From assembly GCA_003868215.1 (NCBI GenBank), contig QWDQ01000075.1, forward strand, positions 1-64,000: DNA of 64,000 nucleotides, given 5' to 3'. Source of the stretch: Pseudophaeomoniella oleicola. Lineage: Eukaryota > Ascomycota > Eurotiomycetes > Phaeomoniellales > Phaeomoniellaceae. A program made the translations under genes and the position numbers. Positions 1 to 64,000 of this stretch are shown here, piece by piece. The number at the start of each line of letters is the position of its first letter. Within the stretch, counting starts at the first letter, position 1. The notes under the pieces were generated by a model. The model ran no database searches. It saw nothing but the letters and a program-made list of their open reading frames with translations, and had not been told where the DNA came from.

Positions 1-75
<75 letters not shown>
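1..75. repeat. 75-base poly-G run at window edge
   Basis: The first 75 bases are G without interruption and then change abruptly to ordinary mixed sequence. Nothing comparable exists elsewhere in the window, where the longest other G runs are about 9-10 bases. The position at the edge suggests a contig-end or dark-cycle sequencing artefact rather than biology. Confidence 0.9.
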
Positions 76-76
<1 letters not shown>

Positions 77-854
77 GTGGCGCGGTAGTATGAACTTTGT
101 TCCTTCTCATCGACGATTTCAATGAAACTCCCAAGGGAAATGGAACCCTCCAGACCATCGAGCCGTCCAACGAGCGAACTAGACTGTGCTCGGTTTTAGC
201 AACCTCAGCATTCCTGCCGCCGATCGTGGAATCCGAAGTCCATCGACGTCTCGACTGCCCCATGCTACGTAGTAGTGACTTACTACGTAGCTGATATCTG
301 TCATCGCTCCTGCAAAATTCCCATGCAACTTTTCGGTTTCAACGCGTCAATTTGTCTGTTGACCCAACTCCCGACACACACTATATACCCACTTCCTGTC
401 ACGGAAACCTGGTATCTCGGGAATTCAGCATTTCCATTCGTAGATTGAGCTCTACAGGGCCATCCACATTGTGGCGTAGCACGAGGCACCTCGGAACTAA
501 CTTATCTACCTTTATCGAATGCCTGGATGCAGTCTTCGTCCTACAAACGAACCGCATGTCATACGTAGTAAGTTATTTCTCTGCTCGAGCAGGGAACGGG
601 ATCGTGATGATTCCTCGTCCTCTTCCCCCCCTCTCCGCTTGGGTAGCAAAGTCTCGACGTAAGTAAAGAGCCACATCTCTCTTCCTCTCTCTTTCGCTCT
701 CTTCTTTTCTGTTATCATAGACATTGGCCATCATATCATATTGGTAACCCCGCGCATAACTACTCGGTTGTCTGCCTCTGTCTGCCTCTGTGCCATAAAT
801 TCGCGAACATCCTTGAACATCGGAAATCATTGCTGGACCAAGTCCATCGCCATC
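76..854. other. Intergenic, upstream of zinc-ribbon gene
   Basis: No gene is recognised here. The stretch contains an 11-base inverted repeat (264-274 and 281-291, arms reading GCTACGTAGTA, six-base spacer), another copy of the TACGTAGTA core at 562-570, and a pyrimidine-rich tract near 672-710 that could belong to the promoter of the next gene. Confidence 0.6.
264..291. repeat. Inverted repeat of the TACGTAGTA family
   Basis: Two perfect 11-base arms (264-274 and 281-291) flank a six-base spacer and could form a hairpin. Each arm contains the core TACGTAGTA, which recurs in other intergenic regions of the window. Confidence 0.7.
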
Positions 855-1205
855 ATGGAAGCACCATCTTTTCTGCAGCTTCAGACCCAAGCCAGTCATC
901 GGACACCGCCCAAGGCCATGTCTGCGAAGCTCTCAGAGACTAACAGCAATGAAAGCTTGTTATCGCGATCCGATTCGCCGGCATCTATATCTGGACATGT
1001 TCAATTTCCATCACCTTCAGGAAGCGCGTCTCCGCCGCAACAAAGGTCAGGAAGCATTTCGATCGATATCGTGCGCTGTTGTCGGTGTCACCGTTCGTTG
1101 ACCATGGACCCTACCCTTCCGTCTGCGATGCAGGGAGCCATCCAATTCGGTATCAATTCATACTACTGCAGCCGCTGTGCGAGTCTGGTTGGGCTCAAGA
1201 GATGA
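855..1205 (+). CDS. Small zinc-ribbon-like protein (116 aa)
   Basis: Single-exon gene starting at the first in-frame ATG (855). The N-terminal 70 residues are Ser/Pro-rich and probably disordered. The C-terminal 45 residues carry two Cys-x2-Cys knuckles: RCCRCHRS at about residue 74 and YYCSRCASLVGLKR at the end, separated by about 28 residues. This spacing fits a treble-clef or zinc-ribbon fold. The pattern of a disordered head plus a C-terminal RCxRC...NSYYCxRCAxxVG block resembles a family of short uncharacterised fungal proteins, so I believe the gene is real. No catalytic motif is visible and no function can be assigned. A role in protein or nucleic-acid binding is only a guess from the fold. 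Confidence 0.75.
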   Translation: MEAPSFLQLQTQASHRTPPKAMSAKLSETNSNESLLSRSDSPASISGHVQFPSPSGSASPPQQRSGSISIDIVRCCRCHRSLTMDPTLPSAMQGAIQFGINSYYCSRCASLVGLKR

Positions 1206-4200
1206 AGAGGTGGCAAAGAATATACGTCGATACATATTTTCGGATGATCATGCAGATCGGAGGCCCTAATGAGGACTGACGGCATCTATGCACCAAGTAT
1301 ACCGATCTGCATCGAGCTTGAACGCCCACCGAATGCCTCATTGTTCTCGATCTTTTGGCAAGGAACATTGGCTACCAAATCTAAGAACCGCCATGTCTGC
1401 CAACATGATTGATTGCTCTTGCTCTAGGACAGGACACTACAAGGCACAGCACAATTGTTCAGCGACCCTCTTAGGCACTGGTTTCATGATACACCGAATG
1501 CGGATGCACGGTTTGGAGGATTCGCACTCGGCTGGGGACTCGCGATACACGCCATCAATGGATTGTCTCTTTCCGGCAAAGTAACGAAGTTTGGCGTCAC
1601 TTTATTGACTGTCAGCGGCCAATGGTTTCATGGAGCATGGGACAGCCACGGTTTGCGCTCACGGAGTGATGCGGTGAAAGCAAGACGGGTATCTGCGGAA
1701 CTATTTGTTGGCCGTGGCAAGTTTACTCCTGTCTGATGTGGAAAGGCGGCCTTGGGTGGGAATACGATATTACCAATCCCCAAGGAATGGCGGGAGCCAT
1801 CAGTGGTCGATCTCAGCAGTCTTGAGTGACCTTACATGGTACCGAAAGTACCATGGGAATAGTGACGATGCTTGACCGCCAATGGCGAGGGGATGTGTCG
1901 CGATGTAGCGGATTCTAGTAATCACTGTACATATGATATTCTTCAATGTCTGACATGGCTCTTTGGCCCTAAATTATTGTCCAATTCCTACGCTTCCTCT
2001 TTCAGCCACTCACGTTTCGTAGCCACGCGTTTGTAAATGAACTATCCCTAGGTCAAAGTTTCTGATAATCCATCTGAAACGCCTCACAACCGCATAGACA
2101 TGGCGATTGGCGAGCGATTGAGTATGATGGGTTCTCTTCAGACCCAAAGACCGGGTTCCTGGGTCTCAATGAACGGTCGTTGGGCGGGGAGATTGCACCA
2201 AAAGATCACGAATCGGGAGAATTCTTGCCTACCTTGCCTACCTTGCCTACCTCGGGCCAGCAAAGATCTGCTCAAACTATCACGGGTCCTGCCGTCTTCG
2301 ACAAATGGTCGCTCACTTGTTACTGTCACAGATGCGACCCGAAATCCTGGGTCAGCCACTAAGCGGGCCGAGTTCTCATGGTGCAGGACCAAGATGAAGA
2401 AATCAATTTTGTGCATATATCACATGGGTTCAATGTCGATGTCGAATATCATCCTGCGTACAGTCGGCGTGAGCGTCTTGGTCACATACTCTTAAATTCC
2501 ATAAAATGTCTCTACTTTTCACAGTGGACGCCTCTATAGCATCGCCTCCTTATTGCGATGCATGCGAACAGAAGCTGGGGGATTGCAGGTGTCTCCAAGC
2601 GAGCCGATGCAACACCGAACTTGTCCGTCTCCATTCAAGAGCGCCATGGCTCAAAAGATGGCTTTTCTGTACCTCGATGGCCAGTCGGAATGCTCCCGGA
2701 GAACAGACGACATTAACCACGGCACCTCCGCGTGGAGAGTTTCATCATGGAAGCGCAGGAACGCCTTCCCGGTGGATTACGGAGTCGAATTGATGGGGGA
2801 CAGGCAGCATATATGACGGGGGAGCTTTTGATACCTCACATTTACAGGGGACCATCGCCACGATCCCGGTACCCAAGATCGAGGCCACGACGCCATTGAT
2901 CAATCGATCTTAATCGTTTTAGATCAGATCGTGCCGTCTTCTGAACGGCACATGTATTACCTTCCGGCTACAATCTCGAGCATAGGCATCGAGAATCACG
3001 GGCTGCAAAATCCAAAAGTCACCAATTTATAATATCCGACAATTACTGGCATATCCTGGCTAGCTGACGCTCCGCCAACTCTGAATCCCAGAATTCGCAG
3101 ACGTTCTGCATACCTTAGCTTCTTGATCGGCCCCCTTCAATCTGGCAGTTCGTAACAAGGACTTCCTGGTGACTGGCCACTCCTTCGATGCTTCATGACT
3201 GCTCCACCGAATCTCTCTCATTCACAAGGGACCAACGAAGTGACGATTATTGTTGCAGCTCAGAGGGATCGTGAAGATTGGTTGGCAAAGAACCCTCTCC
3301 GGCGCAGCACGTCAAGCCTTCAAATGCCCGCGTCTAGCCACGTACTTTCCGGTTTCAGATGTCCTGTGGCTATTTCATCTTCTCGATTGTACACTAACGT
3401 GTCTTCCATGCAAATTGCAGCCTCAGTCTTACGCAACATGCTCTACGACCAGACCGGATCGGACTGTGTCCACTTCTATGAGATTCCTGTCTCTAGGAAG
3501 GCTCACTATGTCACATTTTGGTATATTCCGTGGCTCGACGCCCTCTCTCTCTCTCTATGTTACGGTTGAATTAATCCTCCGATATAGCCTAAGTGGCTTG
3601 GTTGCCATTCTTCGCTTGGTGAATCAAGGAATCTTCAACCTTGTTCTTACGTCTTACATCTCATCTATCTTGCATAATGGGATCCTTGGACATCTTCCGC
3701 CATGGGAACCCGGCGATCGATACTACCGAACTTCCATGAGCCTCAAGTACCAGTAATGGATTTTTGGCCTTGAAAGTGTAATTATATTCCCTGACCTTGT
3801 CGAGAACAGTCTCACAAAGTCAATCAAGCAAAGGCCACCCTAAAGCAAGTCTCTTTTCATCTGACATCGGCTTGAAGGACGCAGATGCGGGAAGACTTGG
3901 ACGGTCCGGGCCTTCCTATAAGAGCTGTCCTAAATCCTGAACTTTGGGCACCCTCCTCATCTTCACTATCTTGCCTTCCCGGTTCTCCTATATTGCCAGT
4001 GTGTTATACCTCTTATGCTCACATACCTTCGCTCTCGACACCCCTCTTCCAACAACTCCCGATCCACAGATAACAGAAGACCCCATTGACTTCTGTCTCA
4101 TTATCTCTATCTACAACATAGACATAGGCTGTCAACGCTTCCCCCGGGTGAGGGTGAACAGACAACCCACGAGTCCTAGTTGCCGAAGACCACATTTCAT

Positions 4201-4337
4201 ACTTGTCAATTTTACTCAAGCTCTCGGCAACCGTGAAAGCACTCCCTCTGGACCGCACAGTCGAGGCTTTTTTCGCAAAGATAGTGGGAATACCGGTTTA
4301 GCAGGGTCATCCCATACTTCCAGGAATAACCACCAAT
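1206..4337. other. 3.1-kb gene-poor stretch
   Basis: Only short open frames (at most 168 codons) occur. None has a recognisable domain and none joins convincingly across introns. A frame at about 1455-1736 and a pair of frames at 2180-2362 and 2506-2793 have somewhat protein-like composition with Cys pairs, so a decayed gene is possible but cannot be named. A 9-base tandem repeat (TTGCCTACC, three copies) lies at 2225-2251. The 3' part (about 3850-4337) is probably the promoter and leader of the RRM gene. Confidence 0.5.
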
Positions 4338-6138
4338 ATGCCTCGACGATCAGAGCCCAAACAACCCAAGGGCGAAGCAGAGGACCTGTACGGCCTATTC
4401 ATTCAAGGAGTGAGTTCACTTGCTTTCCGCAAGTTCTGGGTCCATGACTGATTAGCGCAGCTGCCACGTAACCTAGGCTGGCAAGATCTTAAGGACCAGA
4501 TACGACAGATCTGCCCTAACACGAAAGTCAAGCACGCTGAAGTCACGGAGGCAGGCGATGGAGTAAATGACGGTATCAGCCACATCATTATCAACGGCAA
4601 AGACTCCGCAGAGAAGGCATACCGTGAGTCGCAATATCAATTTACCTGAAGAATCGACAGGCTTACGTAACTTCAAAAGGACATCTGGGAGCGAACGGCT
4701 TTGTGGGTAAGCCAGTGACTGTTGCGCTGGCGAAAGCAAGGCACAAGTATGAATCGAATACGTACCAATTCGATCCGTACCTGCCATCCACGACGAGTCC
4801 CGCGCCAAGGGGAAAGACCCTGTACAATCCCAAAGGACCGTCAAGTACGCTACCTACACCCAGTGGAACACCAGCGTGAGCCCTAGCATACAGAGCCTAT
4901 CCTGAGGTGCCAAGGCTGACTTCGATTCCAGTGGAAGCAGACGCGGGAGTCTGACTACCTCATATGCGAGCCAAATGTCGCCCTCGTACGCCCAGATGTA
5001 TGGCGTGCAGCATACAGGACTTCCTTCACCTGTCGACATGATGGCACCATACACATTTGGAGCGGTGTATGCCCCTACAGCTGCTTCGGGTATGCCTAGG
5101 AACTTTTCCTCTGGGAGCCTTTCAAGGCAGGCGGTACCTCAGCAGGGTGTTCCGACGCGTCCAGTGGCTGGATATGTCCCCACCGCATTCGCCAATGCAG
5201 GCCCAATGGTTACTACACACAGGCAGAAAGTCGGTGCAGTGCCACGTGCCGCTGTACCACATGCGCCGCGGGCTGCTCCTACTGGGCCTTTAGCCACTCA
5301 GAACCGGACAGTCTTTGTCCAAAATCTGGACCCTTCAGTCACATGGTCGATCCTGAAAGACCGCCTTCGAAGGGCGGGAGAAGTGAGCCGGTGTGAAGTA
5401 AAACCCGAGTGTGTTTCGCAAACAGCAGGCAGACTTCCGCGACATTGGGCCCTGGTGACGTTCTTCGACGTCGAATCTGCAGAAAGAGCTGTCAAGTTCT
5501 TTGACGGATACGAACTCTCCGGTCGAAGGATGAGAGTGCGGTTATCGCATGATGACAGACACCCTAACGGGAGGAGTCTGGGCTCAAGAGGCCAAGGGAA
5601 GGGTAACGGTAGCAGCGGCGGTGGCCGAAAAGGCCGAAAGGGAACTCCCCGGTCTCCATCTGCCACATCCACGAGTCCCAGCGGTGGTATTTGTCTCCCC
5701 GAGTCCGACGACCCAGGAACTGCACCGGCGGCAGCAGCAAGAAAGCCCGGCGACGGACCCTTGATCATCGATGGGAACAAAGCCAGATACTCGACGGACG
5801 AAGATGAGGAAGATGACGATGGCGACGACGAAGCAATAGAAGAAGAAGACGACGAAGACGACGACGAAGAGGAAGACGAAGACGAAGACGAAAACGAAGA
5901 AGGAGGAGAAGCAGAAAGTACGCAAAGCAGCGAGACTCCAGATGAGAGCGAACAAGACAGTGATGATGACGATGATGGTAAGTTTTTGTAATCCCCCCCC
6001 TCCCCTTTCTCCTCCTCCTCCCCCCACCTTCCCCCTTCTTCCCCCCACCTAGCCAACCACTCACTAACCATCCCTCTTCTCTTTCTCCCAGATGCAATGA
6101 CCGAAACCATCGATGGTGTCAAAGGTTTGGGCATATAG
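4338..6138 (+). CDS. RRM-domain RNA-binding protein with acidic tail (507 aa, 5 exons)
   Basis: Exons: 4338-4409, 4461-4623, 4680-4875, 4932-5977, 6092-6138. All junctions are GT-AG and keep frame. Start is ATG 4338. Exons 1-2 encode an RRM beginning LYGLFIQGLPRNLGWQDLKD (RNP2-like, residues about 17-95). A second RRM lies at about residues 245-330: TVFVQNLDPSVTWSILKDRL, then HWALVTFFDVESAERAVKFF as the RNP1 strand. Between them is a Ser/Pro/Gly linker. After RRM2 comes a Gly/Ser/Arg-rich segment (GQGKGNGSSGGGRKGRKG), then a long Asp/Glu tail encoded by GAC/GAA/GAT triplets (about residues 400-490). The last exon adds 15 codons ending KGLGI. The likely role is binding RNA or mRNP assembly in the nucleus. 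The exact orthologue is not recognised. An open frame on the opposite strand over the acidic tail is a shadow of the triplet repeats. Confidence 0.88.
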
Positions 6139-6272
6139 ACTAAAACAGATCAGAATAATTTGGATGGGAGAAGAGGGAATTGTTTGGTTGTTTGTTTGTT
6201 TTCGTATAGGGGGGGCGATGGTACCTAATGTATGTATGGAATGGAATGGAAAGGAAAAGGAAAGGAAAAAAG

Positions 6273-6276
<4 letters not shown>

Positions 6277-6303
<27 letters not shown>

Positions 6304-7104
6304 CGTGGGGTTGGTAGAGGTAGAGGTATAGAGTTAGAGTAGACTTTACTTTGGACAGGTAGCTAGGTACCTTGCCAATCTATACCGATCGATCTAATCT
6401 AATCTAATATCTATCTATCTATCTAGGTAATTACTTACACAGAGAGGGACGTTTTATGTGCTCGCTGAACTGACTGACTACACACTCACTACCTAGATAC
6501 ACATTTCCTTCTACTAATTACCTCTTCTTCTTCTTCTTCTTCTCGAAAAGAGATCAATCATGCCTCGCGATTCTCCTGTTCCCCCTGTTCCGTGTTCCGT
6601 GTTCCGTGTTCCGTGTCCTGTCCTGTCCTGTCCCCCGTGTTCTCGTTCCTGGCATATTAATTAGATTGATTGATAGATAGATAGATAGGAAATCACGTTT
6701 GTATATATAGATAGGACTTTATTTGTATATCTATATCTATATCTATTTTGAGATAGTCATTGTTTGGAATGGGTGGATGGATGGATGGATGGATGGATGG
6801 ACGAGAAACCGAGAATCATTATAGATCAATTGAGGTTTTTGATTGAGATGTTAGGATGTAATTTAACATATATATTCCTTTTCTCTCTCTCTCTCTCTCT
6901 CTTTTCTTTTCTTTGTGTGCCTCATTTTCATCTCGTGAGATGACCTAAGAGATAGGTATTTAAAGTGGGGATGAATGAATGAGTGGGAAGAAGAGGAAGA
7001 GGAAGAGGAAGAGGAAGAGGAAGAAAGGAGGATGGTCCTGGTCTTGGTGTTGTGGTTTGAGATGGGGGGAAAGGGGAGTGAGAACGAGAGAGAGAGAGAG
7101 AGAA
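6277..7104. repeat. Microsatellite field 3' of the RRM gene
   Basis: At least nine simple repeats lie within about 830 bases. They are (GA)n at 6277-6303, (TCTA)n at about 6408-6424, (CTT)n at 6522-6543, a GTTCCGT/GTCCT tandem at 6586-6633, (GATA)n at 6670-6688, TATATC repeats at about 6724-6745, (GGAT)n at 6774-6801, (CT)n at 6881-6902, (GAAGAG)n at 6986-7025 and (GA)n at 7085-7104. Confidence 0.9.
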
Positions 7105-10100
7105 AGACTCGAACGACAAATCGATCCTGCTGCGACAAGAAGAATCATTAATCGATGAGTATCAGGATACCCGATGAGGTCGATATCAGGCAGACCAGAC
7201 GGTCCTTAAGAATGAAATACATCACCATTTAAAAGTAGACGTTCCTTTGGTAGGGAACTTACAAAACGGGAATTGTATATCCTCTAACCACATCAGACAG
7301 ACGGTACTGACGCTGACGGATGGGTTGGGAAGGTGCAAGATATAGAAGTGAAGGATTGCTAGAGTCGGTAAAGTCGAGAAATGCGAAACGGCGATCCAAG
7401 ATTCTGGGTGGTTTCAGCAGAACTGTTACGGTCGATAATAAAGTGCTCTTCACTGAGGTTGACATTCAGCGAAGAGGAGTTTATTGTCGACTGGAAAGCG
7501 TTGCTGGTGACAAAATTTCCGTTTATAAGGGTTGTCTAGAGTGAGCCATACACCCACCTGTTTGGACTGTTGATGTATATAGCTAGTCGTTACGACTATA
7601 GGCGCGATTAGATCTTCAAGAGATAATATGATTGGATGTGGCATTGCTAGGTACCAGATAAATCGGCCGAAGTATTATCACAGCAGACAACTGGTGAACA
7701 ATGTACACTCATTGATTCGGGTACTGTATGCTGGGCCTACTCAGCCACGTCTTCTTAGGACACTTCTATGCGATACTGCATGTGAAGCCAAGGAAAGCCA
7801 CCGATATTGAGAGACCGAATATGACGCCTTGAATTAAACACTCAACAATGGACAAAGTAGAGTCGCCATCGATGGTAGAAATTCGAGGCGATAATGGTTG
7901 TTGCGTGTAAAGTGGTGCAATGGAATTCCAGACTTCATCAAGCCCAGGACGCAGAAATGTCTCACGATCCGAGACAGCATGAGGCAAAATTCTCCGATGC
8001 GAGATTGCAGCTGGCAAGAATATTGTGGATGTCTAGGCGTGATCTTGTGCAGCAAGAAAAAAATGCATATGCATAATTGAGCGGTAAAAGTCTCATTTAC
8101 AATATGTTAATGGCGTTCATCCAATTGTTGACCAACCGCCGTGGAGGACAATCGATAAACTTCTTGCCCATTACTTCTGAAGTTGTCGTAGATCAAACAA
8201 GATCTACTACTTCATCATCGACTTGTAGGCTCCAGCCATAGTAAGAGTGATATCGATGTTGGATTTCTTCTCCCATCAATAACGATAACAGATGGTTTAC
8301 CGACACTGATATAGATGAACTAAGCAGCCATATAGTAGGAGACTAGTCGACACTTAGGACTGAACAATTGGGGTGAGTACCAATAGAAATGGTGCCTTCA
8401 ACACTTGCTACGTGGCAAGACGGCCATAGTTCGAGGTTGGGCATATATGATGTGTCGGTGTAGGGGCGAACGATTAGGCGGTCAAAATAGATCGCGACTC
8501 CTGAAGATATAAAAAGATGTGCATCCATATCCAAAAGTAAATTTGCGAAACTGCGACATGACCGAATAAGGGAATTCACAATCTCGAAATGAGTAGAAAA
8601 CCGAAAACTGCTCTTGCGTGATTCAATGATTTGAGAAAGAGAAAAGCAGCACACCCTCTTGGAAAACAGAATCGGCAACTAACGTTAAACAGCTTCCACA
8701 GTACCATCCAGAACTCATACCTGCTTGCGCAATACACAGCCCATACAGGCAAATGCCGTGTCGCATGACCGTGTCCAGCAGATAATCACTTTCCAGCCTC
8801 GTCAGGTCATGATGAGACTGAAGCGACTCTTACCCTTTCTCGAGAAGACGTCGTATGGAAGAGACCGAGAATCGGTGGAAGTTGGAAGGTTGGAAAAGAA
8901 TGATTGGGGATACGAGATATCCGTGGAGCAAAAGAGACGCTACGAAGCTTAGACGCTCTGTCGACCTGGACTGGCTCACTGCTCAACCTCCAACGGGTGA
9001 ACGACGGCATGGATAACAGTGCACCACAGGGAATGATTGGCTGAGGCGTTACAATCAAGAACGAATGAAGGATCACAAGAAGACCGAGTAAGGCATGAGA
9101 AATGGATCCACTAGCTACCTCACTCACTGGTATGTTGATCACGACAGACATCAGCGTTTCTCTTTGTGCCTGTCCGTTCACCTGTCTTGTGAGAAGACAA
9201 GCAAACGAAAAGCTGTTGGACAAAGCCCAGAATGATAAAAGATCTTGACTTTGGCTGACTCTCTCTCGGGGGCTTCTGATTTGGTTAGTCCTGATGGGGA
9301 GGCTGCTTGGGGCCGCTACTAAATGGGCGCCACCATCCCCATAAGAGGGGAAACGATTGACAGTGCTACAGGGCAAACCCGGCATGTACCACAGTACCAC
9401 AGTCGAGTATCATATTACGAATGGTTACTGTATATGTACAATACCTTACCTACCTAGGGAGGTCTGAGGTTTGAGGTTGAGAGCATTGAGCATTGAGCAT
9501 GCAGATAGCACGGACCCTGCGTCTAGCCGAAGCATACTCGAGTATCCTATCGATTCCCTAGGAGGGGTATGAGAGCGCCATCTGGCCAATGATTATAACA
9601 GGACGTTTCTTGGGAGAACAGCCTTAGAGAATGGTCACTCAAGCTCGTCGTGACTGGCAATTACTAGACAGCCATTCAACGGGGGGGGCAGCAAGACTCC
9701 GTCCCAGTTGTTGCACAAGCTTCTACACACAGTACATTGTGACCACCACTTGTCGGCTTAGGATTATAAAGGTAACGGTGATGATGGACACGAAAGCAGA
9801 AAAAGGATCGGCCTCGAAATCTTAGAGCAAGATCAAACCACCCAGGCTCCAGCAAGATGACAACAAGGTTGGTTTGATGCTGGCGAGTACAACGCATCCA
9901 TGCCGGTCGGCCATATGCGGCCATGTCTCTGTCCACCGATGTCTCGCGGTAAAAAGCCCATTATACAATGCAACAACCTATCGTGGTATAGATTTGATGC
10001 TATCACCAGACAAGGAAAGCAAGGAAATATGAAATGGAACTTGCAAAGCGCATACAACCTAAGAAGCATAGTAGCAGAGCCCATCATGGTTCAAATCCCA

Positions 10101-10535
10101 ACAAGGACAACAATGACTTGGGAGGCTCGTCCAAATCGATCAATGATATCAGTTGATTGGGTAAACACAAAGCCGAGCATCCTGACCTCGAAGTGAAAGA
10201 AGCAAGGAACGGATTCATTCGCTGTTACATTTCTATCTTTCCCCGCTATCAGACTTCCTTGTCGACGATCTCCACCGTTTGTCTGCCTTGCCTCACTCAC
10301 CTCACTTACGCGCTCTGTGTATTCAAGTACGCACAATGGATGAGGGACAGGAGCCAAGTACATGTAGCTACCCTGTGATTAGATCCTATGGTACCGGAAG
10401 TTGTGAGGGCTGTAAGTCAGTCCCCAGAAGAGAGGGTCGAGGTGCGTTAAGGTGGCTTAGAGCTTAAGCTGATTTTAGAGCTTCAGGTACCTGACCTTAT
10501 CTTCGAGATGCATACGACACTGACTAGGTACTTAG

Positions 10536-10567
10536 GTACTGTACGTACTGTACGTACTGTACAGTAC
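10536..10567. repeat. GTACGTACT short tandem/palindromic repeat
   Basis: Three overlapping copies of the 8-base unit ACTGTACG lead into ACTGTACAGTACC. The unit is nearly self-complementary (GTAC/CGTACG cores), so the stretch could fold on itself. No gene lies across it. Confidence 0.75.
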
Positions 10568-11835
10568 CCGCCTACAAGGACCTCCAGCCTACCTCTATCA
10601 ACCAACCTATTGGCAAGCCATTTTGATCAGCTCAGTCAGCGCCTTTTGGAAGTTGCTAGGATAGCGAGGTTGTACAGATATCTCTATCTGAGGAACAGCC
10701 GCACGCAGCTGATGTGTCCATCTCTGTCCATCTCTGTCTGCTATACAGGCAGAAGGACAAAGCTCCCTCTTATCCTTACCTACCTAGAAACCCGAGGTGG
10801 GTTAGTAATCCTTATCCTTTTATAAGGTACCCTCCCCCTACAGTAACAGTACGGTATCTATACCTATTCTCTCCTACCTCCCCCAATTCTCGCAGGTTCA
10901 AAGGCTTAAATGTCCACCAAATTTCCGAGACACCTAACGCGGGCGTTGTACCCGAACACAAGCCCATTTTTTAAAACTTACCGGACCTTACTTTATTTAT
11001 CCGCCATTGGACGATTGTTTCAAAACCAACTGTCTCTTGATTGGGGTCCTCAGGTCAATGAGAAAAGGGACAAGACAAGGAAAGCTTTCTCGACTTGTCG
11101 ACAAAAGAGGTGAAGCTTGAGAGGAAGCTTGAGAGAAAGAGGACAGGACCAAACCACCAATTGGGGTAGATGTGGTTACAACCAACCAACCAACCCCCCT
11201 CTTGCTCCTACCTCGACACCCCCTCCACCCATGAAATCAATCAACTCCAGCTCGAAACTTGATATCTCGAATTCTTGCTGTGTTCCCTTCTTTGCCGTAT
11301 CTCTGACGTTTAACATCATTTCCTCCATTGCGGCGCTGGGCTGCTGCACATTTTCTTGTCGGAGGGTTCAATGTTGAACTCCACTGCTACAGCAGCGCCA
11401 CCCTCCCACCTGGGGTCTCCCCGTTTGCTCTCTCACGTCCAATAATTCTCTCGCTGATTCCTTCTTGTTCCACTCCAATCCCTGTGTTTAGGCGCATGAG
11501 AATTGTGCAAGGCTATACACATACGCTCGTTTACTATTGCACCTCACCAGAGTTCATATCAGTGACGTGCCCGGCAATTTCTATCCTCTCGATTTTGGTC
11601 AAGTCACTCACGACCAATCCGTTCCAGGCCGGGGTTTGGGCGGTACCTGATTTGGGTGCTGCCATTACGTTACTTCGGGGGTGATTACTCGGTTTGGGCC
11701 AAGCAATATACGTTACTTCCATGAACAGCTTCGTGGTGAAACGTGCTTGGGTTTGGAGGATCGCGTACAGCATTGCAAGGGGATCGAAAAGGCGCTCAAG
11801 GTTAGTCTGCCTTTTGCAGACCGTCTCATCTGGTC

Positions 11836-13026
11836 ATGTCAAGGCAGCCCGACCGGCCCTGGACAGATGAAGAAAAGGTACGCTGGCTATCGCGTGGTCG
11901 CATTCTTGGAGAGAATACACAATCGCTACGAAGCAGTGCTAACGGCAGAACTCCTACTACATAGGTCCATTTGTTAACGGAAATCCTCAAAATCTCTGCG
12001 ATCCCGCCGTCCAAGCTACTGGATCTGATTGAAAGCGCAAACATCAGTCCGAGATGGGACGATATTCCTCTGCCGCACGGTACGTGGATTTGCAAAATAA
12101 CATCATAGCAATGACAGCAGGGGACTTGACGTATTGACAGAAGAGCTAAGATCATTCCAGGTCGCCCGTTGCGCTCATGTCAGAATACCTACGAGGAAAT
12201 GCGACAAGCTCGTAGAACGTATCCCCAAGGGCTGTCAGCATATCAGCCTTATGCGCCGGTTTCGCCGTACGTCCTTCAATCAAATCTACCTCCGTTGCAA
12301 CCGAGAGAGTCGCGCAAAAGGCCTTTCCAGGAGATGGAAAGTGCGCCCCTAGGTGTGCGGACCATCCAACCCCGACCTTCCCCCAGCGGGCCAGCGAAGA
12401 CTACATTTACGGCATTCCATACAACGGATGCGGGCCCAAATATGTTGCAATCACCAGGACTTTCTACGGAAGAACCACCGCGCAAGAAGCGCGGCCGACC
12501 AAATAAAGACGAGATACAGCGACGAGAAGCAGAGGCAGCTGCAAGAGGGGAGGTGTATGCCCCCAAAAGACGTGCGCCAAGGAAGTCCATGGAGACAGGT
12601 GCAAATGTCTCTGCGGTCGAAAGCAGTGCAACTTCAGTCAAGGCCGAGTCTTCTCATCTTTCTGCGCAGTCATCACCTATGCAGCAGCATGGGTCCCCTT
12701 CAGATATACGAAATGTTTCGAAAGCGGAGCATCCTGGTGTAGATTCGATGGACACCAACACACCTCCAAGGCTTTTGGCAGCGACTCCTACGCTTATGCC
12801 AGCAGAGCCGCGCGTGTTCAGCTCTTTTCAGCCGTCTGTGCCCGAACCGTCTTTCATGCGTAGGCCTTCTACGGTGGGTTCCACCCTAATCCCACGATAT
12901 CACCAGGCTCTAGCACCAGCACATCCGCCTATACAAGGCACCAGCGGCCCCGAAAGCAGTGGCACTGGAATGGCATCAGCCTTTTCACCGATGTACGACA
13001 CGCAAACATCACAATCACGACCATGA
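11836..13026 (+). CDS. AT-hook / Myb-like nuclear protein (340 aa, 3 exons)
   Basis: Exons: 11836-11877, 11965-12079, 12161-13026. The short first exon gives MSRQPDRPWTDEEK. The reading then continues VHLLTEILKISAIPPSKLLD and PRWDDIPLPHGRSLRSCQN, giving a compact helical SANT/Myb-like module of about 75 residues (W-T-D-E-E-K start, W in the third helix region). An AT-hook KKRGRPNK with flanking basic residues lies at about residues 160-170, followed by APKRRAPRK, a second basic patch. The remaining half is Ser/Pro-rich and disordered. AT-hooks bind the minor groove of AT-rich DNA, so a nuclear DNA-binding role is likely. The exact family is not named. The intron choice is supported because the three pieces join into one uninterrupted conserved-looking module. 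Confidence 0.85.
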
Positions 13027-14362
13027 TAGAAAGCAAGCATGTCACTAATCAAACAGCCAACCCTCACGACAGCTATGCATACATAATTTTGAATTTTGGC
13101 AGACCGGCAACAGGGCGGTAATCTTGATTTATGGTGCAACACGTATGGAGACATGGCTGAATGATGTTATACGGCGGAAAGAGGTCGCCTAGGAAATGGT
13201 AACGTTCTTTTCGATTTCATTTCCCTCGAGTACAAAATTTCGGATTAACGCCAGAGAGATGCAACTGCTGAGCATGATTTTTCTCCTTGTCCGTACAGAC
13301 GTTTTATGTTTATGTTTCATGTCATTACGATTTTTTTCTCTCCTTCATATACTCATCTCCTTTGGTCGTATATACCCATGTTCAATTACCTACTTCTGCA
13401 TGGCCGGCCGTGACAGGTTTGCAGATGTGCTTTGGTGGTCTAGCAATCTAGAAGAGGCAGGATCATGGAAATCCCTCAAGTTGGGTCTATTTGTTCCATT
13501 TCGATATTTTGTTATTTGTTTACTGCGACTATGTACCATTATAACGAAGAGAGACATCAACAATGACTCTAGATAGACGCTACAGTTCCAAAACATCATG
13601 AAACTATCGCCTTTATGAATGACTCCCTGTTTCCTGTTTCCCAAGATAGACCAAGAGGTCCTTTTTTGGTTTAATTTTAGCTGTCAATTGCTGGACAACT
13701 GATCTGCAAGCTCCTCTAGACCATCTCGCTGGTGACCGGTACTCCAAGGAGGCTTATCGGGGATGACTACAGGGGAGATGGGAAGTGTTTTATGGTTATC
13801 GAGGTTACCTAGGTTGGATTGGGTTTCCCGGCTCTCCTCCGCCCTGCTAACGGCTACATTAGCCTATAGGTAGCGTTCCCGAGCATTGAGGAGCACAATT
13901 ACCTTTACGTAGTACCTACCGACCAGTGACGTTTGTTGAAATCTAGGTTCTTCAGTCGGAGATTGTGGGGAAGAAAGCTCCAGATATACAATACTGCAGC
14001 TTTGCTTGACTTCGGTTACTACATTGTCTGCATCTCACTCTATCAGCTTCCCCTGGTCATAAGTTCTTTTCGTGTTCCGTATGCCTTTGATTGTTTGATG
14101 ACTTATGACCTGCTTCCGCTCACGGGCAGATGCTGATTTGGGGAGCTTCTGCAGCAGTTGATGTATTCCCACTCCCTCGCCGATTTCACCGGAGTCTTTC
14201 GCCACTATCCGGACGGCGCCGCAATAAGGAACCTCTTGATTGAGCCGTTTATGACTATCGATCACTCCCTTTGATATATTTTCTTTCACACCTCGTCCTC
14301 GCAGATTCTGGTAACACGCTGTATCAAGAAGAACAAGCACCTACGCCGACTAGATCATCGAC
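13027..14362. other. Intergenic, AT-hook gene to WD40 gene
   Basis: Only short frames without domains are present. The 3' end of the AT-hook gene transcript probably lies in the first few hundred bases. A TTTACGTAGTA element, part of the dispersed palindrome family, lies at 13904-13914. The last few hundred bases should contain the promoter of the WD40 gene. Confidence 0.5.
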
Positions 14363-17300
14363 ATGTCAAAACTCGACAGTGGGCTTCTCTACCAGAGGCT
14401 AGCCCAACCGTTACGGCGCCCGTCTATAAAAGGCCTCTATGGTGATCAAGCCTGGGTCGATGACTTGGACATCATCAATGAGTTGGGAGGACATACCGGT
14501 TGCGTCAATGCTCTTTCGTATGTAATTCGCGCGGTTTCTCTCTGTTGTTGACTAATGATGCCTAGGTGGTCCAAGTCCGGGCATTATCTAGCCTCTGGGT
14601 CTGACGATACGCATCTCAATATATGGTCATACAATCCAGAATCGGTAGCCAAACCTTTTACGCTGAGCGCCTGTGTCTCGACTGGCCACGTTGCGAATAT
14701 ATTCTCAACCAAGTTCATGCCACACTCAAATGATCGTACCGTTATTACATGCGCCGGGGATTCCGAAGTGCGGGTGTTCGATATCGAAAGGGGCGGAGCT
14801 TCAGGTCATGCTTCAGAGCAAGCCTTGGCGGCATCTACTAGGACTCAGCGCTTTCAAAGTTTCTTCTCCTCCGCTGCTTTTCTGAATGACGGCAATACAA
14901 ATTGTAGGGTCTACAGGTCTCACGCTGATCGAGTCAAACGGATTGTAACAGAAAGCTCCCCCTTTCTGTTTCTTACCTGTTCAGAGGATGGTGAGGTGCG
15001 TCAGTGGGATCTGCGGCAACCCTCTTCATCCTACCCTCCGCCTCGGGGTGGTCAGGGCTTCCTCAGCTACCGGCAAGGCGATGCACATGATGCTGGAAAT
15101 GCTCCGCCACCGTTAATCAGCTATAAGAATTATTCCCTCGATCTGAATACTATCTCCTGCTCCCCAAGCCAGCCACACTACATCGCACTTGGTGGGGCCC
15201 ACCTGCACTGCTTCTTACATGATAGACGCATGTTGGGCAGGAGTGTCACTGCGGAACGAGGAGAACCGCCCTCCAGGACGCCAGAACCTGGGACGAATGG
15301 TGATGAATTGATGGGTCGGGCCACGAGATGTGTCAAACGTTTCGCCCCAAACGGCAAACCCGAAATGGCTGTCGATGATAATGGTCACATCACCGCCTGC
15401 AAGATCAGCGATGCGAATCCAAATGAGATGATAGTTAGCTGGTCTGGAGATCATGTCTATTCGTTCGATCTCGTGCAAACCCCTGATGCCCGCGAAGCCG
15501 AGCAGAAGAGACTCCATGACTACTATGAAACTAAGGCAAGCCGGGTACGGCGGAGAGATCGTAAGCGAAAACGCCAGGCAAACTCGTCAACTTCATTAAA
15601 CGAGCCAGCGCGTGCCCGTATGCACGTGAGAGATGAGGACAGTAATGACGAAGGTGAACTATCACTCCGTGTCCGTTACGGCAACGGCCAAAGCGAAGAC
15701 ATTCCTTTCCATCCGCCAAGTGGTGAGACTGTAGAACAGACGGTTGAAGAGGCCCGTGAGAATCTCCTCTCAGAGAGCCAAAAGCTCAGCGATCGGATCG
15801 CAAAGGCTTTGGTAAGATTGCGTAAGACCTTGTTTGAGATCCAGAGTACAATCGAAGAGTCTTCAACAACTACAGCATCAGTCCAACCTACCTCACACAC
15901 ATCGGCTCTTACATCAGCGATGGGATACGCGGCAACGCTATTGCCTCAGATGCAAGAGGTTATGCAATCTTGGCGGTATCCCTTGGATCCAAGTAGTGAT
16001 GATGTTGCATTCCAGCAAACCCTGAGACAACAAAGGCAGTCCACTTACCGATTTGTTCAAGCAGCAGGGACGCTCTCCCGTGTGCTCGGCGGTCGATTGC
16101 AAACTCTGGATCCAGAGAATGACCCTAGACTGGCGCATTTCCGTCGAATAGGACCCGCGCCGATGGAACGTGACAACATCGATGAGTCTCAACAATTTGG
16201 GTACGACTTCCTTAGATCTATTCTTCTTTGGCTAGAAGGGGGAAGGAATACATTACTTGAAGGGTTCAAAAAACCTGTTGGTCAGCTTCGCTTCATGAAT
16301 CGGTTTCCATTGGACAGCGATGATGCCGACGAAGCTATAGAGCAAAGACTGATCCCGTACTTGTCCGGACTGGCCAAGGATAAAGCGGTCGTGAATGTTG
16401 ATGCTTCCAGGTTCGAAGTGGATGAGAATAGAGTTATCTTCGAATCGCAGACAAACGCAGTGTTGTCCTTCGCACGCGCTGTTGGCGGGTATGATCTAGG
16501 ATGGAGTGAAGAGCGGAGTGTCGGGCCTAATGGCCCTCGACAAAGCTTGGATCACGCAGCTGCATGTCGATTTTGGGGGTTTAAAGTTGGACGAAGCCTG
16601 CTGATGACCGCTGGAGAAGGAGTCAATTATGAATTCGTGAATCGTGCATTCGGCGGCATTGACGTCAAGGTGCAGAATGAGGTGATGCTCAACGCAATGG
16701 ATGTGGAGAGAGTGCAAGAAGATATTGATGTTGAGGAGTCTGATCCCGAACCTGAAACGGTTGAGGTTGTCAGGAGACGTCCTACGCTTGAAGATGCTGA
16801 CGGCGCAGATGATACTGTGCCAGAGAACATACAGAGGACCGCTGATGATAGTGTGGACAGTCCCCTCCAGCCTGATATATCGTTGACGGGGTCTCGATTG
16901 TCTGGCATGGACGTTGATGATGGATCCGTGAACTCATCTGTTGAGGGGACTGCTGTCAGCTCCATAACCAGCGGACCTGCTGCTTCAAGCCAGTCTGGAT
17001 CCAACTCTGGTAGTGAACAGGAAGCCGAGCAAGAGGATGAGAGCGAGGATGATGATGAAGACCCGTTCGAGTCCGACTCTGACGATGGAGAGACGGCTCA
17101 TCGTGTCGTCTTTCGAAGTTCTGTTGGCTTCGGTGGCAGCCGCCAACGTGCCCGGGTGGAACAGGACAAACCGTGCTCGACCCACACACGAGTCTATAAA
17201 GGGCATTGCAACGTTAAAACAGTGAAGGACGTCAATTTCTACGGCCTCAATGACGAATATGTCATTTCTGGCAGTGACGATGGCAACTTCTTCATCTGGG

Positions 17301-17796
17301 ATAAGAAGACAACAAAGCTACTGAACATATTGGAGGGGGACGGAGAGGTTGTCAATGTCATTCAAGGCCATCCATATGAGCCAATGATTGCATCATCCGG
17401 TATTGATAGCACAATCAAGATTTTCTCACCTGATGCTAGGCTTCAGGAAGAAGCTCAGAACGGGCAAAGCGTGGCAAACCCTGGGGGTATAACGGGGTCT
17501 TCGTTGAGGTCAGGTCGTCGTACTGCTTCTTCGCCAGAGTCGAATGTTAGTCTCACCAGTCGTCGCCGTGTCGATCAAATGTACCAGATAATCAACCGAA
17601 ATGACGTTAGTCGCCGCGGTGGGGTCGGGGATGCGTACATAACGAGAAGCATGCTTGCCCGACTCGCGGCATCTATCAACCGCGGTCAAGGGGGAGTAGT
17701 AGGTCAAGGTGGCCAGATCGTGGTTGATGAGAATTGCGCTGTAAGTGTTCGATCTCAATGTCCTTCGAGTAGCTGACCCTGGAACAGGTTATGTGA
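14363..17796 (+). CDS. DCAF6/8-like WD40 repeat protein (1112 aa, 3 exons)
   Basis: Exons: 14363-14517, 14566-17740, 17788-17796. The last exon only adds Val-Met-stop. N-terminal WD40 repeats are clear: GGHTGCVNALSWSKSGHYLA then SGSDDTHLNIW (about residues 43-75), CAGDSEVRVFD (about residue 120), and TCSEDGEVRQWDLRQPSS (about residue 200). The last contains the WDxR motif used by CUL4-DDB1 substrate receptors. Further blades end with SWSGDHVYSFD. A long middle region (about residues 340-830) includes basic (RVRRRDRKRKRQ) and acidic stretches. The propeller resumes near the C terminus: YVISGSDDGNFFIWDKKTTK and IASSGIDSTIKIFSPD. This split-propeller layout with a disordered insert matches the DCAF6/DCAF8 (IQWD1/H326) family. 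The likely role is a substrate receptor for the CUL4-DDB1 ubiquitin ligase, inferred from family and WDxR only. Confidence 0.9.
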
Positions 17797-18473
17797 ATGG
17801 TGCTGCTATGTAAATTGTAGATATCTACGTATGAAGTACTACTCAACGATACTTGCAGTCCATAGGCTCGTGGATTTCGTTCCGTAGCTCACATAACATC
17901 GATGCTGGTACAGTCGAAGATCATGTGTGAAGGTGATGATACCATATAACTTATTAATGCCCATCAGATACGTCTCAGGATCATCTGGTCTAAGAGAGAT
18001 CGAAGGCAAGTCCCATAGAGAGGTCAAGCCGATGCAACCAAGCAGAGAGAAGAGAGCAGCATGCATTTTTGACACGATGATAAGGTATCGGGATTGACTG
18101 GTAGGCTGTTAGAGGGTGGGGTGTCCTTCAATGTCCCGCGTTTCTACGGAATCGATGTTGTCTCACACTAAATATATTATCCATTTACTATTGTATATCA
18201 CCTCAACCTCGCCATCAACCACGTCATCTAGCATATATTATACATACATTGAGTAGTCGACAACGTGCACACGGATACTCCAAATCTTTCCAATACATCG
18301 TCTGCTACATTTGGACTCCTTTTCCCTCCCTCTCCAACGTTCATTCGTCAGTGCCTCCTGTACTCATTGGAACCTCATATAGAAGGAGGAATATCGACTA
18401 CTTCCTGATTGGGTTCGGTTCTAAGAGGATTATCATCAGAGTCGAGGACAAGGCAGAAGGAAAGAAATTAAAG
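17797..18473. other. Intergenic, WD40 gene to dehydrogenase gene
   Basis: Transcript end of the WD40 gene and promoter and leader of the next gene. No conserved coding sequence seen. AT-rich runs near 18170-18250 could include the promoter. Confidence 0.5.
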
Positions 18474-19732
18474 ATGGCTTCCGACAAGGTAACGGTCGGT
18501 ATCCTTAGCATAGGAGATATGGGATTAGGGATTGCCAGGTTGTTGGTAGCGGAGGGGTATGGCGTTGTCACCTGTAGTCTTGGAAGGAGGTTTGTGTCTC
18601 CTACCCTCCAGCCCACCCGCGTCTTGTTTCACACCATTTCCGATTAACCTCCTTACTACCATATCTACTCCAGGAACCCTGAGTCTCCATAACTGTTACT
18701 GATGAGGAAGGAGGAAACAGTGCGGCTACAAACTCTCGGATCGAATCCGTGAAGGAGATCGTGAACTATAGCGATGATGTGCAATTCGTCCAGGCGGCCG
18801 ACGTTATCTTGAGTATCATCCCGCCAGGATTGGCGGTGGAGACGGCGAGGAGGGTCCTTCGAGGGTTGGAAGGGGAGACGACGACGACGACGAGCAAGAA
18901 GATCTTTGTGGATTTGAACGCTATTTCGCCCATGACGGCCAAGAAGATCGAGGAGTTGTTTCGGGATGCAGGACTTATCGGAACAGGGACAGCTTCACCT
19001 GCGCGTTTCGTCTTCCTAGATGGCGGCATAATCGGCGGGCCACCCTCCCTCGACGCTGCAACCTCAACTTGGAAGAAGCCTTCCCTCGTCACCTCCGGAC
19101 CCGACTCCCTATCTACCATCCTCCCCTCCCCCACCGGCGATCACCTTACCACGACGCTCAACATAACCCACATCTCCCCCTCCATCGGGTCCGCCTCGTG
19201 CCTGAAATGCTGCTTCGCATCCCTGACCAAGGGCCTCACGGCACTCAGCATCTTGAGCTTCACGACCGCGAAACGTGGCGGCGTGCTCTCGCAGTTGTTC
19301 GGCCACCTCGATTCCTACAGCCCGATGACGGGCAAACTAGCCAGCAAGGGGATCACAGGGATGCCACCGAAAGCATACCGGTGGGTCGATGAGATGAAAG
19401 AAATCGGAAAATGTTTCGCGGGTGTCGGAGGACTTACCGGCGACGACGACGACGACGGGCACCGCCGCACAACATCAAAAGGCAACAATGACAACGACGA
19501 TAATGCTAATGATAACGAGGATGATGACGACCAACCCTCTTTGAAAGACGTGGAAAAAGTATTCGAAGGATTCGGAGAGCTTTATCGATTCGTTAGCGAC
19601 GGCACCGTGTTAGGAGAGGAGAAGACGGAGCTGCGGAAGAGGGGCAGGGACGTCGAGGATGTGGCTGAGTGTATGGTGGAAGGGCTGACGAAGAGGGAAG
19701 AGAAGAAGAAGAAGAGGGTGAAGAGGGAATAG
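18474..19732 (+). CDS. 6-phosphogluconate dehydrogenase-like NAD(P)-binding protein, DUF1932 type (375 aa)
   Basis: Exons: 18474-18589 and 18721-19732. The acceptor at 18720 is chosen because it alone restores frame and gives GRSAATNSRIE after the first beta strand. The N-terminus MASDKVTVGILSIGDMGLG is a Rossmann fold with GxGxxG replaced by SIGDMG, as in the beta-hydroxyacid dehydrogenase superfamily. ADVILSIIPPG is the typical strand after the cofactor loop. FLDGGIIGGPP (about residue 140) is the substrate-loop signature. The C-terminal helical part (SCLKCCFASLTKGLTALS, then YSPMTGKLASKGITGMPPKAYRWVDEM) matches the DUF1932 domain. An Asp/Asn-rich insert of about 45 residues interrupts this domain before VFEGFGELYRFV. 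The protein ends in a Lys/Glu tail. Oxidoreductase of unknown substrate, probably cytosolic. Confidence 0.88.
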
Positions 19733-20874
19733 AGTAGAGTTAGAGCAGTAAGATTGTTTGTAACTACTGACATTTGAGAAGTAAAAGGCGATTTATGATA
19801 TTTTCGGGAAGACATTCTTCTTGTTTCTGTTTTGGAAGAGGATAGACTGCTTTGGTTCGACGATGTTGTATCCCCCTACGACGATGTGCAAACGAGTCCA
19901 CAGGATCACGCATAATTGCAAGGCATGACAAGGGTCTGAAACGAAAAAGCACTGCAATTCTCTACTTGAGGCAACGTGTGAAGCCAAATGGCTATCAATT
20001 CGGAACCGCCGACCATGTTCAACGAAAGGCCCCCAATCATTTCTGACCCCCCAGGTAATACCAGCTCAAAGCTAAGCATGCCAACCAGACCAACTCCTCC
20101 TACCAATAGCATAAACCTACAGTACAAACCTAACTTCAAACAATCAGTAAACCACATCTCAAAGGAAAATTTCCTTCCTCGACAAGATCCCGCTTTTCAG
20201 GAATATAAAGAGACGGCAGTTGAGAAAAAAGAAATCAGAAGTCCTGTAAGATCATCGCTGCCCAATCCACACCTTGCACTGAAAAGTACAAGATACGAAA
20301 AGGACAACTAGCATAAGAGGTACCAGAAAATAAAAGTAAACTTAATGAAGGTGATCATCATGTAATTGAGTCTCAAATCTGCCGAACGAGGGGAGGAGGA
20401 AATGGAGAGAGAGCGTACCTTTTTCTCTTACAATGGATGTCAACGGTTGGTGCTCGAGAGTGAGAGGTTGTTCTGAACGAGATTTCGGCGGTGTTAGGTG
20501 CAAGCTGTATACTGCCATTCTATCATCATAGGAGTTGGCATACTGTCTGATGCAGATACCATCAGCCACTCAATGAACAGTCTGAGAGCGTCAAATACCA
20601 GTTCGTATTGCAGAATGAAAATAAGAAACAGGAGGAAGATGTTGCTCAGTGAAAAGTTGCAGTCCATTAATTTGTAGTTCTCCTCCACCAAATTTTAGAG
20701 TTCACAATCACATGACTTTGACTCCACTTTCCCACAAACGAAAAAAAGGCGACTAAAGATTAACCACCGCACATCGAATTTCACGAACACTTTCTTGCGA
20801 CCGCAACACCAGACAAGTCGACAACCCCAACCCCAACCCTCCGACACATCAACACCTACCATCAAACCGTCAAG
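19733..20874. other. Intergenic, dehydrogenase gene to RPS13
   Basis: Short frames only. A 107-codon plus-strand frame at 19988-20311 has no recognisable domain. The last 150 bases are the AC/CT-rich promoter and leader of RPS13, with CCCCAACCCCAACCCT at about 20826-20840 just before the start codon. Confidence 0.5.
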
Positions 20875-21673
20875 ATGGGTCGTCTTCACAGCAAGGGAAA
20901 GGGTATCAGCGCCAGCGCTATCCCATACTCACGAAGTGTTCCAACATGGTTCAAGCTCACCCCCGACAGCGTCGTTGACAACATCTGCAAGCTCGCAAAG
21001 AAGGGTGCCACTCCATCGCAGATCGGTGTTATCCTGAGGGATAGCCACGGTGTTGCTCAGGTCAAAGTTGTTACTGGTATGTGCTGGTCATCATTCGGGG
21101 ATGGATTCGAAAAGGAAAAGCCTGAATTGCTGACATGATTTTCTACAGGTAACAAGATTCTCAGAATATTGAAGAGCAATGGTATGCGCATAACTTTTTC
21201 GATGATTCGATTTTCGAAGGCGTGGATGCGATTAGCAATGACTTGAGTAGCAAGAGGAGGACTGTATGGGAGAGGGAATCTCAAACAAAGAATACTATGC
21301 TCTGTCTGCGCCTCGCAGAAACCCTAGAAATTTGATTTCAACAAAGCCTCTGCTTTGGTCACAAGTGACTGACAGAGTGATGTTTTAGGCCTCGCTCCAG
21401 AAATCCCAGAGGACCTTTACATGTTGATCAAGAAGGTATGTCTATGACGTTCCTCTCAGGAATAACAAAAGGGCACCAAATTGACAAATTCGTCTACAGG
21501 CTGTCGCTGTCCGCAAACACCTTGAGCGTAACCGAAAGGACAAGGACTCGAAGTTCCGTCTCATTCTCATCGAATCAAGAATCCACCGTCTCAGCCGTTA
21601 CTACAAGACCGTCGGTGTTCTCCCGCCAACCTGGAAGTACGAGAGCGCCACTGCCTCTACTCTTGTCGCATAG
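20875..21673 (+). CDS. rps13: 40S ribosomal protein S13 (uS15), 151 aa, 4 exons
   Basis: Exons: 20875-21076, 21149-21181 (only 33 bases), 21389-21435, 21500-21673. All introns are GT-AG. The product starts [20 protein letters not shown] and ends [16 protein letters not shown]. Its 151 residues equal the usual eukaryotic length. The S15 domain signature is split over the last exon ([17 protein letters not shown]). The protein sits on the small subunit body and contacts 18S rRNA. The third exon-exon joint falls inside [16 protein letters not shown]-like sequence typical of the family. Intron 2 is 207 bases, the longest of the gene. I looked for a box C/D snoRNA there, as animal RPS13 hosts one, and did not find a convincing one. 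Confidence 0.98.
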
Positions 21674-22707
21674 ACGATGTGTTATTGTTGTTTTTATGAT
21701 GACCTGAGGGAGTTATGGTCGGAGGTGGACTCGAGAGAGAAGAAAGAAATTGCTGTGGCAGTCGTGACCCAGCGGCTTGTAATTCCCAAGAAGGAAAGCC
21801 AATCCACCAGCCAGAGAGGGAGAGCATGTGTGTATGTGTGTGCTAGGCAAAACAAGGCCTCACGAGCGGTCTGGAATTACCAAGCCAAATCTATTGGTTG
21901 AAGACTAGGTAGCTAGATATGCTGAATGCTGAAACGCGTTACCATACGATAATGAGCCGAAGAAAATCAAAGAGTCCATTGATTTCACCTTAACTAACTT
22001 ATATCAATCTCGATGATATCCCGTAGACCATTATACTCCAGCGTCTTCTTTTCTCCTTTCCTCTCTCTATTCCCTCTGTTCCTCTCTTCCGCCCTTCTTT
22101 CACAACACTAATTCCCTCTACCTCTATAGACCCTATAACATCAACACCGCCAACAGCAAGCCCCCCCCCCCCGCCCCAAAAAAGAACGTGCTAGCTTGTT
22201 TCTTGATATTCCTTACTTACCCCTTTTTTGAAGGACTCAGACTCAGGTTCTGATCTGATCTGCCTTTATATATATAATACTGTGCCATATATACATACAT
22301 ACATAAGAGAGCCTCCCTCCCGCCCTCGGAAGAGAAAATGAGACTAGGGTTGACTGACCGCTTTGTTCTCCTCCCCACCCCGCAACGAGGCTAAATCTAA
22401 GGAAGGCGAATAGGACGGAAATAGAGTAGAGAAAAGATGCCGTTGAGTTGTTAATGATAATGAAAGGGGGGGAGAGAGAGAGAGACAGAGAAAGATGTAC
22501 CTCTATATATACGTGAATTGTAATTGTAATGTAAATGTGTAATGTATGTATGGTATGGTATGTATCCTTATCCCCATTTCCATCCTGCGCCTTGGTGTCC
22601 CTTGTATATATACATATACATACAACCAGGTATACATATACCCCTATATTTGATCCATCGCTTGCTTATAAAAACCTCCAAGAAAGAAAACATGTTTGCT
22701 TGCGGGG
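21674..22707. other. Intergenic, convergent ends of RPS13 and the GH16 gene
   Basis: Both flanking genes end here, so this is mainly 3' flanking DNA. It is rich in simple sequence: a poly-C run near 22160-22171, TATATA and CATA repeats at about 22267-22304, (GA)n at about 22470-22492 and TATACATA repeats at about 22605-22640. No gene recognised. Confidence 0.6.
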
Positions 22708-24457
22708 TCATGACATTCCATTCATCTCCACCGCCGCCGCCGCCCCAGCAGCAGCAGCAGCAGCAACAGCTGCTCTACCGAAGTTTTTCTGGTTCTGATT
22801 CTGGTTTTGGGTCAGGTGTTTCTTCACATGTCTTTCATGCTGTCTTCTACTCCGTCGTGACAACGGTGGAAGCGAAGATTCCCTCCTATTCTTCTTGAGA
22901 TGGATGGATTCCGGTTCGCCGACGCCGGTCGTCTGCGCACCGTCCGGGTCGGGGAATTCTTCTTCGGAGAGCGCGTTGGTGATGATCTCGGTGTTCGTGC
23001 CTTGTGCTTGTGGTTCCGGGTTTTGTTGGGCGGCGGGGGGCACGGCGGGGTTGGCGGGTGGGGGGTTGTTGGCGACGGCGACGACGGGGGCAGCGGGAGC
23101 AGCGGCGGCGGCGGCGGTTGTGGTCGTGAGGACGGCGATTGTGGTGGGAGGGAGGGCGGAGGTGAGGGTTGTTATAGTGGCGGCTGGGGTTTCTGCTGGT
23201 GATGCTGGGGCGCCTACAGGGAGGCCGATAGATGCCGAGACGCCGACGGAGACGGCCGGGCTGTTGCTGCTGCTGGTGCCATCATCGGAGGACGAGTAGA
23301 CTTTTAGGGAGTTGATCTGCCAATATGCGTCTTTGAACGCGGTTGGGTTGTTCTGGACATAGTCCTGGCAGGTGGATGCGAGGGCTGAACAGGTTGAATC
23401 GCTAGACCAGAGCGCTCCGGCCCAATCACCGCAGAAGGTGGTATCGAAGACCTGGGGTTGCAAGTTAGTATAAGGGCGTAAAACCTCGGATTCGAAAAGG
23501 GGAGAGAGCAGCAGATGGGCGAGAGAAAGGGACAGAAAACGTACAATTTGTTGGTCTTTGAAAAAGCTGTCAACATCACATCCACCTTGGAACTGGGCAG
23601 CAGGAGAACCCCAACCGCTAGGTGTAGGAGATCCTGAAGTGATGTCGGCTGGTATCGAGCCACGTTCGAAGAAGTAGATGTTGATGGCGGAGCTGGTCCA
23701 CTCCATAGCGTAGACACCGCCTCCGTTGGAATTGAAGGCACTGCCAAAGGTAGCGGAATCGCTCGAAGCGATTTGACAACCGGCATTCGTCGATTGACCC
23801 GGTGCATCGACGTCACAGTCCTCGGTCACGATTGAGCCGGAGAAGCCACCATTGTTGGTGATGGAGCAGCCGGATCCGGTGTGGAGGGTCATGTCGTTCG
23901 TGGATTGCGTGTTGACACCTTCGATGATATCGATTTCTCCATCGGAGGGCCAGGAGGGTCCGACCATCCAACTACATCGTTCGGTGGTTAGTCTAAGAAC
24001 CAGCATCGACGGGAAACAGGACAGGACACTTACAATGCAGGCCAAGTGCCACAAATTCCTCCGGGCATATGTGCCAGATCTAGGATGACAAGACCATGGT
24101 TGTACGAGGCGGTACTGGTTAAACGAACGCTTTGGCGACCGGCGCTAGACGCAACGTTTGTAGAGTCGACCCCGATGTAGATGGCTCCGTTATCGGTGTT
24201 GATCAATCCCGCGCTTTGAGCGGTACTGCTGTCAACGTACTGCACAAATCCATTTGTTGGATCCGTGTCCTGCATGCGTGCACGTTAGCAGGGGGGATCT
24301 TGTCACCAGGGAGAAGGTCATGCTAGAGAACACATACAGTAAAGAAGTCAAATTTGCTAAAGAATGAAGAGCTTTCGTAGTCATCCTGGAGCACATAACC
24401 TGCTGCACTATAGGAGACCAGACCGGTCAAGGTAATGAGTGTTGTTGAAGAAAGCAT
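22708..24457 (-). CDS. Secreted GH16 endo-1,3(4)-beta-glucanase (508 aa, 4 exons)
   Basis: Transcribed leftwards. Exons: 24338-24457, 24034-24269, 23545-23971, 22708-23451. The start MLSSTTLITLTGLVSYSAAG is a signal peptide. The GH16 core spans about residues 22-300. The catalytic signature GEIDIIEGVN has nucleophile E131 and acid/base E136, preceded by the conserved GTWPAFWMVG (residue 113 onward). Conserved Cys pairs follow (GSGCSITNN, CDVDAPG, FCGDWAGALW). The enzyme cuts mixed-linked or 1,3-beta-glucan and acts outside the cell, probably in wall remodelling or nutrition. After about residue 320 there is a Ser/Ala/Pro/Thr-rich tail ending in a basic segment (RRSRRQHERHVKKH), a NQNQNQ run and an Ala-rich stretch. 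No GPI signal is obvious at the end. A perfect 16-base palindrome lies 130 bases upstream of the start. Confidence 0.93.
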
Positions 24458-26504
24458 CTTGTGCTCTCTGATCTTTTCAAATGGGTTCTGATCAAAAAGG
24501 AGTGACGTTGAGAGAAAAGGGATCTTGGTCAAGATCAAAGAATCGAAGTAAAGATCCGAGCAGATGGACTTGAAAAAGGAGTGGAAGAATACTATAGTAT
24601 TCAAACTTGAGGAATGTAGGCCAAAAAAGGCCTTTGTGTCAAGCCGACTGAATGCAAGGGATCTTCAGGGCCAAGATGCATTCAGCCATCGTGGGATATC
24701 TCACAGCCATATATTATCTCACCGTTGGCCATTGTTCCCATTGTTCCTGAGCCTCACGATGGGATCTCAACTCCACCGGATGTAACGCGGTGCCAGGGGG
24801 TCAGAGAGGGGGTCAAGGAGTGGATGGGTGGCGGGATACTTTCGCTGGGGTTTTCTCGTAGTCTTCCAGTCGAGTGTAGTATGAGATAGCGTGAATAGCT
24901 GGCATTTGACTTTTCATTCGTCCGAACACATGGTTGCCATCACGGGTCTTCATTTTACATAGTACCGGGGGGTCGGATGGGGGAAGGAACAATTCGTGTG
25001 GGCCATGCGTGCCGTCCAGTATGACCCCTGGTCACGGAAGAGGTTGCGTGGACACTGGGGGAAGAATGTGAGAGAAAACGGAAGGCAAGGGGGTTGAAGT
25101 CGATTTAGTCTGACTTGATGGAGAGAGAAAAAAGACAATAAGCCATTCACGGGTCTCCAATGCCTTGGATCTTGATGTAGTGTTAAACACTGTGAACGGG
25201 GAGCTGAGAACTGTTCCCAGTAACCAATACCCAGTAGTTCGTCTTGCATAATGACAATCTAAGTCACTACCATGATCGGTAAGAGAGTACCGGGTTCGAA
25301 TGTTCCTGGTTGGCGGGGGAGAGGGAGAGAAACCGGCGCTTGAGGCTGACATTCCATTCCAATCCGAGGTTTTTGATGTCGACCATCTGATTCGTCGAGT
25401 GGTTGGATATTTCAAACATTCCAACGCGAAATTGAAATTGAAACGCCCTCGGGCATTAGTTCGTATCAAATCCTGGACCAATGGTAATTGGATATTCAGC
25501 CTCCCCTTTTTCCAGGTACGAGATGAAAGAAGATGAAAAAGATGAACGGGGTGACTAAGCTGACCATGGCGCCGTCCATTCCCACGAATCATCATCTGTT
25601 CCTCTTGTTTCTTCTGATACCATGACAAAGGGTTATCGATAGTGTAGATCTACAGTAATCGAGACTCTTCCCCCTCGCGTTTCACGATACAGATCAGTCA
25701 ACAGGATGAAACGAATGTGGCTCCGGGGTTGTTGATGGTTGGTTGACTATCGAAGAAGATAATCTGGCTACCGTAACTTAGTAGTTGCTACTGTGCCGAT
25801 ATCCCTAAGTTACAACCCAATAACCTATCAAAGACCTCACTTCTGCTTCTCTATCCTAATCTAATTACTTTTCGGAGATTGACCAACTTCTGGACCATCC
25901 AACCATTCATCTACCTTGGGTCCTTCCCTCTGTGGCTTCATGACTCTTGCAACCAGCTCATTCGCAGAAGGGGAAAAGTGAGGGTATGCTCTACAACTTG
26001 CTTGCAAATTGGCAATGTCGACATGACCCCTATGACGGTGCTGTAGGTGCATGCGTGCGTGCGTGAATCATCAATGGAAGCTATCCTCAACACACTACTA
26101 CGACGTAGTAGTATTCGAGCACGGCTTCCCTCAGATACACAAGTGCCATACGTAGTAATTGCTCCAGTCTGCCGAAGGTTCCGTACTCCATGCAGTAGAT
26201 CAAACAATTGCTTGATTTTGAGACCAGGATACAATCTACAAGCTGATGACTAGATCATCCTCCTGTTCCGGATTTACCATTGTATTAATTAATGTATTCT
26301 GACTTGATCCCGCACTAATTCCCATTCGCCCAGAGAAGCAAATGAGAAGAAAAAAAAGAAAGAAAAATCTATATTGAAGGCAGAGAGGAAAACGGGACTG
26401 CGGAGGTAGGGACATGGGGATATACATGTTGTTAACGGAAAGTGAATTCAATTGATCTGAAGGTGTACTCCATAGTAGTAGTCATGGACGCTCCTCCTTG
26501 TCCG
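24458..26504. other. Intergenic, GH16 start to VPS8 end
   Basis: No gene supported. It holds the GH16 promoter on the left, with a 16-base palindrome at 24587-24602. Two members of the CTACTACG/CGTAGTAG family lie at 26095-26111 and 26149-26157. A minus-strand 198-codon frame at 25032-25628 has no motif. VPS8 3' flanking DNA is on the right. Confidence 0.5.
24587..24602. promoter_or_regulatory. Perfect 16-base palindrome upstream of GH16 gene
   Basis: GAATACTATAGTATTC reads the same on both strands and lies 130 bases upstream of the GH16 start codon. It contains abutting TACTA and TAGTA half-sites, the same halves seen in the TACTACGTAGTA family but without the central CG. A binding site for a dimeric regulator is an inference from symmetry and position. 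Confidence 0.4.
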
Positions 26505-29500
26505 TTATGAATTTACATTGCAGATCGGGCAGACCACCTCCTGACGTTCTTCCTCTCGTCCGGAGTTGCCACTGCCATCGCCACCATTCATGTGCGATTT
26601 TGCATCTTCCTCCTCTCGTCTTTGCTGCAGACAGCCTTGATGATATAGGTGTCGGCAAGCAAAGACCATGACAGCGCTGAGCTCCATGTCATTTCCATGT
26701 GAGGATCCTGAGGCTGCATCCTCGTCGTCCTCGTCTGAGCCGTCATCGATAGCTTTGCCTTTCCCGCGCGATACTTCATCCACTTTGATTTTCTCTTGTC
26801 GCCGTCGGAGATCCCGCGCCTGTTTCTTTTGCCATGCTGTCCAAATTTGACCTCCCGATCCAGGTCCCCATACTCGTCGACGACAAATTTCGCAAGTCTG
26901 GCTCCGCGGTCTCCAGCCTTGTTGTCGCAGCTTCGATACCTCATCGACGTGCACGAACAGGTCCTTGTTCAGCATCTCGCTAGCCAGGAAAAGTAAGGAC
27001 TCTTCATACGCATATGCAGCAAAAATAGAGCTGATCACTGCTCGCAGCTGGGACAGGGAAGGTGACGACGCTACCGCATCGCTCAAGAATCCCCTCAATA
27101 TCCGGAGAAATGACAGATCTGCCCGGTCTTGGGCGCCTTCGCGGGCCGCCGTTGTCGCTGTCAATAATGCTGTGAACACTTGTTGAACCGTAGCTCGCAG
27201 TGCTGTTGTGACGTGCATATAACCGCTGGTGGACTGGCTGTCATCGTTGTCATTGTCTACGGCCTTCTCGGTACTTGGAAGGATGTTTCGAGCGATCTTC
27301 ACCACGGCATTGACCAGATCTAGCCATAGCGTTTCCTCGAACGACAATGCTTGCGGCTCGGCACTTGTCCGCCTATTGGCTCTTGCTTTTGTCTTCGGCA
27401 TCATGTTTGTCTGTCGCTGACACAGCCAAATGCCGACTTTCGCGTACTTGTCCAAGGATTCAAGCAAGTCTCCAATAGCCTCGTCTGTGTTATCAACATC
27501 TGGGCTTTCTTCCAGTGTCTTCATGATACCTGTCAGAGCAGCCTCTAAGGTCTCGAGGTGCCTCTTGAGCCTTTCCATTGCACCTTTGACCTGACCTTGG
27601 CGAACCAGTAAGATCACTGCAGCATCAATGATACCAGATGATTCAAGGGCTGGAAGGATTTGTTTAAGATCAAGATCAGAAGTTCGCAGTTTATCGACGT
27701 ACTCCCGGACGTGCTTCGGATTGTACTGGCACATCAGTTGGACATAACGTTCTGTCAAACGAATGTCCGCTTTTGAGTGCATAGTGAAAGTCGTCTCATC
27801 AGGCTCGAAAAGGGAGCGCAAATATTCGAACTGCCCTTGTGGATCATCGTCCAAAGTCTCCAAGAAGTGTGCGTGTAGTTGAGGAAGTACATGGTCAATG
27901 GTCAGTGCTGTCCTTGGAATGCTAATATAGAGAAGGTCATCGGCATGCTCTTCAACCGTTGCTTCAACTTCCCGTCGTTGCCTGTCTGTGAGTCCCGGTT
28001 CAGATCCCGAGGATAACAGTGCCAACAATGTGTCGAAGACGCCTTCCTCATCCTCACGGTCTTTAAAGTACGTCTCGACGAGTTGCGAATACTGACGTTC
28101 GCTCTTGAAAACATACTTCAGGACCCTGTAGAAGTTCGCTCCTTCGAATGTGGGGACCAGCGACTGTAGGTCTGGGGGGTGATATACGGATAAGAGATAT
28201 TCCACGCTTAATTGACATTCCTCGGCCAAATCTTCAGATGGAAAGTGGCATAAGCGGACGAGAACTTGATGCAGAGTAGTCCCCGACAATAAAATATACT
28301 GAGGATACTTGGGTAAATTCCTCGCTAGAAACATGTCAAGAAATATGGTGTCCTCGGGGTCGAAATCAGGCGGAGTCATTACTTCAAGTAGGATAGAGAC
28401 AATGAATTGTCGGTTGATTGCTTTATTGTAGACAACGCCGTGGTCTTTTGAATGTGCTCCAGCACCACTAGACAATTGCTCAGATGCGTCGTTCAAGAAC
28501 GTGTCCTCGAAGGCCTCATTCAACACGCTCATGAAATCAGCTGCGTCGAGCGAAAGTATAGACTTCAAATGTGGAAACGACGAAGCTTTCGATGTGTAGT
28601 TCGGCTGTTCTGCCTTCGCGGGTAAGGTACGGAGCTCAGAACGCGGTCTTCCTGAGAAGAGGAAAGTATAAACCTGCGCCTTAGCTTTGATAGATATGTC
28701 ATCTGGCATAGCAAATCCGCCTGGATATTGGCGACCTGTCAGAATAAATGACAGGTACGGAAAGCATTTTAGTGCGGTAGTTTTCCGCTGAACAGTCATG
28801 TCATCGTGTCCATTTGCTTGAGGGATCTCGGCCATTGACAACAGCTCTTGGAGCGGTCCGACAAAATCATCCAGTGTCTTGGTCCATACGTGGATGTACG
28901 CATCGTAGAGACTATTTCTCTTGCAAAGAGTCGTCACCTGGTCAATGTCCATGCTCGAGGTATCCAGAAGACATATAATGTCTTCTAGATCGGATACAGT
29001 ATGATTCGTCAAGTAGTGTTCGATCAGGGCCTTGACTGCAGGAGGGGGGAGGGCCCTCACTTCTCCAGAAATGATATATGGTTCGAGGGTATCAAGGAAG
29101 ACCGATGTCATATCGTGTTCCTCGTACCATGTAAACACTTCTTCGAAAAGGAAGTCCCTATCATTCAAGCTAATACAAGCGGATATGCACACACCTGCCA
29201 ACTCCGCGAGTTGTGGTTTCTCCAACTGCTCTGGTTCTGCTTGCTGATTACGCCCAAAGGCGTACCGCAAGGAGGCCGATATCATCTCCACTAGTTTCGG
29301 ACGGACGACATCGTGTCGTGAGTCCTCGTCTTCAGGTAGCCCTATTGTGATCTTCTCCCCATTCCCGAGATAGTAATCCGTCGCGAGACGTAATGCTGCG
29401 ATAAAATCGCCACGCTCCATTAGAGCCAGCAGCCGGTCTGCCCAATTGGACAAACTACCAATAGAAATGTCATTGAAGCCTAGGAGAAATAGTCTCCCTT

Positions 29501-31286
29501 TGTAGGCACGGAAACTCATGTAGAATGCATCTGCAACGACTCCGTGCATGGAAGTGTCTTCCTCATCCAGTTGTTCAACAACAGCGTGTAGTTGCTGGGA
29601 GAAGAGGTCCGTATGGTAGATATTCTTCTGCAAGAGATCGAACGAGTCTGTCACGCGCATCGACTGGTCTTCTAATATGAAGAGCTGTTGAGTGACGGTG
29701 AGGACAGCCAACACTGACCGGCTCAGCCACTGTACAGCTACGATGGCTTCATCTGCGGTCCAACGAGATCTCGTCTCAAACTGAAACTCCGGAGGCTTAT
29801 CTCTTCCAGCGGGTTCAGATGGTTCAACCTCATCCACATCTAGGATCGTCAGGACGTTAGACCAGCAATAAACGAGTTTGGTCCTTGACATATCCGACTC
29901 TTGGCCTTTGAGCTTGATAGCAGGAAACCAAGCAAGTGCAGCACTCATGACGCCATGAGCTCTGACCTCCTTTGGTCTTGCAGCTTTATGCTGAGTCTGT
30001 GCTATGGGCGTGGTGGAAACAATCACGAGGAGATACGGTGTCATCATTGCCACCAGCCCTACTCCGTCAGAGGCTTGCTCGATGTTTCCCAATGGCAATG
30101 GGGAAAAGGCGAGGACAGAACTAGGCTTGCGAGGTCTGGAATCTCTTTGAATGAGGTCTGGGTAACGTCCGAGAATCCTAGTCGTTTTCATTGCTCGGGC
30201 GACGGATCCAAGCCCACGGGTTGCGAGATGAGAGAATGCCATGCCACGTTCATCCGCTGAGACAAGTGCAGTACGGCGAGCACCCAGAAAACCGAGATGC
30301 AGGATCGAAGCACCAGGTACGTGACCGTCAGAGGTCCGCGCTTGCCCTTGATGATGTTCCACCGGGGGAATGTGTAAGAATGGCCGCGCAGCCCTAGCTA
30401 TCTCCCATGTAAAAATATGACCACTAGTGTGGCCAGAAGCCACGGTACTGTGGTCTGCTGAAACAGCGAGTGCAACGACCGCACCACATTCTACTGCTTG
30501 TGTACCTGGTCCAATGATGGCTTTGTGTACCTGTTGGTAATCAAAGACAAGGACTATCCCCTTCGAGGTCCCGATTATGATGTTCGTAGATATTGCAACA
30601 CACGTTGGTCGACCGAAATTTCTCTTTCCTATCTCTGAAAATGCTTGCCCTGTCACTTTTCGAAGCTTTGTCCACCGAATCACTTCCCACGGCGCGGAAG
30701 TCGGTTCTGGTTCAAGCTCAGCTGAACCCGGAAACGCGACGCTAGCTATTGATGATTGTCTTGAGTGGTTGCCGAGGAAGGCTGGCGAAGATGCTCGTGG
30801 TGAGCTCAAGGGGGAAGACGAAAGCCGCGACTGAAAGCGCCGGTCGAATGGGCGGTGGGTGCCACTGGGGCTTCTACCGTAGGAAGGGCTTCGATACAGT
30901 AGCGCATCGCTTCGAGAGATGGACAACAGGGAACCCTTCTGATGTTAGTCATGGGATGAATGGCCAAAGGCATATGCGCACACCTGTATAGAAGGCGTAT
31001 CATCTGGTATTTCTGAGTTACTGCCGTCGAAGCTGGGAGAGTCGTTGACCGCATGCAGCGGTGGTGTTCTCGGTGCCTGCGTAAGTGATGGAGGCCTTTC
31101 ATCTTGCTGCGAGTTTCGTAAAGGACTTGATCTTCCTTCATCTTCATCTTCAAGCTCTAGTGCGTCATCAGAGGTGCCAAATCTATCATGCTCTCCTAAT
31201 GTCCTCTCCAGGTCATCTCTAGTACCGCCCAAACCTATAGCATCCTCCCGGGCAACATCTTCACCCTCCGTTGACTGCGTACTCAT
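26505..31286 (-). CDS. VPS8: Vps8, CORVET tethering complex subunit (1578 aa, 2 exons)
   Basis: Transcribed leftwards. Exon 1 is 30984-31286 and exon 2 is 26505-30938, with a 45-base intron in phase 0. The first 170 residues are acidic and Ser-rich. Then comes a beta-propeller region: RRNFGRPTCVAI-like start at about residue 200, GTSKGIVLVFDYQQ, and SADHSTVASGHTSGHIFTW. A long alpha-solenoid with clathrin-heavy-chain-like repeats follows. The C terminus has a RING-H2-type finger: CEICRRRVWGPG at about residue 1450, CRHLYHQGCL, and CPICNVNS as the last residues. This architecture is diagnostic for Vps8, the CORVET-specific subunit that binds Rab5/Vps21 on early endosomes and tethers vesicles on the way to the vacuole. 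Length is close to other filamentous-fungal Vps8 proteins. An acidic loop (GSDEDDEDAASGSS) sits inside the RING. Confidence 0.95.
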
Positions 31287-31839
31287 CGAGAAAACCTCCT
31301 CACAATCATCGCTTCAAACCCGCGTAGATCCGCATCAACGGACATAAGCTTCGTCACAGAGGTAGAGAACAGAGTGATGCGCCAATTGGTCGGTCTCGTA
31401 CTGGAGACGAGCGCTGTGGGGCTTAGTGATGTTGCGATTCGGCTGATGAAGAAGCTATTCCCCTTAACGGCAGAGCTGCAGATAGGTCGAGAGCGAACTC
31501 CCAAGGATGTTCAATCCATACACCACCAGATCTCAGAGGGTATGAAATGGTGAGACGGCAATTGCTAGATTGAGTTGGCTGAGGATGCAACTGCTGGCAA
31601 TTACTGCTCTGATGTTGCAATGCAAAGCTACCTAGGTTAGGTAAGCTTAGCTTATGCTTTGGCCTAAGTACTTCCCGTGCAATGGAAGTCTAGTGGGGAG
31701 GTCAGAACATCGTAATCAATACACTTCTATCTACAGCTATCTCGTGCTTCTGGTTATTTAATGAGCAGAACCAGACTGATTTCGCTGCATTCATACATCT
31801 ATCATAACCATGGGTATCCACCAATACAAATCGAGTTGA
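31287..31839. other. Intergenic, VPS8 start to SNT2 end
   Basis: About 550 bases between two leftward genes. The part nearest 31287 should be the VPS8 promoter and leader. No conserved coding sequence or clear motif was seen. Confidence 0.5.
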
Positions 31840-34800
31840 TCATGAGAGCAGGTTCCGCAAGCTCGGGCTTGCGCTAGCTCCAGGAAACCTGCCAGCCGCA
31901 CTTCCTGGTCTCTCGGCGTCACCTGGGGTTGCCGGCCTATGCCCTTCTAGACTCGTATTACGTGACATAACATGTGCCCGTTCCAGTCCATGCTGGGGTA
32001 CTGGAGGCGGTGGCGGAGGAGGCGGAGGGCCTACGTAGGATCTGGGAGGATCATACATTCCCTGCCTGGGCGATGAGCTGGCGCGCATATCTTGAGGCGG
32101 TGACCGAGGAAATGCTGCACGACTCGGTGGCGGAGGCGCTTGAGGAGGTGGCGGAGGAGGACCACGAGAAAAAGGAGAATGTGAAATAGTCTGAGTGAAC
32201 AGTGGAGGATTGGGTGCAAGGGTATGATTTGTCGCGGAGGGAGGCGGAGGCGGTGGAGGAGGAGGGGGAGGTCCATAGGCGTTTCGAGGAGGCGGGACGT
32301 TGCCATAGAAACCTGGGCCCGAAGGCATACCGTGAGGCGGAGGTGGCGGCCGCGGTGGTTGAGGGTGGCCCGGAGTAAAAGGGGTGCCTGAGAGAGTGCT
32401 AGTCTCTGATCCCGGTCGCCATTGTGGAAGTGGTGAGCCTAACGAACGAGAAGGCCAGCTTGGTGTTGACTGCCGACTTGGATGTGAGTGAAAAGCTGAC
32501 CAGCGCTCCGGATTATGTGGAGGTGGTTGGTAGAAAAGAGGCGGCTGATTCAGCGATGATATTGGGGGCGTAACCTTGCTGACTGGAATTACAGGCACCG
32601 GCTCTGGCGACATCGGTGGCGACCTCTTGTTAACGTGGCACTTGTGGCATTGCCAAAACTTTTCTTTAGGCGGTGAAGACGAGCAAACACGGTCAATTGG
32701 CTGGACACTCTGAGTCGGAGCCATTGGCTCTGATTGAACAATTCCGTTAACGGCAGCAGGTCCAGCACTTGGTGCACTGGAGGACCGTTCACCTGTCATA
32801 GCATCCGACAGGGGAGTTGACCAATTGGCCTCATTCGGGCTAATACCATTCGCCAGAGGTTGAGCTCCGTTGACTCCGTTGACTCCATTGACTTGAGCGG
32901 ATGGAGCACGTCGGCTTTGCTTGTCAACTGACCACCATCTCGGACTGACATCGGTGTGACAGTTGTAGCATTTCTTATCATCTAACTCGGAACTCTTGGT
33001 TCCGATGGTAGCCAACGTCTCAGGTTCGGCGAGTATCTCCTCTGAGGATTTTGGAACGACATCTGCTGGGGAAGTGCGACCACTTTTCGGCTGAGAACTA
33101 ATCATTGAAGCTCTTCTATTAGTTGAAGTTGGAGTTGGCTGGACAGTGGGTGCCTGCTGAATCTGGAGTGCCTTCCGTAAGGCACCGGTGACGCTCAGAT
33201 CAGCCTGTTTGAAGGTTTGCGCAAAAAGTTGAAGAGCTGTTATGCCTCCCTCTATTTTTTCCGTAATAGGATGCACGATCGTAGTGACAGAATGGTGCGG
33301 ACACCAGATCGCAGCGGTAGCGGATCCCACCTCGTCCCCTAGTTTGATTGTACTGACCACGTCTCTGCGCGTGCTTTTGACTGGCGTAAGGTCAAACCCA
33401 AACTGATAGCCCGCCTGTTGAGCACACCCAACGTGAAAGATAACGTTGCAGCTGGAACTATGGCAAGAAACGCAGGGTGGCCCGCTTGTATGACATATCT
33501 TGCACACTTGTTCTCTGCGCTCTCTGGGTATCAGGCCAAACCCTTCAGAGGGCTCCAATAAGGTGGCATTGCCGAATTTGATCTCCGGGGTCCAAAGCGC
33601 GCAAACTATGTGCGTCCAGTTGTTGCCCGAAGTTCGCTTGAGTGCTTCCCTAGGGTTGGTCGGTCGACCAGCCAGGTCCTGCTGTTGTCTGTAAAGTCGC
33701 ACAGCTTCATCGACCATCTCCTTTTCCTTGCGTTCTTTCTCACGCTCGCGGTCACTCTTCTTCTTATGTGAGACCCTAGGTGGCTCCATGAGCTCGTGTG
33801 GTGTATGCCTGACAGGACACAATAGGCAATCATAACTGGTGGATACCATGGGATTGCGATCGTTGGAGCATGTATCACAAATCCATTTCTTCGTAGCACG
33901 AGCTGGACTGACACCGTAGCATGATCTGTGCACAGCTAAGCGGCAATCGCGACAGTTGAGAAGTTCATCGCCGTCTAGATCAATAAGAGAGCATATCGCA
34001 CACGGTAAAACTTTGACACGAGGAGGTTCGGGTGGCAAAGGTCCAGGTTCCGGAGGCTTTTCTACTGGCTTCCCTGTTCGAACTGATGGCTCTGCAGCTG
34101 CTGTCGGAGGTTCCTTTGTGGGCTTGGCCTTCTTTGGAGCGACCTCCGTCGACTGGACAATGCTTGCGGGGACTTCCACACCAGCAGATGCAGCGGCTGC
34201 AGCGGTCGTCGAGCTGATGGCATCGCCGGCTTCTTCCTGGGCTTCCACGAGGGCACGGATCAGTTCTTCATCGAGCTTCCGCTTCCAAGCTCTGCCTCCA
34301 GTAGCAGAAACCTTTTTGGAGACTTCCTCGATGCTTTCCCATTGGATGCCGTACTTGCGCCAAAGTATTGCGCATCGGTGACAAAGTGCCAACGTCAACC
34401 AATTCTTCTTATCTCGCGAATTTTTGGAGGCGGAATCTGGAGGTATCAAGGTCCCGGGAGTTGTACCTGGGGCTCTTCGCCATTGGCGAGAGCTTCTAGT
34501 AGCGCAGAACTTGCATTCAAACCCACGCTTCTTTTCAGCGGCTTTGGCGTTATCATAGGCGGAATCATCCTGATCATCCGCAAGATCATCCAAGAGTTTA
34601 GCGGGAGGCGGATCTTTGGCTTTGACATCATCTGATATCTTGCCCTCTTTCTTTGTCTTGCGGCCTTCATATCCACCCCATATCTGCCTACCTCGCTCTG
34701 TCTTCTTCCACATGTAGTAGTACCTGACTATACGAGCTTCCTTAATCGTCGGGCTGACATGGCGTGCCACATTATGCAATTCCGATCCATATTTAGAGAC

Positions 34801-37131
34801 GCCTTCCTCAAAGCGCTTGACCTCTTCCTTGTTCAGATCGGGTTCCTTCAAGTCACTGCGAAGGTGCAGCCCTTTCATGGACCCCAATGCTGCTTCAACG
34901 TCGTACTTGTGTTCATAGAGCTTTTCGATCGCTTTTGTCATGAAGTTGGTGGAGTATGGAGGCAAGCCGTAGAGTGGTGCTAAAGCCTTGACTTTTTCCA
35001 TGTAGTCATCGACCAACTTCTCGCTGTCTACAGAATCAACATCCATCGCGTTGTCATCTTCTCCCCGCGTTGTGAATTTCACTGGATCGGGCATCGTGAA
35101 GATGAGTTGCGCAGTATGCTCCTTTTTGCCTTTGGTCTCCACAGGTTCATCTTCGCCTCGATAAACAAACCCGGTAGGCTCGTCTAATACCCACTTCGGC
35201 CTTCTCAACTTGCTTTCCCTATCTGCTTCGATGGCAGCTAACGTTTCTTTGGACAGCTTGCCATCTTTCTTGTGACTCGATGACTTGACGTATTTCTTCT
35301 TGATCTCCGCTGGCTTGACGTATTCGATGGGATGGCCGTGCCACACCATGACATTTGCTTGATGCCTCGGACCCAATCTGGAGCTCGCTCGAGGATAGAT
35401 ACGATCGTCATAATCAAGAGCATCCTCCACGCGACAGTGAATCCCCAGATATCTGTACGGCCACATAGTTGCCTGTGCGATCTGCTCAGGTGTAGCTGGA
35501 GGATGTTGGGCCTTTTCGGATGTAACACTGCTTGCGCGAGTGGCTTCTGGCGGCGGCTCTTCTTCGTCCTCAAACATCTCGTCCTCGGGTTCGTTACCGA
35601 CGTCACCTAGGTTCGGCGTATTTCTGGCCTCCAATTTTCGCTCCTGGGCTCGACTGCAAGGGCCACAGGCCCAGGCAAATCCACGGGCAGGTTTCTTTTG
35701 CAGAACCGGGCGGACGCATGTCATGTGATAAGTATTCTGGCATACGGCACAATCAACTGAATCATTGCTTTGAGAAAGGTCAGCGCGCGGTCCCAGGACT
35801 ATCTAAGTATACTCACTTCGCCGCATATCCTCCACATCTCTTGCAGGTTTTCACCGCACTGGTCAATTCCTTGCCACGGCCGATTTCAACAAGGACAAAT
35901 TTCCACCTCTCATCCAACACCTTTTTGACGTGGTGGGGGACGTTAATAACCTTCTTCGTCGGGATAATTTCGTAGTAGCGATGCATGTACCGATCGTAGA
36001 GTTTCTCATACCAGAAAGAGTCTTTTATCTTTCGATATGCATCCAAATCGGGGATTTCTGATATATGCAAGATACTACACTTGCCTCTCAACGAAGTCAA
36101 GGGACAAACGTCGGAGTGCATGGACGCGAAGACCACTCGGGTGTCCTGGACCTTGCGCTGGATGTCCTTCGGTCGGTAGTACCAATTCACCCTGACCGCA
36201 TCAACTGGTGCACTTTGGTCATTGCGCTTATGTAGGAATTGCATGATGCGCGCAAGGTAGTATGGCTCGCCAGGAGGCTCACAGACGAAGTAGGCATGAT
36301 CTGTGAATTCGATCGTTAGCAAGCAAGACCCTGGGGTAAGAAAGGTACCAACAAAGACTTACCGTTCACGCCCAAGACCGTGCCATCGTCGGCCTTCAAT
36401 TTGCCATTCTTCAGCATTGCGCCACTCTTTTCGAAAGTCATCATATTTGACTCTGTATATGTCGAAGCAGCGGCTCCACGAGGTCGGCTCGTCGACTGTG
36501 TCTGATGAGCAGTCGCAGGAGTCGTGACGCCACTACCAGGCTGCTTGCGCTTCTTAGAAGTTGATGACGTCTGGTTGGAAAGTGAATGCGAGGAAATAGC
36601 GGACAAGCCAGCGAGTCCATCCTTGGCACCTGAGGTGTTGGCTGGAGAGGCACTGTTGATCGCAGCAAAGCCGGTCTTTCTTGTATTGAGACCGTTCGCT
36701 TTCTCCTCGGTTGCGCTGGATGCGGCGACCGGGGCCTGCAAGGATTTCTTCGGTGCTTGATCTGATGTGCCATGTCCATTCATCTCTGTATCGCCCTCGA
36801 AGTCTTTATCTTCAGCATAGTTCGGTCTCACACCACTTGTCCTATTGCGCGATCGAGTACCGTAGGGTGCACCTGCAGAGGTGCCCGATGTTTCCCCATT
36901 TCCATCATCCTCCTGGAATCTTATATCTCCAGAATGATTGCTTGCAGTCCCATCAGCAGGTATGTTTACCGTATCTGAAGGCGGCATAGAGTCCGGTCTG
37001 CTCTCTGCAGCGCCGTTGACTTGTTGGGATTGTCCATTTTCTGTCGGGGCTCCACCGTCAGTCACGCGGGAAGAGGATTGATGGGCCACAAAATTATCGC
37101 TCGGCGCATCAGTCCCTGACATTGCTGACAT
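31840..37131 (-). CDS. SNT2: Snt2-type BAH-PHD-SANT-GATA chromatin protein (1726 aa, 3 exons)
   Basis: Transcribed leftwards. Exons: 36363-37131, 35817-36300, 31840-35767. The head (about 250 residues) is disordered, with TRSRNRTSGVRPNY and a KKRK basic patch. A BAH domain (DHAYFVCEPPGEPYYLARIM through PTKKVINVP) spans about residues 250-390. PHD1 starts CKRCGG and continues CAVCQNTYHMTC at about 409-455. A SANT domain (EEVKRFEEGVSKYGSELHNV) is near residue 730. A GATA-like finger (CKFCATRSSRQWRR...LCHRCAILWRKYG) is near 830-890. PHD2 (CAICSLIDLDGDELLNCRDC) and an extended PHD (IVCALWTPEIKFGN, CNVIFHVGCAQQAGYQFGFD) occupy about 1000-1220. A second C-x2-C pair of GATA type (CYNCHTDVSPRWW) lies near 1350, and the last 350 residues are Pro-rich. 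Snt2 proteins read histone H3 tails and act in Lid2/Rpd3-related complexes in the nucleus. Confidence 0.95.
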
Positions 37132-39606
37132 GCAAAAATTGACAGGAGACTACCGGTGCGCCAAAAGTTGTGGATTAGTTTATGGACGCGGCGTGCAAGT
37201 TGTAATGCATCGGGTTGTGGGCAGTCTCGGAGCTGGATAGGGTCTAGGGGAGAACGACCATCAATGAGATGTGAAGCGCCCAAGCTGTGAATAGTACAAA
37301 TTGAGTAGTCTAAACCAATGACGATGTGATCTGAGGATTCAGATGTAGCGGAATTCAAGTGATGTGTCGGAAGACCGCTTCGCAAGACGGTGCAGACTGG
37401 TGTGTCTAGGTGGGAATATCACGGGAGGAAATGAGGCGCGGTGAAGGGAGATGCGTTATGGGAACTAAGAGGGTGAATGAGGGTGGAGGCAACTTGAAGG
37501 AGATTTCGAGCTATGCGGATGGCTTGGCAAGACAGTAAGCGCACCAGATGGTGAGTGTCGCTCTTTGGGACAGAAGAATCGTGGGGGAGTTCACCAAAGA
37601 CGGCGGGAGTATAATATAAAAAGGAAGAAGGAAAAGAGAAGATGACGGGATGGGGGATGAACTTCAAGTCAAGTGGAATTCTGGAAGGAATGACAACGCG
37701 GCGGATGGTAGTCCGGGCGTCCGACCCAAGAGAGGCGTGAAAAAAGGGAAAAGTGGTTTGGTTTGATTTGATCTTGATTTGGGGATGGGCCGAGTACGTA
37801 GTATATGGGATAGGATTAAAATGAACAAAGTGGACTACGGGTATCAAGATGGCGCCGTGTGGGAAGGATACGCCGGAAGAAGGCAGCCAGGGACATGTTA
37901 GGTAAATAAGAATAAGTGTAGATGATGACTACCGATTATATGGGCTCGACTCTTGTCATGTTACTACTTCGGCTGTAAGGTTCAGGTATAAGTTATACTC
38001 CTAGTATGTTAGTATGTAGTACTACTACCATCATCAGCGTATAGACTTCCCCATCTGTCATATATGCCTGAACAAAGCTCGTCTCTCTTTGTGTGAATGC
38101 GCCTTCACGAATCGGATCGAACGAAGTCGCGGGTAGGGAAAAATCTTTTGTCCTCCCTTGCTCCCCAATCAACGTTGAGATGTTGCATATCAAACGTGGG
38201 AAAAAGCGGCATCGGTGGTTCAATTTATATTATCTAACCAGGGAGGGGAGGGTCGTCTAAGGTTACGTCGACCGGGCTATTGTGACACATCATCACGTAG
38301 CGTCGCCAGTGGGATTATAGTCAACGTCCCAAGGGACCCAAGGATCGGGAGGATTCTGACAGCAGAGACAGCGATGGAAATCTCTTATATCTCAGGGTAT
38401 GGGAAGAGGTGCGATGACAGGGCACGAAAAGAAAGAAGAGGAAGAAAGGAAGGTCCAGGGTCCCTAGTCCCGGGTTTAGCCCTGCCTTGGCCCTTAGGAA
38501 ACCGCCATTCCACCTCATGGAGCACCAAAGCGGCAACCTTCCAACATCAACTCGTCGTTAGACGCACATATCATCCTGAGCCTTCACACGGACCTTGAAT
38601 CAGTCCAGATAATTCTGGCTATAGAATAACTCTCACTTGATCAGCGGCTCGATCAAATTTTATGATAAAAGATGCAGATCACATGCGACGTTCCCTCCTG
38701 TATTGCATCACTCGGGACAGACGGACAGAGACTGTATAGTCGGTAATAAGATACGTATACCCTTCTGGCTACTCTGATGACACCAAAAGGCAAAATCGTG
38801 AGAGATGTAGTTATATTTCCTCCCCGTCTCGCCTTGTGAATTGCAGTGCGAAGAAATTCCGGTGGGTGAAGTGCGATGAATGAGATGAGGGAGGCTGCGC
38901 GTGTGATGGGACATGATCCATTTAGAGTACTTGGATTCATGCCTAGTGAATTAGCCGCTTCCGAAACTCCTTGTCTTTGAACTTCAGCTCAACCAAAGGA
39001 TGTCAATCAGCTTCACAACAACCATATAATGGAGATTTCTACTTAACCACATGGGATCTTTTTAGACGACAGTCGTCCCGTCTTTCTTTCCTAATTGTAT
39101 TACTTAGGGTTGTATCGGTGACCCCGAACTGGGTACAGATCAACAGTTCTGCTTTTCATATCCAGCAGCCAAAACTGTCCCAGATGAATATTATTCGATT
39201 ACTGTATATCGCAACTAACGATTGGTTACCATATCAGGTATTGACTCGTGTAAGTTGTTGTGGCTATTCACAGTTCAGACCTGCGATAATTACTAGGCCG
39301 ACGAGGAAGTTTGGGTTGCGGTCTCACAAGCTTTCCCATTGCTTCCTAATCGGGTACTAGTCGGAAATCTTTGTTGCATCTTATTCCTCGCGTCCACCGA
39401 TGGCCTACAACTAAGCAGGCTGCCAACGCTCCTACCACTGACGCGACAAGACTTAGGAGGTGATGGATTTGAGAGAATCAAAATCATCTCCTCAAGCTCT
39501 AGGCATTCGTCATCTTTTTGATCTCGAAAATGATGATCATACATTGTAACAAGTCACCAGGTAATGTGGACTGCTCGCTTGAGACCAGCCTGATGCTGTG
39601 CCCGTC
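37132..39606. other. Divergent intergenic region, SNT2 and helicase genes
   Basis: About 2.5 kb between divergent starts. It contains the SNT2 promoter on the left, a GTACGTAGTA element at 37794-37803, and only short frames without domains. On the right, a short frame from 39463 (MDLRESKSSPQALGIRHLFD) could be a 5' exon of the helicase gene, but I found no splice pair that joins it in frame convincingly. Confidence 0.45.
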
Positions 39607-42369
39607 ATGGGCAGCCTCCCTTACCAGCCGATTCGTATTGCGGGACACGAGACCAGCGTTGATCTTGTACGAAAGCAGCAACATGCATATAGCCTCACCC
39701 ATTATGCTGGCCAAAAACGCTCTCATGCAGATTTCCTTGGAGATGCAATTCCTGATGCCGAAGCAGTGCGCCAAGACTTTGAGAGCCGGGATGATATCCC
39801 CAAGAACACATTGACAGCTAGCAAGATTATTGATATTACGACCCCTGCGCCTCAGCAAGCCATCGAAGGGACCGGGCCTGAAAAGGTACAGAGTCTGACG
39901 CAAGATCCTTTGCTATCTCTAGCTCATCCAAACTACCGACTACCTGGAAAACTTGTTTCCAATTTTGCCTCCCTCGGTATAAGATTCATATATGACTGGC
40001 AAAAACGGTGTTTGACACAACGTGGCCTCCTGGATGGTAGGGATAGCCTCATTTATACAGCTCCCACTGGCGGCGGCAAGAGTCTTGTCGCGGATGTTCT
40101 TCTGCTAAAGAAAGTCATCGAGCAACCAAGGAAAAAGGCCATAGTGGTATTACCATACGTGGCCCTTGTCCAAGAGAAACTGCGCTCGTATCGAAGTCTA
40201 GTGGAAGGGGTAGTAAAGCCAACGGAACCGCTTTGCGATATACCCCAACCTTCATGGCAGCAACCTCATACTTCCTCCATTCGGGTCGCCGGTTTCTTTG
40301 GTGGTAGTAGATCGTCATCCAAGCTCGCTGATGTCGATATAGCCGTCTGCACCATAGAGAAAGCCAACGCCTTGGTCAACACTGCAATAGAGGAGGGCAA
40401 TGTTGGTGACATCGGAGCTGTTGTAGTTGATGAATTCCACATGATTGATGATGAGCATCGAGGATATCTCATCGAATTAATGATTACAAAGCTGCTATGT
40501 CTGCAATCAGACTTCGATAGAATCCAGCTGATCGGGATGAGCGCCACTCTTTCAGACGTTCCGCTGATAGCTAGATGGATGCATGCTAAATATTACGTTT
40601 CGAAGCACCGACCAGTCCCAGTACACGAGTTCCTTGTCTACGATTCTGGCTTATATCCCACTGCTGATTCGAAAGAATTTTTCCGTACAGCAAGCCAACT
40701 CGGTTCTCCTTTCAAAACTCAGAAGCCACCGCAACCAACTAGAACAGTGCAGAAATCGTCCCATAAAGAACTCGACAATCCGCTTACCAACGCCGTCGTA
40801 GCGCTAGCGGTCGAAACCGCTTCCGCCGGCTATGGAGCTCTCGTCTTCTGTTCGAGTCGCCAGAACACCCAGAACATGGCGCTGTTGATAAGTAAAGCCC
40901 TACCTTGTCATACGCATAGTCAAAACATACTAGACAAACGACTAGAGGTTATTGCCGCTCTGCAAGCTCTTCCTGGAGGTTTCGAACAGAGTCTTAAGGA
41001 AACTGTTATTAGAGGAGTGGCGTTTCATAATGCTGGCTTGACAACCGAGGAACGGGAAATCGTCACCGAAGCTTACGACCGGAGTATTCTAAAGGTCATG
41101 GTAGCCACATGTAGTCTTGCTGCGGGTTGCAATCTACCGGCGCGGAGGGTGATCCTGAACGGAGCTAGGATGGGCCGAGAACTCATTGGCCCTGCTATGC
41201 TTCGACAAATGAGAGGAAGAGCGGGTAGAAAAGGGAAAGACGAGGTTGGCGAAGCCTATATTTGCTGTCAAAAGGCAGATCTGGAAGCTGTGGCTGAGGT
41301 TCTGGAAGCCGACCTTCCGGCATTGACAAGTTGCCTGACTCCGGAAAAGCGTGGCATGACCAGGGCATTGCTGGAAGTCATTGCAACTCGCCTTGCAATG
41401 ACATGGCCATCTGTCGAAGACTACGTCCGGAAGTCACTGTTATTTCAGATCATGGATTCCACTGAAGTCTCGAAGATGTTGAAAGTGACTATTGATGAAC
41501 TCATCAACACAGGCCTCGTCAAAGTCACAGATGACGTTTCATATGAAGCTACGCGCCTAGGGCAAGCGATCGTTGCGTCCTCCCTCGGACCTACAGAAGG
41601 TATCTTCGTTCACGATGACCTTCAACGAGCTCTGAAGTCATTGGTCATGGATGGAGAGCTTCATGTCTTCTATCTCTTCTCACCAATCCAGATAGCGGGT
41701 CTAGCAGACATCCCGTGGACCATCTTTCGGGAACAGATGGAGATGCTTGACGAGAGCGGCATGCGTACCCTCCATGCAATTGGCGTAAGCCCTGCATTAG
41801 TAAATCGGCTGGCACAAGGAGCAATCCTGAAAGAGGAGACACAAGAGGAGATCAACAGAGCCCGCATTCACCGCAGGATGTTCTCTGCCTTTCAGCTTCG
41901 TGACCTCTGCAACGAGGTGCCGATTCACGAGATTAGCTTACGTTACCAAGTCCCCCGGGGTTTTGTCCAAAATCTTGCTCAGACTTGTCAGGGTTTCGCA
42001 GCAGGAATGATCAAATTTTGTGATCGCATGGGATGGGGTATGTTGGCTGCGGTATTGGAACATATGGTCGATCGTCTTCGTGCAGGCGCGAAGGCCGATC
42101 TCCTTGAAATGGCTACAGTGCCATTTGTGAAGAGTCGCATGGCACGTGTCTTGTATGATAACGGCCTAAAAAGCCTTCGGGCATTATCTGAAGCAGACCC
42201 TAGTGACCTGGTTCCCATCATGATAGAGGCCCAAGGTCGTAGTAGAGGGCGTTTGCAAGGAGAAGCGGCTGAGAAACTGAGAGCGAAACTGTTGTCCAAA
42301 GCCGAGATCATTGTCTCTAGCGCCAATCGAATTTGGGAAAAGCAACAACTAATAGAACTTGAGGAATAA
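39607..42369 (+). CDS. HELQ/Mus301-type DNA repair helicase (about 920 aa)
   Basis: Superfamily 2 Ski2-like helicase matching the HELQ/POLQ helicase family. Motif I is TAPTGGGKS (residue about 151), followed by VVVDEFHMIDDE (motif II, DEFH, about 273), GMSATLSDVPLIARW (motif III), FHNAGLTTEERE (motif V region), and LRQMRGRAGRKGKDEVGEAY (motif VI). The winged-helix and ratchet part follows, with an HhH-like end (FVKSRMARVLYDNGLKSLRALSEAD). There is no polymerase domain, so it is the HELQ (Neurospora Mus-301) form rather than full POLQ. Role: 3'-5' unwinding at stalled forks and in interstrand-crosslink and double-strand-break repair. The frame is open back to 39583. ATG 39607 is the first in-frame ATG, but an upstream exon ending in a junction at about 39583-39588 cannot be excluded, so the start is uncertain. 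No other intron seen. Confidence 0.92.
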   Translation: MGSLPYQPIRIAGHETSVDLVRKQQHAYSLTHYAGQKRSHADFLGDAIPDAEAVRQDFESRDDIPKNTLTASKIIDITTPAPQQAIEGTGPEKVQSLTQDPLLSLAHPNYRLPGKLVSNFASLGIRFIYDWQKRCLTQRGLLDGRDSLIYTAPTGGGKSLVADVLLLKKVIEQPRKKAIVVLPYVALVQEKLRSYRSLVEGVVKPTEPLCDIPQPSWQQPHTSSIRVAGFFGGSRSSSKLADVDIAVCTIEKANALVNTAIEEGNVGDIGAVVVDEFHMIDDEHRGYLIELMITKLLCLQSDFDRIQLIGMSATLSDVPLIARWMHAKYYVSKHRPVPVHEFLVYDSGLYPTADSKEFFRTASQLGSPFKTQKPPQPTRTVQKSSHKELDNPLTNAVVALAVETASAGYGALVFCSSRQNTQNMALLISKALPCHTHSQNILDKRLEVIAALQALPGGFEQSLKETVIRGVAFHNAGLTTEEREIVTEAYDRSILKVMVATCSLAAGCNLPARRVILNGARMGRELIGPAMLRQMRGRAGRKGKDEVGEAYICCQKADLEAVAEVLEADLPALTSCLTPEKRGMTRALLEVIATRLAMTWPSVEDYVRKSLLFQIMDSTEVSKMLKVTIDELINTGLVKVTDDVSYEATRLGQAIVASSLGPTEGIFVHDDLQRALKSLVMDGELHVFYLFSPIQIAGLADIPWTIFREQMEMLDESGMRTLHAIGVSPALVNRLAQGAILKEETQEEINRARIHRRMFSAFQLRDLCNEVPIHEISLRYQVPRGFVQNLAQTCQGFAAGMIKFCDRMGWGMLAAVLEHMVDRLRAGAKADLLEMATVPFVKSRMARVLYDNGLKSLRALSEADPSDLVPIMIEAQGRSRGRLQGEAAEKLRAKLLSKAEIIVSSANRIWEKQQLIELEE

Positions 42370-43953
42370 ATTAGTCTCAGCCATGAAATAGTATGGCTCA
42401 GAAGCATACACTGCTATCAATGACCGTATGCGAAGTCAATATGTGGAGGCACACCGTCCGTCAGCCGTGCAGCCTTCAGGTCCCTACAGGGTACAGCAAG
42501 CAGTGCCCTGTAGACGTTCAGCTCTCGGCCGATATTCGAGGTTGCCCCTCAGTGGATCAAGCAAGCGAACTTCTTTGTATCGTGGCAGATTGGGTGCCTG
42601 ACTAAGCGTAGATGCTGTACCGCCGTGACCAATTCCGCGTTTGCCCTCGAATTTCTACTTCGATGACGAACGATCAGCGAACCCATTTGTTTCCTTTACT
42701 GGGAGAAGGTGCCCAAAACGACAACTAACTAACAGCCGAACTGCTGATGCGCTTAGTGCTTTGGCCAGTAGATCTCAGGACATCAAGAAAATGTGAAAAT
42801 CAATTGAAGGCAGGTCAACATATTTCGGAGCTCTGTATTGATAGGTGGATTGTAGTGTAGCTATGGAAACCAAGTTTGGGGGAGGGGTTGCCCAGGGGCG
42901 CAGGGTCTGCCAGGGGGCCCAGTGGGACGATTTCCAGGCTTATCAAGATCCTTATGCATGCTTCCATAAGCAAAAGTATCGAAAGTCTAGGAAGCTCTTC
43001 TTTGACCATGTCTACCTTACATAGTACAGTAAACGGGATGGAATCAATGATGGGAGGCCAAATTGTAGATCGAGATAGATTATCTGCCGTAGTATCTACC
43101 CTAACTATCAACTTGACATTAATTACTACTACGTAGTACGTAGCGAGGGTAGTAGAGATGGCGAAGGAATCGTGGCGAAGATGAATGAAGACCTTGCCAA
43201 GCCGACTCGTCCATGTTAACTTACTGGTTGGGGTGAGAAATCCTTACCCGGCCGAGAACCACAACCATGAGATACGAAGTTGGTTTCCGTACTGTAAGGT
43301 TACAATAGGTGCCGACAGAGTACCTAATGGGAACGCTCGAGACACTTCACACCTGTACCTGAGATAGTGATACTACTACTAGATACGTAGTACAACTAAT
43401 ACCAAGTTACCGGTTGTCGTTATATAACACACTCTAAACGTACCTTTGCTGATCAGTCAGCGCCTCATTACTGGAGCGATTCAGCGATCCAAGGCATTTG
43501 TAAGACATCCGTCATCAAAGCTGCAGTGGGGAAAGATCCTATAAGCGGAAAAGAAAGTTCGTATCGTATCGTTGTGACAAGAACTACTACGTACCTAATC
43601 TAGTAGAAGGAGAATGCGACGAGGGGGGGTCTGCCCTGTGCTGAAACTTACCCGAAGCCATACCATTCCATTTATCCATGAACTTGCCGCATGCAAGATG
43701 GATGAAAAATGCTTAATCATGTTGTGATGAGCGATGCCAATGCGACCTACCGACCTACTCCGTTACCATTCTGTTCTATGGATCATGGATCGCTTGTCCA
43801 CTTACTTCCTAGTACCACCAAGGGCAAGGCAGCTGGTATATATAGCTTCCGTGATCCTCCCCCCATATTGTAACTTTCCTTCACTTCACATCCGTCTCTC
43901 TCATCGCATTCATACTTGACTCTTTTGCTCTTGTCTTATCACACATCTTCATC
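42370..43953. other. Intergenic, helicase to flavodoxin gene
   Basis: No gene recognised. Three members of the TACGTAGTA palindrome family lie here: 43124-43143 (TACTACTACGTAGTACGTAG), 43384-43392, and a partial ACTACTACGTAC near 43583. The last 120 bases form the promoter of the next gene: TATATATA at 43837-43844, then a CT-rich leader. Confidence 0.6.
43837..43844 (+). promoter_or_regulatory. TATA box of the flavodoxin quinone reductase gene
   Basis: TATATATA lies 110 bases upstream of the start codon at 43954 and is followed by a pyrimidine-rich leader (CTTCACTTCACATCCGTCTC). The spacing fits a strong TATA-dependent fungal promoter of an inducible or abundant protein. Confidence 0.6.
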
Positions 43954-44691
43954 ATGGCTCCCAAGATCGCTATCGTCTTTTACTCCATGTATGGTCACAT
44001 CAAGGCCATGGCAGAAGCCGAGAAGAAGGGTATTGAGGCTGCCGGCGGTTCCGTTGACATCTACCAGTAAGTCTCCCACGTACATGAGCAGCGAGATATA
44101 TCACTTTGTGAATGTTCCTTACATTACCCCTCCGTCGATTGTTCCCTTTACCCGTTGGTGTTGCTATGGCTGGTGCTGATCAACTATCTTCACAGAGTCG
44201 CTGAGACCCTTCCCAAAGAGGTCCTCGAGAAGATGTACGCCCCACCAAAGTCCGAGTACCCCGTCATCACACCCGCCGAACTCACCCAATACGATGGTGT
44301 CCTCTTCGGTATCCCAACCAGATACGGCAACTTCCCAGCCCAACTGAAGGCCTTCTTCGACGCAGCTGGTCAGGTCTGGGCCAGTGGTGCCTGGTACGGC
44401 AAGTTCGTCGGTTGCTTCGTCTCCACTGCCAGTCCCGGTGGTGGTCAGGAATCCACCTTCATGTCGGCCATGTCCAGTTTCGTCCACCAGGGCATGATGT
44501 TCGTGCCACTGGGCTACGCCAAGAGCTTCGGTCAGCTCACCAACCTCAGCGAGGTCCACGGTGGATCTCCGTGGGGTGCTGGTACATTTGCCGGTGGTGA
44601 TGGCAGCCGCCAGCCATCTGCTTTGGAACTCGAGGTTGCCGAAATCCAGGGCAAGAGTTTCTACGAGCATGTCGCCAAGTACCACTCTTGA
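43954..44691 (+). CDS. WrbA-family flavodoxin NAD(P)H:quinone reductase (202 aa, 2 exons)
   Basis: Exons: 43954-44066 and 44196-44691. The product starts [20 protein letters not shown], where [10 protein letters not shown] is the FMN phosphate-binding loop. [20 protein letters not shown] and the downstream [20 protein letters not shown] are WrbA signatures. The family (yeast Pst2/Rfs1/Ycp4, S. pombe Obr1, Alternaria allergen Alt a 7) reduces quinones by two electrons with NAD(P)H and protects from oxidative stress. The usual short form is about 200 residues, as here, ending EHVAKYHS. The stop codon is TGA followed immediately by CTA, and the frame continues for 65 codons to a CaaX box, so a longer readthrough product is likely (next entry). 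A TATA box lies at 43837. A long minus-strand open frame over exon 2 is a shadow caused by biased codon use. Confidence 0.96.
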
Positions 44692-44889
44692 CTACACTCG
44701 GGCCCCGAGGAAAATAAAGAACAGGAACCGGTCACCGCAGCGGCCAATGGGAATACTGCGACAGAAGCCACGCCTGGCGTGAAGGAGTCGAAAGATACAA
44801 AGAAGGAAACTAGCTCTGCTCCTGCTGCTACAAGTGATGAACCCAGTAGCGGGCCTTGCGGATTGCCGAAGAAATGTGTCATTTTATAG
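44692..44889 (+). CDS. Probable readthrough extension of the quinone reductase with CaaX box
   Basis: Directly after the TGA (44689-44691) the same frame is open for 65 codons to TAG at 44887-44889. The bases after the stop are CTA, giving TGA CTA, the motif known to promote ribosomal readthrough in fungi and animals. The extension is hydrophilic (Glu, Lys, Thr, Ala) like a tether. It ends GPCGLPKKCVIL: a C-terminal Cys-Val-Ile-Leu CaaX box with a preceding Lys-Lys pair and a second Cys nine residues upstream of the end that could be palmitoylated. Leu at the end favours geranylgeranylation. The readthrough product would have 268 residues. A weaker alternative is a 54-base in-frame intron (44671-44724) that removes the stop, but its GTCGCC donor is poor. 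Longer membrane-linked members of this family, such as yeast Ycp4, are known as separate genes. Confidence 0.7.
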   Translation, partial: LHSGPEENKEQEPVTAAANGNTATEATPGVKESKDTKKETSSAPAATSDEPSSGPCGLPKKCVIL

Positions 44890-46293
44890 CGCTGCGTATG
44901 AGACGGTCGACGTGGAGGCCAGTTTCTTGCGTTTCACAGACTAGATACACACCCCTACAGTTTTAATGAAAACAGTCAAATCTGATTTTGAAGTTGTGAG
45001 TTACCGAGGAATCATAATTGCATAATGCCCAGTGAAGCCCACTATAATTATATCACTGTTGTACGCATCCAATGTTCCCAGAGGATTCTATCCTCCGATT
45101 GCCTGCGCACCATACCGGCCATGCAGTATACCCAAGTGGCGATAGACATGGAAGATCTTTGAGTTCGCTGGAAAGAAATGTCAGGGTAGAGAGCATGCCC
45201 TTCAAGATCCTACATATTATTCGCAATTCTGCAATGTCTCTTTCTGGGCTGAATGGTATCGGGTGCCGAGTCCACGTCGAGAGCCCATCCAAGGTGCCGA
45301 CTCAGGCTGCCGGCTCATATTAGAGATCGTCATGGAACAGTGGCGGCCTCCCATCATTGAGGTAGAGAGTCTTAAACTTGGTATTTTCATTAGTATGACA
45401 GTCCCAAGGACAATTATGTTTCTTTTTGGAGTATGTTTGTGTTTCTTGAACCCAGTCGCAGGAAACTGCGGCAGTCACCTTAACAGAGACAGCGACGAAC
45501 AGTTGACCTAGAGGAACACTGTCGAGAGAATATCCATCCTGGCCGCTCCTTTTGAACACTGCATAAAGCAGTGTACTCGACGTTGTTGGCTTCAACGAAG
45601 TGTCTAACGTCTGCAGTGCAGTGAACCTGCATTATATGTTAAAGTGAATTAGTCTGCACAATTGCGAGCCAACGACGGGTGCTACAGGCAGATACCGCAT
45701 CTCGGCGGCGCAGCTGAGATATAGACCGCTAACGTAAAGTCTTCGTCAATGCAGATACATCAAGAGCGCCTAGATGCGTGAGAAAGCTTGTATATTGAAG
45801 AGCAAACGTGATCACATATGAATACATGTGTATCGCCGACGCTGGTAGCTGGTGATATTTGGACGGGTCGTCGTAGATGAATGGCGGCGCAGGGCAAAAT
45901 ATGGTTTAGTGGAGAAAGAACATCACGCAGCATCAGAGCCCACGTCTGATCATACGTCGAGACTCGACATATCGGTCGATATCAACGAAACGTCCCATCT
46001 TGCCATCTTGACAAAACCGTGTCTTGCACAAGTCTCTATCGCTCAATGGAGCGATAACAATTCTAGATCGAGACGTGCAATTGAAGATAGCGCTTATTGG
46101 AAGTACCACAAAGAGGGGATGGACTGAGCAGAAGGTACCTATCTCGAGGCTATATACACACCTTCTTCCAATACTGACGCTCGATCCTAGACCAAATACA
46201 GATTTATCATTCTCGTCCATGCCCTCTAACCATACATTCGCCATCCGGACCCGTTGCTGAAGGATAGAGAAGTCATATACTAAAAAGGTGGCC
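44890..46293. other. Intergenic, flavodoxin gene to LSD1-like gene
   Basis: Short frames only, none with recognisable domains. It contains the 3' flank of the flavodoxin gene and the promoter and leader of the amine-oxidase gene. No repeat or RNA gene noticed. Confidence 0.5.
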
Positions 46294-49200
46294 ATGGCTC
46301 CGATGGCCCAAACCGTATATACCCAAGAGTCTGAAGTGATGAGCAAAGACCATTATCCAAATATACTAAAATCAATACCAGCCTTCGCCCTCTCCGCTTC
46401 TATGGGTGGTACTGACACTATTTCGATGGAAAGTGCAGCGTTGGCGTCCAACAAGAATCAGGATGTCGAAATGCAGGACTCCATCACTGTGGACTCAATG
46501 GTCAAAGCAGAAGAGGATGATGATACATCAAGTCGTGCAAGCCTCCTGCATAGCTTGAGAACCGATGAAGAGAATCGAGATTCACCAAACAGCTCAACCA
46601 CGTCACTGTCGTTGATGACCCCTGTGAACGGTATAAAATCGACGTCCATATCAGCCTCTCCTGCAAAGCCCAGCCTATTCCACGAGACATCCTCTCCATA
46701 TTCCAGACCCGGAGCCTTCGTCAGATTTCATGCCAAATCATCAATACCTGCACGCCTCCCCCCGGCCGAGTATGCCCGACAATGTGCAGCCGCAGCCGAA
46801 GCCTCCCGATTGAATCCGTATGCTTTACATCCAGATGAGCACAGGCTGTTGAAAGATAAGCTCTGTCATCTTCATGTCACTGTGTATTTGAACATAAGAA
46901 ACGGAATACTACGGCTATGGGTTCGCAACCCGAACGTCAGCGTCTCCATTGAAGAAGCCATTGGGTGTGCTAAAGATGACCGATGGACACAGTTGGCATG
47001 CTTCGCGTATGAGTGGCTTGTCCGCAAGGGGTATATCAATTTTGGCTGCGTCGACATTCCGGCCGCCGTCAAGTCTGCCAAAAATCGTCGTAAAGACGTT
47101 GGGCCTACAATTGTTGTCATAGGTGCTGGCATGGCCGGCTTGAGTTGTGGAAGGCAATTGACAAGCATATTCAAACACTATCCCGATACGGCGCCTCCAA
47201 AGGTCATCGTACTTGAAGGTCGCAACAGGATAGGAGGGAGGATCTATTCTCATCCACTTTCCTCTTTGAAATCGAAAACGCTCGACCGCCATCAGAGGCC
47301 GATAGCCGAAATGGGCGCTCATATAATTGTTGGATTTGAACACGGAAACCCGCTTGACTCTATTATTAGAGGCCAATTAGCTCTGAAGTATCATTCTTTG
47401 CGGGACCTGTCGACTCTTTATGACATCGATGGATCGGCGGTTAACGAGCAACAGGATCTGATGTGCGAAAGGCTCTATAACGACATACTCGATCGTACAG
47501 GGGACTATAGATGGAAATCAGAAGTACAAAAGACTGCCGAGGGAGAGAAGGACATGATGGAAATGGGGCGCGATCCGCCATATAGTGATGATGGCTTCAC
47601 CATCAATCAGGTTGAGTTGGCGGCAGCCATGGGGACAATCGATCGCTTGCTGCCCACCAAGTCGAGACGGAAAGGCGCAGGTCATAAAGCACCCAAATCC
47701 GACAAGCCTACCGAAAGTATTGCCGGCAATACGGACAGTCAGATACACCTTCCTGCCGTTCAAGCTGCGAAGAAGATCGGCTTTGCGGTCAAGGATGGCG
47801 TCAGGTCAGACGCGTCATTAGAGCTCGATGCGCTGGCTGCGAATCCCCATCAGACTCTCGGCGCGACATTGGATGCAGGCGTAAAACAGTATCACGACAT
47901 GCTTGACTTCAAAACAAAGGCATTCAGATTGCTCAATTGGCATTATGCAAATCTGGAGTATGCCAACGCAACAAACGTTGAGAGATTGAGCTTAGCTGGA
48001 TGGGATCAAGACATGGGCAACGAGTTCGAGGGGGAACACTCCCAGGTCGTTGGAGGATATCAACAGCTTCCGCGTGGCTTGTGGCGATACCCAGAGAAAC
48101 TCGACGTCCGCACGGACAAAGCTGTCGCCAACATCAAGTACGATGCAGCAAATCCCGAGTCCGGAAAGGCATATGTAACGTGCAAAGATGGCGAAGTCAT
48201 CGAAGCCGACAGGATTGTTTTGAGCGCTCCGCTTGGTGTCTTGAAGCAGCAATCAATAACTTTTGACCCACCTTTGCCAGACTGGAAGCAGGGAGCAATC
48301 TCCCGGCTTGGCTTCGGCTTGCTTAACAAATTGATTCTCGTCTTTGATAAACCTTTTTGGGATGCAAGTCGAGACATGTTTGGATTATTACGCGAGCCTT
48401 TGCGCGGAACTGATGGTATGCGACAAGAACATTATCGGGCCAATCGAGGCAAGTTCTACCTCTTTTGGAATTGTTTAGATACAAGTGGACTGCCTGTGTT
48501 GATCGCCCTTATTGCTGGGGATGCTGCGCACGAGGCAGAACAAACACCAGATCAAGTTCTTATTCAGGAATGCGTCGGTCAACTGCGTCGAGTCTTCGGG
48601 CATCACAAGGTACCCGACCCGCTAGAGACCATTGTTACACGCTGGAAGTCTGATGAATTTGCCCGAGGGAGCTACTCATACGTCGCCGCGGGGTCTGAAC
48701 CTGAGGACTACGACTTGATGGCCAAGAACTTGGGTAACCTGTACTTTGCTGGAGAGGCGACCTGCGGTACTCATCCTGCTACCGTGCATGGAGCTTACCT
48801 CTCTGGAATCCGTGCGGCTTCTGAGGTGGTGGATTCCATAATTGGTCCTGTTGAGCTTACCGGTCCTATAATCTCTCCGCCGTCAGGCATGACAACGTCT
48901 CGTAAGATCATGGAAGAGACAGCAGTAGTCCCACAAAAGCGCCGTGGAGATGAGGTCTTGCCTACGGGAACGCTTACACGTCCAGCTAAAGAGACGCAGT
49001 CTGGAGTACAACAAGCTTACGATACAGCCATGTGGGATTACATCTACTCCGTCATCGGATTTGCTCCTGCTAAGCCTGCCAAGTCTGGCATCAATCCTTT
49101 CTTGCTATACCAGAAAGATCACTGGGCAGATGTCAAAGAGCGATGTGACAAACAAAAACAAGCAACTTCTAAGAGCAAGAATCCTGCGACAGCAAGGGCG

Positions 49201-49467
49201 TCGCGAGATGAGATCCGAATCGCCCTGGGCGCAATGTGGCGCGATCTTAATGAAGAGGGCAGGCAGCCGTATGTTGAGGAGACTAAGAGAAACAAAGAAG
49301 ACAACGAAAAGGCTATCAAAGAGTGGGAGACTCAGGCCAAGGAATGGGACAAGAAAACATGGGAGGTTAAAGAGGAGTGGGAGCAAAAGGTTGGAGGTTT
49401 CGAGCAGTGGAAAGCAGAGTGGGAACGAAGTGGAAAGAAGATGAAGCCGATGATATTCCATCCGTGA
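46294..49467 (+). CDS. LSD1: LSD1/KDM1-like histone demethylase with HMG box (1057 aa, single exon)
   Basis: Single-exon gene with the first in-frame ATG at 46294 (later ATGs at 46303 and 46339 are possible starts). Layout: disordered head of about 150 residues, then a SWIRM domain (PPAEYARQCAAAAEASRLNP to FAYEWLVRKGYINFGCVDIP, about 150-255). The FAD-binding fold VVIGAGMAGLSCGRQL lies at about 272, with VLEGRNRIGGRIYSH. An amine-oxidase domain in two halves is separated by an insert (about 410-500), ending YFAGEATCGTHPATVHGAYL near 835. The C-terminal HMG-box (PAKSGINPFLLYQKDHWADV ... GAMWRDLNEEGRQPYVEE) lies at about 927-1005, followed by a Lys/Glu/Trp coiled tail. SWIRM plus amine oxidase identifies LSD1, which demethylates histone H3. 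The HMG box is the usual arrangement in filamentous fungi (HdmA-like) and S. pombe Lsd1/2. Nuclear. Confidence 0.95.
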   Translation: MAPMAQTVYTQESEVMSKDHYPNILKSIPAFALSASMGGTDTISMESAALASNKNQDVEMQDSITVDSMVKAEEDDDTSSRASLLHSLRTDEENRDSPNSSTTSLSLMTPVNGIKSTSISASPAKPSLFHETSSPYSRPGAFVRFHAKSSIPARLPPAEYARQCAAAAEASRLNPYALHPDEHRLLKDKLCHLHVTVYLNIRNGILRLWVRNPNVSVSIEEAIGCAKDDRWTQLACFAYEWLVRKGYINFGCVDIPAAVKSAKNRRKDVGPTIVVIGAGMAGLSCGRQLTSIFKHYPDTAPPKVIVLEGRNRIGGRIYSHPLSSLKSKTLDRHQRPIAEMGAHIIVGFEHGNPLDSIIRGQLALKYHSLRDLSTLYDIDGSAVNEQQDLMCERLYNDILDRTGDYRWKSEVQKTAEGEKDMMEMGRDPPYSDDGFTINQVELAAAMGTIDRLLPTKSRRKGAGHKAPKSDKPTESIAGNTDSQIHLPAVQAAKKIGFAVKDGVRSDASLELDALAANPHQTLGATLDAGVKQYHDMLDFKTKAFRLLNWHYANLEYANATNVERLSLAGWDQDMGNEFEGEHSQVVGGYQQLPRGLWRYPEKLDVRTDKAVANIKYDAANPESGKAYVTCKDGEVIEADRIVLSAPLGVLKQQSITFDPPLPDWKQGAISRLGFGLLNKLILVFDKPFWDASRDMFGLLREPLRGTDGMRQEHYRANRGKFYLFWNCLDTSGLPVLIALIAGDAAHEAEQTPDQVLIQECVGQLRRVFGHHKVPDPLETIVTRWKSDEFARGSYSYVAAGSEPEDYDLMAKNLGNLYFAGEATCGTHPATVHGAYLSGIRAASEVVDSIIGPVELTGPIISPPSGMTTSRKIMEETAVVPQKRRGDEVLPTGTLTRPAKETQSGVQQAYDTAMWDYIYSVIGFAPAKPAKSGINPFLLYQKDHWADVKERCDKQKQATSKSKNPATARASRDEIRIALGAMWRDLNEEGRQPYVEETKRNKEDNEKAIKEWETQAKEWDKKTWEVKEEWEQKVGGFEQWKAEWERSGKKMKPMIFHP

Positions 49468-49882
49468 ATCATCTCCTCTAAGTCCTTTACTTTCGGCATT
49501 CGGCGTTGGGAATCCTAAGATGTTCTAGATTTACCTGTATCACCCGGCGGTGTTCGGAACGTGATGAGGGCTTTTGGTCACTTTGAGAGCTTCGGTACAG
49601 GTGTCACGGGGGGGGGTCAAATGGGTATAGTCCACTGTCCGTGATGTGTCGTGGATCTCTGTCATCGCTTAGTGCTTAGTAGGTACCTTACAGGTGCAGC
49701 AAACGCAGGTCAATTTCGGTAATACTACTTGTGGAATACGAAGCATGTGATGTACTATCGTGCTATTCCGTCTACTACGGTAATCACCAATTGATGGCTT
49801 TGGAGCTGATTCACTCATAATAAAACGAAGCCAAATGAAGATTCAGTCGATCACTCCTCAACATCGGGCCGTTTATAAATGG

Positions 49883-49894
49883 TACTACGTAGTA
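49883..49894. repeat. TACTACGTAGTA palindrome
   Basis: Perfect 12-base palindrome between genes, one of the family described in the findings. Confidence 0.85.
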
Positions 49895-50389
49895 TGTGGA
49901 GGTCAGTATCCTCAGTTGAGAACCGAGGAACTCCAGATTGCGGGGAATTGAAACCTCTGGGTGCTTAGGACGCCAGATTCGGCCGTCGTGGGCGCTGCTT
50001 TTGGGCTGCTTCGCACCCGCGCTAGTCCCGCCGCCAAGCTGTTCGTCAGTGTCATGTTGTACAGTAGGCAATGCCCTCCCCCCAACCAGACTCGATCGCA
50101 ACGTTCCTGCGTATCCAAAATCACCCTATAAACCTCTGTTTAATGCCTCCTCACAATCTAATTAGGTTCCCTCAGAAATGCGGAAAGATATAAAAGTAGA
50201 CACATCGCCTACATTTTATCATGACTATTTCACGTATCTCATCGCCTTCTTCCTTTCTCCCTCACGCTCATTCTTTATACTATGGCCATCTTGCGCTCTA
50301 GCCGTTTAAGCTGACTTAAAGAAAGCCGCCTACCGATCGTTTAAAGACCTTATTAGCTTAATTAATTATGATGCCGAGATAATAAAGCC

Positions 50390-50770
50390 GCGGTACGTCC
50401 CTAGTATTAAGAAAAAATATTATAATAAAATAATAATAATTAAATAAATCGAGTTTTTTAATAATTTTACTTAAAAAATTATATAACAAATTTAATTATA
50501 TAACAAATTTAAACTTTATTATTATTTATAAAATATAATTTAATTACGCGTTAATACGAATATTTTTTATATTAAAATTATATTAAAATTAATTTTAAAT
50601 TGTTAAATTTTTTTATTTTTTTATACGAAGGTGTGGAGAATAATCATTATTAAGAATATACGTTAAAATGTTTATTTTAATATTATAAAATCGTATTTAT
50701 TTAATAAGGAAAATACATCAAAAAATTATATAAAATATAAAATAATAAAAATATTTAATTAAATCCTTTA
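50390..50770. repeat. AT-rich, RIP-like island
   Basis: About 380 bases consist almost only of A and T, with sharp edges against ordinary sequence on both sides (normal base use returns at about 50771). It contains a 17-base direct repeat (ATTATATAACAAATTTA, at about 50478-50494 and 50495-50511). Such compositionally extreme patches in Pezizomycotina usually result from repeat-induced point mutation of a former repeat. The adjacent left flank (50320-50400) reads as a short protein-like frame (LKKAAYRSFKDLISLI), suggesting a relic of a mobile element, but the family is not recognisable. Confidence 0.7.
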
Positions 50771-50930
50771 GGAGGCTGGTTTCCAGCTGCAAACATTACA
50801 CGGTCAATCTGATTGAATCTTTCGTTTGATTTGGGGAGCAAGACGTTCGCAGAGACACTATCTGATCACCTCAAAGCTATATAAGGAAGCGAAGCACCGC
50901 AGGAAGCTCGTTGTTCTGTCACGCTTTCTC

Positions 50931-51506
50931 CTAACCGAGATCATGCAGGCCCAAAAGGTTGGCGGAACCCATTACAGCATCCGGCATTCCTCGTGGTATG
51001 CCCTCATACATGTGCACAGCAGGTACCTGAACCTTGCCAGCCTCGTCAAGAGAGCAATCTACTTTCTGTCCGTATTGCTTAATGTAATCTTCTGCGAGGT
51101 ATGCTGGGTATGGATTGAATGGTTTGCTGGAGCGCTGCTTCCTAGATTCGTCACGTTTAATCGTCGCTGTATCGTTGGGCACTTGTATGTCAGCGTCAAA
51201 ACCGTCTCCTGGGTATTCAGGAACATTGACGTTCTTGTTAATTGAAGATCGTAATCCTCTATAATAGCGTTCTAAGAAAGGAAACGACTCCCACGGTGCT
51301 GGCTTGTTCACCACTGGGCCACCTTTCTGTAATTCAACTTCCACATTCTTCGCCGAAGACCAGCTCGCACGAAAAAGACTGTATATGAAGATGAACATGA
51401 GAGCAGTGAGCGCTAAGCAGAACCATTTTGATATTAAGGTGGGTAGTCGTGACAGGAAAAGCGGTCTCGGTCGTTTTGAATATGCGCTCGTCGCATGGCT
51501 GAGCAT
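50931..51506 (-). pseudogene. Truncated DUF3405 membrane protein gene (N-terminal 191 aa)
   Basis: Leftward frame starting at the first in-frame ATG (51504-51506). The frame is open further upstream to 51587 but lacks an ATG there. The protein starts with a basic stretch (SKRPRPLFLSRLP) and one membrane helix (WFCLALTALMFIFIYSLF), the layout of a type II membrane protein. NPYPAYLAEDYIKQYGQKVD and MYEGIPRGMPDAVMGSANLL match the N-terminal part of fungal DUF3405 proteins, which continue for several hundred residues with a glycosyltransferase-like domain. Here the frame stops right after this block, and nothing downstream on the same strand looks like the missing part. An AT-rich island begins 160 bases beyond the stop. 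It is therefore most likely a 3'-truncated, nonfunctional copy, though a short expressed protein is possible. It lies only 118 bases downstream of the Zn2Cys6 gene, on the same strand. Confidence 0.65.
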
Positions 51507-51623
51507 CGGTTGTGAAGATGCGGACGTATATTTGAGGCATTTCACTGTTCCATCATTACCATCATATAACGAGGCGCTATCCCCCAATTCCTGAAAATTG
51601 AACCGAGTTCAGTGATTTGACGC

Positions 51624-53279
51624 TCACATACTGCGAGTGACGACCAATCCAAGGTTTATGACGGTAGTTCCGGCCATAATCGTTGAGTAATTGAGACCGT
51701 GCTCGTCTTCAAGTTGTGCCTACAACAAGGTCAGCTCAATCATAGTAAGCATGGTCAACAGGAAATGTCTACCAATTCCATAGCTTTTGGGATATGGCAC
51801 GCCTCACCAATCTGGAAAAGTATGTTTTTGATGTGGTGGCGACGCGTGCCTGACAGAAATGGTGTTTTGGAGGCTGCCTCCAGAGGCCACATCAAAAGCA
51901 GACCATCGCTTGTTCTGAGTTTGGGAATTGATGTGCCTGTGGGATCTAGTAGCTTTGGGAGGGCACTACCAAGCCAACATACAGCGACAGTACAGATGTC
52001 ATTGACCGCTTCCTCTAGCGTTTTCGTGAGTGTTTGGATTTCCCGTTTTGAAGTATGATAAGCCGCCGAGTATAGATACTCTCCACTTTCGAGCAGAAAT
52101 CTCGCAGACACGATCAACAATACTGACAGATTATTCACGGTGTTTGCAGCATGTGCTGTGAGGTAGGATCAGCATCAATTTCACCACTAAGCTGGCAATA
52201 TATCTGCTCACGATCAATGTGCATATCTGCAAAATGCCCGGGGATATCTATTCCTGGATCCAGATAACCATGGATTGGTCTACCATGGAGCATCTGGCCA
52301 GTCTTCCCAGACATATATGATTGGCTTTGGCTGAGGACCTGGCGAGCCAGACGGAGTTCTTTGTGAATATCCCGAACCATGTTGCGTACTTTCTGGACAT
52401 CGATCTTCCTGGGAGTCTCTGAACGAAAGGAAAACCGGTCGAGCTGAGGAGCAATGTGGAACAAGCTCCAATGCAGGTCATCCACCTGGGTCGTAGCTTT
52501 GAGAAGTGTACTGTCTGCCCTGTGGAGAGAGCCTTTGCTCAATTCGACCCCAGCCAGATAGTCACCCGTCACCACAGAGTGATTTTGATCTAATAGTGAG
52601 AGAAGACCATTGAGATGGACTTGCCATGTCTTGTCACCCATCGAGGAGCTGACAATCATCTGACGATCGGGGTCAGTGGTGCTTCAAGTTACTTTGGATG
52701 TTGGGAGAAGCGCACCTCGTACAGCGTAAGAAGATACACAGCGACCGTGAGAGGGGTTTCTTTCCTAGGGACAGACAGCGACTGTCGTATTGAATGGACT
52801 GCCGATGAGTATTCGAGATGCTGATTTCTACGTTCATTGGTGGTCTGGGAGCCCTGACCGAGACCCTTCAATCCAGATGTAAAACAGTTCAACACATTTC
52901 GCAAGGCAATAGTGTCCATTCCTTGGGAAAGGATTGCATCCAGACCATCAAGGAAGCCAGGTGACCCCTTTGGTTGTCTTGAGAACAGGATGAGGTTTTC
53001 GGCAAACACCTCAGCCATATGCACCATGTGAGGTCCACATATGGGTGCCGGGTTCATGTGGATGGCCCTCGACACATGCAATAAGCTCGGTACGAATGAC
53101 TTCCCTTTGCTTCTGTGATCTTGCGATCGGTGTTTCGAGACTTGGGATGGTGATTGATAACCCAGACAAGTCCTATTGGACTTGATGCATCGAAGACAAC
53201 AGGGACGAGTCTCGTCACACTTGATCCGCCTTGCTTTGCAAACCACACAAGCACCGCTCGGTTCTCTAGAACGGACCAT
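51624..53279 (-). CDS. Zn2Cys6 transcription factor (496 aa, 4 exons)
   Basis: Transcribed leftwards. Exons: 52716-53279, 52212-52659, 51773-52155, 51624-51719, with introns of 56, 56 and 53 bases. The joins give one smooth sequence, for example LTLYE then MIVSSSMGDKTWQVHLNG and ADMHIDPHAANTVNNLSVLL. The start MVRSREPSGACVVCKARRIK opens a fungal binuclear zinc cluster: CVVCKARRIKCDETRPCCLR then CIKSNRTC, with the six cysteines spaced as in GAL4-type domains. The rest resembles the fungal-specific trans-2 region, a helical ligand or dimer domain that often regulates secondary metabolism or nutrient genes. It acts in the nucleus. It shares a 666-base divergent promoter with the GST gene, and a truncated DUF3405 gene lies just downstream. 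Target genes cannot be read from sequence. Confidence 0.9.
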
Positions 53280-53945
53280 GATTCGTAATGTCCGACGTCA
53301 CAGCTTTGACAGTCGGCGAGACGGCGGAGTGCATACTAGAACGGGTATCTCGGAAGTGCCTGGTCGTACGACAACCAACTTTGCGAATTCTTTAGCTCGT
53401 AGTAGGTACGATGACTCAGGCAAAATTATACAAGGTTCAGAAGAAAAAGGGTGAAGCTATTCACAGGTTGAGGGCCGGCCGAAATACCATAACTCCGCCC
53501 CCGGGGTGGGGGGTGGGGGGTGGGGGCTTGAAGCTCCCACCAATAGGAACGTGGCGTGCACAGTAGATAGGCACGAGCAAAGACGCTAGTGATATCGCAA
53601 AACCAGTGCGGAACTGATTTCCTTTCCAAAGTGAATAAGGAAGGTCACCGACGAGCCGACAAACTGAGACGCAGCACCGATTCACCGGAATGCATCACCG
53701 ACTCATCGAGATGCCATCGCACGGCGGTGGAGGCACGCAAATCTCTACCAGAAGTAGACACTTCCAAAGGTCATGCCTACAGGGTGTGCATTTCAGAATG
53801 GGATGCATGTGCTGAACCGAGTTGAAGCAACCTCGATGTTCAAGTATAAATGTATCCAGATGCATCGCTCTGAAAAGAAAAAATGTAAAGCCTTCACTGT
53901 CACAAATAGCTATATACTCAGTCAGCCTCTCAATCACTCCTCCAC
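53280..53945. promoter_or_regulatory. Divergent promoter of the Zn2Cys6 and GST genes
   Basis: 666 bases between two divergently transcribed starts. It contains a G-run cluster (53503-53526, four runs of 4-6 G with single T spacers) and a TATAAA box at 53845-53850, about 96 bases upstream of the GST start. Co-regulation of the two genes is plausible but only inferred. Confidence 0.6.
53503..53526 (+). promoter_or_regulatory. G-quadruplex-forming motif
   Basis: Four G runs of 4, 6, 6 and 5 bases are separated by single T residues, fitting the G3+N1-7 pattern with one-base loops, the most stable parallel quadruplex type. It lies 224 bases upstream of the Zn2Cys6 start codon, in the shared promoter. 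Confidence 0.75.
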
Positions 53946-54808
53946 ATGCAACCAATCACTGTCTGGGGCCATTGGGGCGGACCCAACCCATGGTATGTAA
54001 CTTTCTGCCTATCTGTACATCCAGCCACAACACAAGTTGCTAACGAGTTGTCTTGCGACATAGGAAAGTGTGCATGGTGCTGAAAGAGCTCAAGCTTCCG
54101 TACGATTATCACATCGTCGAATTCAACGAGACGAAGCAAGAGCCCTATACTAAACTCAACCCGAATGGTCGTCTCCCAACGATCGAGGACGGGAACACTG
54201 GAGTGACTTTATGGGAGGTAGGTGCCTCAGAAGAAATCGCTTCCCATTTCAGATTCTGACTGGGATCCAGACAGCAGCCATAATCCTCTACCTTATTGAG
54301 ACTTATGATACCGAAGGGAAGATCTCATATCCAAAGTCACCAGAGAAATTCCAATGCATGAAGTGGCTGATGTTTCAAGTCAGCGGTAAGAGACGACCGT
54401 CACAAAATGAACTCGTTCGAGAGGATGTATGGACTAATTCGAGGACCTCCATTAGGCCAAGGACCATACTTCGGTCAACTTGCCTGGTTTGCTAGATTTC
54501 ACCAGCCCAAAGTGCAGTCGGCAATTGATAGATACGCCAACGAAATGGAACGAATTTTCGGTGTGCTGGACAAGTCGCTCGAGAATAGCGAATGGCTAGT
54601 GGGCGATAAGTGTACATATGCGGACCTGAGTTTCGTCACTTGGTCCCATGTTGCGAAAGGCCTGGTCAAAGAGCTGAGTTTGCCAAACACTGATGAGAAG
54701 TTCCCTCATTATTCTCGTTGGCTCAAGGCCATGGAATCACGAGACGCGGTTCGAGAATGCTTGGACGAGATTGTCGCTGCGAGGGCTGCTCACAGTTTGC
54801 CACCCTAA
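53946..54808 (+). CDS. URE2-like glutathione S-transferase (222 aa, 4 exons)
   Basis: Exons: 53946-53992, 54064-54217, 54271-54385, 54456-54808. The acceptor at 54455 is chosen because it gives FQVSGQGPYFGQLAWFARFH, the conserved start of the C-terminal helical domain in URE2-type GSTs. The thioredoxin-like N-terminal domain runs MQPITVWGHWGGPNPWKVCM (W-G-x-x-x-P-N-x-W-K-V catalytic loop, with Asn as in Ure2p-type enzymes), then NPNGRLPTIED with the cis-Pro, and VTLWE before the second intron. The C-terminal domain (about residues 100-215) ends MESRDAVRECLDEI. Ure2p-like fungal GSTs conjugate or reduce with glutathione, giving peroxide and xenobiotic resistance. No Asn-rich prion head is present, so this is the enzymatic form rather than the nitrogen regulator. 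Cytosolic. Divergent from the Zn2Cys6 regulator. Confidence 0.93.
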
Positions 54809-54890
54809 TCGTCTTCCAGTATTCTAGAACCTCATTGCTTAGAAGGAGAGATGAAAAGCTTTGACAAGCTGAACATCACTTCCATAGAAT

Positions 54891-55729
54891 TCAATCTTTA
54901 CTTTGCCTCGTTCGTCTTTTGGTGATTGAAACTGTCTCATTCGCGGCACCAAGCTTGCGCTTCTTCACAGCCCCACTGACTTCGACTTTGTCGTTGTCAA
55001 TCTCCTTGTCGGGGTCTTCTTGAATCACTTTACTTGCCACCGTATCTTTCTTTGGTCGTTGTTGTTGGACACTGCCATGAGCCGCCACTGTCTTGATGCC
55101 CATCTCTTTGCGATGTTGCTTTCGGTGCTGAATAACGTAGGCTGCCTGTTCTAATATCCAAGCTGGGATAGGGTCTTCTCCCGTCTTCTGCAGGCGTTGG
55201 TTGATCTTTCCGAAGGCATTCCATAGCTCTTCGTACTTTTTTACAGTGGACTTGAGTTTTACATCGATCTCGTCCGAATCCTTGCAAAGCCAGACATATG
55301 ATTCATCCTCAAAGAAAGGGATCAAGTCAAGCATGTAGACACTTAGGACAAGTGACCCAGTTGCAGGTCTAACTCCTTTGATCGCGTTTAAGGCTTTGAG
55401 GGCTGCCGTGACATCTGAAAGTGAAGGAGTCCTGGGCAGCTTGGCAAATGTGGCTCGAGTGACAGCTTTGACCGTTGCAGCATCGTTCTTTTTGATGAGC
55501 CCGATGAGAAAAGGTCGATTCTTTCCATGTTTGCTGTTCGGCTTTTAGTCCAAATCCGGTGGCACAGCAATTGATAGGTATGAGGTATAGATCAAGGATG
55601 TCCGAATGGAAGAGAAGAAAATGGCAGCTTCTTTCTGGAAAGGGAGTTTTCCTGAACCTACATTTTCCACTGTACCAGCCTTTCGAGCTCTGCGAGTTCA
55701 AGGAATGCTTCCTGGACATTCCTGCCCAT
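54891..55729 (-). CDS. Uncharacterised protein with helix-hairpin-helix-like motif (about 236 aa, 5' end unresolved)
   Basis: Leftward gene. Two exons are supported, 55662-55729 and 54891-55533, with a 128-base GT-AG intron. The join restores LVQWKIKHGKNRPFLIGLIK in one frame. KALNAIKGVRPATGSLVLSV resembles a helix-hairpin-helix (IKGxGPATASLxL), here with Arg where Gly is usual. FFEDESYVWLCKD and AWILEQAAYVI follow as in a family of uncharacterised fungal proteins. The tail is basic (KKRKLG, KRRTRQSKD) and may be a nuclear signal. I used the first in-frame ATG (55727-55729). However, the frame stays open upstream to about 55830 and looks coding (WRYGHFPGILMGR), so a first exon is probably missing from this model. 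Function unknown; DNA binding is a guess. Confidence 0.6.
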
Positions 55730-56180
55730 CAGTATACCTGGGAAATGTCCATACCGCCAAGTATCATCGTCGAGAGCTTTCTTTGACTTCACATCCTTGA
55801 TGTTGGATTTTAGAATCCGTGGGTAAAGATCAGCATGAGCTATTTATCTGTAAAATTGTTTTGGTATCATCTCTTTATAATATATCACTTAATGGAGGGT
55901 GGTATAAATCTATTAAATGTTAAAGAGAGAGGACGCTGCAATACATAATATAGAAACGCTGTCGCATCGAGATCGCAGGGAATTTCCAGACCTAGTGTTT
56001 GCGGCTCATGCTTAGTTAAAGAAAAGGCATTAGAATTAATCGAAAGTCCCGTTCACCCCTAGGGCGGGTGAGAGACTTACTAGTAGTCTCGTCCACAGAA
56101 TTATAGGTTGAGGATTTCAATTACTTCGCCACAAGCATTACGTAAGCGGCGGATGTGCGGCATTTTCGCTATTAGCTATA

Positions 56181-56196
56181 TCTACTACGTAGTAGA
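56181..56196. repeat. TCTACTACGTAGTAGA palindrome
   Basis: Perfect 16-base palindrome, the longest complete copy of the family in this window, about 440 bases upstream of the GH32 start. Confidence 0.85.
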
Positions 56197-56468
56197 ATCT
56201 CATCAGTGGGCTGTGTACTACGGCATAGCTTACTTCTAAGACGCGAACGAGAAGGTAGTATGTGATTGTTCAAGACTTGATCAAACACAAGGGCGAGGAG
56301 AGCTGTTTATATTCGTGAAAGCGGCAAGTTGCGCTTAACTCAATCAGGCTACGCTACGCTGGAGCTGGAATCGGCGTCCTCAGCACCCAGAGGATTATTG
56401 CGGGGAATCTCGCTCTCCAGACACTTACCTCCCTGTCACCTGTTCCTGTATTGTTCTACTACGGTATG

Positions 56469-56480
56469 TACTACGTAGTA
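56469..56480. repeat. TACTACGTAGTA palindrome near GH32 gene
   Basis: Perfect 12-base palindrome, 159 bases upstream of the GH32 start codon, a position compatible with a promoter element. Confidence 0.8.
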
Positions 56481-56638
56481 ATGCCAATGACGATCACCGT
56501 CTAGAAACTCTCCCCAAGCTTGACGTGTAAACCAGCTTTGACAATGGGCTATACCCCCTCACAGGTACAAAACCGGCCTATACCCTCACAAAAGGCCTGA
56601 TGACTTCCTGAAGAGAAGAGTAAGTACCCGTTGCGAAC

Positions 56639-58395
56639 ATGCGGATCATCACACTCGTCACCACCGTAAGTCTCTTTGTAGCTGCCACCTATTCACAGTC
56701 GTCGGGCACGACGACGACTCCATACGTGCCCACAGGAACACCTGTTTCAGGAAACTACAATGGCCGTCTTCGACCTCAAGTCCATTTCAGCCCACCCCAA
56801 GGGTTCATGAATGATCCGAATGGTATGTTCCGTGACGAGGATGGATTGTGGCATCTCTACTACCAATGTATGTCTGCTGGCTGCCGAGCTGGCATATCCG
56901 CCACTGATCATGTCCAGACAACCCCACGGCTACTGTTGCTGGAAATCAGCATTGGGGCCATGCTACTTCTACCGACCTCTATCACTGGGAGAACCAACCT
57001 ATCGCCCTCTTTCCACCAAATCCAACGACCTATGTCTTCTCTGGTTCCGCTGTTGTCGATTCGAACAATACATCTGGCTTCTTCCCGAATCAGACCAATG
57101 GAGTCGTGGCTGTATACACGCTATCCGGGACCGTCCAAGATCAGAATATCGCCTATTCATTCGATGGCGGCTACACGTTTACCCCATACCTTTCCAACCC
57201 TGTCATTGATATTAATTCCACACAGTTTCGCGATCCCAAGGTTATATGGCATGCGCCGACCTCAAAATGGGTAATGGTCATCTCTTACGCCAGCGAGTTC
57301 ACCATCGGCGTGTATACTTCACCCAATCTACGTGAATGGACCCATGCTTCCAATTTCTCTCATGCTGGACTGCTCGGCTTACAATATGAATGTCCCAATC
57401 TTGTCGAGATGCCCATGTATGCTTCTCAGGACGATCCAAAGCCATCCACAACGATGCATGTGCTGGCGATATCCATTAACCCTGGTGCGCCTCTTGGAGG
57501 TTCCATCACTCAATACTTCCCTGGACACTTCAACGGCACACACTTTACGGCGGTGGATGGTGCTACACGCTTGACAGACTTCGCTAAAGACAACTATGCC
57601 GGGCAATTCTTCTATGGCATTCCTGGTCACGAGCCACAGGTCTTCATAGGCTGGGCGAGCAATTGGCAATATTCCGAAGTGGTTCCTACTGGATATCTTG
57701 AAGGATGGCGCTCATCCATGAGTCTTCCCCGGATCACATATCTTGCAAATACAACGCGAACAGGGTATGACTTGATCACGAAGCCGTATCCTATGGATTC
57801 GATCTTGATTGATCCGCCACTCGCACACAACCCCTCCCTGGGAAACGGCACCGTTCTCGTGGATCTTTCGTCGGATATCCTTCATTCCAACGCCTTCTAC
57901 TTCGATATCAACATTACATCCATCAACACCTCAGCTCCAGCAGGCGTCATCAACGTTACTCTCGTCTCCTCTGCATCAGGAGAAACGATCTCTCTGGGTC
58001 AGCTTCCGCTTGGCTCTGACCTCTTCTTTAACCGTGGAAACACCTATGGCTTCGACAACGTCTTCTATACAGACAAGTTTTCTGTCACCAATCTCATAGA
58101 CCCATCTCAAGGTCCGACCACTGATTACAGGCTCGAAGGCGTGTTCGATCGATCTCTGTTCGAAGTCTTTTGTAACGGTGGGAAACAGGCAGGTACAATC
58201 AGCGTGTTCCCGGAGCAGACAATGGACACTTTGATCATCAAGACAAGTGATATGAATGACGCTGTAGGGGTCAGTGTAGAAGTACGTGGTTTGATGAGTG
58301 CTTGGAAGCAGTTTGAAAATGCAGACGGCGTGGTGAGTGGGAACGCAACGACGCAGGCTGTAAGGAGGGATAGAATTGGGCACTTAGGACCATGA
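56639..58395 (+). CDS. Secreted GH32 invertase/exo-inulinase-type enzyme (568 aa, 2 exons)
   Basis: Exons: 56639-56867 and 56918-58395, with a 50-base intron. The start [20 protein letters not shown] is a signal peptide. The GH32 signatures are complete: [14 protein letters not shown] with the nucleophile Asp (about residue 60), FRDPKVIWH with the RDP transition-state Asp (about residue 200), and YECPNLVEM with the acid/base Glu in ECP (about residue 255). The C-terminal beta-sandwich domain follows, including [20 protein letters not shown], the typical DxSxxEVF block. Several N-x-T/S sites fit a secreted glycoprotein. The enzyme hydrolyses terminal beta-fructosides of sucrose, inulin or levan outside the cell. 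Sequence alone does not separate invertase from exo-inulinase. Sugar utilisation, often linked to plant-associated life. Confidence 0.95.
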
Positions 58396-59112
58396 ATCTC
58401 AAGACCTTATCCCACGAAGGGTCGGTGCTCTCGCCGAGATGGTCTTCTATCTTGATAGCTTATAAGATGCTCGCTTCAACGATTCCAGAAATAGGTCACG
58501 CTCTTCACGGTGGTAGTGCTTCAGAGACACGCATCGCACTCAGAATTCTGTCACGTCGAGATCGGGAAGGTGAGACGATACTTGTTATATTGCAGAAGAG
58601 AGATGGACCACTGAATAGCTCAGACCATTGATTGACACTAATGAAGATGAAGGTGAAGATGAAGGTGAAGATGAAGGTGAAGATGATGATGAAGATGATG
58701 ATGATGGAGATGAAAAACGAATCCCCACTGTACAGCTGAGTTGCACGGTTCCCACAAGAAATGCCTAACGCAACCTCCAAGTTCCGCTTGCTAACAAATT
58801 TATTACGACCATCATCATTTTTTCACCGATTGGTCCCCCTGTTCCTGCTCTTTCGATCCGTTGCGTGCCGTTCCCAGTTGGCATTCGACACGAACCCCAG
58901 CAGCTTCATATCGATGTTATCTTGTACTTTACTTCGTCTCATCTAGTCTGTCCACGTCTTTCTCTGTCTATATCTTTTCAGACTTATGGCAGAGTAATTG
59001 GGCGTATGCCCTGATTTTTCTTTTTCTTTTGGTGGTTCATTGGGTCGAACGAAATCTACGTTGATATAGACCGTGGGAAGTCATATAGTCCGATTTCTAT
59101 CCGACCTTCACG
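58396..59112. other. Intergenic, GH32 gene to MATE gene
   Basis: Contains the GH32 3' flank, a 12-base minisatellite (unit GATGAAGGTGAA) at 58643-58706, and the promoter and leader of the MATE gene. No gene recognised. Confidence 0.6.
58643..58706. repeat. GATGAAGGTGAA minisatellite
   Basis: About three exact 12-base units followed by degraded GATGAT units. It lies in non-coding DNA, although the unit length divisible by three makes it look coding on both strands. Confidence 0.85.
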
Positions 59113-60675
59113 ATGGCAACGGCTGCTTCTCAGATATCAGAGACGACTGCCCTCCTTCCTGGCCGAAGGGCTAGTCTTTCACGCTTCAGCACGCGGTCAG
59201 AGAGTGGAGTCGCTGGTCTCGAAGCAGCCCTGAGGGCTCCAGACCGAGACGCAACAACATGGCGACGGGAGGCTACCCTGTTGACGAGATACTCGTGGCC
59301 CCTGATTCTGACGTACGCTCTGCAGTATTCTTTCAGTCTGACTGCGGTCCTGGTGATTGGACATTTGGGCACTAAGGAGCTGGGCGCTATTTCTCTTACT
59401 ACGTAAGTCGACAAACCCCCTCATGTTTGACCACAGTGTGGAAAGACAGGGACAGACCATGTGCTGACGAGATCTAGTATGACGGCCAATATCACCGGTC
59501 TGAGCGTGTACGAAGGCCTAGCTACGAGTCTCGATACGCTCTGTGCTCAAGCCTATGGTTCCGGACGAAAGGAAGTCGTCGGTCTTCATCTTCAGCGCAT
59601 GGTACTCTTTCTCTGGCTCGTTTCCGTCCTCATCATGGCACTCTGGTTCTCGGCCCACTGGTTCCTGCCATACATCGTCCCCGAACGGGAGGTGGCTCTG
59701 CTCGCTGCACGCGGTCTTCGGTACTGGATGATCGGAGCTCCCGGTTTCGCCACCTTCGAGGCCGGGAAACGGTTCACCCAGGCCCAGGGCCTATTCAACG
59801 CGAGCTTCTACGTCCTCCTCATCGTCGCGCCGTTCAACGCCCTTCTCTGCTACATCCTCGTCTTCCGCCTCCACCTCGGCTTCGAGGGCGCCATCCTCGG
59901 GCTCTCCATCTCTAACAACCTCCTTCCGGTCCTGCTCCTCTTCTACGTGCTCGTCATCAACCGTTCCTCGCTCCAATGCTGGCCCGGATTCACCCGCGCA
60001 GCCTTCCACCACTGGGGCCCCATGCTCAAGCTCTCTCTCCCGGGCGTCCTGATGGTGGAATCTGAATGGCTCGCGTTCGACATCCTGACCTTTGCCAGCT
60101 CGTTCATCAGCGCCGACGCTCTCGCCGCCCAATCCGTGCTCATGACGACCTCAAACCTGATCTACAACATCCCCTTCCCCGTCTCCGTCGCCGTCAGCAC
60201 ACGCATCGGCAACCTAATCGGCCGCTCCGCCCTCTCCGCCACCCGCACCGCCTTATTCACCCACCTCACCATCTTCACGCTCCTCGGCCTCCTCGACCTC
60301 ATCCTCCTCCTCTTACTCCGCCACACTCTCCCCCTCGCCTTCACCTCCGACCCGGCCGTAATCACACTCGTCGCCTCCGTCATGCCCATCGTCGCCGCCT
60401 TCCAACTCTTCGACTCAACCACCTCGCTCGCCAACGGCGTGCTGCGCGGCCTCGGTCGCCAATCCGTCGGCGGCGCCGCCAACCTCGCCGTCTACTACGT
60501 CTTCTGTCTCCCCTGCGCTCTTTTCCTCGCGTTCGGGTCCCCCCGCCTCGGTCTCTGGGGTCTTTGGATCGGTCCCGCGTGCGGGCTCGCGCTGTTGAGT
60601 TTGTTCGAGGGGTTGTATATTTTACGGTGTGATTGGAAAAAATGCGTCGATGATGCGAAGGGGAGGGAGGAGTGA
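59113..60675 (+). CDS. MATE-family multidrug efflux transporter (495 aa, 2 exons)
   Basis: Exons: 59113-59402 and 59478-60675. The join gives GAISLTTMTANITGLSVYEG, the second helix of the family. After a Ser-rich cytosolic head of about 50 residues, about 12 membrane helices are visible. Signatures include GLATSLDTLCAQAYGSG in the N-lobe, FEAGKRFTQAQGLFNASFYV, the cytosolic-gate region IPFPVSVAVSTRIGNLIG, and NGVLRGLGRQSVGGAANL in the C-lobe. Fungal MATE proteins (yeast Erc1 type) export drugs or metabolites by proton antiport at the vacuole or plasma membrane. Exon 2 is unusually C-rich at third codon positions compared with the neighbours, which creates long false frames on both strands at 59790-60730. 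The protein ends in a Lys/Asp/Glu tail. The substrate cannot be inferred. Confidence 0.94.
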
Positions 60676-61339
60676 AGTGAGTGAAGTGAGTGAGTAATGT
60701 GGATGGATGGAAGGAAGGAAGGAAGAACACCATGTATCATCATTGATGTGATTCGAGTCCCAATCAAACGGGCTGTAAATAGGATAACTTAGATAGATTA
60801 AAATCAAGGTAGATAGATAGATTTTTTGTACAAACAATTTAAAAAATTCAAAATAGAATATGAATATGAATCTTACAACAGACGGGGTTTAATACTTACC
60901 TTTTCTTACTTACACCAAGTATTACCTGACTTAAGTACTTCTCTCTCTCTCTCTCTGATCTCTGATCTCTCTCTTGACTTACAATATATATACTCAATCC
61001 CTTACTTAATTATTTCCAATTCAGGGAATCAAATATAATTACATACCATAATCAGGTATTCATTCACCATAATCTGAAATATATATTCAGCTCTAAAGAA
61101 AAAATTCTTACTTCTTTCTTCTTCATCATCATCATCTTTATATTGACCAATCAACTTTTTTTCCTTCATTTCTACTAATTTAAAATGTTATGTATATATG
61201 TATCAATATATGGTTCATTTTTTCCCCCCCTCCAATTTTTTTCCCTTCACGTGTTGGGATGGAAATCGCTTCGAGTATTCATCATCATCATCGTCATGGT
61301 TCGCCACCCATCGCCATGGCTGTTGCCGTCGCGTGTTCC
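60676..61339. other. Intergenic between convergent MATE and VPS53 genes
   Basis: 3' flanks of both genes. AT-rich with simple repeats: GTGA/GGAAG near 60676-60725, AGATAGATAGATAG near 60812-60825, (CT)n at about 60940-60975 and (CAT)n at about 61122-61137. No gene seen. Confidence 0.6.
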
Positions 61340-64000
61340 TCACCTCGCTTCATCTGCTCCTCCGCCTTTTCCAAACCGGCCGCTGAGACTACCTAGATCC
61401 CTCCTGAAGAATTTGCCAATGTTTTTCAGATTCTCGTTTAGCTTCGCTCCGGCGTCGACTCCGGAACCGGGGTGGCCGTCGATACCACCGGTTGAAGACA
61501 AGGGGGGTGGTGGGCTCAGGGCGCCGTCTCTTGGTATACCGATACCGCCGAGATGGGGACTGGAGAAACGGTCCATAATGGCGTTGCCTAGACCGGAGGG
61601 ATCGAATTTCCCCATGGTTCCGGGTAGATTGGCCGTGCTAAGACTGGCGGCTGCAGTCGTGCTGAGGACACCCAGGTTTTGCATCGCGGACGTAGCGGCT
61701 GCGCTGCCGGCTGTGGGACCGGAGGTAGAGGACGTAGTGGAGATGGAAGTAGACAGGGGTGTAAGTAGAGAAGACCTATCGACTAGACTATTTTTGTATC
61801 GGTCGCTTAATTTGTGCATTTGGAAGAGTTCGAGCAGGTGGGATTGTTCCTGTTTGGCTCGAATTCCTTTTATATCGAGGATTTTCCGGAAGTTGATATC
61901 TGAAAGATCGGCAATGTGTATCAAATAAGCCTGTATAAGGGCCTCTGGGGGTGACGGCCGCACTTGAAGTGTCTTTAACAAGGGCTCGATTTTGCCAAAT
62001 GCCGAAGTCACACGCTTGGTATACGTGGAAGGAGGCTCGGTGGACAGAATGCGAAGAAGTGTTTGTCGGATCGAATGCAGATCAAGAAGCATCTAGACAT
62101 CGTCAGCTGTTGAATAGGGGTACAAGATGGGCGAAAACCTACCTGTTCAGCTCCAACTTCGGACACCGGCCGGCATTGGATGACATTCGTGAGATACGCA
62201 CTTGCTAGCAGTTCAACAAGATTATCAGCGAACGCTCTGGCGTACTGGGGCTTGTGAAGCATTTCCAGAATTTCACTCGAGCGATCCTTCAACCGCCTCT
62301 GCATATCGCTAACAAATGAGCTTTGGTCGAGCACATTTTCCATCTTAGACCAATTGAGATTACGCATTTCACGCCAGCATGGTTCCAGGTCGACTTCAAA
62401 ACGTCGGACGAGACCTCGAACTGCAGCACTAGCAATGCCCATGAATGCGTCTGCTTGGCTTTGCAGATCGATAGAGGGCTTCAGATGTTCTTCAATCCGA
62501 CTGCGAATCTTGTCTTCCAGTGCAATGCAGGTATTGTAACAATAGTCCGCCGTGTTCAAAACAAGAACAATATCCTCTATGGACGGCACACGTGAAGGTG
62601 TAGCACCAGTAGGCCTCTCCGAGACGTAGAATAGGAGCACCTGTTGAGCATACTGATCGAGATATTTGCCAAAAACCCGGCATAAATCGGACAAGGGCTG
62701 TCCTGTAGACAACTTAGAGCATTGCGCCAAAGCATGCCGATAGAAGTTAAATAGCTCGCTGGCTGAGGATATGACACCCTGCGAATTGAATTCCTCTTCT
62801 GGAGGTTTTGGAGGTTGCTGTCGATATTTCGGTATCATGCCGCTCAACTGTCGGTCTTGAGATTCCACCCACACGCTCAGATATGGCTCAAATGCATCTG
62901 AAATAGTAAGAGAGAATGGGGAAGCTTCACTGGAAGCTACAGTGTCAATAGATGCTCGTGAAGTATTGGCAAATCGCCTTTCCAAGCTGTGTTCGAAATC
63001 CAATGTTTCCTGCAGGCACGATAACAAAAGGTTCACGTCCAAAGTCTGTCCACTTCTCATCGTCCTTGACAGTATACCCTTGTAATCCTCTTTCGTGCCT
63101 TCGCAAAAGATGTTTGCCAGCACCTCGTTGACACGCCAGTGGGATGGAAACAGCGCAGCATGTTCTTCTTCGTATGTTTTAAGCATCCGCTTAAACCATG
63201 AATATCGCCGGGAGATGTTGTCAAGTGATCCGGCTTCCTCATTCCCCCTAAAAACTTGCCTGTATTCACGCAACTGAGTGTTGCAATACCAAGTAACCAG
63301 TCGAGACCGGGCATTGTCTCCTAGAGCGTCCATGACAAGGCACCCCTCTGCAAGCACTGCTCGTCTCTGACCGATCTCGCCTTTCGCAAATGTTATTTCA
63401 AAATCCTCGCAAACCTGTTCCAGGAGCTCGCGCTGTAAATCTGCGACATTCTTTCCGAGTGTCGCGATCTGATCAATGGAGCGATATGATTTAAAGTGCG
63501 CCATAAGCTGTATAACAGCTTGCAACAGGTGTGCGCAATCTCGGTATTGTCTCGTCTTACTCAGGGCGCGTAGTTGCTCATAAGCAGTAGTGAGCATTTG
63601 TAACCGCTTTAATGCCGTCATGGATAGGGTGAGATTCTTCTTAGTATTGTCCAGCTGTTTGATGTCGGCAGTCATCTCTGTAATATTTCGCTCGGTCTGC
63701 AGAGCTCGCTCGCGGATGCCATCGATGCGCTTGAAGAGACCTTCCAGCTCAGCTTTGGAGGATTGTATCCTCTCGACAGCTTCAAGGTCGGACGCAGCTT
63801 GTTCGTCCTCCAACGCATCGATCTCGTCATCGAGGTCATCTTGATATGCTTGCAAAGCTTCAAACGTTCGACCCACAGAAGAAAGGGTGGAAGGGTGGGA
63901 AAATACAGAATTCAGGTGTGTAACTGGATCATAGTCGGCTAAGAATTGTCAACGAGGTTCCTAGGGGCGTCGCTGTGAGAACAGTACCTGCATCAAGAGA
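61340..64000 (-). CDS. VPS53: Vps53, GARP tethering complex subunit (partial, runs off right edge)
   Basis: Transcribed leftwards; the start lies beyond the window. Exons present: 63988-64000 (13 bases), 62143-63938, 61340-62092, with introns of 49 and 50 bases, giving 853 residues plus stop. The visible N-terminal part SLDAADYDPVTHLNSVFSHP then STLSSVGRTFEALQAYQDDL is the hallmark start of Vps53. It continues into a long coiled coil (ERNITEMTADIKQLDNTKKN) and the alpha-helical rod of CATCHR tethers (LRALSKTRQYRDCAHLLQAV, SLDNISRRYSWFKRMLKTYE). The C-terminal exon holds AFGKIEPLLKTLQVRPSPPE and a Ser/Gly/Pro-rich tail ending GGGADEAR. Vps53 with Vps51/52/54 forms GARP, which tethers endosome-derived vesicles at the trans-Golgi. 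Only a few N-terminal residues should be missing. Confidence 0.95.

Follow-up and report, generated by a model that had tools for sequence, protein, structure and literature searches.

Does the quinone reductase gene at this locus make one protein or two? Its reading frame ends at a TGA directly followed by CTA, beyond which the frame stays open. The window, i.e. the whole stretch of 64,000 nucleotides that was analysed, is part of a fungal assembly of 26.1 Mb in 112 contigs, and the gene, with a single intron, occupies positions 43954-44691 and ends TGA CTA. A preliminary description of the DNA had placed this stop context at the end of a WrbA-type gene, which is where we find it, and had proposed two products, of 202 and 268 residues; both are given by the spliced model, the longer with one residue placed at the TGA. 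The features of the locus, all on the + strand, are the following:

43954..44066, + strand: exon 1 of the WrbA/Pst2-type quinone reductase, with the ATG at 43954 (spliced model, homologues)
44067..44195, + strand: intron 1 (GTAAGT ... TTCACAG), the removal of which restores the conserved protein
44196..44691, + strand: exon 2 to the first stop; the spliced short form has 202 amino acids
44689..44694, + strand: first stop and UGA CUA readthrough context (TGA 44689-44691, CTA 44692-44694), read from the sequence; the context suffices in Ustilago maydis (PMC4207609)
44692..44886, + strand: in-frame extension of 65 codons, a flexible tether plus anchor motif without Met (profile match, E=4.9e-9)
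44851..44886, + strand: conserved anchor motif GPCGLPKKCVIL, with the upstream Cys codon at 44857-44859 and the CaaX Cys codon at 44875-44877
44887..44889, + strand: second stop, TAG, which closes the long form at 268 residues, counting the one at the TGA

The short form belongs to the WrbA/Pst2 enzymes, since both the FMN-reductase fold (PF03358, above cut-off at E=1.8e-10 for 44197-44688, in exon 2) and a full-length match to solved members of the family were found, the nearest structure to the 202-residue protein being that of Pst2 (5mp4; E=2.5e-84, residues 3-200). The core enzyme is 72-74% identical to the best named ascomycete relatives. Short forms of relatives are on record as 'Minor allergen Alt a 7' or as 'CAZyme family AA6'; they have the core enzyme in common with the window gene, but the records end at the short stop and leave the tail unconsidered, whereas the window gene carries it. 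A tree of 40 rows places the window protein with two of the homologues, P0031 and P0033 (100/98); the wider set around them, with Sordariomycetes and Leotiomycetes, is weakly supported (78/56). When the best candidates were scored, one WrbA locus was found in the 26.1 Mb assembly, and a pattern for the tail motif matched exactly once in the whole of it; on these two results, a second, always-long gene in the same genome was rejected. Around the locus, the window codes on the + strand for a POLQ-type helicase region (39583-42366), a SWIRM/amine oxidase/HMG-box protein (46261-49464), a GH32 glycosidase (56908-58392) and a MatE transporter (59431-60672), and on the - strand for Vps8 (26508-30944), all assigned by Pfam; the SWIRM/amine oxidase/HMG-box neighbour resembles the histone demethylase LSD1.

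Past the first stop, the frame is open for 65 sense codons, to position 44886, and then meets TAG, in agreement with the preliminary description. The long form ends in GPCGLPKKCVIL directly before this stop, its last residues being KKCVIL, and the second Cys that had been noticed nearby is indeed encoded, at 44857-44859. The terminal CVIL is a C-terminal Cys-aliphatic-aliphatic-X sequence, that is, a CaaX box. Two features of the UGA-CU readthrough class are seen at the stop: a UGA is followed by CU(A), and the in-frame extension behind it is open and carries a conserved functional signal. In Ustilago maydis, UGA CUA alone is enough for efficient readthrough (PMC4207609). Three other means by which the tail might come to be translated, or its translation stimulated, were considered and rejected: RNA structure 3' of the stop, which did not go beyond chance (z 0.11); internal initiation, because no in-frame Met occurs in the tail; and selenocysteine insertion at the UGA, for which fungi lack the machinery (PMC4207609).

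An open frame behind a stop may be accidental. The preliminary description had held that chance would rarely place a CaaX end on an open extension after TGA CTA, and this stands for the combination but not for the open frame as such: an open run of 65 codons is met at 16.6% of 20,000 random positions in the window, and the tail stays open in 4.6% of 20,000 base shuffles, whereas only one of the 4,932 stop-to-stop intervals in the six frames of the window combines at least 65 codons, a strict CaaX end and a preceding TGA CTN, and that interval is the extension itself. Two other long CaaX-ended intervals in the window follow TAA ACT and TAG ACA.

The homologues bear on the same point. We collected 178 distinct homologues, namely the best 120 of 7,184 matches and, with a second query that joined the window protein to 20 long forms and 8 short ones, the best 120 of 6,324. 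Among the 178 listed, whose counts are not to be read as frequencies, 55 contain CGLP and 54 of these end in C-x-x-x (CGLP...C-aaX); GPCGLP is exact in 53 of the CGLP proteins, 75 of the 178 lack CGLP and are short forms, with 195-225 residues, and 48 have other architectures. The conserved CaaX end that the preliminary description had asked for in relatives is thus present at the protein level, and the genera with long forms on record are Penicillium, Aspergillus, Paecilomyces, Sclerotinia, Botrytis, Colletotrichum, Fusarium, Podospora, Pyrenophora, Alternaria, Phyllosticta, Wetmoreana and others. Many of the top-scoring records (P0001 and the mostly dinoflagellate P0002-P0030) measure 388-467 amino acids, about twice the length of the enzyme, and P0001, from Gymnopilus, visibly consists of two tandem WrbA units.

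A profile built from 52 tails of the 55 CGLP proteins finds the extension at E=4.9e-9 among the 1,985 window ORF pieces of at least 20 amino acids; its second match falls on the end of this gene's own core exon (E=1e-4), and the next stands at E=3.7. A protein search with residues 185-268 alone returned 21 candidates, none of them significant. As DNA, the motif GPCGLPxKC was found in one stretch of the viral contigs (L004) and in ten stretches of prokaryote genomes (L009-L018, with one sequence occurring twice, as L013 and L014, at two contig ends of a single MAG); we take these matches as chance, because tblastn with the core against the 11 loci gave nothing better than E=0.04. Judged from these comparisons, the tail is an old part of the quinone reductase protein and not a product of chance, because of the CGLP homologues and of the profile match.

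The position of the first stop is also shared. The last helix holds a conserved K, and many short forms end a few residues past it (VNFA, VSFA, VNHQ, AFSA, YVSGSA); the YHS-stop of the window falls at the same boundary. In two species, Paecilomyces variotii (P0108/P0168) and P. lecythidis (P0123/P0170), the long record, with 245 residues, agrees with the short one over all 203 residues of the latter and departs from it only at that point. Because the ends of the short forms coincide and the Paecilomyces pairs part only there, the boundary between soluble core and anchor is conserved, and a single species can have both forms on record.

Some records from other lineages are informative as to how the boundary is crossed. 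P0169, a JGI protein of 281 amino acids on a contig of 1,349 bases, lies within the Leotiomycete set in the tree (100/97), runs from core to tail without an intron and reads ...NKVNFA-W-LDGSSSEADK...KEGPCGLPSKCAVL-W-DINDF. The first of these Trp residues, W204, is the residue directly after the canonical short form of 203 residues, and the second, W263, comes directly after the CaaX box CAVL, in a place where 54 other CGLP proteins end; Trp residues like these are absent in five relatives with which it was compared, four long and one short. The simplest reading would be that both represent TGA translated as Trp. So read, P0169 would have a TGA at the end of the short form, a Leu codon next to it, an open frame up to the tail and a TGA after the CaaX box. 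It has a third unusual Trp, W13, where 54 of 54 other CGLP proteins have Tyr; this may be a substitution, or another TGA, and in the latter case the record would carry no weight, P0169 being a damaged gene. P0161 (250 amino acids, JGI, on a contig of 1,058 bases) groups with Colletotrichum and Fusarium in the tree and shows an unbroken run from core to CaaX, with no Trp residues of this kind. In Penicillium, a short form ending KVNHQ-stop in P. steckii stands against a long form with KVNHH-TESKPE in P. citrinum; judged from the residues, a CAG TGA CT read as CA/GTGACT (the slash marking the splice junction) would turn the stop itself into a splice donor. The short P0081 and the long P0136 of Penicillium verhagenii lie on equally long contigs and have differing cores; this species, unlike the genome of the window, may have two paralogues. 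The claim of readthrough into a CaaX tail, with which the locus was first brought forward, is upheld in part: the tail is conserved and readthrough is the reading that fits the window best, but 54 of the 178 listed homologues are recorded as a continuous long protein. Long models of this kind, including P0161, point to splicing or an open frame as possible routes to the tail in other lineages.

For the window, we consider it probable that one gene makes a short soluble form and, by UGA CUA readthrough, a minor membrane form. Alternative splicing, in which a weak intron containing the TGA would at times be removed to give the long form and otherwise be retained to give the short one, seems unlikely here, even though PTS1 signals were gained in this way by Aspergillus nidulans PGK and U. 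maydis GAPDH (PMC3798809) and continuous long models occur in other fungi. We scanned for in-frame GT-AG pairs that remove the TGA, with donors at 44560-44689 and introns of 35-250 nt, and 47 such pairs keep the frame. They include the 54-base candidate with a poor donor noted in the preliminary description, at 44671-44724 with the donor GTCGCC, but its removal deletes the conserved VAK. The donors nearest the stop are all poor (GTTGCC, GTTTCT, GTCGCC, GTACCA); those scoring 5 of 6 against GTRNGT sit at 44561-44582, within the enzyme core. A CTRAY branch point is found in 0 of the 47 candidates and is absent from 44620-44850, where a looser branch-like TTGAC, at 44688, overlaps the stop. The Penicillium pairs of short and long forms suggest CA/GTGACT as a donor in that genus, but the base before the TGA in the window is a T, so a donor of this type does not exist here. 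Finally, splicing would leave the stop-free, in-frame passage through the stop as a coincidence, and as one that befell two lineages if the Trp residues of P0169 are TGA.

Two further explanations would do without a long form or without a genuine stop, and codon usage bears on both. With 375 PGK and GAPDH codons from the genome of the window as the reference, a few of which seem to come from an unspliced GAPDH intron, the codon adaptation index is 0.707 for the core, 0.581 for its last 65 codons and 0.352 for the tail, with 0.308-0.381 for the frames of the 3' UTR; not one of 5,000 synonymous recodings of the tail with the codon usage of the core was as low as the tail itself. Codon usage of background type, together with a conserved protein sequence, fits rare translation; taken alone, it would equally fit a tail that is not translated at all. 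The tail might accordingly be a relic, an ancestral part no longer expressed in the window species, which would then make the short form only. We regard this as quite improbable in view of the 65 stop-free codons, given the few shuffles that stay open, of a motif that is intact to its last residue and of a stop that sits in a readthrough context. That the TGA is a sequencing error, or a recent nonsense mutation in an always-long gene, might be thought from the many deposited records of continuous long forms, but is very improbable indeed: codon bias falls past the stop, the stop lies at the boundary where the short forms end (75 of the 178 listed records being short forms of 195-225 residues without CGLP), and CTA follows it.

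Readthrough, the reading we favour, would work as follows. One mRNA would give two proteins. Most ribosomes would terminate at the TGA, and their product would be a soluble NAD(P)H:quinone reductase of 202 residues that depends on flavin; a few would insert an amino acid at the UGA, owing to the CUA that follows, and would go on to translate a flexible tether ending in GPCGLPKKCVIL. The Cys of the CaaX box would be prenylated, X = Leu suggesting geranylgeranyl, and the end would be trimmed and methylated; the upstream Cys would probably be palmitoylated. By this lipidation, a small part of the enzyme would become bound to a membrane. Protein ends that are prenylated and palmitoylated usually have this arrangement of a CaaX Cys, lysines and an upstream Cys. 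Of the enzymes that process CaaX proteins, the genome encodes a farnesyltransferase beta subunit (best match 4l9p, E=1.1e-105), a geranylgeranyltransferase-I beta subunit (best match 1n4p, E=2.6e-18) and ICMT (PF04140, E=2.2e-25). Gene structure, stop context, open frame, protein-level conservation of the tail, the single locus found and the presence of these enzymes are what the data show; readthrough itself, its rate, the lipidation, the membrane location and the function we infer. The gene would then probably supply, besides much soluble quinone reductase, a little that is held at a membrane. As a separate observation, the basidiomycete homologues P0054 and P0061 have an N-terminal extension, MCFP(G/S)K..., with an early Cys and then a stretch that resembles a tether; here a lipid anchor of another kind may sit at the N-terminus of the enzyme.

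A 2012 study by Freitag is reportedly the one that described UGA CUA readthrough giving peroxisomal PTS1 isoforms. The PTS1 isoforms of fungi and animals share with the window gene the stop context and an in-frame extension with a C-terminal targeting signal (PMC4207609); there, one gene serves two locations, as it would in the window, and readthrough and splicing form a mosaic between species, PGK and TPI isoforms arising by readthrough in U. maydis, while GAPDH is spliced in U. maydis and PGK in A. nidulans (PMC3798809 and PMC4973966). They differ in the signal, which is a PTS1 in their case and, as read from the sequence of the window, a CaaX lipid-anchor motif on a 65-codon extension of a quinone reductase; this extension ends in CVIL and not in an SKL-like PTS1. 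The window system would thus work like the readthrough-derived peroxisomal isoforms without belonging to them. PGK and GAPDH in the genome of the window were examined for a PTS1 past their stop codons, and none was found.

That readthrough into a prenylation signal had not been described, as first supposed, does not hold. Readthrough extensions have been screened for prenylation sites (PMC4359377), and for Drosophila Syx17 PMC3840789 gives a readthrough extension with a predicted farnesylation signal, as a prediction only. Syx17 resembles the window gene in this respect; it is an unrelated protein and a single match of a screen, whereas the anchor motif of the window is found in homologues of many genera. 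Among the open-access papers listed by our searches, we found no described case of readthrough to a prenylation signal in fungi or in a WrbA-type enzyme. What would be new is a functional readthrough variant with a lipid anchor in fungi, the prenylation prediction for Syx17 being known. That yeasts devote a separate gene to the anchored form was borne out by Candida albicans, in which flavodoxin-like quinone reductases are reported at the plasma membrane and Ycp4, beside Pst1, Pst2 and Pst3, carries about 90 extra residues at its C-terminus, with a CAAX box as the last four (PMC4556627). Enzyme family and CAAX-ended extension are the same; the anchored form has its own gene in Candida, whereas in the window core and anchor lie at one locus with a stop between them.

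Across species, the tail is probably reached by a mosaic of readthrough and splicing, by analogy with the fungal PTS1 isoforms. More tentatively, and with rather less confidence than we have in readthrough at the window, one ancient gene may make both forms throughout the filamentous ascomycetes, with the stop as a switch that would act through UGA-CU readthrough in some lineages and as a G+TGACT splice donor in others; either the ribosome or the spliceosome could then make use of one and the same hexamer. If this were true, it would be the first conserved readthrough system with a dually lipidated membrane product, within the literature searched. If readthrough at the window is real, it would explain why database entries for the same quinone reductase are found at about 203 and at about 250 residues, and functional readthrough in fungi would extend from peroxisomal targeting to lipid anchoring. 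Redox defence at the membrane, a role of the Ycp4 type, would then be tied to the fidelity of translation, and conditions that raise readthrough would move the enzyme to membranes.
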